From Polytrichum commune (Eukaryota > Streptophyta > Polytrichopsida > Polytrichales > Polytrichaceae), in NCBI GenBank assembly GCA_950295325.1, contig OX485809.1:26164001-26228000 (forward strand): a stretch of 64,000 nt of DNA, read 5' to 3'. Below the pieces are notes generated by a model that worked only from the letters and a program-made list of their open reading frames with translations, did no database searches and was not told the origin of the DNA. Positions 1 through 64,000 of the stretch are shown piece after piece (the stretch's first letter is position 1; every line of letters starts with the position of its first letter). A program made the position numbers and the translations under genes.

Positions 1-3000
1 AAGAAATTCTGGAGAAAAAGACAAGCAAGGATCACCTCCGCGAGCGCAAGCCTCATGAACTTGAGGACATTCTCATCCTCTTCTTCCACAGCCATTGTAC
101 CCAGAAAACTTTGTGCAGAGAGCGTCAACCAAAGTAGGTCATATTGACACAAGTTTGAAGAACTTCAAGGTCGCTGCTGTCATCATATGTAAACGGGGAC
201 ACGGCATAATTGTTAGGATCTTCTTACTTTTTGTGACATCAGATCTTCATATGTTTTTGCTAGGGTGCACAATTTGCATAGTGATTGAATGCGCGATAAT
301 CCCTATCACATCCACCTCCCAACAAGCTCCTCTTGCTGATTATTGATACTTTTTGTGGAGGGGACCGAATAAGAACAAATGTCATCAAAGCTCAGAGTCC
401 GACAAAAATCGTCAACAAAAACCCAACTCCAAAAGCCTTATTAGACTAGAAAATTTTATTCAAACCCAACTAGAAAAGTAAGAATTCATTGATCACATCC
501 CAACAACATAGACTTGCCTGTACACACGACAATTTTGAAGAAACCTCTGCAATGATCACCTCACCAAACCTGAAAGTTGTACATTAAAAAATTTCATCCA
601 TGGACATTTCAAGTATTTGATGTATAGGAAATGAAATAAGATCTCTTTAATTTAACACTATAAAAATGTCATTTTGAATTAGATTGAGAGTAGTTATTGT
701 AGGCCTTATTAAATATATGGTGATTTGGTGGAGTAATTGTGTCATTTAGAAAAATGATGAATAGTAGTTGCTAATTTTTTGAATTAGAAAACACATCATT
801 TTTAGGCTATTAAATGAAAAAAGTTTATAGGTAATTATTGAAATGATTCTTCATTATCAATAATAATAGTACTTAATAATAAACATCATGACTAAAATTT
901 GGAATATGATTTGGTAGTTTGAATGCATGATAAAATGGTTTTTGATCAACAAGCTTTTGTACATCCTGCTCACAATTCGTTACATGGAACATTGGTCCAA
1001 ATCGAGGAATGTGGGGAATATCCATGATATATTATGTGGAATATTGTTAGTCCCACAAAACATTGTTATGGATCCAGATAATGTTATGTAAATGGTAAAG
1101 AATAGTTTATTCTATCCTCTAGTAGAATCGGACATTCTTACTTAGTTGATTGTCTCTCATGTATATCACCTTAGTTAAACTCTACTAGTCGAGAAGAAGT
1201 CTATGGGAGGCGAACCAGGGTTCTGGCCTCTCGTGAGGCCACGTCGCCAATTCGAAACCTTGAAAATGCCATAAATCTACGAATCTACAAATCTTCGTAC
1301 TGCAGTCATTTTCTGTCTTCCCCGTTTGTTGCTTCGTCTCCTCATCGCTCTTTGGACTCATCGCTCTATGCACTCATCGCTCACAAGACTCATGAGATGC
1401 AGGTTTCATGAGATGGTGGAAATTTTTTTTTGCCCTCTCTATTAGTGCTTACCTTATTGAGTCTACCCTCTATATTGATAGTAATCCCCGTCTACCTTGT
1501 TCCTTCATAAGTCATTGTTCTCTACATGTATCCAATGATCTTTGGTAATGATACACTTTTACCATTACCATTAATTCCTCCTCCTTTGCCAAGACTCCTC
1601 CATCCCACATTTTTTTACCAGTAGATATAGTCACAACCCCATACTTTCCCAGTAGTTAACACCAACAACCCCCTCATGCACTTAATTTAGCTACTATTAT
1701 CGTATAGTATCCACTATAATTACCTTTTTTTAACACCTTTCCCAATAATGTTATGTCCAATACGATAATATACATTACCTTTAAATGTAGTTCCCCCTGG
1801 TTACATGTTAACCATCATCCAATTCTTTCGCAACACAACAATTGGCGCCCCTTTTTAGTCAAGGGATTCAATTCTACCACACAATTGTTGACTCCATCTT
1901 CACCATAACTAAGTAAAATCCAAAGTGACACCAATGTCACAAATCCAATTGCACTCATTGACTCGTTACTAAAAATAAGTTATATTATAGTCTTTCCACT
2001 CATGCATGACCCAATTATTTCATAATACAATTTCTATGTACTTAATCCAAGAGTTAACTTGTTGCACTTTTAACCTCCTAAGCATCCTTCCATATGCTCC
2101 TTTAGTTCAAGTGACAATTCCTAACCATTCCTTAAAACAATGGTTCTCTTTCAATGGAACCTTCCATTTTATCTCCATCTACTCCATTCTTTATTTTATA
2201 ATCTACTTACTTGTACTATCATCTTGCTATGGTATCAATAATCATTTTGAAGGTTAATAATAGGCCATCTGAATCATTCACAATTCCATCAGAAAGCAAA
2301 TTACAAACAACGCAAATTCCAACTAACATGTCATTTTTTACAACTATTTTTGTTTGCAATTATACGGTTTTATTTGGATCATATGGGTGTTCATAATTAG
2401 AGAGTGATAAACAATGATGCATATCAATGTCTTCAAGTACAAATGTAGTTCTATTATTTTATTAAATTTTTATTGAATTATGTTTAAATAAATATGACAA
2501 TGTCAATTTATTTGTAAACATACGCAACCAAAGTCTATTTATAGTTTCAATGTTGTTATTTGTTTATGATGTGGTTCAAAACATAGCAAGAATTTTTAAT
2601 TAATTGAAGATCAATTCTATGCATAACATCATGGAATTTAACATAATTTTATATGTTCTTGCCATAGATTGATAGTTCATGCATCAAAAGCATTTTGAGG
2701 CCTTTTAAAAATGTAGATACCACAAATCAAAGGTGCTTGGTAAGAATCTCATGTAAAATTGATCTTTAGATTTGCAAATGGTTTATTATGAATAAGTTTA
2801 ATTATTCAAAATCCATGATCTATGACATCCAACATTATCGCACCAACAAGTGAAATTTCATCAATCACTACAAGCTATAACTATTCATAATGACATATTT
2901 AAATACTAATGTGGTTTTTTAATCTATAGAATATTATTTTATTAAAATGTTTAAAGTTGAATGTATTGATGATCCATCCATGTTGGTTGATAAATTATAC

Positions 3001-3400
3001 CAGTGACAGCGATGAGTGCAAACCTTAATTTTAACTAGATTAAAACTTAAGTTTATGTTGCATAATGTAATTAATTCTTGAAACAATCTTTTCAAGGCAA
3101 AGTTTTTTCATGTTCAAACTCGATTTGTGAGAAAATAATGAATTGGTTTATAATGCTCTGTTTGTTTTTTGTTCATAATATCCTCATATATTAACATTTT
3201 GTTCAAATGTGTAATTTAAACATTAAAATTTTAAATGATTCATTATCCATTAATCGTTATTTTCAAAATAATAGGGCCTCTAAAACATTGTGAGGTTGTT
3301 ACCACAGTGGGGGGTTACAAGCCAAGGTAAGTTTGGGTACCCCGGTTCACCTAAAAGATAGGGTGGGAATCCATCATACCTATGGATGGGGAAAATAGTT
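1..3400. other. AT-rich intergenic DNA, no gene seen
   Basis: Open reading frames here are short and look like chance. Codon use is not gene-like and I recognise no conserved motif on either strand. The only structured item is a hairpin-bearing motif near 1,197-1,250 that recurs near 8.2 kb and is listed separately. The stretch reads as old, decayed intergenic or transposon-derived sequence. Confidence 0.5.
1197..1250 (+). repeat. Dispersed hairpin motif, copy 1
   Basis: The block starting AGTCTATGGGAGG and ending GAGGCCACGT contains a hairpin: stem GGCCTC/GAGGCC around a TCGT loop at 1,225-1,240, with an outer GGCGA/TCGCC pairing. A diverged copy in the same orientation lies at 8,201-8,247, about 7 kb away. 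The pair could be remnants of a repeat family or the ends of an old element. I see no open reading frame between them that would identify it. Confidence 0.5.
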
Positions 3401-3560
3401 CCCCCCTAATGGTAAGTTGGTAGAGGCTAGAGCGTCGAAGCATCATAGCATCTTTGGTAGAACCGGGCATTCCCAAAAACAAATCCAAAAATTTCTTCCT
3501 ACTATCAACTACAACTTGGCAATTAAAAGTCTAATCATGAGTTTTGAAATAAAAATAATC

Positions 3561-3941
3561 CTATGGGCCTACCTTAGGTTTAGAAATAGAGATATGCATA
3601 CCATCAATTGCACCAACTACGGCCGGCAATCCACACATTAACGTAAAATCATTTTGAACTTGAAGAAGACGGGTACCGGTCGGCCAAGCAATTTCATGAC
3701 ATAACCCAATGTTAATAACACGACATGTATCATGTACCACACTTGAAACAGTTGAAGTGCCAATAGCAAATAATTTGGAACATAATCGCATATTAGCACC
3801 ATGTGCTAACTTCAAGAGTGTACATGCAACACGTACAACAACGGGAATTGCAAGGAGGTATCGAGTATTTTTTTTTTTTTGTATGAGAGGTCGTAGTTGG
3901 TTAGAGAGCTCAAAAACGGAGGCTTTGGTCATCCGGAACAT
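3561..3941 (-). pseudogene. PIF/Harbinger transposase fragment (DDE nuclease, N-terminal part)
   Basis: The minus-strand frame reads through FRMTKASVFELSNQLRP, then an RVACTLLKLAHG segment, then VVGAIDGMHI. These correspond to the start of the Harbinger-transposase-derived nuclease family: the FRMS...FEEL...LRP helix, the (V)A..L..LA.G motif, and the GAIDGTHI block that holds the first catalytic Asp. The frame ends about ten residues after GAIDGMHI, so the second Asp and the Glu of the DDE triad are missing. Upstream homologous-looking sequence is out of frame. A full nuclease of this family is roughly 350-400 residues, so this is a truncated, frame-broken relic. It could have shared a family with the Tourist-like MITE at 12.9-13.5 kb. 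Confidence 0.75.
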
Positions 3942-4051
3942 AGATGACCATCGTCGTACTCCTCAATCGCAAACCGGGAAAATCATGTTGTTGAGCGTGG
4001 CTTCACCCAAAACCCTAGTTTATGATCGCCTAGAGGAAGGTTGTTCCATAG

Positions 4052-4279
4052 TTAAAAAGAATGCAACATTGCTATTGAAGCATAATGGATGTTGTCCATG
4101 TGCCGCACACCATCCTCCTTATCTACATGAAATTCCTCCAAAATAAGAGATTCTATAGGGATGGAGGCCAAATCTAGAATATTGTGGGCATTGAGAAGAA
4201 TCATGGGTAATGCTAAGACAATTGAAAGGAATTCCACTGGATCATCGAATCCATCTATATATGTACTATCAAATTCCAA
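4052..4279 (-). pseudogene. Possible upstream piece of the Harbinger-like relic
   Basis: This 75-codon minus-strand frame lies just upstream of the Harbinger nuclease fragment in the same orientation, but in a different frame. It is separated from that fragment by about 110 nt with stops. Its sequence (EEFHVDKEDGVRHMDN region) is acidic and I do not recognise it. Position and orientation suggest it is the transposase N-terminal region. Confidence is low because no conserved motif is visible. Confidence 0.25.
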
Positions 4280-7200
4280 TCATAAATATGGGAATTCCAA
4301 AATTCAAATTTTGTTTGATTGAGGTTACACCTTCCTCTTCATTCTAGTCTTGGACCTCACCCAATGCACGAGACCCACTTTTATGTAAGCAGAACCCACC
4401 CAACAATAAAAATTCCAAAATCATCATTTCATAAGCAAGGTGCTGCCACAAGACATTGCATTTGCTGCTTCAAGCTTACACCTTGTGGAGAACATGCGGC
4501 AATTCTTGCTTCCTTAAACTATGGCCCCAAATTCTAAACCTTGTTTCCGAACTCCAAACTACACTTCCACACACTTTGAAGCATGGTTGGACGACAAAAT
4601 CTTTTGCAATGAGAATTCCTCAATCAAGTAATTTCAAAATGTAGGAGGGCTACAGGAAGCTAACTCCACTGCTCCAACCAAAATAGTTTTTGAAGAGCAT
4701 GCTTATTGTTGTTATAATCTCAAACCCTTATGGTTGATTTTTAAACCCTGCTTCAGACATCTATACATCCAATCTAGGACAATTCGCAACACATTCACAA
4801 AAATTCACAGAGGTTGTGACGCCGAAATGCGATCCTCACTTTATACCATGTTTGTGTTTAGCTCACCTGGACTCCAAAATATGTTGCTCACTATTAGCCA
4901 GAGCAGCATGACGAATAGGATGTGTACACCAAAATTTGTAGTCACTTGGACCCTCAAATGTGCAGCTCTTTCTTAGCTAAACCTACGACTTGACTAGTCA
5001 CATGTGTATCAAAATGCTTGACCCAAATTAGGTTGGATTTGCAACCCTACTGAGGTTGTATACATGGGAATGCAACCTTGACATGCACTCTGAATGCGGG
5101 GCTTACTCTAAGCAAGAACAATGACCTGACTAGGATATGGACAACGAAAACAACTTGTGGAAATGCACAACTAATTACGAGCATCACAATCAACCGCCTG
5201 ACTAGTCAATTGGATTCTAAAATGCACAACTCACAAAACCCAACACCCAAAGAGGGTGAAAATCCATGAATTTTTGTTTCCGAAATCTCTGAAAAACGAT
5301 TGTCAGTGCCTTTGTTTTTGGTGATTTGGATTCAGAGTTCCGTTGGCCTCTCAATTTCCTACACACTTGAATGGCAGTTGAATAGACCGTTACATGCCTT
5401 CAACAAATGCGGGACGCAAGACTCTCCCCTCATTTTTATAGGCACAATTAAGAAGGTTGTTGCAGCAAGCCCAAAGGCTGGGACCATCCCCTTAAATTTA
5501 GCAACAGAATGAAGAAGATTAATAACAAAAGGCGTTAAGACCGACCTGGGTATCAGGCCACATGCTGCCATCCTTGCCAAACATGGTGGTAGACCCTAAT
5601 ACCCTATCACCACATATAACGTTGGGTTTTAGCTTTAAGACCCAGTCTTAGCTAAAGTCAGGTGGGAAAAGGGCATTAGTTCAACTATTTATAAATAATC
5701 AGTATAAAAAAATGATTTTTTAGTTGGTTACTTCAAACTTTTATATAAGTAAACTTATCAGTGTTAAAATTTTATAAAATAAAATATCTTGGCTTTATTT
5801 CATGTTTTTTTTGCTAATGACAAAAAACCTCTTTGTACTTATTATTAAGATTTTTTGAAATGACTATATTATTTATTTTCCAATGATTTATTTCTTTGCA
5901 TTATTTGTGGGAGACAATAATACGTAAAATTTACATATCAAATGCCATTGTTGTATACGTATAAGAGTAACTATGACATTATATATTATACAAATTATGA
6001 TGGAAGTAATATTTTGTTAGACTAAATGTACATGTTAAGAAATGCTTTTATCTCTTCGTTGGGTTTGATTTTAAAATATTGGACAATTTTTAATTCATAT
6101 TATTTCATAGTCACGTTCACTTTCACGATTTTGAAATTATACATTGAAATAATAATTTTTAAATTCTCCAAACTTCTCATTTTTATTAATAAAAATGTGC
6201 CATGATCATAGAATCTAAAGCATGTGACATGATCACAATGTATTAACTTGGCTATAATTCAATTTCGATGCATTAATATCATTTGGTAGACTCAATCATG
6301 TTTGGTGTAATTTAAAAATGTTTCCATAACATATGTCTATAAATAATTCACATTGGTACATATAACCAAAAATGTAAAAACATCATAGTAACATATATTG
6401 GCAAACAAAAAAAAATTATATGTTTTCATGTAATAAGATTATGTACATAAATTGACCACATCTCAATATTTTATATTTGTTAAGATGTTGATTTTTTGTT
6501 TAATTTTATTTCCAATTTAAAAAAATTTGGTATTACCTCCAGTTTTAATATACTATGTTAATATAATTTTGAAAAATGTATGTTGCAAAATCAAGGTCTT
6601 TGTGCAAAAGTTCTCATTGAGGTATTTGTTGGTATAAAATTTCATAAATCTTAGGACAAACATCTTGACAAAAAAATAATATATGAAAGTTTAAATTTTT
6701 TTCTATGTTTTAAAAAGCTTATGGAATGATTATTTATATTTGTGCAATACACTTGACAATGAAATCATTATTTTTATTATTTTATATTGTAAAAAAATTC
6801 ATGAATTGAAATATCAATATTCACTTTTATTTTTATTTTTTACATTCAATAGATTCCACTTTGAGATAAGTATTAAAACTAGTTGTTGAATCAAATTTTG
6901 TGCAATTCGCCTTTATTTTATGAACCAAAATATACCAAGTTATTTAGAATGTTGTTCATGACAAATTTATTTTCTCATATCCTTGTAGATGACAAATTTA
7001 AACAAATGCTAACCTAGGAGATATGAGTGTTTCTTCTAAATATATTGAAACATTCAACTGGTTTAATATATTGACTTTGATTTATATTTTATAATACTTA
7101 AATCTTATGTTTTTAAAGATAATATTTTTCAAATATAAATGTTTTCATTAATTGTACCAATTCAATATTAAAAACATTTTCCATTTGATTGAGCAAAACA

Positions 7201-8200
7201 TTCATTATAAAATTTTAAACATATTTTTGAATCAAACATAAGGATAATATGAGTATCTAAATTTTTATTTTAAAATATTGATAAAAAATTTAATCATATA
7301 AACATCATTATTTCAACCATGCTAAACATTATTATTTAAATCATGTTAAATATCATTATTTAAATAATGTAAATTATTTTTATTTGTATCATAAATAATT
7401 TCATCATTGTGTACATCATAAATAATTTCATATTTTTAATAACATGTGAATTATTATTATCTGCATCACAATCCAAAATATATGTGATTGTTTTTATAAT
7501 ATATTGGTAATTTGAGACTATTTGAATTACAAACATTCAATAATTTTATTGTGATGTATTTTATATGTGTAATGAGTTGTAATTTTTTTAATCCAAGTGT
7601 GAACGTATTTTATCAAGGATTTCAATCTTTCTCTATAAGATGAATTCATGTGATTCTACAAAATAAATCAATTTCATTATCAAATTGTAACTATGTGGAA
7701 GGATCGTGCTAATTCAGTTCCTTTGTTGTTTAAATTAAGAATTGAATTGGTGTACTTTTCATCTTATATTGTCTGACTTTCATTAATCCTATCATATTGT
7801 GCAATTGTCTTTGATTTTGATAAGTTTGTGTGATTCACAAGTTGTGACAGTGAAATATGTTTTGAATTTATTTTTGTAGCAATATATTTTTAACATAAAT
7901 TAAAGAATTCAGTTAAGTTATGAAGCATATCTTTATTTAGCTCAAAAGACCAATGAAATCTATGTCAATATTGTATATATTTATTTGAGTATGGTTGAAT
8001 AGATTTATTGTGAAAGAAAAAATCGTTCATAAAATAACATAAAAACAATGTGCAAACTTGAATTTTTTTAAGGGCTATGCATCCCTTATAAATAAATCTC
8101 AATATACAAATCCTTACTTACATTATCATCATATTTGAATTGAATTGACAAGCAAAAACCGCACTTGGCCATGAGTGGTTTTCATGAATATTGTGTTAAA

Positions 8201-8247
8201 AGTCTATGGGAGGTGAAATGAGCTTCTAGCCTCTCATGAGGCCACGT
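8201..8247 (+). repeat. Dispersed hairpin motif, copy 2
   Basis: Second copy of the AGTCTATGGGAGG...GAGGCCACGT block, with stem GCCTC/GAGGC around a TCAT loop. It matches the copy at 1,197-1,250 except for several substitutions in the middle and loses similarity immediately downstream. Confidence 0.5.
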
Positions 8248-11200
8248 TGTTCTTTCACAGTGCTTTCCAAGGTAGCAGACTTCGTTTATTATATTTTATA
8301 TCAATCAATAGACAATTTTGTCGAATAAGATATAACCTTGTTAGGACTTATAAAACCTACGTACTTATCGAAACTTTGGAAATGTATAAACTTTTGGGGA
8401 CTTACGTAGACCTAAGAAGAACTTCATCTGAACTTTAAGACTTTATAAGTCTGATTTGTTTTGGGATCAAATATTGAAATGTGTGAAATGTTTAAATGAA
8501 CCTTATAAGGACTTTGTATATTGATTAAATATTAAAAACAACAAAGTTAGAATGAATTGGTGGAGATTATTATTATAGGTTTAATTAAGCATTGAACCAA
8601 TCGATCATTAATGTTTGTAATGATGATTATGAAAATAATAACTTGATTTGGATTTTGAAGCAATAATGAAATCTCAATGTTCAGTAAACCAATAAATTGA
8701 TAGACTTGAATATTGATAACTTAATGATTTCAAATGTATATCGTAAGTAAAAATGTGTTAATATGACAACATATTCATTTGTAAGCAATGCAAAAGACGA
8801 GGTAAAACACATTTTAAACTAAATAGTTTGTTCAAAAAAACACATATTTTATTCAAAACATATATCAACCCCGATTTATTTCCCTCACAAAGTGTGGTTG
8901 AGAAAAAATTGTTACAATTCTAAATCAATTTTGCTTATGCCCTTTGACACCAATAAACCAATCCTATTTCTTCACCTTAGCAATAGTTGATTTAGAGCTA
9001 CTACCATCATCCAACAACTTTCGCTTTGCTATCTTTTACATATTGGTTGGTGCAATGTATGTTGGTCCCAGTTGCATCACATCTTGGCCTATTATAACAT
9101 GAACTGAATATAAAATTGAATCACGAAAAGAAAAGACACGAAGGAGCGCCAAAAATCAACCATCAATAAGAACAAGGAACCGACAACAATTATCAAACTA
9201 CCAAGTAATCCAACAACCATCAAAGCCATAGCCAAATTAAAGCAACCTCCAATGAGGAAGACAAAGTTCCTAGAGAGTGGTGGCCTGGAACACAAAAACC
9301 ATTGGGAACGTGAGGAGGAAGCATTGGGAATGGGAACAAGAACACAAGGAATTGTGGCCACAAAATTAGGGTACCTGGGCTATTAAAAAGACAATGCACA
9401 ACAAGAGATTATGAAGCACTACGAAAAATTACATTTTTGCAAAAATCATAAAGTGGATTAAGAGCTAGATTTTCTCAAGGAAACTCAATTGAGACCTTGA
9501 AGAGTTAATTTTGTCATCAACAATTAATGATATTGATTAATATCACTTAGCCTAATATGATATGGATGGATCTTTAGGATATTCATACGCCTCTAAGAGC
9601 TCGCTCTATCTCTGGTTATTTCTCACGATCATCGAGTTTTATATTGAGAGTGAGATTATTAAGATTGAGATCTCTTGACCTAAAAGTACTCAAATTCAAA
9701 CGTAAAAGATTAAGGCCTTAATCGAGTGCGTTGATGATACACAATAGTTTCTCAAGCAATCATAAATTAACATCATGTTACATCATAAGTCATTTTTATC
9801 TTTGTTGTAAAGAATGGCCCATGCCATTCATCGTGGCATGGACTAATCAAGTCTTCTCGTGATTGACTCTTATTTTCTTCAAGTTGAATCAATTATCTTG
9901 CATCTACCTAACAATCCAATAGAAGAAGCCTCAAGGAAAATATTTTTATCCTTGTAGAGAGCATCAATACACATGGAGTTTTTTTCAAACCATGCTATGA
10001 ATGATTGGGGTCAAGTGAAATGTACCTTGTACACATGCAAATGACAACATTTTAATTTGACGACCTCTTAAAATTTCAAGCAACCAATCCTCTTTCATGT
10101 GCAAATTTGCTTCCAACCATTGGCATTCTAAGAGATTATGTGTGACTTGTGCAAAAGACTTGAGTTGGGACTTGAGTTGGGGCCCTGAAATTTATTGCTT
10201 AGATATCTTGTTAAAAATAATGATGCACATTATAGTACTTGTCACCTTCTAGAAGAGCTACCAAATCACTCAAACAATATGATGGAGCAAGTCCACTTGA
10301 ATGGTAGAGCTGCATGATTGACAATTGCTAAAGTGCTAGTAACATGTTGCAATGACATTACATGTCAATTTAAAGTTTTGATTGAAATGAACTTAATAAA
10401 AATAAATAATTTACAACCACTTTGTTTATGTTGATTAATGTTGATTAAATTAATTTTAAAAAACTAAAATGGTTTCTTGAATATTTTACCCACTTATTTA
10501 TAGAGAGTATCCTATATGAATAATATCAATATTTTTGTAGTTCATAAAATATTCATCTCAAAACCAAAATTACAGCCATATGTAATAGTTAGTATGGGTA
10601 ACACCAATCAATATGATTAGTGTAGTATTGTGGATTGAAATGTAGTAATGGCATATTAGAACAATGTACATCAAGATCAAGAATTGTGATTTAAAACTTA
10701 AATCCTTCATTAATGTTGATGTTGGCAAATAATCAATTTTGAAATTAATTATTTGTAGGTGATCTCTACTATCATCATTCAGTGCAATTGAAATGATTGT
10801 GTATGGCTATGTGCGTAGATATCAGCCCCCATGATTTGTAGCCACAACATTCTTAGAGTATACCATCACACATTGGCTTGCATTATTATGCTTGAACAAT
10901 TTCCTCATACTCAAAATTGTGATGCTAGTGCCTATTTAGTGTAGCTCCTGAAGATGGGAACATGTGTGTGTGTACAACCCCCCACCCCATAACTCACCAT
11001 ACAATTTATAAAATTTACATATTGTAATGACATATTCTTTGAAGAAGTCATTGCCAAACAACCACAAATTATCAGTTGCTCATCAATAACATCACTACAA
11101 AAGGATGAAAAATAGCCCTTCTCATGGTAATCATACCCGACACAACGACAACTACACACATACCATCAATTATGTAATGCTTAGAAACAAATCAAAAATC

Positions 11201-12529
11201 CTAACTACTAAAAATAAACATTCAAACAAATTAACACAATTGTGACATAGTGGCTGCACAATTCACACACTCTATACTCATCCATAAAAGACAACTAGAA
11301 AACCAACATTCCGTTGCCGACCACCATAACAACTGTAGATCATTACACACAACTCTACATTAATTACTTTTACCAGTTATTGACATAGTGTCTACTCCTT
11401 GGAAAGGGTGAAGCACACTAAATATGATATTTAGTGTCATAAGTCATTTTATGCCACTACGGCAACTTTTTGGATGACATTTATTATGGATAAGTGAACA
11501 AATATTGTCATGGATGATGGATGAGTTCATCAATTGGCCAAAAATTCTACCTTCTCTTGTCAGTAACTTGCGATGAAATATTGTCATGGATGATAAAAAA
11601 GATTGGATGAAAAATCACTTGGTAAGTGACAGTATTTGTAACACTGTAAATATGTAATCCCCTAGAAAAATTATGAGGAATGATAAATAATGTTGGGTTA
11701 ATATTTAGTGTTGGTGACACTCGGGGAGGTGACTATCGGAATTTTAGAAACCACGTGAGATAAAAATTAGGATCACAGTAATTCGTTAAGGGTAAAAAAT
11801 ATAATTTCATTAGATCTACCATAGCATTCGAAATATGTCCCCTACATGATTATATGTAAAATAAGGTGGTGAATAATTCCTCCATTCTAGTAATCAATAA
11901 AAAAAACAGGGTTATAGATATTGGATCCCCCTAAAAGTGTGCAGTAGGATCAATAAGATAATTATGGCTTTTGTATTTAGCTTTCTTGTATTTGAATGCA
12001 ATTTTTATTGGGAGCAGGTAGTTTTGGAAAATTCTATGTCTTGTGACAACTTATTGTAATTATTGTTTTGTTCTTACCATGTTTACAACTTGTCTATGTT
12101 AGTTTGTATATTTCATTATCTCCATGTTTATTGGTAACCCTTTAACTAGTACCCAAATGCTATTGGTTGTGTTTTGAATGGTTTAGGATTGGTATAACTA
12201 ATTAAAACCAATTGAATGACAAGATGGATGGTATGGAACGTTTGTTGCTCACACAGTCGATTTTGCAATGCTATAATATTCCGTCCACTATTTGGTACTT
12301 GTACGATTTATAAAAAAAGTATGGTGCCAAAGATTAGCCTCTCTAAATAATTAAAAATAAATATATGGTGCCAAAAATAACATCACACTAGCTTTACATC
12401 TTAAAATAGGCCAGGAACAAATATTGAGAGGTGCATAAATATCCCCTCGTTAAATACCCCATTATTGCACGTGGTTACAAAATGTAAGGGGTGTGATCGC
12501 CCCGAGTGGTGACACCATAATGTGGTTTA

Positions 12530-12595
12530 TAATTAGTATTGAGCAAGACAATTAGAATTGGTGACACTAAATGTCATATTTGGTGTAGTTTTATA
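12530..12595 (+). repeat. Dispersed repeat end, also present inverted at 25.6 kb
   Basis: The segment around TTGAGCAAGACAATTAGAAT followed by GGTGACACTAAATG is matched in reverse complement at 25,598-25,655 with about 80% identity by eye. The conserved part is short (about 55 nt), so it is probably the terminus of a transposon family rather than a gene. Confidence 0.45.
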
Positions 12596-12886
12596 TCCAA
12601 CATCATTCACCAATGTGCAATGCATATGTTCTATGAACACACACTCTATTCACTATGGTCTCGGCTTGCCTTGAGACCCATTTTTTTAATTCTAGAAATA
12701 TGTGGGGCTAGTTGCATGTGGAATGCATTGGGGTCGGTGCAATCCGCTGCATAATGCATCAACTTTGGTACACTAAATTGGATAGAATGCTTCAACATGT
12801 TACTGTGGAACCCCCAAATCTCGTTCTCCATGAGAAAATTATTTGCACTTCCATGTGAATGAATGGGGCCAATTTCTTAATACTTA

Positions 12887-13455
12887 GGGGTCGTTTACAT
12901 CATGGACCATGAAGTCGTCCTAAGGCCTTGCAAAATTTGTGATTGGTTATTGAACTTGTCCCATGACATCTTCGGTTTACACCAAGGAAAAAAATGTTAG
13001 AGTAACCATGGAGTTCAAGGTCCCCAAAAGACATATTTTGAGGAATGCATTATCCACTAACATGGTCCAATGGGTTTTGCGGTGGGAGAGGCACAAGAGG
13101 TACTCTGGTAGGAAAAAAAAGGCCCATGGAAGAGAAATACTATTTTAATGAAATTCGAATGATTTTTTTGGGAAGAGGATATGAAGACAAGAGAAGACAA
13201 AAGAATGATCAAACTTGAATTGTTTTCAAAATTGCCCTTTTTACACATATACTAAAAAATAAATCAACACATTCATTTTTGGGTGCATGGTCATTCCTCT
13301 TGGTCCACATTTGGTTTACACCTAGCGAGGAGTCCAAAGGCTTTGTAATTTGATTTTAAAGAAATTGGCCCATGGAAGTTGGACCATCAAGTCAGAATGT
13401 GGAAAAATGCCATCTTTCATGGTCCAACTTCATGGTGCATGGTGTAAACCGGCCC
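12887..13455. mobile_element. Tourist-like (PIF/Harbinger) MITE, 569 bp
   Basis: The left end GGGGTCGTTTACATCATGGA and the reverse complement of the right end GGGCCGGTTTACACCATGCA form an imperfect terminal inverted repeat of about 30 nt. Both ends are flanked by TTA (12,884-12,886 and 13,456-13,458), the 3-bp target duplication typical of PIF/Harbinger elements. No transposase is encoded. Internal GGTTTACACC motifs in both orientations suggest nested or rearranged inverted repeats. Element class is inferred from termini and target site only. Confidence 0.75.
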
Positions 13456-13459
13456 TTAG

Positions 13460-14380
13460 TGGTTCTCACTAATTTGGCAAGCACATGAGACTATGCCCTT
13501 GGTGAAACCCACTATAGTACCGTAGTGTGGTGATGCATCTCTAGGCTTCCAACATTTGCGGTGGCTCATGTCTTTATCTATCGAGTTGGCATCTATCCCA
13601 TGAGACCCAATAGGAGATAGCTTCATGTACATCGTCCCAATTTTGGAGGGAGGGGGGGGGGGTATATGTTTGTTATGTAGTGGTTTTCGTTGACTTAATT
13701 GATGTGTGGAAAAGTGTTTTTAGAGTGATTTCCACAACCGAGGTGATGCATCTCCAAGCTTCTAGGACATTGAGGGTGGCTCTTTGTCTTTTGTTCTTGC
13801 CTTGCTACGAGGTCTATAAATATTACGCTAACGATGAACAACCCGACCATTAGCTAAACCGCATGACACTTGGCACTAGTATTTTCAAGAATGTCATCCT
13901 CTTGCATACTAAAATGTAACCATACGACACTTGCCAAAACTATCATTTCAAGTATCCCAATGTCCTACACTAGATGTCACAATGAAATTTTTGTTTCCCC
14001 CACATCAAAAAGTCATCCATGTTGACAAATAGAATCACATTAGACAATCAACGAAGGCGACGCTTTGAGACATGTAGGCATCTAGTTTCGACCGTTCGTT
14101 GGCCAATAGTGCACGTGACACTAAACACCATAAACGGTGTAAAGGTAAGGTAAGCAGCGGTTGGTTTACGCATGTGGGAACCCAGTCACTGGTGAGGTGA
14201 GGTGATGCACCATGTCCACCACGCCTTTGAGAAGGTTGGGTTGGGTTGGGTGGGGTGGCCCCATTATTATTATCGTCTTCTTCCTCCTCTCCTGATTCTC
14301 ACCCCTCCCAGGTGACTTGACACTAGGGGACCGTAACTTATGTCTAGTGATATAAGCTACGCTGCCTCCTCCTGCGTCGC
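13460..14380. other. Intergenic DNA upstream of the INO80B-like gene
   Basis: No coding sequence or RNA gene is recognised here. The stretch has mixed composition and becomes GC-richer toward 14.2 kb as it approaches the low-complexity promoter tract. A run of G residues lies at about 13,648-13,661. Confidence 0.45.
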
Positions 14381-14389
14381 CCAGCGTGG

Positions 14390-15065
14390 GTGAAGGGGAG
14401 GGGAGGGGAGAGAGGGAGGGAAAGAGGGAGAGGGGAAAGGGGAAGAAAGGAAGGGAAGGGAAGGGAAGGGAGGGTTTAGGGAGTCCAGCAGCACTGTGGC
14501 CATGTGATGAGAGGGACGGGCGGGGGTAGGGCTTCGATCGGCACACAGGCAGCAACGGCAGGGAGGGAGGGAAGGAAAGAAAGAAAGGAACAAAGAAAGC
14601 TGTGGCTCCAGGCAGGGCGGCCTGCCTGCCTGCCTGCCTGCCTGCCTCAAAGCCTGACTGCCTTGCCTGTGAAAGGGAAGGGAAGTAGCAGCAGCAGCCG
14701 CCTGCTGAGGGGGAGGGAGAGGAGGAGGATGATGATGATGCACAAGAGTCCAGGGCCAGTGGGAACGGGCCCTCCTCCGCCATCGCCATCGCCGCATCTC
14801 CTTTCGCCAGGTCTTTCGCCCTCCCCTACCCTCCTGTCTCTCTCTCTCTCTCCCTCTCCCTCTCCCTCTCCCTCTCCCTCTCCCTTCCTTTTCTCTCCCT
14901 TTCCCTTTCCCCCAGTCGGGACCCCCTCTCGGGCTACCTCTCGCCTTGGCTCGGCTCGGCTGGCCTACGTAATACGTAATAACAAACCTTTTCTCTCCCC
15001 CCCTCTCTCTCTCTCTCTGCCTCTTCTCTTTCTGCCTCTTCTCTCTCTCTCTCTCTCGCTGGCCC
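14390..15065. promoter_or_regulatory. Purine/pyrimidine-rich promoter tract of the INO80B-like gene
   Basis: On the plus strand, 14,390-14,475 is nearly pure purine, with many GGGG/GGG runs separated by A (G-quadruplex-compatible). It is followed by a (CTGC) run near 14,620-14,645, a CTCTCC-type polypyrimidine tract at 14,836-14,910, and CT runs at 15,003-15,058. Such tracts are common around plant transcription starts. Long frames on both strands here (for example 14,166-14,789 minus) are low-complexity by-products. The region sits 600-1,300 nt upstream of the start codon at 15,681. I could not place a TATA box with confidence. Confidence 0.5.
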
Positions 15066-15680
15066 CTGCTCTCTGCTTAGGTTAACTTACTGGCGTATAC
15101 TGTTCTACGGCCTGTTTGTAACTTCCGTGGCGCCCGCCCTTCTTCCGCATGCGTCTGTCTGGGGAACTGTGTGCCGTGCCGCGGCGTGGCGTCTCGTGTC
15201 GTTGCCTTTGCCTAACATAGCCTTGGCGCTGTCGTTAACGGGGGTGTGAACGAAGTCAATTAGGGTCCGGAAGTAGGTTGTTAAGGTGGCACGTCCGAGG
15301 GAGGCTGTTTTGGTGATAGGCGGGATGTGTCCTGCAGTGTCCCGAAGGTGTCTTCTGGGAGGAGGATTATTGTTGGCGCTCTTGTGCTTGTTGTTTCCGT
15401 CTGTTGTGGTGTTGTAGTTGTAGTTCTCTTCGATTTGTGCTTTGTTTGTTTGTTAGTTTTGTGCTGGCGACGGCGGAGGCCTTTTTCTCTCTTGGTGCAT
15501 TGAGGTCTCCTCGTCGTGGTGGTAGTGGTGTAGCGGTTCTTGTAGAGGGAGAGAGAGATCTGCTTGTGCAATCGTGTTCGTGCGCGCTTTTGCGAAGTAG
15601 GGTAGGTAGGAGTGTGACATTATTTTCAAGAGAACAGACAGCACAGGGTGGTGGTTGACCACTGTTGCCGTCGTTGCAAA

Positions 15681-18600
15681 ATGGATAACCAGCAGGAAGG
15701 GGAGAAAGAGGATCGCAATAATAAGGGCGTTCGACGGCCGCGCTCAGACGGGGCACGTAGGCCTCGTCCGGCGTCCGGACTTCCAGCCGCTCCCAGTGCG
15801 GATGATATCATCGTATCTTCTCATCCCTCGCATGACTCGCACAAGGATTTGCACAGTGAGGATCTTCTCGGCGTACACGATCGAACTACCGAGCGAAGAC
15901 TTGGAGCGAGACACCCTGAAGTAAGAAGAGCCCTGGACCTTGATTTCCTCCCAACTTGATTTCTTCTATCTAGGGTTATTTGCGCGCATCGCGCTGAGAA
16001 CACTTTAGGCTCGTTTCATCAGGAAGTTTACAATCAATCCTGGACGATGCATGTCTGGTGATACTACTGCCGGTTAATATGATGTTGCAAATTGACACCT
16101 ACATTGGCTGGTCTTGGCAGGTGATGGAGGTGGGAGAGAGTCGGCCTGAAGAAACAGGTGAGAAGAAGGAATATAGGAAGGAAGATAAATTTTACAGCAG
16201 GCATGGTACGAAGGAGCATCATTCCAACCCTAGCAGACACTTCGGAACGGTGGGCAGGAGTTCAGGGGAAGGATATGACGGTGAGCGTAGAGGTGGTGGT
16301 CGTGAAGAGTACAGAGGGGGCAGAGGGGGCCGAGGTACAGGAAATTTCAGGCCTCACGATTCAAGGTCAAGTAGAGAAGAACGTGGACCTTTATTTGCAG
16401 GAAGTGGAGTTCAAGGCAACGGAAGAGATAGTGGCAGGCGTGTTGGTGACAGGAGAGAAGAAGGAAGGATGGGCAGGGAAGATGAAAGAGTCGGTAAGCA
16501 CGAGGGAGGGAGGTTTGGTCCCAGGAGGGACGATCACAGGGATAGCTATTATTCTGCCAGGAGAGATCATTCCGGGGACAGAAGGTATCAGGGGAAAGAT
16601 GAATCGAAACAAGAGAGAGGGGAACAGAGAGAAAGCGGTGTAACAAGAAGGCCGGAGTATGAAAAGGGGAAAAGGCTTGAAAAGAGTATGAAGGATATTG
16701 TGGACATTGAAATGTCTGTGACGGGGCACAGGGAGGATCGCCATGAAGCGGGACATAACCATGAGAAAGCAAAAGCTGGTAGATGGAGAGAACGCGAGGA
16801 TCATGACAATGGGAAAGAGAAGTCGCAACATGGTTTTAACCAGACAGAACGAGCGACGGTCCGTGATAAGCACGGTCCTAAGGAGGCAAACCTCAAATCA
16901 CTGGAGAAGGAACACCCTGAACAGAAAGCCGGGGGCTTCACTAAACTGAAGTTGAAGGTGGGTGGAGTTACTCACACTATTGTTTCAGATTCTCTGAAGA
17001 GATCAGATTCAGCTGTGAAGTCAGGCTCTACTGCATCCAACAAGCCAAAAGAACCCGAAGTAGAGGGCACTAACAAGAAAAGGAGGCATCGGCTTATACT
17101 TCAGGTATATATGTTTGACCTTTGTGCTGGAAAGAGACCAATCTATGAACTTCAACCTTGTAGCTTAGACAGCCTTGTGCTCTAGTCCTTACATGTCTCC
17201 ACCCATTTGTGCAGGAACATTCAGATGATGATGATGACACAATGGATGCCCCACCACCCTGTAAGGCAATCAAGAAGACTGAAAGCTTCAGCCCAGGTCA
17301 TAAAGGAGATGCAGAACCAAGGATTGCAAATGGGGAAAAATCCAGGTCAGCTGTAAGATCTGGTGAGTATTCAAAAGTATCAACACTTGCTGTGGAGTCG
17401 TCTACTCCAAGTGTTCGGAAAAGCTCGCGGGTTCCCAAGAAGCGAGTTCTAGATGGAGACGAGGACGATGCTGAACCTCCAAATGTACCACAAAGACCAT
17501 CTGGTCATAAGAGAGGTCAGATTCTAGTCTTCGCTTCTTCCACAGTGTGGGGTTTATAGCTTCTTCATATGTGAGATTAATTTATGTAGTTAGGGTTGAT
17601 TTGAGTATCTCTGTCTATTTGTCTTCCAAAATGATGTTCTATCCCTTGGGACGTTTCTTGTTATTGGAGTTTGTTTGTTTGTGTTGGCTTTTAATTTGTG
17701 GCATTACTCAAAGCCATTGATATTTAAAAATTGCCCTATAAAACAATAGGATTCTTTACCACTGAGATTGAGCCTAGTCTAAAAGATACATTCATTAGTT
17801 GGAGTTGTTACCTGTTCTTTTTATCAACATGTAATGAATCCATGTCGATGTCAGTGCTCTTGGACCTCTATATTTTGATGAACACTTATAATATAGCAAG
17901 AATCTGTAGTAGTTAGAAGATGCACCGAGTGTGATTTCTGGTTGGTCAGTCGGTTAGCAGCTGCTAACAGTAAAGTGTTGTACCTGAAGGTGGTTGGGGA
18001 GTAGAGGAAGAGGAAGAACAGAAGGAAGAGCAAGATGCAGATGAATATTCAGAGGAAGCTGGTGCAACTCTTGGTGAGGATGGTTCTGAAGGAGATGAAG
18101 ACGAAGATCAAGGGTTGGGGGTTTCAAAGCGAGGGAAACTGCAACAACTTCGTACTGTTCAAAACAAAGAAAATACTGCTACTGGAGTGGCTCTGACAGC
18201 CCGACAGCGTGCTATGCAGACATCCAGGGATCCAGACAAAGAGTCTGCTCCTTCTTTGATTGAATATCCAGAGGGTTTAACCAATCCGCTTGCTCGAAGT
18301 ATGTCTTTCACTTTCAAAGACTCCTGCATCTTCTTCAATAATGTCCATGTTATGCAACATGTTCTTTAAACAATTTCTGCTGCTTTGTTTCTTTGTGTTG
18401 GACCCTTGGGCTCATGGTCAATGTTATCATATCTCAATTTGCAGTTGTTTAAAAATTTGAATGACTTTGAGTGATTTGAGGAAGGTCAGTTGGTATTTTT
18501 CTATTTTGTAAGTGGTTGATCTAAGTTTTTATTTGCAGAAGGTAGAAACAATCTGTCAGAAGCAGAGAGGCAGGTTAAGAAAGTTGAAGCAGCCCATCGT

Positions 18601-19985
18601 CGAAAGCAGCAGGTTGAGAAAGCTGCCAGAGAGATTCAGGTATGAGCAACTTGGGTGTCCATGCATTGTCTACCCCTTTGTTGCAGTTTGCTTTGCTAAT
18701 ACAAGATCAATTCTTATGCTGCATGTGCACAATGGAATCATATTCCTCGTAAGATATTGCTAGTTGGCAGGAGTAAATGTATAGAAAGAATAAGATCACC
18801 ATAAGATCATATATGTTGGTATTGAACCTTATGAACTTCAGGGCCATGTTGCTCATAAGGAACCGTAAGACTTTTAGCTTGTCAAAGGCTTAGAAGGAAG
18901 AGACTCTTGATTCTTATCTTGTTGTTTAATGGTTAGCAATGTCGTTGAGTGTTGTCTGAAACAAACTCCTTAAAAAGAATGTTTTCCAAGGAAGAGACTT
19001 GCACTTCAAGCCACCTTTGCCCATTGGTTGGTAAGAGAATGGGCTCTTGATGTGACCACACATCTTTGGTGTTTTGGTATCAAAGTTCTGTTGCAGTTTA
19101 AGTAACAAATTTCTCTGTGTTGTTTATTTCATGGAACCACAGGCAACTGCAATACAAAAAATACTGGGCCAGGATTCAACAAGGAAAAGGCGTGAAAATC
19201 GCCTTGAAAAGCAGAGACAAGATATTGAGGAGGTTAGTATGGTCACTAATGTGTATGATTTATGTACTCTTAAATTTTTGTCATAATTTTCCTTGTATTT
19301 GTGATATTATCCTAAAAGAAATGTTTGGTGTATGTTGCCGAATTTGAACCATGCTTTGGATGGCTTGGGAGGTCCTGATGGTTTCTGCATTTCCATTTCA
19401 GGAGAAGAAGGCAGCTGAACTGGCTCCATCTAGCAACAGCATACGTTGGAATTTTGGCCCTTCAGGAACAGTTGTTTCATTTGCAGAAGATGTGGGTCTG
19501 CCAAGCTTTTTTAATTCTGGTCCTTCCAGGTCAGTACTCTTTGTAACCCTGAATTATGTGCTAGTCAAGTATCATGTCAATGTATGCCAACTATCAATAT
19601 ATTGTCAGAGACAGAGACTTTCGTTTTTGGATTCCTTTCACTGTCTCTTTCTTTTCTCAGCATGTTGTCTATCCTGCTTAGGTATGATTTAACTATAGGT
19701 AGTCTTTCTCGGGGATTGGTTTATGACAAACAGAAGCTTTAGTGCAGTTCGTCTTAGTACATGTATTTTTCTTTTGTTGTCAACCTTGCAAGTTCAAAGT
19801 ATTGGTTGGATATCTTGCCTCTTACAACTTCTGTTAACAGGTATCCGCCCGCGCGGGAAAAGTGTGCTGCCCCTGCATGTAGCAATTCATACAAATATCG
19901 AGACAGCAAGTCTAATGTTCCCCTTTGCAGCCTTCAATGCTACCGAGTTGTCCATCATCCACTTCCGGTGACCACGACATACTAG
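15681..19985 (+). CDS. INO80B: INO80 complex subunit B (IES2/PAPA-1-like, HIT zinc finger), 8 exons
   Basis: Nuclear subunit of the INO80 ATP-dependent nucleosome remodeller. Exons: 15,681-15,920; 16,121-17,104; 17,215-17,515; 17,990-18,298 (an acceptor giving 18,002 also fits); 18,539-18,639; 19,143-19,232; 19,402-19,529; 19,841-19,985. All are GT-AG and phase-consistent, giving about 765 aa. The start matches family N-termini (RRPR...SADD). Exon 2 ends with the conserved KLKVGGVTHTI motif, exon 3 carries RKSSRVPKKRVLDG, and exon 4 is acidic with LTARQRAMQ. Exons 5-7 hold the coiled PAPA-1 region (EAERQVKKVEAAHRRKQ; ILGQDSTRKRRENRLEKQ). Exon 8 is the HIT-type finger (YPPAREKCAAPAC...CSLQCY). 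Odd: exon 2 adds about 300 residues rich in R, G, D and E with RGG-like repeats, longer than I recall for angiosperm homologues. The 5' UTR probably reaches into the GC-rich 15.1-15.7 kb region. Confidence 0.9.
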
Positions 19986-20980
19986 ATTTACCATCACAGT
20001 TCTGGAGGTAACACATCAGGTTCATTGATTTGGAATTTGGCTATCTTGCATCCTGTTGTGTTAACAGTAGTAAATAAACTTCTGGAAACCCAAGATGCTG
20101 TACACCACACAATCATGAGGTTTGCATGGTGAGGGGCTTGATTATATAAACACAACGATGTGACCACATAGCTCAGTACCTCTGCCAATTAATGCATATT
20201 TCCTAGTGTCTCAAGAGTATGAGGGAACCATCATTAAGTCAGTCATTGCCTTTGAGGCTTCTTAATGCTTGGGAAACAAGACATTGTATGCTGTTGCTGG
20301 AGGAGCCAGTTCAGCTGTCTTCTCCTGGAATGTAGAAATTTTCAGAATTCCCAAAGCAAAGCATTGTTCAAACTGAATGATGGGCACCAAGTGCTCTCAT
20401 GAAAAAGTATTGCCTCAATAACGTCTAGAGATCTCTAGCCTGCGAGATCACTTGGCTTATCCACATTTGGATCTGTGCATCCAGATGCAGCACCCAGTTT
20501 GTTCCCAGTGTTTCAAATCGTCATATTGCAGCTTCTGTGATGATGCTTTTGACTTATTGCAATAATTAGAGGTGTTCTGTGCCTACATTTGATCAACTTT
20601 ATTCTCCTGTCATTGTGCAGATTATTTCTTGATTGATGAGTTGCACCTGTGCTGGAGGTAAAATGGGTATTTACATTATGGTTCAATAGCCGTCGTGTGA
20701 CCCATTTTTTACTTCAGCAGTGTGCCGTGTGTCCTTGATCTGCAGCAGATGCATCCTATTCAGACCAGGTGACAGTCTTCTCTGATATTCCCTTATTTGG
20801 AAATGTCATCTTAAACCTGGACAAATGTAACTCCAAATGGTAACCCACACTAGTTAGGCAAAATATTGTAGGTCTGAGTGTTCAGTGTTTAGAGAAACTT
20901 TTCCATGCTATTTATAGTTTGCTTTACCATCATGGGTGACTTTATGTGGAACATGAATTGTTGATAACTCATACCTGTCC
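19986..20980 (+). other. Probable 3' UTR and downstream flank of the INO80B-like gene
   Basis: The sequence after the TAG at 19,983-19,985 stays moderately GC-rich and has no further conserved coding segment. A GTAACA-type donor just after the stop could mark a 3' UTR intron, but this is not demonstrable. No second gene is visible. Confidence 0.4.
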
Positions 20981-21207
20981 AGTGCTACACTGTTATGGTA
21001 TTTAGTGTCACTTACTATTTGGGGTTATGCATTGCTATAACATTTTATTGTTAAGGTAAATTTTTACCAAGCAAAGATGGTACTGTTCTATAGTGTCCAA
21101 ACAACCAATTTGAACTTTGTCAGTATAGAATGAGATCTTTAGTAAAATGTTCTAGCAATGTAACTCCAAATAGTAAGTGACACTAAATACCATAACGGAG
21201 TAGCACT
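20981..21207. mobile_element. MITE with 55-nt inverted repeats, family A, copy 1
   Basis: The left end (AGTGCTACACTGTTATGGTA onward) and the reverse complement of the right end (AGTGCTACTCCGTTATGGTA onward) pair over about 55 nt with only a few mismatches, as far as TATTTAGTGTCACTTACTAT. The centre is AT-rich and non-coding. A related element lies at 55,258-55,497 and a more decayed one at about 11.4-11.6 kb. No convincing target duplication is visible, so the superfamily is unassigned. Confidence 0.75.
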
Positions 21208-21209
21208 GT

Positions 21210-24200
21210 AGTATGTTGTATTTTTATTTATGACTGTCAAGGTCAAGTCTTTCTGGATTTTGCTTCTAACTGAAATTAAATGCAGACCTCCTATTCTTTG
21301 CATGTCTCTAATCATTAACATTTGAGGGCGGGTGCAGATGTCCTGCAGAAGGATGCTGAACCAAGGGAACGCATGCCAGCAACGCCCAAAAGAAATTTGA
21401 AATTGCCACTTTCATTACCACCATGAGCAACATTGCTCCTACTCAGATGTGGACACAACAATTTGGAGGTGACATTGTCCACTTCACGCCATTCCAGTTG
21501 CCATAGCTACCATGACGAGAACATTGTTGGCTGAGAAACAGCCTGCATGATAGACCTAATGAGGTGAGGCTGCATGATTGTCTTCCAAGGTAACAGGATC
21601 ATGACCAGTTGAAATGTAGATTACTTATTCAATTTGGTTGGTCACTTCCTGTTGTAGTGGATATGTGAGGGGATATTTTAATGACACACATGGAACACAT
21701 TCATGCTGTCCTGGTGGCTGGATACCAACGTGTATATCTCTAGGATTGACACTTGGAGTCATGTGACAGTTTACTTTTCTAGTAGCCCATTCTGAGCGAA
21801 ATTTGGGCCAGAAATTGGAATGTCCAATCTGGATGTTTTATTCTCAACTGTACATGTTTGTACATCACTCGGGTGCATGTTAAGGTTTGAATACTTACAG
21901 AATCTGGGCTTTTTAAAAGTAGTAACATCTGGACCATTGGTAAGTTTTGGATCAGTAAGTACTTTACATGCCAGTAAGTGTTTTAATGACTGACAATAAT
22001 TTACTGGTTAAATGGACTAGGGGAAATTCTGGTTTTACAAGGATACGTTTTGGGTTTGTCAGAGTAAGATTTGTTTTTTATGGGGTTAACTTCTGGCTCA
22101 CTGGTAATTTCCAGTTAGGGTTTAGGGTTAAGGGTTAGGTTAGGTTTTTCGCCACTTAACGGAGGCAAAGGACTTTTGGTTGCTTACTTGGTCATTCTTG
22201 CTATCTTCAGTTACTACTCCAGTTAGTGCAGCTAGTCTCTTGGTAAGGACACATGTAGAGGACAGTTGTGAGAGAGGATTTAATGTCCCTGTAGGAGGTT
22301 GAGTTTCATATTGAATTCAGACCTGAGGCATTCTCCTAGTAGTAGTAGCATTCTTGCAAGTATGGTTGAGGTTTATGACTTGGTACCACCGTTTCAAGAT
22401 CTCTTATGGTTAGGTACACCAGAAATTTTAGGTTGTGGCAGAGTAGGCAAAGAAGGCGTTTAACTGTTGCAGGATGTTAAAGCTAGAGACGTAGATCTAG
22501 GTCAGAACATGGGGAGTACATGACCAGCAGTAATCAAGATGGATAGATCAGCACTAGGCGTTTCTAAGGAAGTAGAGCACCATAAGAGCTGCCACATAGG
22601 ATAATCATGAGCAAAGAAAAGAGGTTACTGGTTAAGCATAGTCTGGATCGGAAGTTGGAGCTGTAGATCCTGATCTGCCAGGATAACATGACAACAGGCT
22701 GATTTGGACCAGGCGTCAACCTAATACAGGAAAATTAAGGTTGGAGGTTGGAAAACCAGAAAGCTTCACATGAATGATTGAAGCATCAGAAGAGTAAGCA
22801 ATGTTGGCAGTGAGCTAGTAGCAAGTGATGGAGAAAGAAGACTAACTGATGATCCCAATTATTGTGTGTGGTACTAATTCCAGAAACATTCACTTTTGTG
22901 CCAAGTCTCAAAATTAGTGAGGGCTAGACTTTATATAGAGTGATGCTAAATTCATGGATACATGCTCATTTTGCATACATTTCAAGACAATTAATGCTCG
23001 CTTTGAGGTGTTTGTTGGGTGATTAAAAAATCATATGCAAAAGCGAATAGTGTCAGGATGAATAATGCCAGTACTTCCAGTGAATAATGTTGTTATGAAA
23101 AATATTTTTAGTGAATACAACTGGAACAATTCTTCCTACATCTTTTGGTGGCATTAATTCATCATTTTCTTACAATCATTCCCTCCCTCATTAATGGAGA
23201 TAATTGGTGTAGTTAACTTGGTGTTGACAAACCAGGAGGGAACTATTTGTGGATTAATTAGGGATCAGGTTGAATCTACACGATAATGTAGTAAACACAG
23301 TACTAGCCCCACCCACAACATGTTGCTTTACCCTAATCAATGCAAGTAACGTAAGAGACTGTACACATCACAACACCATACCCACATGGCTACTCCCATG
23401 GACATGCTATCTACTTAGCCAAGATGCAAATGCCCAACTCAACTTAGACTTGATGTATTATGCATCTTAGGAGCCCCACCTAGAAACAACCACCCTTCAC
23501 ACCTAGCCCAAACCTCAAAGTACAAATATTTGAATTTACTTATTGCAACGGTAGATTCCCCACATAATCCACCAATTGTAAACTTGACAAATACTCCATT
23601 CTCCACACACTCTTATCCCAACTAGGGTGGATAGTACTACCACCCATTATAATCATGGCAAGAATAAGGGGCACTATACATACAACAACTGTTAAACTCC
23701 TCTAAGAACTACAAATCCCCAACTCCGAAATCCAAAAACTAATGAGATCCCTCTCCCAAATTGCTATAAGGTACCTAATACATGTAATCCTAAACAAAAA
23801 GAAACTAGAAAAGAAACAAGCCTTGGTCCCACTTGACTAATCACACTTACTAACACTAAAACCCAAAACTAACATAAAACACAGAACCCTAACACTAACC
23901 ATGAAAATAGGCACTAAGCCGCCCCCACTCTCATGCTCATGCGGACATGAGAGGGAGGTTTTGAACAGACATCGCATGTCAGGGTAAAAGACTTTGACGT
24001 TCTCTTTCATCTTCTTTATGTTATGTAGTGCACGTGGATAAGTGTCCTTACAATTTTGTTGCTATATGTGGTGTTTAATTTCCATGTTCAACACTTTCTA
24101 GCATGGCTTGACTACTTAGTGGATTTGGGTGTTCATGCCTCATCAAGTTACTTCTCTTAATCGGGCATCCATTAGTTTTGGGATACTGGCTTTGTAGGTC

Positions 24201-24240
24201 TCCTCTTTCGTGCACCAACCATGCATGGGTTGGGAAAAGG
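21210..24240. other. Intergenic DNA with a telomere-like tract
   Basis: No gene is supported. A degenerate tract at 22,113-22,146 reads as successive TTAGGG/TTTAGGG/TTAAGGG/TTAGG units. The rest is mixed-composition sequence with short chance frames. Confidence 0.4.
22113..22146 (+). repeat. Degenerate interstitial telomere-like repeat
   Basis: About five imperfect units related to the plant telomere repeat TTTAGGG are found in a row. With so few units it may be a chance or promoter-type telo-box cluster rather than a relic of a chromosome end. Confidence 0.5.
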
Positions 24241-24247
24241 TTGGGGG

Positions 24248-24730
24248 AATGGTCGTACACTCTAAACTCCGTAGTATCACACCTATGGCAACCAAAGTGC
24301 ACATGATATTACGGAGTTTTGTAGTGTCAACATGGATGCGTGACACTATAGAATTAGTGTAGCATGTGACACTATGGAATAACACAAAGGAGATGTGAGG
24401 ACGGTTTGAATTCGTTCTCCTGTCACCCACGCTCGTGTGGTCCACTCCACTTGGTCTTCCTAGGCGATGTGGCGGACGCATGCACCAACATTCATCAAGT
24501 GGCGTAAGAGGAAGAAGAATAAGAATTAGAAGGTGACACTCCACATGTTGACACATGGCGCAATGCGAGGGTGTGGGTTGACTTCTTGGGTGGTTTGCAT
24601 TCATGACAAATTTTGTGATATAAGGGAGATAAATGTGACAACAAGGAGTGAGATTTGAACTACGAACATCCATTCCCTAGGGTTTTGGGATATTAGAGAG
24701 CGTGTGACATTATGGAGGCTGATATCAAGG
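24248..24730 (+). repeat. Dispersed repeat family R, uninterrupted copy
   Basis: This block matches, in reverse complement, two separated pieces downstream. 24,248-24,395 matches 47,495-47,650, and about 24,430-24,730 matches 45,960-46,280. Shared landmarks include GGCAACCAAAGTGCACATGA, CACTCCACATGTTGACACAT and GCAATGCGAGGGTGTGGGTT. The family has GTGACACTAT-rich internal motifs. No coding capacity is recognised. Confidence 0.7.
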
Positions 24731-24930
24731 AGTTTAGGGTGTACAATGGACCTAAAAATCTGCATTTGTGTGAATTTCATGTGGATTCTCATGATGGGAA
24801 GGTTGTTGGCCATGGTTACAGCTTGCTTTCCGGTGTCCACTTCCCTAGAAGACTTATGGGCCCAACCGGTCAAAATCTTGGTGTTTCCAAGTCCAGCCGA
24901 TTCCATGTTGTCATGTTCCAGGTTTTATTT
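24731..24930 (+). repeat. Dispersed segment B, copy 1 (short coding-like frame)
   Basis: The most conserved part, around GGTCAAAATCTTGGTGTTTC, recurs in direct orientation near 46,690-46,790 and 62,725-62,800. In this copy a 74-codon frame (24,712-24,936) stays open with non-repetitive amino acid content, including the stretch HVDSHDGKVVGHGYSLL. The other copies are broken by stops. It could be a captured exon or part of a retroelement. I do not recognise the protein. Confidence 0.45.
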
Positions 24931-25597
24931 ATTTAGTATTTATTTAGGATAATTGAAGTGTGCTCCATACATTCCTCCAAATTGTTCCATGGTTTTCTTG
25001 CAGTCTTGGACTCTGTCGTTTTTCCTCCAAACTTCACATGTTCGTCTATGCTTGTTGGCCGGCTTCCCCCATTGTTGCCGGTGTTTGTTCTTGCCTCCAC
25101 AAAATAACCAGCGCATGCCACTCAAATATGGGTGTCCATATTATGTCCGTGTCGTGACTGGGTGCATTTGCCTTTCGGCAGTCATTTCTAATTTTGTGAT
25201 TTTGTGATTTTGTGATTTTTTTTTTTAATTTTAATTTTTTAATTTTTTTGCAAGACACCAATGTTCCATTGCTGTGTGGTTTGGCTTGGCTTCGAAAACT
25301 AGAGAGAAGAGAAGAAACACTGACCATGTGATCAACGTGATTGGAATGCCCATTCGACCCACCATTGGCATTAAACCCTCAGGGCATAATACCAGTGGTG
25401 CAGGACTACTAACCCCTCTCGGGGTGGGCACTATAGTGACACACTATACTAGTTCCTAGCTAGCCACTAGTGCCTTGAGGATACCGGACATGGAATCCCC
25501 CCAAAGGGCTTTGAGGTACCCATACAACAAGGTCCAAGGACCCCCCACTATAGTTGGGTGGACTAAGGTGGTGAGCACCACGCCAGCTTCGAAAACT

Positions 25598-25655
25598 ACA
25601 TTGAATACTGTGTTTGGTGTCACCGATTCTATTTGTCTTCCTCAATAGCTCTAAC
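25598..25655 (-). repeat. Inverted copy of the 12.5-kb repeat end
   Basis: The reverse complement reads TTGAGGAAGACAAATAGAAT then GGTGACACC, matching the block at 12,538-12,590. Similarity stops on both sides, as expected for the end of a transposable element. Confidence 0.45.
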
Positions 25656-27116
25656 AATTGTTTGGCACCAAGTTGTAGAGTTTCTCACATGATTGTCTAA
25701 GGGGTTGATCAACTTTTTTGGATTGTAAATGTAATCATGGTCATGTAGACCCCATGCATCCTCTCCATCAGTCAATCCCTTGAATAGAAACCAACCCTCT
25801 TAATCAACCTTTAGCCTCAACTCACTAGTTAGTTTATTATCAAACAATACTAGCAATCTGTGCCGACTATCACCATCCAAAGCGTGATCCACAATAGGCC
25901 CAACCACTTGAGCACACTCACTAGACCACAACTAATTGATTTTGTCCCATTGATTGTGAATCCATTGAGCATAAAAAATACAAGAACAAGCCTAAGCAAC
26001 TTATCATGCAACGGGTTAACAATTATCATCCCTTGCAATTTGATTATTAGAGAAAGCTTGCATGATCATATCATAACCTCCCACGTCGGTCCCTATGACA
26101 TGTTTGAACATAATAACACATGCATGGTCTAGCTTCAACCCACAAAAACCCTATAGAGTATCTGTCTTTGCCCCCATGAGATTTTGGATTTAACTTTAGT
26201 TTCGGCTTGAGCCAATATTACAGGCATCAACCCCTCAATGTTATGGGTTGCCTAAGCCTCTTGGTAAATATCTCTAACGCACCAAAAAATGTATGTAGGA
26301 ACAAACTAGACTCCCTTTTTCTTAGCATCTTTAATAGCTTTGTAACTAGGACCTAGAAATTTCACTAAAAACAAAGCACACATGCGTCGCCCATCATCTA
26401 TCTTCATCGCTTGCGAGCATGCCTTGCTAATGGACCCCTCCCTACAAACTTGTTTGGAGCAACTAATGATTTTACCCACATCACACATGAGATCCCACAA
26501 CGTTGATTTACCACCAAATGCACCAATGCGGTGCACATACAATATATTAGAGCATAATTGAAATACATCCTCTCTTTAACAATTCCAAGTTTTTATGGCC
26601 CTCAAGAATGGCCAAGACATCTTTAGCATGGCGACTTTAAATTTAAATAACCAATGCTTAGAATTGGCATCTCTCAATTTTCTTTTTATCGCTTTACTAT
26701 GCGTATCAAGTTCCAAAACAAGTAGATACCCAATCATCTACCAACCCATGTATACTGGGAACCTCTCTTCTTAGTAGAAGACTCCACGTGTGCTACCCTC
26801 TTTCTAAGTTCTAGTTGTATGCACATACAATTCACTCGCCCTTTTTCCTCTTGTCTTAATTCATCTTATTCTAGTTGTAAGCCATTTGCTTTTTTCAGGG
26901 GTTCCCTCAGTATTGCTCGTTGTTGTTTCGAAAACCTATCCAAAAAGTGGAGGTACAATACATTCAAAACTATAATTCACCCAAATACGTTTTCACCTTG
27001 TTCCTCCATCTCTCACCACTATTGTTATACCAAATCAACTTCAAATCAATTTTGTCAATAAACTTTCATGTTTTTAAAACAATTTTTGGTGATGGTTGTA
27101 TGTATTAATATGTATC

Positions 27117-27143
27117 CATAATAATAATAATAATAATAATATA
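27117..27143 (+). repeat. ATA/TAA microsatellite
   Basis: About nine uninterrupted AAT-type triplets. No regulatory role is suggested by the surroundings. Confidence 0.9.
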
Positions 27144-27756
27144 ATTCCACATTTATCCACATGTATTATGAAAACAATTGTATTTAGAGAGATGCCTCCT
27201 CGTCACTTATAGGTTTCACCAAATCTCCATAATTTTATCAAGGATGTGAGTTATTTTATTGCCATCGTCATTATCAACATGCCTACCGGAAATTTTATTT
27301 GAAATTTAGTGGACCTATCCTATTCAAAAACCAATCTCCTAGACTGTCACTTTTCATAAGCTATCAATACCAATAAGAAGGCAACCTCAATGCACATTGT
27401 TTGCCTACCAAGACTAATCAAGAATTTATTATAGAAAATAGCAAAGGACAAGCTGTTCACCAATCGTCGAGGGTTGGCGGGTGGGACTGGTAGAAGGTTG
27501 AGACAAATGCCAATATATTTACAATTGTAGATTAATTACAAAACAGGTTGAATCTACATGATGAAGGATCACAATGGCATTGTCAAGGAACAAACTTTGA
27601 CATATTCCTAGACCTGCCCATCAAGCCTATTCAATTGGATAATGTTATGATGATGCAAGACTTAGGAAATTAATTCATGTGCAAGTGCAACAAGTCAGAT
27701 GACATGGATCTAAACTAGTTGTATACCGGTGGAATAAGGTGGCTTAAACCCAAGGT

Positions 27757-27832
27757 CTTAACATGGAACCCATGGGAGTGCCAAGGTTAAGTCTCATGAG
27801 ACCGGAGTAATGCTCGGACGGGTGACCTTCAC
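27757..27832 (+). pseudogene. 5S rRNA-like relic (5S pseudogene or 5S-derived SINE head)
   Basis: The order GGAACCCATGGGAG, then CCAAGGTTAAG, then GGAGTAATGCTCGGACGGGT and GACC follows the middle and 3' half of plant 5S rRNA. In 5S rRNA the corresponding order is GGATCCCATCAGAACTCCG, AAGTTAAGC and GAGTAGTACTAGGATGGGTG ACC. The internal promoter region (box A/IE/box C) is the part preserved. The 5' end and terminal stem are not convincing and there are many substitutions, so it should not be functional. A dispersed 5S pseudogene or the head of a SINE3-type element are both possible. Confidence 0.55.
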
Positions 27833-29037
27833 AACACTCTATTTTTGGTGCACCTTACCACCTATAGTCCACCAAGTCATAGTGTGGGGACACTTAAATG
27901 CACTAGATATTTTTAATTAGTCATGTGGGAACCTAGGGGCTTGCCCTTGGGAGAGCTCAAGTGCAAGCCGGCTTGTCCATGCCCGTTCAAGGTGCCCATA
28001 CCTTTGAAAGGAGGTACTAGAATTCAAGGACCCTCTAATTGTTGTGGTGCACATATTGGGATAATATGGACTTGCGTGAACTCAAATATGAAGCAACATC
28101 ACAATTCACGCTGATGACAATTTCGGAGTCTATCAAGAAGGATCTATCATGGTTGATGATGGAACATTTACCTTCAACAAATTAGGGTTGCAACAATATT
28201 TTAATTTGGATGGATGAGAGGTACACTCGTGTGCAACAATTCCCCATGGCATGCATTTAAGGAATTGCAAAACTTTGATGGAAACTATAGATCATCCACT
28301 CTAGAACAGCAAGAACTTGGTTGACTGCATCTGCTTACAATTGTATGTATTGGCCTTGCACTATATTGAGTATTGAAAATTTACAGTGTTTCACATATTA
28401 ATAATGACTTGGCACTCAAAAAATATAATCAAATGACTTATATATACACATTCGTGTATATATACATTTTTGACTTCTAACATTTTCATTTTTATTTTGC
28501 AAATAATAACCTCCAGTGCAAACAGGTGAACTTATTTGGCACCTCTAAGTGGGAGTGTGAGGCAGTCAAGGACATAAGTGGATCATATGATTGTGTATAT
28601 ATATATATTCGTGCTAAAAATGTCAAGACTTCATCTTTGAAGTTGGAACTGTTCCATCTGTTGTCAAATTTTCACCTAAGATTTGCAAGTTCATACTCTA
28701 TAAGAATAGCAAAACCTCCACACTACACTGAATGAACTTCACATGTGCAGGCATATTAAGGGATTACAATGTAGGTTTTGCTCTACAATTTTTTAGGAAC
28801 ATCTTTGTAAGATATAGAATGAGCGTCAAAGAGGAAAATAGGACCAACCCCACTGTAACATCAGAGGAGCTTTGGAGACAGAGGAAAATGCATGGATCCA
28901 CCCAGGCAAAGACCATAGCTTTCTTGTTCCCAATGGGATGCAAATCAAAGTGGCCAGTTCATTGGGAAAAAGAGCCAATGACACGAAGTATATCAATGCC
29001 ATTGAAAATTAATGTCTAGTAAATGATGATGTTTAAC

Positions 29038-32000
29038 TTACACAGGACGCCACAAGCTCAGCTTGGAATGGTCCACAATGCGCTTGTTTTTCTTGCTAAT
29101 CAGCATCATATCTTCAAATTCTGCATCCCATATGATATCATCATCACATACACAGTAGTGTTGAACATGGAATACGGACTGCATTGATGACCTCTCCAGT
29201 CCAACCTGCATGCAATAAGTACTCAGCCATCAGTTCGTCTATTCATCAAGTTTTACCCTGAATAGGCAACAGATGTAATGACCACTTCCAAGAGAAATTA
29301 CACACTGGCAATCAGCATGGTATTACCTGCACTGACACAACTAAAGAAGGCACATGTATACAACAATACAAATATATGGATGATGGCAAGGAGGCTATCT
29401 AACAAAGAAAATGCATGGTTTACATACAACACTGAGTGTGAAGATGGCATCCTCGCGCCGTAACATCTCATGTGTCCTTCTGTAGAGTGGACTATTCTCA
29501 TCTATAATATGGCGCACCAGCATCCCTTGATTCAGATATGCAATCTCAGACCGAACCTGGCACACACATGATACAAAAGATAGTTAAAGAAAGCTGCATA
29601 TGTTCCAGATGCTGTCAAGTGCATCAAAAGCACACCATGAATCCTGTTATTACAAAGATTACAAAGTATACAAATACAAAATATTACATAGTATCAATGG
29701 GGCTGATGAAGAAATTACCAGCTTCAAAGATTGTGTGGCACGGAAGAAGGAGCCTGATCTTGTCAATGTGTTGTACTTATAAGTGAAGTCTACTTTCACA
29801 TCCACCAGTTCACAAGGCTGAGGTCCAGCCAGTACATATCGTGCCATTAAAACTCTGCACGGATAGACTACAATAAGAAACCTTCCAAAGACAAACCAAA
29901 CAAATGCTGTATTGAAAGAAAACCGATGTGCAGTCATCAAAGTCTAGTATATGTTATATGACTACATGAACACCAACAGTCAAGACTCGCAGATTGCACG
30001 CAAGTTAGACAAATCCTATCTCTAATTGAGAAGAATATATTAAAATTTGATATCCAGCAAAGAAAAACAAGATACAAAGTCTAGATGATCTAGTTTGGCT
30101 GCTTACTTGGTGGCAGAGTAGTCTACTCGTCGCCTGCGTTGAGCAAGAGATGGGCAGATTAATGCTACTTTTGAGCAACGCACTGGTTGTGAGGGTTGCG
30201 ATAGCCTTGCAAACACTGACCCACCGGAAAAGAAATGTCAGCAAAAATATTGTTGGTCTACGATACTTGAGTCTGCCTTTCTACTTGTGGATTTTGTGAC
30301 AGCACAACAAAAACATTGATGCTCCTTGATGTCAAGTCTGACCAACTGGAAGACCCTAGGTCTAACTTAGTTCATAACAGGTTGGTCTTATGACCAACCT
30401 GTGCTACTTTTAAGACACAGAAAGGCTAACAGCACATCAATTCATGTTGTAGAACGCTACAAAAACACAAACAAGTTACCTGCACCACTGAGGAAAACAA
30501 ATATCAGCTGTGCGATAAGTGCGTTGATGTTAGCAAGCACCAAGGTGTAAGGAGATAGAGGAGCCAACTCTGGCTGCAGACCAGTGGAAAGAGATAGGCT
30601 GAACATGAAAAGTTGGAACAATGTCATCCATGATAAAGTGAGTCCCCCCGTGGACACACCTCCTGATTAAGCACAAAAAACACCAAAAAGTTAGCAAGGC
30701 AACATGAATGTTATTAAGAATAACATGCACATCACAAATGCTTACCAATTAAATATGTCGTCAAATACATTGACAACAATCTCACGATATATGTGTGCTG
30801 AACTTTTCCAACACTGCCCAAGAAGTGCCTTGCCTAGGTGAAACTGAGTGTGTTGACATTAGTGAAGTTGGGGAATATCTGCTTATCAATTACTTAATGC
30901 TGCAGACACAGAAGGAACTCTAGCAATAGCACCTTAACAGACTGAAAGACTGAAGTGTATAGTCAACTAATGTAAAACAGTACATGACCATTCTAAATAT
31001 GTGACCATCTCATATACCCCTAAAAGACTTGCTCAAATTCAAATCAAGGAACTCAGCAAAGAAGAATGCTATACATAACAAGAGCTAGGATTGTACCAGT
31101 TTCAGAGTCAAAGAAACTGCGGGCTGTTTCATCCAAGGCAAGTCCTTGACAATCAGGTAAATACAAGAAAGTAAATACCACACTCAGTAACACAGGTGCT
31201 GCAAACATCCCACATGCAAATTGTGGCAGAGGTTTCTTGAGCATGTAGATGTAGAAATCATAGATCACAAAGAAAATTCCTTCATCTTCTTGCAGCACTT
31301 GGAAATTTTGAAGCCCACGCAAACCGCGAAACTCTGGAGAGTCTGAAGTCTTGAATGTCTCAAACTCATCATCACTGTCACTGTCTTCATCGTCGTTCGT
31401 AAGGAAGTCTACAAATGTGCTTGACATTTCAGCTGCCTTTGAGGAGACTTTGTTTGCAGTGGATTGAACTGATTCTGTAACTTGTGCTGCTGTTGACTGC
31501 ACAGACTCTGTAACTTCTGAAACAGTGGATGTTACAGATTCTGAAACGTGTGCTGCAGTGGATGAGACTGACTCTAACATCTGACTTGACACCTCTGACA
31601 TCTGCTCGGACACCTGGTCCACTTGAGATGACACCTGAGGAGTTGAACAACAGACACACTTAGAATGGTTCATCACAACATATATTACACAAAAGTCGCA
31701 ATGGCAGTACATGGGCGAACAAGAATATGGGTAGACCCATCTTGGTACCATAAGGAAATTACTAAGAATACCAAGTGTGTGAACACTACTCGAGACGTAG
31801 GTCCAAAACCTGCAAATTCTAAGTAATATACCACCAGGTAATCCTCAGATATTACTTTCTCACCACTGCATTGTTTTGGTTGCAGTCTGACCATGACAGC
31901 GGGGTCAACAACAACCAAAGTTTCAAAGTTGACACCTGAAGAACACTTCTGGTTTTAGTTCCCTTCCAACTACCATCATCAGTTCATCAATGGCAACACT

Positions 32001-35000
32001 CGAGGTACTCAAGGAACTCCACAAAAAAGCTAACCAAGTGATGACAGATTGACACTAGTGCACAAGAACTTTTCTAAACATTCTGCAATTCTAATGAAAA
32101 TGATCTCGCCTTACACACCAACCCTAAACAGAGCATATTATGTGTGGCAAGATTTGATCCAGTGGTGCACACAATTGGCACCTGCTGTTGGAGCCGATGG
32201 ATGGAGTTGTTATGATCTACCATTGAGTCCTGCATTCCGTCAGTAACCTGGTCCACTATATTCTGCCCTACTTGCTTGACCTGCCCTGCAACCCTTGACA
32301 TGCTTCCAGTAACTTGGGTTTTCAGGGTTGCTACCTGTTCCACTACGGCACCCACCTGCTCCACGACCTCATCTGGAAGGATCTCGGCAACAGGCTCCAC
32401 CACTTGTGATTTCAAAATTTGTGCAGTTTCTGCAACTACTTTAGTTGGAAGCTCTACAACTTTAGCAGGAAGTTCTGCTACCACTGCTGAAAGTTCACTT
32501 ACTGCTGAAATCTCAACCACCCTTGCTGAAATATCTGGAAGCTCAGCAACTTTGACTGGAAGCTCAGCTATTTTCGATGGAAGCTCCACCACTTTTGAAG
32601 GTAACTCGGCGACAAGTTTCAACGGAATTGGCAGCCGATCTGAGGCTTCAACAACTTGTACTTCAGAAATAGGAACAGGGGCAGAATCTTCAGAACAGCC
32701 TACAGACTCCGTGGCTAGCTGCAAGTTTGTTGCATCCCCTGGACGTTTTGTTCGTAGAAGCCAGGGGAGTTCTTCAAGAAGGTTGATCCCCTTTCTGGTC
32801 TGTTGTATGTGCCCATTACTATGATTCATGTCAAAATGTGAAGGATGAACAATAGTTGACACATCCTCCTGGAGATTATTTCTAAACCCATCATTTGTAG
32901 ATGCAGGAACTGCATAGCCTTGTACTTGTACAGGACGCTCAGCTTCCGAAATTGGAACACGAACGCACATTGTATCTGTCATTGAAGTATCATCTGAAAG
33001 TACTGCTATTGTCAATAAGCATACATATTCATACCCAGAGCACTCACAGAATCTAGATGGAACGATGATGAAAAATGTCTCAAATCAGTGATTAAAATAA
33101 TGTGCGATGACTACAAGATATTGACTATTAGACTAAATAATATCATGAATGCAATGTGGCAGAATCACACAACTTTATCTGGATGCAAAAACATAATCCC
33201 AAACTAGCCCTTAAAAATTACAGGTAGAAAGCACAACATTGTCTTGGTGGGTCTCCATACTTAGACGAGGAACGAACTGTGCAGCAAGATGAAGAGAGTT
33301 TCTGACACCTTGCTTAGTGAAAGTGACACAAAACCATGCAATGAATGTGTCTGGTAAAGACTTCCCTAAGATGCTAGCGAACTACTTGAATTGAATACAC
33401 ATGAAGCAAGAGAGTGCCCAGCTGTGGATTTGCATACGAAGAGTAAAGGGACTAAATAAAAATTGATATTCAAAACAACACATTAGAAAGACCTGTAATT
33501 CTGTAGACATCTCAAAGGTGCCAATTTTTTACCTTTAATGCTTGTACTTCGTCGCCTTCCAGATCCCATTGTCTTCTTGTCAAACGCCTTCAGCCTTGAC
33601 ATGGTTCTCCTCAGTTTCTCTTGACCAACATTGGAGTCCGAAGTAGATGTAAAATTCTCTTTAGAATCCGCAAATATTTCGGGGTTGGTGAGAATAGTTG
33701 CTGCAACAGGTGCAACTTCCTCTGGAAAAGACAATACAGGTGGAGGTTCCGAACCTGGCAGCTTCTTTTTCTTTCCCTTGCTGCTCCGCCGCTGCATTGA
33801 AGATTTGGCAGTTCCATTTTGTGCTCGATCTGCCTCTCCCTTACTTTCCACAACAGGAGCTACACCCTTGGAAAATTGTGAACCAGCTGGTCCACTACCA
33901 TTCTCCTTGTTGTTGATATTACTCAATTTTGTCGATATATTATTTGAATGGTCTTCAATATTGATACCACTATCCACAGCCACATTGGTGCCTGCAACTT
34001 TCAGGTTATGCTCTTCGTGTTCAGAGGTTAAGTTACAATAACTAAAGTTGTCCTGGTCAATGCCAGAATTTGCAACCACGGGCTTTCGACTTTGGTATCT
34101 GGCATTCTGACTGCCTGATCTGGAATTACCGGTGCTTTTGTCATGTAAGTCCTCAGCAACTCCTCCAGGATTATCATTGTGAGTAGGCCCTTCATTTTTG
34201 ACAATCAAGGAGCTTCCATGATCAAACATTTGGTTGTATTGCGTGGAGCTCTCATCTGTCCCATCAGAATGGTAGTCATCCGCCACAAAAACATCATTTA
34301 TTTCACAGCTGCTTGGTTCGCTTGGCATACTCTCCTTCTCAACATCATCCCCAAACGCTCCACGGACATTTGCAACATGGTTGTTCAGTTCTGCCTGAAG
34401 AAAATAACAAAAGTCAATAGAAATGACAAACTCGGCAATGTCACCTTAGCCAAATGAGACCTAGAATGTTGCCCAAGAATTGAAAACAATGTGCAGAGTT
34501 GAGTTGCTTGTTGGGCATACAAAGAAAAAGTACAGCTACATCTACAGCAGAATGGATAGATAATTTGCCATAAATTTATACTAATAGCATTCCAAATGAC
34601 CACAGTGCACATGGTACCGTAATCAGTAAAGATGCTTTCTTAGGAAGTAAATGCTGTAAGCCTTCGTATCTGCAGCTGAGCATTTCCCCAAAGTATAATG
34701 TATATAGTAAACACTTGCTTGTGTCTTACCAGCTCCTTTTCATCGTGCTCATCCTGTGTGATTTGAGAGGGAGTTCTCCTCCAAACTTTCTTTAATCTGC
34801 TACCATGGATGGCACCTGAGTATCTTCCAAGCCCTGCCTTGGCAACTAGCTTTCCTCCCGAAGCACCACCATCACGATGCCAAGTCTGCCATGTCCTACA
34901 AGAGCTCGCCCTACTCTGTTTCCATTTCATATAAGAACTAGACGTAAAGAAGCCACTACGGGCCTTGGTTTCTGAGGCTCCACTTGGTCTCACTAGGATT

Positions 35001-35017
35001 GAAGTCATGGACGACAT
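29038..35017 (-). CDS. Kir-like (inward-rectifier K+ channel family) membrane protein with long N-terminal extension
   Basis: Exons (minus, 5' to 3'): 34,730-35,017; 33,533-34,394; 32,182-33,002; 31,080-31,634; 30,746-30,833 (uncertain); 30,480-30,662; 30,107-30,215; 29,719-29,854; 29,428-29,556; 29,038-29,205 with TAA. Phases agree and give 1,112 aa (1,077 if the uncertain exon is skipped and exon 4 ends at 31,097). The C-terminal third follows Kir architecture. It has an amphipathic segment IYDFYIYMLKKPLPQF, TM1 (about residues 796-816) and a pore-loop-like segment. TM2 leads into the VFARLSQPSQP junction. The cytosolic Ig-like domain has LVDVKVDF, HIIDENSPL, DDDIIWDAEFEDM and a final IVDHSKL. 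The filter position reads MFSLSLSTGLQPELAPLSP, so TxGYG is absent. The N-terminal 790 residues are polar, with basic KGKKKK and ELPxKV heptads. Family membership is firm; K+ conduction is not. Confidence 0.85.
30746..30833 (-). other. Candidate 88-nt exon of the Kir-like gene
   Basis: It is flanked by a good acceptor (TTTCACCTAG) and a strong donor (ATTG/GTAAGC). If the previous exon uses CTT/GTTATG at 31,080, this segment joins in phase as ARHFLGSVGKVQ...YLTTYLIG, directly before GVSTGG of the pore exon. If the previous exon instead ends at ACTG/GTACAA (31,097), the segment is skipped and the frame is still intact. It therefore lengthens the TM1-pore linker, or is an alternative exon. Confidence 0.55.
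31430..31634 (-). repeat. Coding 11-residue-type repeats in the Kir-like protein
   Basis: The start of exon 4 encodes repeated S-x-V-x-x-T-A-A/V-x-x-V-T-E-S-V units (for example STAAHVSESV, STVSEVTESV, STAAQVTESV). The spacing is close to 11 residues, like the amphipathic repeats of LEA or apolipoprotein-type helices. The DNA repeats are visible but diverged. The repeats lie about 80 residues ahead of TM1 and could form a membrane-surface or self-association helix. Confidence 0.7.
32420..32625 (-). repeat. Coding ELPxKV heptad repeats in the Kir-like protein
   Basis: Exon 3 encodes consecutive 7-residue units of the form (A/V)ELPxKV: AELPSKV, VELPSKI, AELPVKV, AELPDIS, and further on AELPAKV and VELPTKV. 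The units run in tandem in two blocks, consistent with expansion by duplication. They precede a hydrophobic-heptad stretch (VVEQVGAVVEQV) that may form a coiled coil. Confidence 0.75.
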
Positions 35018-36760
35018 ATTTGTGACCGTCACCAAAATTGTCCAAGTATACAAGATGAGTAGAATCTACACGGACAGTGTCACCGAATACAGGAGAGGGA
35101 CAAAAAAAGAAGGGAATTATATATACTCCAAAATGAATAACTATAGCTATGAATAGTTATTATGCATGAAGTTCGCAATGTGCTCACAACAACTTCGAAA
35201 TATATAACAGGTCATGTTAAAATTGCAATGGGCAAAATATGTACCACTGTGGTGGACTAAAATCTATAACCAAGGGGGATGCTAAATTTGAGAATTGGAG
35301 GTGATCCACGATCTAGGGGTGTCTAAGAGTGTGCCCTGGGGTTACACAGGATGACGCTTCACGGTTCCTCTCCGAAATTGCTTCGTTGGACCCACACTCA
35401 TCTTGACACAACACTTGTATCCTGTCAACGGCATGCCCCTGCAAGCCCACAATAGCATAAGAAACCAATATCAGGTTTCACCTAACAAAGGCCATGAATG
35501 TAAGGCCTACTGAAATAACATCCATTTCCGCATTCCCAAATTCCACACCAACAACTGGGCACCGACCACCAGGATTGTAACCTGGTTACTAACAAATTGC
35601 AAGAGAAGCAAGAACTACCTCACTTTGTTTATTATTCTGTAAAGTTCTATTATTCTATACCATCTCCTCTGAAGCTCAGTATTTCAAGATATTATGGCCA
35701 ACATGTGCCCTGCAACCACAAGTATAGAGAAAGGTTCCCTGCTGGTTCGATTCAGAGCTCTACATTGGAAATGAAGGCCATTACAAACACACCAGAGTGA
35801 CGAAGAGACTTCGAAACAGTTAGTCTAGTTCCACCCATAACCCTAAAAGAAGCAGAAGACGGCACAGCTACACCAAAATCTAAGAAGTACACCTGCCAAA
35901 TTAGAATGAAAGAACATGAAATGCAGAAGCTCTGCTTCGTTCACACTGCACCCCAAGAAACTTCAAGGTAAAGACAGCAGGAGTGATGATGTGAAATTCC
36001 ACAAACACATCCAGTCACTTAAACACACACATGACCAAGTTTTAAGAGTTTCCCAACCTCTCAGAGGCTTAGATATGGTACATTAACTAGGGACTTACCC
36101 CAACCCATGTCAAGGTACACAATTTGACCAAAGAATACACCCAACTACTGAATACGAGACGGGGAGCCACCAAGAAAATCCGGAAGCAGAAGCAAAAATG
36201 CGTAACATGGAAACCAGCATATCAGAGAATAAAAATGGTGCCATGAGTTCCCACCGATCGCACAAAAACCATGTCGAAATTCATGTCGGAGAGGAATTGA
36301 CCCCTCACCGTCGGATTGGTGATACTTGAAAGTGACTCTACAAGTGTGGTACATACAAAAACCTCAAAGAAGTGAAACATAAACATGTGCAACAGAGTGT
36401 GAGAGAAAAGGTGGCAAGCAAAACCCACAATACATCCGGTAGTGTGCATCTGAAAAGCTTGAGTTAAGTAGGAAGAGACCCGAAAGATGCGAAAATGTAG
36501 ACAGGATGATGTTGGCAACCCACCTGTAATGAATTAGAACGCAGAGCGGTGAGTGATGTGATGTGCAGGGATGCCTGCTGCCTCCCTGCGCTGTTTGTAA
36601 AAGCAGAGGTTCTGCTCCACTTCAAAGGAAACGAAGTCCTTGGTTGGCCGAAGAAGACGAAGGGCGAGGGACAGGTGGCATGTGCTCAGCTGGACGGCGA
36701 GCTTACGCGGCATTGTGACCTGGTCATTATACAGTGGCGTTAGCGTCAAAGTTCAAATAA
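35018..36760 (-). other. Probable 5' UTR introns and promoter of the Kir-like gene
   Basis: Upstream of the first in-frame ATG (35,015-35,017) no conserved coding sequence is found. A GC-richer patch at about 36,530-36,730 with CT-rich minus-strand sequence would suit a first noncoding exon and promoter, but no TATA box or splice donor can be assigned with confidence. Confidence 0.35.
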
Positions 36761-36799
36761 CTGAGCAGTGCAGGTGTGATTTGCAGCCACATATGGATA

Positions 36800-38820
36800 T
36801 TGGGTTTGATATCTTTTGGAAGTAAAACATAAACCGGCAGACTTTCCATGCACCTTTTTGTCTGAGAAGTTGTCATAGGTGGCTTCACCACGAGTCTTTC
36901 TGAAAATTCACCTTTTCTATCGTGTGGAGTGTTGTGACCATGTGAACGTTCCTGACTGTGATTGGTTCTCAATTAAGCACAAAATTAAGAGATATGGCTA
37001 TTTTGTTTCCTCCGCTTTTTCTCATGGTCCGGGTTACCTTGGATCAGTACTGTAGTGTGATATAACCTCTCAGTCTGGTGTCATAAGATGATTGAAAATA
37101 TGGTGAGTATGAGAGGTACCTATTTTAGGACCTCCTGATTCGGCATTGCAACAAATATGTAGTAGCAACACCATTACTCACAACAGATCAAGGCATAGCA
37201 ATGCATGTCTACTCTGAGGCGGTTCAAGCAAATAGAATCTCTGAATGAACTAAAAGCTTGCGAATAGTAATTCTGAGGACAGTGGTGCTACCAGCTTAGG
37301 CTTTGTGTGCAAATTATTACAATATTATTACCTGCTCAGTCCATCAATAAATCAACCCAGAACTTGTACTACGATAAATGGATGGGATGGTGTATGGGTT
37401 ACATATACTCCAACACCTAGGAAGAGATTTGGGGTTCTTGGAGGTGCCATTGCCCTTTACCAGTGGTGAGGTGACTTCCTCTTATTGCTCCCATTGTGCA
37501 TTATTGTAATTGTGGGGACTTGATGTCCAGAATTGGCTGAATTTCTTAACCTGGATTTTGTGGAATGTGACAGGAGACACGACTCTACATATACTTAGAT
37601 ACTAGAGATGTCTACATATTTACTACAAAGTGGACAGCAGACGGCTGGCAACTTGTACAAATATATTGAGCTTGTAGAAAGTAGGCATGCAAGAGTGGAC
37701 CCGTCCATCGTGATGAGTGATAGACTGACATTTAGACATAGTAATCTATCTGGCAAATGTAGCAATACAAGTCAGAGGAATGGAGATGGCTGACGGAGGA
37801 GTAAGTGCTGTTTGTGAATTACTTTAAGACAGACTGTCTGTAATGGCCACCATGTAAACTGAGGAAATGCTACAAGATCGTAGAACAAAACAATATTCTG
37901 CAAAATTTGCTCTCACAGGTAGGCAGAAATGGAGCAGCCACATGAGTGACACAAAAGTCCATGTTCACAACCTCTTCACTGAACCATCTATCATGACGAA
38001 GCTCCCTCAGTCAGCAAACTACAACTGGCATTGCAAAAGGATGGTACAAATTGGACGTCTATGATGAAGAGCTGGGACCGGGAAGAATTGAGGCCAAGCC
38101 AACACCATCACCCGCTTCTGCAGCTTCTGGAAATCGACAAACAACTGCGTTGCAGATTGGAATAGGAGAATATAATGTTGGCACTCGCCTTATAAAATCG
38201 AGAGGCCTGCGTCAGGCATCCACACAACACATGTTAGCAACACAGAGCTGAAGAATTTCCATCAAATGCTGCAAATTCCAAGGAACAATCTTGATCACTC
38301 TGACAGATGCTAACCTGAAAAACCCTAAGCATGCTAAACCCAACACCCCACCAAAAATCTTGCACTACTACAAGTACATACAAATTCTAAGAATGTTCGC
38401 CACATTAACATCAGGCTCCCTTCCCGTGTTGGTTTTCGGTCATCTAACAATAAAACTTTGACCGCTCAAAACTTTTGCATACGGACTTCAAACAAGGCAT
38501 ACTTTGCTGTGTTGGAAACCCCTTTCAACTGCTAACAAGAGACATCTAGCGATATTATAATCTAATAATAGTAGATACACTCAGCCTTTATAGTGACGGT
38601 TTTAGCACGATCTACATCAGAACCGAGGGCATTCCTACTCACTACAAATCTGCTATGTCCAGACCAGACTTAAGCACCATGAAGTAAAACTCCTGGGTCC
38701 GATGAATCTACATGGTGTCACTGCCCACTCTAATCTGAAGTGAGGTTCGCTCTTATTTCTAAAACTCCCAGTGATATAAAAAATGGTGTCCCAAACCCTA
38801 AATTGAAACCTCAGATTCTT
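36800..38820. other. Gene-free interval between the Kir-like and L36 genes
   Basis: I see no recognisable gene or RNA. Short frames such as 38,051-38,251 (+) have no family match. Part of the right edge should be the 3' UTR of the L36 gene on the minus strand. Confidence 0.4.
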
Positions 38821-38832
38821 TTATGTCTGAAT

Positions 38833-39018
38833 TTATAACGATACAGGGTAGGTGCACAGCACATACATAGGAGGAAGAGCAGATTCGTAGGCGATATCGG
38901 AAAATCCTTGACGTTGCTTGTGCTTAGGATTCACAGTACACAACACAAATATCCGGTTCCGGCGCTTCACGACCTTGCAGTACTCACATAAGCGGCGAAC
39001 CGCTGCCCGCACCTTCAT
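38833..39018 (-). CDS. RPL36: Ribosomal protein bL36, organellar type (probably mitochondrial)
   Basis: This 61-residue protein begins [20 protein letters not shown] and continues through [15 protein letters not shown]. It has the bL36 zinc ribbon C-x2-C-x12-C-x5-H (C11, C14, C27, H33) and the invariant NPKHKQRQG end. bL36 sits in the large ribosomal subunit near the peptidyl transferase centre. The plastid version is normally organelle-encoded and ends near the KQRQG motif. This copy adds about 23 residues (FSDIAYES onward), as nuclear-encoded mitochondrial versions do. There is no targeting presequence, which is also usual for plant mitochondrial L36. A 3' splice site (TTCTTTGCAG) 24 nt upstream of the ATG implies a 5' UTR intron. 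Confidence 0.88.
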
Positions 39019-39019
39019 T

Positions 39020-39320
39020 ATTCCTCGATTCTCGCACCCCCTCTGCAAAGAAAATTGGCACACTCCTCGAGCTTGTGCCTAATCTGGAACTCGAAGCGCG
39101 AGACAAATTAAATGCCTCCACTCACTCCTCGGAACATCCCAGAGTGCAAACCACTGAGGAGATGAAGAACTCGTATTGAGAGAGGCGAAGTTCGCTTGTT
39201 CCACATTCCCACGTTCTAAACGTTCTCTGCGGGGACAGGCTAGTGCTGGGCAGTTCCAAGGTAGGAGCACCTTAAACAAGACAGACCCCAACAGAACACC
39301 CTCGAAATCTTGCATATAAG
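39020..39320 (-). other. Likely 5' UTR, intron and promoter of the L36 gene
   Basis: The minus-strand acceptor TTTCTTTGCAG lies just before the L36 start codon, so at least one noncoding exon is expected upstream. The sequence to 39.3 kb is relatively GC-rich with chance open frames (39,079-39,315) that lack any conserved motif. Confidence 0.4.
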
Positions 39321-40076
39321 TACATACTGATTACGAGAATGTTCACCATATGAACATAAGGGGCCCTGTAATGGTTTGGGGTGACAACACAGTTTTCACT
39401 TCAAAAATTTGTGTTTATTGGCTCTGTCTGTAGGATTGAGACTATGCATCAACTTCTTCGTTTCAAGAGCAAATTTCCTAACAACTTTGCATTCACACTT
39501 GGACGTTACTTGTTCTTGTTATTTTTGGTCCACTTTATTTAATGTGGACTTTCTCTCTATATATATATATAATTGCTCCCTAAAATGCATTGAAAGAAGT
39601 CTAGTTAACTATAGTTATTTCAGCAGTTCTTGATTATTCATTTTTAATAAATTGAGTGATAAATGAGTAGCTTCAATTCTTGACCCGCATTTGAGAAGAA
39701 GGTGCTCAAAATCCAAGAAAGGTTTGGTATAGTGAATAACCATGGATTGGCATGAGCAAAGTGAACAACTACAATTGTAGTCTTTCATAGTAAAGGACAA
39801 AGCCTTGCGGTTCTACTGTTTTCTTGTTTCAATATGTATTGAGGGGATAAAATTATAGTGAACCTGGTCTCATTTTCTACTTGGGAATTTTTTTTTCCTC
39901 GGTTCATATAGCTACCACATGTTTGTCGAACACCTTAACTTCTTGATTTAAGGTGCTCCTACCTTACATAAGTTCCGTGGGGGATAAGAAAGAAGGGAAA
40001 AAATAACAAAAAAACTCGCATGTAGGATCTACATGCGCACAAGAATTTTCTATGGTGGTTTCTTGCCTAATAAGTG

Positions 40077-40432
40077 CACTAAATAATCCTATTAGTGTGG
40101 ACAAAAATTAGCGTGGGGCACACTAATTTTCTAGTCAAGGTGGATATTGTGTGGGTCCATGACCCCGGGTTTTCCCCCGAGTCTTCATAAAGACTTTCAA
40201 CCAACACTTTGAATATTAGTTGTAGGACAAAAGAAGCACAAATAGAATAACCGTCCACACTCATTTTCTAGAAGAAGAAAAAAAAAACAAGTATTGTGGC
40301 CCACATTACTTTTCTACTGTAAATTTAGCGTGGGTTGAAAATTAATGTGGCCTACATCAATTCTTATTATGAAAATTAGCATGGGCTGTAAAAAAAAATT
40401 ACTATCGTCCACAGTAATAAGACTATTTAGTG
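40077..40432. mobile_element. CACTA-like MITE, 356 bp
   Basis: The element begins CACTAAATAATCCTATTAGT GTGGAC and ends with the near reverse complement GTCCAC AGTAATAAGACTATTTAGTG, a terminal inverted repeat of about 26 nt. The CACTA...TAGTG ends suggest the CACTA (En/Spm) superfamily. A matching 3-bp target duplication is not evident (GTG left, TAT right). Several internal GTGGGCCACA-type motifs repeat in both orientations. No protein is encoded. Confidence 0.65.
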
Positions 40433-40582
40433 TATTTTCAAGATTTGTTTCCTTGTAATGCATACCTACCATTGAAGCTCCTCCTCTTGTATAAGCGGGC
40501 CTAATTCGAATGCTTGTCATAATTGGACAACTGCAATATATTGTTTGAGTGGTGTGCGGTGAATTTAAGAGTTGACGTCAAA

Positions 40583-40720
40583 TAGACACGTGTTTAAAAG
40601 AGATTGGTCTATGGCTCAAAAGTAACCCATAAGTGTGCTAGGTTCAACAAGTAGACATGTGTTTAAAAGAGATTGGACTACATGCTCAAAATTATCAATA
40701 CGTGTTCTAGTTTCTATGGT
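40583..40720 (+). repeat. Two-unit tandem repeat, period 69
   Basis: TAGACACGTGTTTAAAAGAG at 40,583 and TAGACATGTGTTTAAAAGAG at 40,652 start two diverged units. Both continue with ATTGG(T/A)CTA and GCTCAAAA. Confidence 0.7.
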
Positions 40721-40872
40721 CAACATATCATAATATATTCAAGTCCTTGTGGACGGTATGGGAATCTTGAGGTATAGTACTTGGCAATGTGCTTTGGGAG
40801 CCCATGTTCAACATTGAAAATGGGAACTCGTGCTAGTGAAGTTGTACACATATCGTGGTACCTAGTTCATTT

Positions 40873-41093
40873 AGGGTGACTTTCCATGTAGGCCACATGC
40901 CCACCAGATTCTAATGTGAATAAGTACAAACCCACCCAAATGTAGAGGGAATCTGGTGGGGTAGGGTTTGTATGTGCCAACTAAGGGTGGGTATCCATGT
41001 AGGCCGCTCGCCCATCATATTCTAGTGTGAATAAGGACAAACCCGCCCAAATGTAGAGGGAATCTAGTGGGGTATGGTCCGTATGTGCCAACT
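40873..41093 (+). repeat. Two-unit tandem repeat, period about 111
   Basis: Both units contain CCATGTAGGCC, GTGTGAATAAG or ATGTGAATAAG, CCAAATGTAGAGGGAATCT and TATGTGCCAACT in the same order. A shorter piece (GAATCTAGTGGGCGAGCGGC at about 41,349) recurs just downstream and a short reverse-complement match follows it, so the locus has been rearranged. Confidence 0.75.
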
Positions 41094-42999
41094 AGCTACT
41101 CCCATCTTTTCAAATCCGGGCTCATCTACTAACCTCCTCCTCTAGGTTAAAACTTCCTCCTCCTACTAGAGCCGGTCTTCAAAACCTTCAATGATCGGCA
41201 CTTGTAGGTTGAAGATTCTTAAATGAATGCATGAAAGTCTAGTGACCCATGTTCACGGCCCTCCACATTCTAGCAGACTGCCAAAATGTGGTTGGATGGT
41301 GTCTTGCACTTATGTACATGCAAACACCTCCGACCCACAATTTTGTAGAATCTAGTGGGCGAGCGGCATACATGGAAACTCACCCTTAGTCTTCCATCTA
41401 TGACCATTCCAAGATATAAATATGACTTCATGCATGAGTTAAACAATGTTATGAAATGGGGGGGACCTATATGAATTGGGTCAAATACTTGTACTTCATA
41501 CAGAATTGCGTTAGAATAACAAATGTTAACATAACTACCTCCTATAGCAGACTCCATGTTGCCATGCCACTTGTACTGCACCTTTTAAATGAACACATTA
41601 CCCCTGCCCCCCTCCCGGGCCAATCCCATGATTGCTTCATTTGGGAATGTCCACCCTGGCATTTACTGCCTATCCTCCCCCAAACACAATACTTATTAAC
41701 TCGGATCCGTGTATGATCATCCAAGGATAAATAAAGTTTTCACATTGGCAATGAAAAGGATGCTCATATGGACTTAGAGGATGGTTACAACCTCAAATTG
41801 GATAAGTGTGTTTAGTATTCTAAGAGAAGTGGATGCAAAACATAAAATAACATTCACAAACATGTTTAGTTGTGTTGTTGAGAGGAGCATCATACCCATG
41901 TCATTATTGAACAACGTGCATTCACTCATGTGGGCTTGAGAATATAACTATGGGATGCCCCAACCTAGTACAAGGAAACTCAAATTAAGCATATTTGATC
42001 ATGTTAACCTATCTCATATCCAGTCCTCTTGTTTAATATTGTATTGAGCATCCAAGTCCTTCTAGTCTACTTCCAAAATGAATGTTGTTGCAAGATGAGT
42101 TGACTTAGCATATTGTGTACCTACTTCATGACAATAATTATTCATGCAAGGAGGGAGATTCTACCATATAGTGTTACCAACATCCAATTACATGTGATAA
42201 AACCCCCTACTCTCATGCTATTTGGGCCATGAATTTAATTGCTAATTGAGATGATCTATCATGGGCAAGGATTTTCCTAAATTTTTGAGCCTCATCATTC
42301 CCAAGTGTTCATTTTCTTTTAATTAAATTTAATTCTTGCCATGCAAGCAGCTTCAACCTCTAAATGTAATTGGGCATTTAGGTGTGAAATGGATGAAGTT
42401 TGTTACATTCATTTGAGAATTTTCAAGGAAAATATCACATGAAGGAAGTCTAATTATTGTAGGGATATATTGTAGTCTAGAAAATTCATGTGTTGTTATG
42501 ACCGTTCACGCGTCTAATATGGAAGACAATGATGTCTAAATTGGACATGGTATGAAATGAGCAACATTTCCAAATCTTTTTGCAATGAAAGAAATGACAA
42601 CTTATGTATCGAGAAATGGAATTATGCACACATTAAAAAATTAAAAATAAAACCCGCAAAAAAATTTTAAATTTTTTTTAAAAATTTATGAAAAGATTAA
42701 AGATTAAAAACATAACACGAAATTAAAACTACAGGGTATCTCTTCACAAACTCAACACCAATGCATCACAAAAAAATGTCGATGCTTGCAATGTCCTAAC
42801 CATAAGTTTTGACTTCAAATGGTCTAGAACTTGGAGTAAGTGATTCAACACTCAAAAAAACCAAAATTTGAAGTTGATTCGGTAGATGTTTGCAAATGTG
42901 TTGAAGAACATTTCCTCAAGTTTTCAACTCCATCGACCATAATCAAGTCCATGAAAAATCGTTATGACTTCTTATAAAATTTGGAATAGCCTCCGAGGG

Positions 43000-45230
43000 C
43001 TAATTTTTTACGCACACGTGCCGCTTCCATTTTGGGTAATAGGATAGGACACTGTAGTTAGTTTTCTGGCTACAAATAAAACCTAGGGAATCACTCAGGG
43101 AAGACTTAAAAGGTGATTGTAATGATATCTAGGTGTCTCAAATAGGATTGATTAGGTAAATGATTGGTTTATTACACTTCATTTCGGATTTGGAATTAAC
43201 ATTTAGATGAGAAAAGTGTAATAAAAGTTAATGTATCTCTCAATAGCAGTACATGCAATGACAACAGTCACTCACCTCACTCTAATTCCCCAAACGATAG
43301 TCTGGCAGTGGGTTCATTTAATGTAAACATTAGTGCGGTGCACAGGCATAGGCACAGCCATAGTCAATCGTCATGTATTTAAAGTGCCAATTTGTTGTCT
43401 AATTCCAGAGGCGAGGGCCCTCTGGAGAAACCCATGGCCTTTTCCTTTATTAATCCTTTTAATGTAAATGGAGATGTCCGTCAGTAATCCTTACAAGGTT
43501 TCACCGTATTCATTAATTAAATCATTCCTTTAATGAGGCAATCTGACAATTGTCTTTGATTACTTACCTTGCCACCACAAAAGATAAGCTCATTGCCCTG
43601 TTGCTTGCAACATCACTCTCTGATGTCACTCTTAGCCTCAAGTAGATGCTTTATAATGGAATTCAAGAATTAGTCACTTAATTATCCTTAGAAGAGTTAA
43701 ATGATTAATATTATTTTACTTGTCAATTAATTCAACACAGAAGTTACCATCCTATAAATGTTAAGTCTATGGATATTCGGCTGGGTCCTTCCCGGCTCCA
43801 GAAGTCTTCACAGGCAATGGACTGGTTCTTCTATCCTTTCGGCTCCACAGTAACCCGTCAAAGGTCCTCAAGTGGTAGCCACTATCGCCTCTTCATCTCC
43901 AAAAGGTAAGTTGTTAGGTAAACTTCGGCTGAGACTATAGACCACGCAAATTGCTCAACTATTGCCCTGCAACAACATGACCACCGGCACAAACGCTCCG
44001 GCGATTTACCAACTTCCTGCTTACTTCAAACTTCATTATTCCCAGACTATGGCGAATGCGACATCCACTGTTCACAATCCCTTCTCTTATGTAAAAAGTA
44101 GTTTGATATCAGGGGAAATTCCAAGTACAAAAGCAGGAGAGAAACAGAATTTCGGACTCTGCTTCCAGTCACCGCACTAATTACACAATTGATTTTTCTC
44201 TCTTAATTCCTTTTATAAATCCGTTGATCACTCAAATAACTCGCGTTCTAATCAGCCCAAACTCTCCGATTAGTTTATGCTTAATGCAATATTCTCACGT
44301 TTCAGACTCCGGTACAAAAGACGACAACTTCTCGCAACTTCCTTTCTCGTGCAACTCAGAAATTTCAACAAGGAAAGATCTCAGCACGGTAATCACAGGG
44401 AGAACTAAGTTTATGTTTCTACTTCAGAATACTTTACCGATTCACAACTGGTCTCAATCATTCACTCACTAAGTAAAGTAATGATTCCAGAAACTCGGGG
44501 TAATTGTAATCCACACAGCTTCGTAAGATAACAATAAAATGAATAATTTTCTCTTCTCACGAGCTCTACTGTCACTCTCGTAAAATGCGCACAGCAAAGA
44601 TGATAAAGGTCAAGTTCATTCCCGCACTACGACAGACGATAGACCAAACAATTACTTCGAAGCCAATGGTCTTTGGAATCGCTCCTGGCCGTACTGGGTA
44701 ATCTCCTTCTTGACTAATTACACAATCAATCAGTGGGATTCTCAGATTCACTTACTTCACCAACTGAATTACTTTATCAGACGAGAACACCAAGCTTCAG
44801 TACTTTCAACAACACTGATCTCTCATCAAACGATTGACCATGCATTACAAATTCAAAGAAACCTTAAAAGGTTATGTTCCCTCAAACATCAGATTATAGA
44901 CATTACAAAACAAATCCAATTATCTCTAGACCACAATGCTCACTCCCGATAATAGTCAATGGCTCGATGGCCGAATAGAATTATATTCACCCAAGACAAT
45001 AGTATATCAAAATCACCAAGGAAGAGAGTGGTGGTTCTCTCAAGTGAGGTTCAGGCTATATACTTTTACTACGAGAATCCAGGGATTGCACTCCCTCAAA
45101 TCAGACCATAGCCCTACATATCAAGAGTTTCTGATATCTCGAGATAATAGCCTAACATTTGCATTCTAGTTTGATATTATCAGGCTATTGTCCTACCCTA
45201 TTCACACTTAAATCTGAATTGACTATGGAA
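43000..45230. other. Composition-shifted block of unknown origin
   Basis: Compared with its AT-rich neighbours this block is more balanced and low in homopolymers, with abrupt changes at about 43.0 and 45.2 kb. It contains no long reading frame and no protein motif that I recognise. It could be a solo LTR or non-coding part of a retroelement, or an organelle-derived insertion. None of these can be shown from the sequence alone. Confidence 0.3.
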
Positions 45231-45719
45231 AACCAAAAAATTTGGACGACAGACACATGCCATGTTCCACTAGAAAAACATCGAGCCCACGAAATTTTAA
45301 TCAATAATAAATATGGAACTTATGATAATTAATTCTAGTGAGCAATTGTGAGGCTAAATGTGGCCCAATCTGAATAAGTTTAGCCTCAAATCGAATGTTT
45401 AATTGTAACTTGGGGACATATATGACCTCAATTGCGTTTAAAGGTTAAGAGACATTGGTCGATCCATCAACAATGATTTTTAAGGACATGATGTCTTGAA
45501 ATCCAAACCCCACGTCTTTATTTTTTAGCGAAATTTTGAAGAAGACCATAACCAAGGGGTTGTAACTTGCTTTCTTTAGTTTTTGCAAAAGAAATGTTCT
45601 AACCAAGGGATTGTAACTTGCTTGTAACTAGAGAATGCAATATTGTAACCAAAAACTAAGTCATGAGAAGTACTTTAAAACTTAAGATTTGTAAATTTGC
45701 TTAGTATTTGGCTCATTAA

Positions 45720-45765
45720 GAAGGAATGCATTTTTGTACTACAACAACAACAACAACAAACGCAA
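45720..45765 (+). repeat. CAA microsatellite
   Basis: Short run of six CAA triplets (ACAACAACAACAACAACAA) in AT-rich intergenic DNA. Confidence 0.8.
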
Positions 45766-45959
45766 TTTGTGCCTAGTTTGTCACACATTCAACATCAGTG
45801 TCTAACTGCTAGGGCCATGGATTTTCAAAAATTTATGTTATAATTGTGTGGCTATAGAAAATATACAAGGGTTTAAGGTTAAGTTCTCTAAGTCTGTTTC
45901 TACCTGGCTCACCAATGATGTCCAAACCAGCATTGAACCGGTTTCGTCTTTTTTATACC

Positions 45960-46330
45960 CCCTAAACTTCATAATATCAACCTTTGTAATGTCACTCACT
46001 CTCTAATATCCCCAAACCCTAGGGAACGGATATTATGAGTTAAAATCTCACTCCTTATTGTCACATTTCTCTCCCTTATATCATAGTTTTTGCTAATAAT
46101 GCAAACCACCATAGAAGTTGACCCACACCCTCGCATTGCACCATGTGTTAATATGTGGAGTGTCTTCTTCTTCTTCTTCTTCTTTTGTCACTTGTTCATT
46201 TGTTCATTTGTTGGTGCACGGATCTGTCACATTGCTCGGGAAGGTCAAGTGGGAGGTTGACATGTGAAGATGGATCATGTGTTATGATACTGTAGATTTC
46301 CCATTGTCATTTGTTCTAAACCCTAAACCC
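45960..46330 (-). repeat. Dispersed repeat family R, inverted copy, part 1
   Basis: The reverse complement matches about 24,430-24,730, including the CACTCCACAT and GCAATGCGAGGGTGTGGGTC landmarks. A (CTT)n run at about 46,168-46,190 here corresponds to an AAGAAGAAT stretch in the 24-kb copy, so the microsatellite expanded after duplication. Confidence 0.7.
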
Positions 46331-46599
46331 TGATCTTGAACCCCGTCTTCTCCCTCTCACATGTGTTGCACATCTCTCGGCAATTCAATCCACCAACGTG
46401 GGAAGCTTTTTAAGGAGTTGTCTCCAAATCAATAGGGAAAAACTTGCTAACCTTTGCAATGCCATCTCTTTGAAAATTAAAAGGGCAATTGAGGTGAGTT
46501 GCATTCATGTCTACATTTGGATGACGTCCCTTATACTAATATTTCCTTTTCATGTATGTTTCGTGAGATTAATTTCTAGTGAGCTCAAATGTGCAGAAT

Positions 46600-46800
46600 G
46601 TATGCCCTTGGATCCTTTTCGCCCAAGGGTTGATGTGGTGCCAGATTATAGGCTCATTATAGGGTGATCATTATCCATATAGGGTTGTCAGTGTCTGGGG
46701 AGGATTTTGGGCATTATTGGTCAAGATCTAGTGTTTCCAAGACCAGTCAGTTACATGTTGACATCTTTCAAGCTACTTTGTTAAATTAGGGAATATTCTA
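46600..46800 (+). repeat. Dispersed segment B, copy 2
   Basis: Contains GGTCAAGATCTAGTGTTTCC AAGACCAGTC, matching GGTCAAAATCTTGGTGTTTC CAAGTCCAGCC at 24,868. The reading frame is broken by stops in this copy. Confidence 0.5.
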
Positions 46801-47113
46801 TTAATTCCTATAAATGAATTAGATTGAGGTAAAGTTCTCTCTTAAAACGGAACTACTACACCTTGAACTTTTTGTCTTTAGTGTCTAATTTTTGTACATA
46901 TTTCAGTATCATCACTTCATTCTAGTCTACACATGACATAAATTAGCAATGCTAACAAGTTCCCTTTCACCGTCTAAACAAATGCAATTTTCTACTCATA
47001 TTGAAATGTACAAAATGTTTTGGTTAAAGGCAAAAAATAAATAAGATTCAACTTCTCAAAAAGGTTCACTTATGCAAACATATACACACCAAAAGTCCAC
47101 CACACAACTATTT

Positions 47114-47470
47114 TCATCCAAAAATCATCAAGTTTGATTCTTCTTCATCATCTTCATAAAGCCCATTATGAATGCCTCGACTGCCTAAATGCCTCCCTCC
47201 TACATTTAAAGCTTCCATGGCTTCACTTAACCCAAAATCAAGATTATGCAGTTGCCCACCCACCAGGAAACCTAACCAATTTTCATTATCTTCAAAGTTT
47301 TGTAGATCCATAATTGTATCATTCTCCTTACCACCCTCTTTGTAATCTTCCCGATCTGCTCCATGTTGGGGTCTTGCACCAAGGTCATGTACAATATGTT
47401 TCTTGATTTGTTGGACTGCCCAATCGTACATAAACTTTGCGTATGTGTGCAACTTTGAGAGATTATCCAT
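47114..47470 (-). CDS. Unrecognised 118-codon frame, possibly transposon-derived
   Basis: The frame begins with ATG (MDNLSKLHTYAKFMYDWAVQ), has non-repetitive content, and ends in an acidic tail (LYEDDEEESNLMIFG). Acidic tails of this kind occur at the ends of some plant hAT-type transposases, but the hAT dimerisation core is not present, so this is only a suggestion. It lies within the segment that interrupts repeat R, which favours a mobile-element origin. It may also be chance. No splice partners were found. Confidence 0.3.
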   Translation of the reverse strand: MDNLSKLHTYAKFMYDWAVQQIKKHIVHDLGARPQHGADREDYKEGGKENDTIMDLQNFEDNENWLGFLVGGQLHNLDFGLSEAMEALNVGGRHLGSRGIHNGLYEDDEEESNLMIFG

Positions 47471-47494
47471 GTCCCATGTATGAAATCATCAATT

Positions 47495-47650
47495 TAGTAA
47501 CACAATGTTGCACTTTGTGTTCATTCACAATGTCACATGCTACACTAATTCTCTATTATCACACATCCATGTTAACACTACAAAAGTCTGTAATATCATG
47601 TGCACTTTGGTTGCCACATGTTTGATACTAAGGAGTTTAGAGTGTACCAT
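47495..47650 (-). repeat. Dispersed repeat family R, inverted copy, part 2
   Basis: The reverse complement matches 24,248-24,395 with about 80-85% identity by eye. Shared landmarks are ACACTCTAAACTCC, GGCAACCAAAGTGCACATGA and GAATTAGTGTAGCATGTGAC. Confidence 0.7.
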
Positions 47651-47659
47651 TTGGATATC

Positions 47660-50600
47660 TATGATATTTGGGTGTTGTGAGTATTTGAAGACATATTGTT
47701 TTTGATATCCTCATGTCTATATACCATGCAAGAACCTTCATGCATAGATAAAATCACCCTAGTACCAATATGGTTCAAAATGGTATTGACCCAAGCAATG
47801 ACTCGAATATACAAAGATCTTCTCACCTTGAGATACCCACTAAGTATCAATATTTATTTGGATTTACAATTTTGATACTACATATGTAGGTTCTTTGATA
47901 TCATTATTGATGTCGATATCAAACATTCGTAAATATACTGGTCCAATGACAACAAATGTATGATTGGTGCTACACTAAGGTAGACAAACCCAATTCCGAG
48001 GGGGCTACATGATACTCAACTTTGAGGAACTTAGACTCAAGACAATGCCAACCCCTTGTGTTGGCATGAATGAGGGATGCTTCACATTGATCATGGCCTT
48101 GAGCTTACGCATGAACTCGCAATGAGCTTATGTCGTAGGGTTACGGGGACAAGTGCAAGCTCTTGGAAACAAACTGGAAAAAATAGGTTCATAGAGCTAA
48201 TGGTTACACATGTTGCAAAATGCTTGACTCTCAAAAACTACGTACAACCTTTGATCTCTTATTCAAAGTGCCCATTCTCAAAGTAGGATATCAAGGATCA
48301 ACCCTTATAATTTGGTTTTTGAAAAGTAGCAGGTTTGGCTACATGCTAAGTTCATAAGCAGTCAAGGTGGCGAGCATGAGATTTTTGTGGAGTTTAGGGT
48401 GGCTACATTTAGATGAATATTTGGCAAATGCACATAACCTATGTGTCAATTTGGGTGGTGACTTCTAGTTGTACATGGAAGAAATCCAAGGCTACATGTA
48501 TGCTTTGATAAGGTGAACAAATGTCCCATGTATAAAATAAAATGTAGTTCCAACTTCATGTTCATAGTCTACAAATGGTCACACACACTTGAAAAAACCA
48601 AACAACTACTTATCTTCTTACAAAACGAACCGTACACATACCCGGGTATAAAACTAGTCCCCTCCCATAAATGGACTATCCAAAAATAAACTAAGGAGGA
48701 AGTAGGCTACACATTGAAATTTGCTACAAAAAATAAAAAATAAATTACACTCAGCCCCTTAAACCTCTTAAGGCTTTCAAGTTCGACTAATTTGCAAGTA
48801 CATGAGAGGGTCAACATGCACATATCATATGTTTCAAGCACTTAGCAACATCTTAGGCCAACAAGTCTTGCACTGACCCTCTTGACTATCAATGTTGAAA
48901 CATCCTACACTTGAAGTACTTTGTGTATTTCTACACCCAAAAAAATTGGATTGACCCACTAAAACAAGAGAATACAATCAAATGAACATCATTGCTTAAA
49001 CATACCACTCATACAAGTACAAATCGGTAAGGAGGGAGGTTGGCGCCTTCAAGCACCACCAATGCATTTCATTCCAGAACTTGAAATTTGGTACCCAAAA
49101 TTCTTAAACTTCACTACAACCAAAGGGTTGCACCACTTATTGCCACTACATGAATAAAGAGGCTACAAAGTACAAGTTGAGAGAGCAAGAAGGTGGCGCT
49201 AGGGGTAGAGAATGAAGGAGAAAGCGGCAACACCACTCACCTCATTCAACTTAATCCCATGCAATGTGAGCCCTTGGATGGGAGGATGGGCTCCATCCAA
49301 GGGTCGTAATGAAGCTCATTGGCTACTCCCAATAATGGAGCTTAAAGGCATGTCCCAATTTTTAGGCGACTCCACTTCACCCATGTGAAGCTAGTTAGCG
49401 CCACCTCTTACCCACAAAGAATTGAGGTGGCACCTTAGAAGGCAAAAATATGTTTTTTAAAACATTGTGTGTGTAAATCAATTCACTTCATTGTATCAAA
49501 ATGGCTACTAGTAGCCAGATGAAAAAGGATGTCAAGGAGGGATGATGCTAATAAAGGAGAATATGTGACAAACCACAAATTGTTGTGAAAACAAATGGTT
49601 TGAGAACCTTACCAATCCTCAACTTCTCAATAAGTAGGTAGTTTTAACAAGCTATAAGTGGTCTTGCTCAAAGTCACATATCAAAGGGCAAATTGGATAA
49701 TTCACGAGAAGCCAAAACATGCTTAGAAAAACCATTGACTTGTTGTAAAAGATACTTGTTCATTTCAACCATCCATTGCAACTCAAGGTGAGAAAATACA
49801 CAATTAAATCATTTTGGTTGCTACAAATTTGCAACCCAAAACCTCTAGTTGGCAACTAAAACAATTTATTTATGCATTTTCTTGCCATGAGTTGCAATGA
49901 ACAAATTGCAACGAATGGTTGGAATGGACAATTTTCTCCTAGTGATTTGGGCCCATAAATCAAGAGCCCAAACTCTTGATAGTCATAAGAGACCCCTAAT
50001 GAGGTTGGTAATGATTTTGACTGAGAGCTTATCAAAATTTATCGATACATATAATAAGTAGTTTAAGTGAGAAAAATTGAACATTCTAGGTTTAGTGGTA
50101 AACAATATGTTGGTAAGGGGGGGGGGGGGATTTGTGACACTCATGTATTCTCATTAGTGAAAGTTCTAGTAAAATTTTCTTGCATTTTTTGGTTAAATCT
50201 AAAGTTTAGTGTAAATGTGATTTAGATGAGCCAAAACATTGGATTTAAGCTAGTGTGAATAAGCCATAGTCTAGCAAAATTAGAAAGTAGGGCTAAGAAG
50301 GGCCATAGCATGATAGCATGGAGCACATTATTTGATATTCAAAGTTTTGTTGGGCATGCTATATAAGGAGGGCCTTTAGAGGTTGGAAGGGGGGGGGGTG
50401 TTCTCAATTCTTACTCACGCTGAACCTCTATTGGATTGTATAACTTTTAATCTTATACCCATTATCATTTTTTGCGCATTACATCAATTGTATGTGTGTG
50501 TGTTTGTCAGTTGTATGTGGAAATCTTGTGTTTGAATTGGAATCCAGGGGTTTTGGATTGGATACCCATATTAACCTAAAGAAAATTGTTTGAATTTGTG

Positions 50601-51990
50601 ATTGTATAGAAATTGCAGTGTCCGTAGGGAGGGATTCCCTTGTTGTTTGTCCGATAAAAGGTCCGAGCTCTCGGGGGGTTCACTGGCGAAAATCGTAGAA
50701 CAACGTGCGATTAAAAATAGGGTCCAATGTATTCATTGTAGATAAATTTTGTAAAAAATGTACATGTAAAATAAGGGATTTAAAAATAATGAAACATGTT
50801 TACATGCAAAATACCATCACATATAATATTTTCAAGCTTTTTACATGTAAAATACCATCACCTTATAATCTTTTCTGCAAGGTAAATAACCCCCCCAATA
50901 AATAGGTCCTGAATGCACGTGTATGCAAAATATAAGAGGGAGTGAACCCCCGAGTCCGAGCTTTATTGTTTGAGTACACATTGATTGATTATGGTCTCGG
51001 AGAATTAAAATGGATAAAACTTGTAGGTTGACGTATTGTGATATTAAGTTACGGTTAAGGTGGAGTGCAAGATAATAGTATGTCGAATAATGAATCCAAT
51101 ATGTAAGGTGAACGGGGCCATTGTCGTGAGACTGAATCAAATTGTTGGATAATATCAAGTCAAGTCAAGCCCAAGTTTATCTTGTGTAATTAAACTGAAG
51201 TATTTGATAGTGGTTGAATCTACTGCATGTATGTATAATTCTCGGAAGTTTGAAATTTTGAGTTGAGGGTACGTCCGATTATTGACTGATTGAGGCACGT
51301 AATTAGATTCTTATTGTTTATGTGAAAGTATTGAACGATCATAGTCTGGTAGAAGTTTGGTCATGAAGCTATCGTTGGAAGCGGTTGCTTTTGAAATCAG
51401 ATTTTGTCCATTATGACAAAATAAACACCTAGGGCCAACTTTGGGTAGACATTAAATAAAAAAACATTAAGATTGAATCTTAGAAAGAAAATGAAACCCT
51501 AAATTACCGAGGTTCAAAATTGTTAAAAAATAAATTCTAATACGTAATGTTGAACCTTAGTATATAAATGTATAATAAAGTATCATATGTGATTTTAATA
51601 TTGATATTTACAAAATAACTAGTAGTTCATAATAGTTATGAGGAAACAAGGGGGCCCTACGTGCCAACTTGGAGGCGCTTCACTGAAGTAAGCTCCATAT
51701 GAGGTTCTTGACGGATTCATCTGATTTTTGTTATTGGATGAGTTAACTTTACTTGAGTGCCATGAATCCCTGCCCAGGGAGGTGGAGAAAAAAACCTATG
51801 TGATTGTATTATGACTTCAGCAATTCGATATTTAAAATCGTAACAACAACATGGAAAAAAAAACAAAAATCATAGATCATTGTCAAAATCTCTTTTCACA
51901 TTCATGTATCCAAGAAAAACCATGAATTTAAGTCCAGAATCATGGCAAACAACAAAAACTAACCATTTAAGACACGTTTACGTTAACGCT
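47660..51990. other. Gene-free AT-rich interval
   Basis: No gene or RNA recognised. G-runs occur at about 50,117-50,129 and 50,391-50,398. A three-unit repeat of period about 41 starts at 50,761, and poly-A/T tracts are frequent. Reading frames are short and unconserved. Confidence 0.45.
50761..50882 (+). repeat. Three-unit tandem repeat, period about 41
   Basis: TACATG(T/C)AAAAT starts units at 50,761, 50,801 and 50,842. Units two and three share ACCATCAC and TATAAT(A/C)TTTTC. Confidence 0.65.
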
Positions 51991-51999
51991 GTAAGTGGG

Positions 52000-52243
52000 G
52001 CCTTAGTACCTAGGTCTTGAGAGCCATGGGAACTTGGTAGGGAACTCCACTATGGAGAACAAGGTAGATGGGAACACGAGAACGAGCTTCCCAAACCCTA
52101 GCTCCGGTCTTGCCCGTTGGAGCTGCGGAGCAGGCTTTCTTCGCGAGTCTGCAGCCTGTGTAGCGGCTGCCGATCGACCCTCGGAGGAGTCCTCCTGAAC
52201 ATTTTCTGCTCGAGTTTCTGGCAGGTGACGCATCAACTCTCAG
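52000..52243 (+). other. Likely 5' UTR exon of the cyclin-D1-binding-protein gene
   Basis: The GC content rises here and two plausible donors follow (GCAG/GTGACG at 52,224 and CTCAG/GTGAAT at 52,244). The coding exon downstream is preceded by an acceptor (TTGAAAACAG at 52,971-52,980) five nucleotides before the start codon. A 5' UTR intron of about 740 nt is therefore the simplest model. No start codon in this region opens a frame that would join the protein. Confidence 0.45.
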
Positions 52244-52985
52244 GTGAATCTCTTACATTCTGTCTGTGTTCATGCTATGACATTTATACACTCTTTCTCT
52301 GTCTCTCACTGTTGTGGCTCGTGGTGTATTCGTCGACTTTGGAGGTTGGAAGTAGTCTTTCCGGATGTCGGCTGCCAACAGTCTGCCCAAGACATGCATC
52401 TGAGGATCGGCTTTGCATCAGGACAGGTTTCGGCAGGGTTGGTTAGGTGGTGCTTGTTAATGGCGACCGATAGATATTACATTGGCATATCTGGATAATG
52501 TTGATTGCTTGGTATTCTTGTGATCAGCTTTGGTTGGATCAGTTCCTCTTTATGGATAGGCTTCAATTGATCGGTGGTTACGTCGACCACCACCAGAGAA
52601 TGGGTTGTTAGCCCGTCGTATACACACTCCAGATTGTGATTTGTACAATTTGGGGATCAATTTGTTGTTTCTTTCAGCAGGTTTATCGTAGGTTAATGTG
52701 TGCTGAACAAATTACTGTGGTCAAATGAGTCATTGGAGCCATGAAACAGCGACTCCTACATCGTAACTTATCGGCAACGTTCTTACTTTCATCACCCTGG
52801 AATTTGTGGTTGAATTTGATATGGTAGTATTGGCAGGAAACATAAGCTCTTCATAGTGAATTGGATAAGATATCATAATTAGTTTTTGCAACTTGATGCC
52901 TTACTGTCTTGGATGTACAATCGACGCTGTAGTTGGTGTGAGGCTTTGTTCTAACCATCTTCTTTTGTTGTTGAAAACAGTCGAC

Positions 52986-54428
52986 ATGGGGAAAATGCAG
53001 AAAGGGCGAGTTGCAGATCTTTCAAGGATACTGCAAAGAGTAACGGTTTCGTTGAACGATACTTTTGCGTTATTGAATGAGGCTGCACCTGCAGCTTCAG
53101 AAAAGGGAGATTGGGCACAAGTGAAGAAGGCTGCAGACCTTGTTTCAAAAAATGCAACCACTATAGGATTGTTATGGACACAAGGTGCTAAAGTTGATGA
53201 AGCTGGAGAGGCCATGAAGAACTTTGCCGACAGCTTGCAAGGTCTTCTCCTCCTCTGTCATGCTTGTACTGTTGGGGCAGGTCCCACTCTTTCCTCAACC
53301 ATTCGCAGTGCTGTGAAGCTTGTTCTGGAAGCAGGTCTGTCCCTCTTAATGCAGGCAGTTTCATTCTCTGTCAAGGGATCAGCAAGGGAGGAACGGGAGG
53401 GGGCCTTACCCTCTTTAGTTGGCTGTGTGTGGGAGTCTTGTAATGCTCTCAAGAAGACCCCATTCACAAATCGAGCTGCGATCGGACGCAGCCTGGCACA
53501 GGTTGCAACATCTGTAAAAGACGTTCTGCGAGAAATTGGGGAAATGCGAGAGGGTAGGGCTGTTGATCATGCAGATTGTGGCCATGGGCACTCCCATGAG
53601 GATGGGTCAGGCGCATGCAGCCATGGTCACGATCACAGTGCACACAGCCATCACCATGATCACTCTGGGCATGGTAATTGTGGACATGACCATGGTCAAG
53701 ACAATGATCATTCAGCACACCTTCACACACATGAGCATTCCGGGCATGGCCAATGCAGACATGATCACGGTGGACACCAGCACCATTCAAGTTCTAATAA
53801 CGCGAGCTATCAGCATTCTCACTCACACTCTGGACACAACCATTCCCAATGTGGCCATGATCATGGAAATCAAGGCCATGTGCACACCCATGGTCACAGT
53901 CATCAAAGCTGTGGACATGATCATAGTCATGCTGGGCATAGCCACTCACATGGGAATTCAAGTCATGCAAATTGTGGACATGACCACGGAAACACAGAGC
54001 ACGAGGATGGTTCCTCTTCTGTTGACAGCATGGAGTTCAACGAGGAGCTGTCACCGGAAGAGATGCAAGTTGTGGATGCAACAAAAGGAGTTGTTAATTC
54101 CCTTCTTGATTTCTTGAAGCAGTTGTTCTATGTAGCAGGGGATCCACAGCAAGGCGATGATGAGAATTCCACACTCTACTTAGAGAATGTGTTGAAGCAC
54201 TGCAAGAATTTGGGAGTTGAAGTTGATGAATTCGGAGCATCTCTTTATCCCCCTCAGGAGATCAAACAATTGAGTGACCTTATCACGAAAAGTGATGCAT
54301 TAGTGGAACAGATTAAAGATGAAGTGAAAGCAACCAAAGGTGCAGTACCTGAGGGCTTAGAAACCGCATCACAGGCTGTGATGACTGCAGAGACAACGCT
54401 GAAGCTGTGCATTTCTAGTCTGTCATGA
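52986..54428 (+). CDS. Cyclin-D1-binding protein 1 (CCNDBP1/GCIP) homologue with histidine-rich insert
   Basis: A 480-residue protein in a single coding exon. The start MGKMQKGRVADL follows the acceptor at 52,980 and resembles the MGK start of plant homologues. The all-helical GCIP fold is recognisable in two halves: residues 1-190 (KKAADLVSKNATTIGLLW; LLLLCHACTVGAGPTLSS; VWESCNALKKTP; AQVATSVKDVLREI) and residues 353-480 (LSPEEMQVV; GVEVDEFGASLYPPQE). In animals GCIP binds cyclin D1 and bHLH factors; the plant role is poorly defined. Between the halves, residues 195-340 are about one third histidine and contain seven C-x-H-x-H motifs, as in metal-binding loops of zinc transporters. Homologues I recall have only a short acidic linker here. 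The insert is in frame and the flanking domains are intact. Confidence 0.9.
   Translation: MGKMQKGRVADLSRILQRVTVSLNDTFALLNEAAPAASEKGDWAQVKKAADLVSKNATTIGLLWTQGAKVDEAGEAMKNFADSLQGLLLLCHACTVGAGPTLSSTIRSAVKLVLEAGLSLLMQAVSFSVKGSAREEREGALPSLVGCVWESCNALKKTPFTNRAAIGRSLAQVATSVKDVLREIGEMREGRAVDHADCGHGHSHEDGSGACSHGHDHSAHSHHHDHSGHGNCGHDHGQDNDHSAHLHTHEHSGHGQCRHDHGGHQHHSSSNNASYQHSHSHSGHNHSQCGHDHGNQGHVHTHGHSHQSCGHDHSHAGHSHSHGNSSHANCGHDHGNTEHEDGSSSVDSMEFNEELSPEEMQVVDATKGVVNSLLDFLKQLFYVAGDPQQGDDENSTLYLENVLKHCKNLGVEVDEFGASLYPPQEIKQLSDLITKSDALVEQIKDEVKATKGAVPEGLETASQAVMTAETTLKLCISSLS
53568..54005 (+). repeat. Coding His-rich repeat region of the GCIP homologue
   Basis: Degenerate tandem units built on GG(A/C)CATGA(C/T)CATGG encode CGHDHG-type motifs at residues 198, 211, 232, 257, 289, 309 and 330. 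The core CATGATCATG is near-palindromic, so the complementary strand also shows long open frames, which are by-products. Spacing between motifs is irregular (13-32 residues), indicating old expansion with drift. Confidence 0.8.
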
Positions 54429-54429
54429 C

Positions 54430-55250
54430 ACGTCTCATGACATTTGTGTGTGTCACGGCCCAAGGCAGGAGTCAGTGTTGGGTTTTCTTGAGGTAGGGGT
54501 CTGAGATGCAGAAATATCTGAACAGAGTTAGTTCTGCTGAGTTTATTCTTCACTGGAGCCTGGAACGATTCAGAGGTAGAAGGAGCCTGGAACGTTAGCA
54601 TTCTATCAGGCAGTCAAACTAGGACCTACACAGTCTGAAAATGCAGTTTGTGTTATTGAAGGTATCCTTAGATGTTGAATGTGATGTGCTCCTTAGATTG
54701 CACAAAGGCGTGGAACCTACACATGCTTATCTAAAGACTTCTGAAGTAATTTCCTTATTCATGGGACCTTTTTCTTACCTCCAAAGGCTGGAGAAGCCCT
54801 TCACATTCCTGCATGAATATTGTGTAGCGATGTAACTGCTCAGTGTTTATGGCTTAATGAATAGTAGTGATAACTGAGTTACAAAGAGTGGTAATAACTT
54901 ATCAGTGATCACCTGATTCTTTGGTGATTTACAGTGGCAGAGCAATGTTGAACGGATCCCCTATTGCCCACCTATGGAAATACTCATTTGTAACAAACGA
55001 AACAAAGGAAAACATCAAAAAAACTGTTTTTAACTGAAAGAAATCACAAAGAGACAGTCGAACAGGATCCACTGAGAAATCCATTTGGGGTGGAGTGCGG
55101 TTTTCTAGACGCCAATTAACATGGCGCTCAAGGCCAAAAGGTGGTTGCGTGAATGAATGTCGCATCATGTGATCACTGAATTTCTGAAGGAAGTATTCAG
55201 AAATGACACGGGTTCAAGAACGTTGAATCATGTTGGATAAATGTTGAAGA
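54430..55250. other. 3' UTR and intergenic DNA after the GCIP-homologue gene
   Basis: No further conserved coding sequence. The first 150-400 nt after the TGA should be the 3' UTR. A small direct duplication (AGCCTGGAACG) lies at about 54,556 and 54,586. Confidence 0.4.
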
Positions 55251-55257
55251 AGATGTA

Positions 55258-55497
55258 GTAAGTACACTAAATATGATAAATATGATATTTAGTGTCATTT
55301 ACTACTTGGAGTTACATAATGCTACATCGTTGTACTATTTATGTAATTTTTTACCAAGTAAAGTTTGTTAATGATCTAAAATGTCCTAACAGCCAATTTG
55401 ACATTTGTTGGTAAAATGCGAGATATACAATAAATAGATATAGCATTGCATCATTCCAATTAGCAAGTGACACTAAATACAGTATTAAGTGTAGCAT
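55258..55497. mobile_element. MITE family A, copy 2
   Basis: The left arm (GATATTTAGTGTCATTTACT ACTTGGAGTTAC) and the reverse complement of the right arm (TGTATTTAGTGTCACTTGCT AATTGG) pair, and both resemble the arms of the element at 20,981-21,207. The left terminus is altered (CACTAAATATGATAAATATG), so this copy is older or truncated. Confidence 0.65.
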
Positions 55498-55499
55498 AA

Positions 55500-56390
55500 G
55501 CCCCAAAGTCACACTGACGCAACATTGCATTTTGAGATGCTCTATTTGATGTTCACAAGTTCTGCCCCCAACCCCGTTCTGAATACCCAGTAGCATTTAA
55601 ATTTGCCTTCAATGAACTCTAACAAACCACAAATACCCAAAAACAATCCGATGATTGTAGAGCACAACAAAGCTGTGTACCAAAGCTTCGTTTCTGAATG
55701 ACTATCTCAAACTTTCCTGCCACAGAAAGACATCCCATGAATACTTCATGTTCATTCAGTTAGCCTGTTCATAAACATCAGAAAGTTTGCATGATCTTGA
55801 TCCTTGGAAAAGAACAGACTCTCAAAATGGCACTAAGGTGTGTGGGCCTCCAGTGAGCCAGCATTTCAAGGATACGTAGTAGGGGTTTGAGAATCCCCAA
55901 AAAGACTTAGCAAATCCAAATGTTGAAAGACAAAATTTGAGCTTGCTATCATTTGGAGTCGAAATGAAATATCTTGTGAATTTCCAAAGTGGTGCTTAAA
56001 TGGTTTCATTGATTTTCTTAAATGGTTTCTTTGGCTATGTACTTAATATACTAGAAACCATTGAAGGTCACTGACCACTTTAGGTTTACTTTACCTTATC
56101 TACCGTTCAAGTCGGATATTTCCAAACTCTATGATCTTCACCAAGTATTTACGATGTGCCTGCAAAACAGGGGGGCTCCACAGCTTGGCCCTCATCTGAA
56201 TCAAGTTTTTTTGGAGGGTGTAACAGGGAAAGAGCAGGGTGGGGCTACAACATTGAGAAAAAACCATGATCTTGAAAAACAATTGCACCCTCAACTACGT
56301 TGTTGCAACACATATCTCCAGTCCATATGGCCATCGCTATTAACTGAAGTCATGATCAGCTCCCTTGAGTGACTTGGTAAGGTTGGTTGA
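55500..56390. other. Gene-free interval between the GCIP-homologue and NCL genes
   Basis: No conserved coding or RNA feature. The right part should include the 3' UTR of the exchanger gene, which is transcribed leftward. Confidence 0.4.
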
Positions 56391-56392
56391 GA

Positions 56393-59300
56393 TTAGTGCC
56401 ATCCACACACAGAGTCCAGGAAGGCCACCAAGCCTATGGAAATTGGGTAGAGAGCCAGACCAATGAATGCCATCCAGAGTGGGAAAGTGGTGCGAACCGC
56501 TGCAATTCCACCCATGATCAAAGTGGCAAAGAATACAACCAAGACCTCAGCTGAGAAGTCCCACACAAGGCCTCGCAGGTACACGATTGCCAGAAAGATG
56601 CCAAGGCACATCGTGTTTTTCATCGTCACCGCGCCATAAATCTGCATCACCGTAATCATGATGATCAGTTGACATTTGATAACAGTGACCAGTTACCATG
56701 CAAGTGCTGCAAGAAAAGAATACAGCGTTGCCAACTTCAAAGGAGCTAGTACAAGAATTCAGGACAAGTGCAGCAGAGGAATCGCATCCCTATCTGCCCA
56801 CAGTTTCATTGGGTTTGTCAACTCCTACAACCTTCTGGTCCCACTACACTAAACATTTGGTCTATGTGGCATAAAAATTGGTGTGCCATGTTAATTAGAG
56901 CGAACTTCATGATTTGTCATGTTGCCACCTGGTGATTGCAAAACAATTAATGTGGGCCAATGATGATTAGTGTGGGCCACACCAAAATCAGATGTTTAAT
57001 AAACCTCCCCACTGCTCACCTTGTACTCTAGGTAAACCCAAACATGTGGGATCAACCTTTAAGATACCCTGCAAAAACCTTAGAAACAAGACATTCCTAC
57101 ACGACCTGTTGCAATTCCTACATGGTAGCTACCAGTGTTGAACTGGTATCGACCCAAATAATAACTTGTGTACACCAAAATTCTCTCACCTTGACATTCC
57201 CAACAAATATCGATATTTGACTGGTATTTTAATTTTAATACCCATGGGTAGGTTCTTTGATACCATGCATTCACCTATATACCACACCAAGACTGGTAGC
57301 TACCCTATGAAACTAAGGGCAGGGAGATGAGATAGAATCCCCTGATCTGCAGCACTTTGCTGTCCTCATTCTCTTCCCTAATTCTTAACAAGCCGTTCCT
57401 ACGTTCAAGTAGACTTTGAAATTGGGTACAGGAACGTAGTGGACGAACCTGACAGTAAGACATCGAAATGTTGCGCCTACGTTTGCGTCTGGCAAACATG
57501 AGGGAGGAAATAGCTTCACTGGAGCTAGTGGCCAGAGGGGTGACGACAAAGGAGATGAAGAAGGGAGAAATGCCGGAAGTTTCCGAAAACCCGCTGATAG
57601 CACCCACCAGTGGGTCTGCAAAGAAAGCAGCCACTGCTCCACCAGCGATCAAGAAGAGGATAGCGTGTCCGATGATGCGAGATACAGAAGGGTTTTGTTC
57701 CCTTTCCTCATCTTCCACATCGTCAACCCTATCTTCCAACAAGGAAACCAAATCCGACTGCGCTGTCTGCAATGTCCACGAATCCATTTGTGTAAAAGAT
57801 TAAGCTTGAAAGTCGACATGTAGAGACAAGAAGACTGAATGGTCAATCTCCATTTCATTCATCAGTTTTTCGATTTGCTGAGAAAGGGATAAGCTGTGTA
57901 TGAATGATTTGAGTTCTCAGAACACTGCATTCGCGGAGAAACACTACTAAGCCTACCATCTCATCGTACATATGTAGATACCAGGGGGAGCAGTAAATTT
58001 TCCAGCCATAACATGACCTGTAGATGCACTAGATCACAGGATGATTGTAGGATTTGATGAGAATAGTACTTCCTTCAGCTATGGCATGGTCAAAAGTAGC
58101 AAACAGCTCGAGGCTAACCTGAGCCTCAGTATCCCAAATATGGGGCTGTGCAGAAGTGCCCAAATTGGAGCGTGGCGATTTTTTCTTGAAGCTTCTTGTA
58201 AAATTAATCCACTGTTCAATCCCGTGAAGAAATTCTTCCTTCGAAATCATTTTGTCATTGGATGTATCGAATTCCCGCATCCAGTGCGCCACTTCCTCTT
58301 CACCAGGAACTTGTCCGTTATGGCGCTCAATCCCTAACCCTACTATCAAATTTTTCAGTTCCTGCTCAGTAAGCATTCCGTCGTTGTTCGGGTCGAAATG
58401 ATCAAAGAGCCTGCACGTCAATCAGTCCAGTGCTCCGATTAGTGCGTTAGCATTGTCGTGCATCAATAACCATTCAAGCATTGAAACCCACAATCATGGA
58501 AGACATATGATGGATGGCGGCCAAGCCGGAAGAAATCTTTACCTCAGAAGTACATCCTTATCAGGTTTACCATCTGGACCAAAAATGCTTCCCCACTTTT
58601 GCTGCTGCGTCAGGAGAGAAAGTCTGTGAAGGGCATGAGTCCGTCTGTATCGATGAAGCGCCCAGTATATACGATTCTCTTGAATCCATGGAGACAAAAG
58701 CTGCAATGTGCAACCAAAAGACAAGGTGTGGGAATTTGAATATTGTACTGTAATAGCCGAGTGCAAACACGATCAATAAACTTGAATCTGATCGACAAGT
58801 GCATTGTACAACTTACGTCACGAGGCACAAAATTTCACAATGCGACCGGCCCACCTGGTACAAGCAGTAGCCTACGAGGCTTCCAATGGCAATAACCGCT
58901 GCAATCAAAATACACAGGTTTCCCGCTGTCTGCAAGCCCAACACGCGAGGACCTTGTGCGATAATGTAGGGAGAAAGGGTGCCCATCATGATCCATGCTG
59001 CCCACTTAGTCTCATTGATGGTTGTAACTCCAGTTTCTATTCAACCCACAAACAGAAACAATCAATCCCAGCCACCTTAATCAATGATGTTCCAGAAGCA
59101 ACATTGGGGGATCTTCCAGAAACCTAACTTCAGATGACTCAATTATCATAGTGATAAAGTTTCAAGGCTACTGCAATGCGAGGATGAGTCGGTCCACAAG
59201 CAGAAACACTCCATCCCAGCCACCTCAAGCAATGATATTCCAAAAGCAGCATTTGGGGACCTTCCAGAAACCTAACTTCAGGTGACTCAATCATCATAAC

Positions 59301-59840
59301 CATAAGTTTCAAGGCTAATGCAATGAGAGGGTGAGTCAATCCACAAATAGAAACAATCAATCCCAGCCACATTAATCAATGATGTTCTAGAAGCAGCAAT
59401 GGGGGATCTTCCAGAAACCTAACTTCAGATGACTCAAGTATCATAGTGGTAAAGTTTCAAGGCTACTGCAATACGAGGAATTAGTCAATGCAGGCAACCA
59501 TGAGCACGTGGACCAAGAACAGCAAAACACAAGTGGACAAGTCGATGTTCTACGAACCTGAAAGATGGAACCCTTTGGTCAGTGTGCGATCCATGGCCAC
59601 AAGCTTGTTCGACCGCGGTCTCGACACAAGATCACATCGGCCCACAATCAAGCACGAACCCCACAGTGCAGTGAGCACCATCACTGTCGACCCAGCCACC
59701 AAACCCATGCCCACAAGCACTTGCTCCTGCGCTGCTGCCTGGGTGGCGGCTCCCAATCCCGAAGCTACATATCGGAAACAGAGAATGGTTCAAAATGGTT
59801 GATTAGTGGAAGACCCTCCTTTGCTTCCAGTTACACCTTC

Positions 59841-59874
<34 letters not shown>

Positions 59875-60777
59875 TAGGGCAGTGACTCGAATTGACCACA
59901 TGACTCAGGTGTGAGGCCGGGCACTAAAATCTTCCAGGCGAAGATGAATTTTAGGGTTTTTATTTCTGTGTGGATAGACCAATGCTCTGTCAAGTGATCC
60001 AATCCATTAGTTGCCATTACCCATCGATCCTCATCATATCGTGAAAGGTTCTTTTCAAACCAGAGATGCAACGGCGGCCGCAAGAAGGCTACTGTAGACT
60101 GGCTGCACCTAACAGGGTTTCGAATTGGCCCGAAGGTTGTACTAAGTATCATTATCCTCCATTAAAACTCTGTAATCTACACCTGCCGCCCTTCAAAGCA
60201 TGCATCGCAACAAGCAAACGTGCAACCATTCATCTCTTCACGACAACTATACTGGAAATAGAGTCACTCTTGCTCTTGGTTTCTTGCTACTCGGTTCCCC
60301 TAATGCTTATAGCCACTCTTGCTGGTAGGGCAGTGCTCGGAGAAGTTCCAGAATTTTGATCAAAAGTAGATAGATAGGTGCATACATACCCGCTATAAGA
60401 AGCGCATCCGGAAAGGCCCCCAGAATGGGCAGCACGAGGCCACCAATGATCCCCGGGCTCATCACCGTCAAGAGCAACTCACTCCCTTCCGTCAACAGCT
60501 GGGCAGCCTTGAGGAAGGCATAGCTGTACATGAGCAGAAGCGCCGCGTTCCCCCCCAACTTTGCCGAGCATGGCATGAACCCATAGGGCTCCTCGCAGCT
60601 ACTCATTTGCTCAGAGCTCCTCCTCCCCACCACCGATTGGATCCCCATCAAATCCTCCATCCCCGTCATACTCTTTGCTTCCTCTAGGCTTGCTGCCACG
60701 CCATGCCCATGTAGGAGCACGCCAACTCCCAACAGCAGCAACACCCATCCTAACGGGCTGCAGCTCTTAAGATTCAT
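56393..60777 (-). CDS. NCL: NCL-type Na+/Ca2+ exchanger (EF-hand cation exchanger), 7 exons
   Basis: Exons (minus): 60,390-60,777; 59,558-59,764; 58,855-59,036; 58,543-58,700; 58,119-58,410; 57,449-57,766; 56,393-56,641, with all phases consistent; 597 aa against roughly 580-590 for plant NCL. NCL proteins move Ca2+ against Na+ across plant membranes and affect salt and calcium balance. The chosen ATG gives a signal-like hydrophobic N-terminus (WVLLLLGVGVLL). Exons 1-2 carry CEEPYGFMPCS and the first alpha repeat (GSELLL...GIIGGLVLPILGAFPDALLIA). Exon 5 carries two EF hands, DPNNDGMLTEQE and DTSNDKMISKEE, both with good loop residues. Exon 6 has the second alpha repeat (ADPLVGAISGFS...FFISFVVTPLATSSSEAISSL). 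Exon 7 ends with LYPISIGLV and a GW-type C-terminus. No damage is seen. Confidence 0.95.
56870..57010. repeat. Repeat-derived segment in NCL intron 6
   Basis: Motifs such as TTAATGTGGGCCA and TTAGTGTGGGCCACA repeat within the intron and resemble the GTGGGCCACA motifs inside the CACTA-like MITE at 40.1-40.4 kb. Ends cannot be defined. Confidence 0.35.
59046..59487 (+). repeat. Three-unit tandem repeat, period 147-148, in NCL intron 2
   Basis: Units start with CCACAA(A/G) at 59,046, 59,194 and 59,341. They share AATCCCAGCCAC or CATCCCAGCCAC, GATCTTCCAGAAACCTAACT and GTTTCAAGGCTA in the same order. Identity is about 85% by eye. The array begins ten nucleotides from the acceptor of exon 3 and fills most of the 521-nt intron. 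Confidence 0.9.
59844..59871 (+). repeat. CT/AG microsatellite in NCL intron 1
   Basis: About 14 uninterrupted CT units. On the transcribed strand this is an AG run, roughly 80 nt upstream of the exon 2 acceptor region. Confidence 0.9.
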
Positions 60778-60833
60778 GGTCAAACCTCCAGCTGGCTCCA
60801 ACTCTCTCTGCCTGCTTTCTCCTCTACACTCCG

Positions 60834-61200
60834 AGCTCACTCATATATATATTACCGAATGCTACAATACATCCAACTTTGGTCCGACTACTTTGATGAT
60901 GTTGTAGCAGATGTGATGAAGCGATGTTGGAGGCTTGGAAGTTGGCCCGTCTCTCTCCCTCTGCCTGCTCCGAGCTCACTCACATATTATGTACCGGTTG
61001 CTACAATACATGCAACTTTGTACCGACTACCCTGATGATGTAGTAGCAGTTGTAACTTGTGATGAAGTGGTGGTGGAGGCTTGGCCTGCCTCCCTCTCCT
61101 CTGCAGTTCGAGATCACTCACATATTAACGTACCGAATGCAATGATACATGCAACTTTGGATCCGACTACTCACTCTGGAGTCTGATGATGTAGTAAGTT
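60834..61200 (-). promoter_or_regulatory. Tandemly triplicated promoter region of the NCL gene
   Basis: Three diverged copies of a 138-139-nt unit begin at 60,834, 60,973 and 61,111 with AG(C/A)TCACTCA(C/T)ATAT, then TACAATACAT or TGATACATGC, CAACTTTG, CGACTAC and TGATGATGT. The copy nearest the gene carries TATATATAT (60,844-60,853), a good TATA box about 65-75 nt upstream of the start codon at 60,777. The outer copies have CATATTATG or CATATTAAC at the same place. Transcription probably starts near 60,815-60,825. Confidence 0.7.
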
Positions 61201-61549
61201 AAGTTAGCACAGTACACGACTTGAATTCATCGACCACGAATACTAGGTTTAATTAGTGATACCCGCTTTGCTCGTGGTGATACTTTCTCTGTCGACCACG
61301 GCTTAGTCTTTAAACTTTCTGACGATGCAGCTGCTCTAGTAACCGTCAACTTCGCACTCCACCATCCCGGGGGCCGGCGCTGACACCTTCGTCAATTCAA
61401 CTGGTCTTGTGTATGTTGTACCTGTACGTCGTAAATGAATAAACCCGTAAGTTTTAGTGAGTCCCCAGCACGTATCAGTGGGACCAGTTCGACTCCTCTC
61501 TCCCTGCCCCCGCTCCTGCCCGCATCCATAGCCTACCACTAATGACTTG

Positions 61550-61960
61550 TAGTACTGTAGTTACGACAGATAAATAATCTTGTCAGACGCTCCGAATCTG
61601 CACCTTCGGCACGGATGGCTTAGCCTCACATCATGCAGTTCTATGCTGTAAGCTGTAATTTGGTAGTTGATCATCTTGATTATATGCGCTGGAGTGTAGA
61701 TGTAACTCACTCTTACTCCATCCAGAACCCACAACTTGTATGTAATAGCAACAGGTGAATCATCCTGTCAGAAGCTCCGAAACAGCACCGTTGACTGCAT
61801 GGATGGATTAGCCCCCTCAGCATGCATTTCTATGCTGTAAGATGTTATTTGATAGATGATCATCTTGCTCATCTGGGTTTCATAGTTACTTGAGCCGTAT
61901 TTCAAGTATGATTTCAGGCCGCTTTGCACTCTGACAGGCTCCGAATAACAGTCTCGAGGA
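61550..61960 (+). repeat. Tandem repeat, period about 185, two units plus a partial third
   Basis: TGTCAGACGCTCCGAA at 61,581 and TGTCAGAAGCTCCGAA at 61,766 anchor two units. Both continue with GCACC, CATGGATGG-like or ACGGATGGCTTAGCC, TTCTATGCTGTAAG and GATCATCTTG. A further TGACAGGCTCCGAA near 61,932 begins a partial unit. Confidence 0.7.
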
Positions 61961-62689
61961 TGCACATTCCTGCAACACATATTACATGTAAGATAACCGG
62001 CAACGACCACTCCTAAACCAGACCAGTTCCTAAACCATTTTTGGATCAGTGTGCGCTGCGGTCTGATTGGCTCTTCACAGAAAACAAGGAATTAGTGCCG
62101 CAAGAGTACTGCTTCATGAGCTCCATTGCCCTCTTGCGATGGATGAGGCCAACTTATAATTCCCAAGCAATCACCATACAGATTCCTGGCAACTAGCGGT
62201 CGGCATCTGAGCAGATAAGGGATGTGTCTGATCCCCAACCTTGTAATTTGTGGCCTACAAGTTCACAATTTCAAAAGGGTGAGTGGGGGTGGGTGGGGCC
62301 CACCATCAAATCCTCTACAGTATAAAGTAGAGGCGCCTATTCCCAGTCAGGACGTTGTCGGGAACCTATGGTGTGTCATAATTTCAATCATGTCGGAACC
62401 AATAGTGTCATGACATATGTCTTTGGTTTGAGTGCTAAAGTGAACAGGAGTTGAGTGGTTAAAATGAGTGGTTATGGCAGACAGACTCTAGACACAAGAA
62501 AAAATTGCATTTCTCCTGATTTTTATCTTCCTACACGGGAAAAATTTGCACCGCCTTCTGTTTCTCCAAATCTGGCGCATAATCTCCTAAGTGATCGGTA
62601 ATGCGCACCTCTACTCTACATGTTCTCTAGCAATTTTGGGGCTCAATGTTACGGCCAAATACATAACTTCTATGAGTTGTACCAAGTCT

Positions 62690-62830
62690 ACGAACAACAT
62701 ACTTGATATTTATGGGTAGTGTTTGGGGCGGATTTTGGGCTTGATCGGTCAAAATCCTAGTGTTTTTGAGTCCAATTGGTTAGATGTTGCGATCTTCAGT
62801 TTTTCTTTGTTAATTTGAGGTATATTCCAT
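62690..62830 (+). repeat. Dispersed segment B, copy 3
   Basis: GGTCAAAATCCTAGTGTTTT TGAGTCCAATTGG matches the cores at 24,868 and 46,718 in the same orientation. This copy and the one at 46.7 kb share GG(C/A)GGATTTTGGGC just upstream. Confidence 0.5.
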
Positions 62831-64000
62831 AGATTCTTCTACAATGATTGGTCATTTCCTAACATCTAGAACGCCAATTGGTTATTTCTCAAATTTAACC
62901 AGTGCATCTGTAATTAAGGGTTAGTTCTCTCCACTCGTTATTTATGGGTTTTGAAAAATGAGAGAAATTTGTGAAACATATTTTTTTTACTGCCGACCTT
63001 ATCATACTTTATTTAAAGGCAAAGTTCAATTTTGTAGTTTAGTTTTATCATATGCATTAATATCTTGTATCAATGGATCCACCATTATAACAACCAAATT
63101 GTCTAGATCTTAGGAATATGTTCAAATCTGCTTAAATATGAGTTGATTGATGTATGGCAAGATTGTAGTCAAGAATAAAGATTTCAAACAGACATATGTT
63201 ACAAGGAGATTGGAATAATATATGCTTGAAGTATAGAGACCGATATAAAGTCAACGAACGGTTAGCACAATGGAGAGGGTCTACACGATAATCCAAAAAG
63301 AAAAAAAACGATCTTCACTTAGACCAAGTCTCCTAACTTTTACAATTGCACTCCGATTCGGAAGCTTGAAATGACAATCTTTACACTTTGCTATTGCTAA
63401 ACATATATGGTGAGATAATTCTCAATCCAGCCCGAAGGCGAAAATTATTGTCTGTGGCATTGAAATTGCCTGTGATTGGGCCACATACATTTGAGTTTTG
63501 GGCAGCGGGCAGCTACTTTTGCAAAGTACATTCATGCACATTTACAGACAGACCCTGGCTTTCTTTTGTGTGGTCAGTCACATCTTTGCAAAGACCTTTT
63601 CAATGATCAAACACTCAGAGATCAGGATAGGGATACTGCTCTCCCTTTTTAATGTGACATGTTTGGTCACGCAAGAAAGTGTTGTATTATTCGAATGTCG
63701 TATTCTGCATAATATGATGTTCTGGTCTCAAATGTCATACTATCGAGGTTTTTCAAGAAAATAGCCTAATTTAATGTAAAATGTCATTTTGTATATACAA
63801 TGAAGATACGTAAGTATGAGAGAACGTTTTTACTAAAGAAATATGCTCCCAATGTCGCACAAAAATTATATAGTCCCGTGATGATGTTTTCGCCTTATCA
63901 CACAGTACAAAAGTAAGAATCTACTGTCTTTTGATGATGTTTGTTGATGTTGGAAATTGACATTTTGTTTAATTTATCCGTAAAAGATTGGATGCTCATC

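Follow-up and report, generated by a model that had tools for sequence, protein, structure and literature searches.

A predicted Kir-fold gene of Polytrichum commune with a P-loop that lacks the TxGYG potassium filter

Described systems and the position of the locus among them

HKT, Trk and Ktr transporters carry four TM-P-TM units, with four P-loops, in a single chain. The bacterial channels KirBac3.1 and KirBac1.1 are built from a slide helix, TM1-P-TM2, a VFAR.S.P-type junction and a cytosolic domain, and the slide helix of KirBac1.1 is described, in the part of the source consulted, as acting in lipid-dependent gating (PMC12599233). The plant "Kir-like" protein KCO3 arose, according to the sections of its description at hand, from TPK channels and is known only from Arabidopsis; the mutant is rescued even by a KCO3 whose pore is inactive, indicating a role independent of K+ transport (PMC3694395). 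Plant HKT proteins are typed by the residues S-S-M or [T,S,I]-G-L in the first filter, as stated in excerpts of the Selaginella channel inventory, the completeness of which was checked by a GYG scan and the excerpts of which contain no word beginning with Kir (PMC3410407). In the available portion of another paper Kir is named only to avoid confusion (PMC4565715). None of the matches listed in the literature searched dealt with IRK_C proteins of land plants, and a Kir family with TIGYGG and both Pfam Kir domains is absent from the lists in those parts of the plant reviews that were examined. The remark of the first-pass annotation that Kir-type proteins are rarely discussed in land plants fits this literature, in which, as far as the excerpts go, the plant "Kir-like" protein is the TPK-derived KCO3.

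The locus described here lies in a window of 64,000 nucleotides, the whole stretch of DNA that was analysed (assembly GCA_950295325.1, contig OX485809.1, positions 26,164,001 to 26,228,000). The predicted protein has two TM helices and one P-loop, as has KCO3 in the excerpted description, from which it differs by its Kir cytosolic domain. Unlike HKT, it has a single P-loop in the model, together with a cytosolic domain of the Kir type, and the four-unit architecture of HKT, Trk and Ktr is not present. All four structural elements of KirBac3.1 and KirBac1.1 listed above were recognized; the differences from KirBac are the lack of TxGYG, the presence of introns, a long N-terminal repeat region and about 8-10 residues inserted in the early part of the cytosolic domain. 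Kir topology and the cytosolic domain are also held in common with the eukaryotic channels Kir6.2 and Kir2.2 and with a canonical Kir gene of the same plant genome. The filter reads TIGFG in Kir6.2 and TIGYG in the canonical plant gene, whereas the window protein is without TxG[YF]G.

Gene model and Kir homology

The window gene was modelled with nine exons on the minus strand, encoding 1,065 residues before the stop codon, and every intron is of the GT-AG type (Table 1). The splice sites were deduced from motifs, frame and homology; the start codon is provisional, and the model allows for an upstream 5' exon. The interval from which this study started is exactly one exon, with AG before it and GT after it; it keeps the frame of its GT-AG neighbours, and its translation is ...LSWMTLFQLFMFSLSLSTGLQPELAPLSPYTLVLANINALIAQLIFVFLSGA. 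The slide helix, TM1, P-loop, TM2 and Kir cytosolic domain are encoded by the last six exons. The last 82 residues of exon A are 67% identical to the paralogue on contig C1, the acceptor of exon 3 may be placed at 33005, 33002 or 32993 (all in frame), and the open reading frame of exon 2 gave no Pfam match at E 1.

Table 1. Exons of the window gene, in the order of transcription (positions in the window)
Feature	Position	Strand	Content
Exon 1 (model)	34730..35017	-	Start ATG at 35017 or 35008; Ser/Thr/Arg-rich, acid-poor N-terminus
Exon 2 (model)	33533..34394	-	Long, of biased composition; AG before, GT after, frame kept
Exon 3 (model)	32221..33005	-	First part of the 7- and 11-residue repeats
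Exon A	31097..31634	-	Remaining repeats, slide helix (FFVIYDFYIYMLKKPLPQF), TM1
Exon B	30480..30662	-	Pore helix, P-loop STGLQPELAPLSP instead of TxGYG, TM2; interval first annotated
Exon C	30107..30215	-	VFARLSQPSQP junction, start of the cytosolic domain
Exon D	29719..29854	-	Cytosolic domain
Exon E	29428..29556	-	Cytosolic domain with HIIDENSPL; donor GTATGT
Exon F	29036..29205	-	End of the cytosolic domain and stop codon

The cytosolic model IRK_C (PF17655) matched the spliced protein with 29.6 bits, against a cut-off of 22.5, over residues 305-415 of a 420-aa query, and the transmembrane model IRK (PF01007) gave no match to it at E 0.1. The proposed Pfam check therefore held for the cytosolic domain and failed for the transmembrane model. 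Searched exon by exon, the gene yielded one Kir match only, a weak one to IRK_C (16.5 bits) from the open reading frame with exon E alone, and a genome search with PF01007 at E 10, a kind of search that intron-split genes can escape, gave none at this locus. Among PDB sequences the best match of the spliced protein was KirBac3.1 (E 1.7e-13), animal Kir2.2 followed at E 0.006, and the 34 distinct sequences at E <= 1 were all Kir or KirBac. A profile of four paralogues matched KirBac3.1 at 1.2e-14 and 34 PDB sequences at E <= 0.1, all of them Kir or KirBac, including one chimera. Against a KirBac profile of 33 rows (32 loci and one PDB fragment) the window protein scored 109.9 bits, aligned over profile positions 38-300, its paralogues 109.7, 92.4 and 88.5, the canonical plant Kir 190.3 and Kir6.2 170.0 bits. 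Slide helix, TM1, pore helix and TM2 follow one another in this order in the KirBac-profile alignment and in the multiple alignment with its hydropathy peaks.

The scores with IRK_C, KirBac3.1 and the KirBac profile, together with the same anatomy in three paralogues, argue that the match is not due to chance, and the predicted window protein is regarded as a homologue of Kir channels by descent. The annotation had called it a Kir-family homologue without a K+ selectivity filter, and the IRK_C match and the absence of TxGYG from the sense frames agree with this; both motifs that it quoted were also recovered, VFARLSQPSQP as the product of the splice junction after exon B and HIIDENSPL within exon E. 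The protein is not placed among the Kir K+ channels: the filter, one of the features that define them, was looked for and is not there.

The region ahead of the channel-like part is unusual in composition. The first 60 residues contain 2 D+E, 10 K+R and 18 S+T, and this Arg/Ser-rich N-terminus would suit, as a guess from composition, an organelle (plastid or mitochondrial) transit peptide. A stretch of 212 residues ahead of the slide helix is self-similar at lags of 7 (z 9.3) and 11 residues (z 4.6; 500 shuffles); it is devoid of Cys and Trp and rich in Val, Ser, Glu and Ala. The underlying DNA has tandem repeats with periods of 33 and 21 bases, those of period 21 in exon 3 being located at 32428-32485 and 32535-32586. 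Apolipoprotein matches of the repeats (Pfam E 0.0003 and 0.0012) were far under the cut-off of 90 bits; an apolipoprotein identity was rejected, and the matches are taken as a sign of putative amphipathic repeats only. The paralogue on contig C1 retains a similar repeat region (a 37-residue match to exon 3, E 3e-5), and open frames upstream of the paralogues on contigs C2 and C5 hold the slide-helix-like sequences LQDFYVACLK and MQDSYVACLK.

Elsewhere in the window, a GCIP (Grap2 and cyclin-D-interacting) family protein is encoded at 52869-54428 (+), with the His-rich segment GHDHSHAGHSHSH between its N- and C-terminal domains. Open reading frames matching a Na+/Ca2+-exchanger (57305-57799) and an EF-hand protein (58029-58421) occur within 57305-60840 (-) and are probably exons of one protein; tandem arrays with periods of 147 (59041-59489) and 139 (60818-61170) were found near them. 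At 3561-3962 (-) there is a fragment with a weak match to a DDE transposase helix-turn-helix (E 0.0018, below the curated cut-off). Rfam gave no matches within the window at the gathering threshold.

The P-loop in the window gene, its paralogues and bacterial relatives

In place of the TxG[YF]G filter the window protein reads STGLQP. The statement of the first-pass annotation that no other frame encodes a GYG was confirmed by scans of all three sense frames between exon A (31634) and the stop codon (29036), introns included, in which neither G[YF]G nor T/S..G[YFL]G occurs, and by the lack of G[YFLVIM]G on either strand of 29000-31700. A hidden filter exon is ruled out by the sense-frame scans for this part of the window gene and its introns.

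In the genome, which comprises 408 Mb on 64 contigs, a protein search found 26 matches at E <= 10, six of them at the window gene and six at each of three paralogues, at C1:47749066-47751331, C2:19035148-19037370 and C5:43750357-43752883. Two other matches were a weak one to the canonical Kir gene, C2:27065236-27065874 (E 0.15), and one on contig C4 (E 3.4). The three paralogues have the anatomy of the window gene and likewise are without TxGYG. Homology guided the drawing of their models, which have GT-AG introns throughout; the two introns that flank exon C, one at SGA|V (phase 1) and one preceding exon D (phase 2), are common to all four models, and the others differ in position. In the spans scanned, the sense frames of the C1 and C5 paralogues contain no G[YF]G, and those of the C2 paralogue contain two, at positions 3857 and 6834 of L014, both out of the model frame and far from the P-loop exon (5097-5218). 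Family-pattern searches for further relatives confirmed none in genome_contigs (106 pattern stretches) and none in viral_contigs (115 stretches).

The P-loop shared by the window gene and its C1 paralogue is SLSLSTGLQPELAPLSPY, and that of the C2 and C5 paralogues is LSLSTTFGGSPV. The residues L-S-L-S-T, G, P and S-P are common to all four, with one invariant glycine, and the family signature is L-S-L-S-T-x(0-2)-G-x-x-P-x(4-5)-S-P. In the alignment the KirBac sequence TIGYG falls over T-GLQ in the first pair and over TFGGS in the second. Gap placement decides whether the window sequence is read as T-GLQ or TGLQP, and GYG is found in neither. Based on the predicted protein, K+ selection by a GYG cage would, we infer, be impossible. 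As far as the model goes, the locus is an intact land-plant gene of several exons, and a conserved P-loop without GYG stands in the place of the K+ filter.

The canonical Kir gene on contig C2 is an intronless open reading frame with TIGYGG (IRK 56.5 bits, IRK_C 84.7 bits; Kir6.2 at E 9.7e-37) and was the sole match over the cut-off in genome searches with PF17655 and PF01007; it corresponds to L001 988-2520 (-), matching C2:27065218-27066108, and has a His run in the C-terminal tail. The window protein is very distant from it (22% identity). Whether the filter loss is shared among homologues had been raised at the outset, and within this one genome, the source of all four filterless sequences, it is: four paralogues have lost the filter and a fifth, canonical gene keeps it. 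Since a TIGYG Kir is present, the loss is not general to the Kir genes of this genome. The number of five Kir-like genes is a lower bound, because intron-split genes escape Pfam genome searches.

Four LEAFY SAM-domain matches over the cut-off, in keeping with a land plant or a near relative, were found in duplicate on contigs C1 and C7, two on each, and these contigs also carry the window gene and its closest paralogue; the pattern may go back to an ancient duplication of this chromosome pair.

Thirty-three bacterial KirBac loci were chosen by a DNA pattern at the TM2 junction, independently of the filter. Their filters were T[IV]GYG in 29, AVGYG in one and TIGSN in two, and one locus (L043) was too short to read, so that GYG is kept in 30 of the 32 readable loci. 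In a second sample, 150 genomes from the order to which the genome of L049 belongs, IRK_C was found in 14; L056 and L058 were unreadable by the filter motif, and GYG was present in 11 of the 12 readable, the remaining one being the gene of L049 again. Judged by these predicted proteins, filter loss is rare among the sampled bacterial relatives. The two genes with TIGSN for TIGYG (L041 and L049, from Acidobacteriales MAGs) are related to each other and intact in the rest of their Kir anatomy; theirs appears as a separate, bacterial change of the filter.

Origin, constraint and possible roles

Two trees, of 39 and 40 rows, unite the four filterless genes in one group with support of 100/100 and place the canonical plant gene with Kir6.2. 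On one side, the split between the window and C1 genes and the C2 and C5 genes has weaker support (89/68 and 94/76). A very long branch leads to the filterless group in both trees (2.8-3.2 changes per column); the canonical gene and Kir6.2 are long branches too, and their grouping carries a long-branch warning. Odd composition was flagged for the C1 and C2 paralogues in the tree of 40 rows. Descent as a simple duplicate of the canonical Kir gene was considered: the trees give it no support, but a single clade of filterless genes, canonical gene and Kir6.2 is not rejected by the AU test (p 0.32). A cyanobacterial origin was considered also; the Synechocystis KirBac (L052), the placement of which is weakly supported, does not adjoin the family in the tree. 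The family may be of bacterial, plastid or ancient eukaryotic origin.

Omega was calculated from Nei-Gojobori counts. For the window-C1 pair (319 codons, 217 identical residues, pS 0.726, pN 0.193) it was about 0.09, a rough value as synonymous sites are near saturation, and for the C2-C5 pair (293 codons, 240 identical, dS 1.10, dN 0.12) it was 0.11; in comparisons between the two types, the synonymous sites of the entire region are saturated. These counts indicate that both predicted pairs are under purifying selection. The most conserved of four regions in the window-C1 pair is the pore helix plus loop, with 24 of 26 residues identical (pS 0.97) against 193 of 293 elsewhere (Fisher p 0.004, uncorrected, one of four regions); the corresponding figures are 21/31 for TM1, 27/33 for TM2 and 104/168 for the cytosolic domain. 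The C2-C5 pair is not enriched in this region (22/27 against 218/266 elsewhere, p 1.0). Between the window gene and the C2 paralogue 12 of 25 residues are identical in the pore helix plus loop and 23 of 33 in TM2.

Most likely, the gene encodes a Kir-fold membrane protein without K+ selection. A Kir-like tetramer would form in which K+ is not selected, and there is about an even chance that it conducts no K+ and serves as a sensor, a scaffold or a regulatory subunit. Lipid or a ligand would then be sensed by the slide helix and the cytosolic domain, and the long 7/11-residue repeats that precede TM1 would lie on a membrane or bind partners. This proposal is supported by the Kir homology, the lack of a hidden filter exon, the four filterless paralogues with their shared P-loop residues and the observed constraint, by the rarity of filter loss in bacterial relatives and the TIGYG Kir in the same genome, and, within what the excerpts report, by the precedents of KCO3 (PMC3694395) and of the KirBac1.1 slide helix (PMC12599233). 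Against it stand the preferential conservation of the pore helix and loop in the window-C1 pair, for which a purely non-conducting protein has no obvious need, the lack of pore-region enrichment in C2-C5, the derivation of all four sequences from one genome, and the invariant P-loop glycine, as found in some other cation transporters. That the filter has simply decayed in a pseudogene, or that the gene model misses a filter exon, is hardly credible: although the models rest on splice motifs and homology, all four have open frames and GT-AG joins and share the positions and phases of two introns, both omega values are low, and no GYG is in frame near a P-loop. Decay in particular is made unlikely by the near-identity of the window and C1 pore helix and P-loop at near-saturated synonymous sites.

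The main rival is a Kir tetramer with an open P-loop that would conduct with another selectivity, passing Na+, Na+ and K+, or divalent cations. In its favour are the constraint on the window-C1 pore region and the one invariant glycine per subunit, and the S-T-G-L of the window protein recalls the [T,S,I]-G-L of the HKT first filter (PMC3410407, in the part consulted). Such a pore is rather unlikely; against it, the B-type loop has no acidic residue, the A-type loop has three prolines, the two types differ in loop length and sequence, as the low window-C2 identity there reflects, and the likeness to HKT comes down to the letters T-G-L. A more elaborate version, also unlikely, is a land-plant Kir-fold family in which a new P-loop under selection, with one or two glycines (STGLQP or TTFGGSP), took the place of GYG. 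It would form a cation pore with a novel selectivity, such as permeability to Na+, and this pore would be coupled to long, membrane-lying amphipathic repeats. It seems quite improbable that the protein is a modulatory subunit which forms heterotetramers with the TIGYG Kir of this genome and silences or tunes it; both kinds of gene occur in one genome, their cytosolic domains belong to the same Pfam family and the AU test accommodates their common clade with Kir6.2, but the two proteins are very distant and stand apart in both trees.

A GYG scan such as that described in the consulted part of the Selaginella inventory misses filterless Kir-fold genes by design (PMC3410407). The genome analysed here combines a TIGYG Kir homologue with at least four Kir-fold genes predicted to be without the filter. 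If their loop conducts, the family would be a test of the tolerance of the Kir fold for another filter; if it does not, the family would be a natural example of a channel fold retained for a function other than that of a channel.
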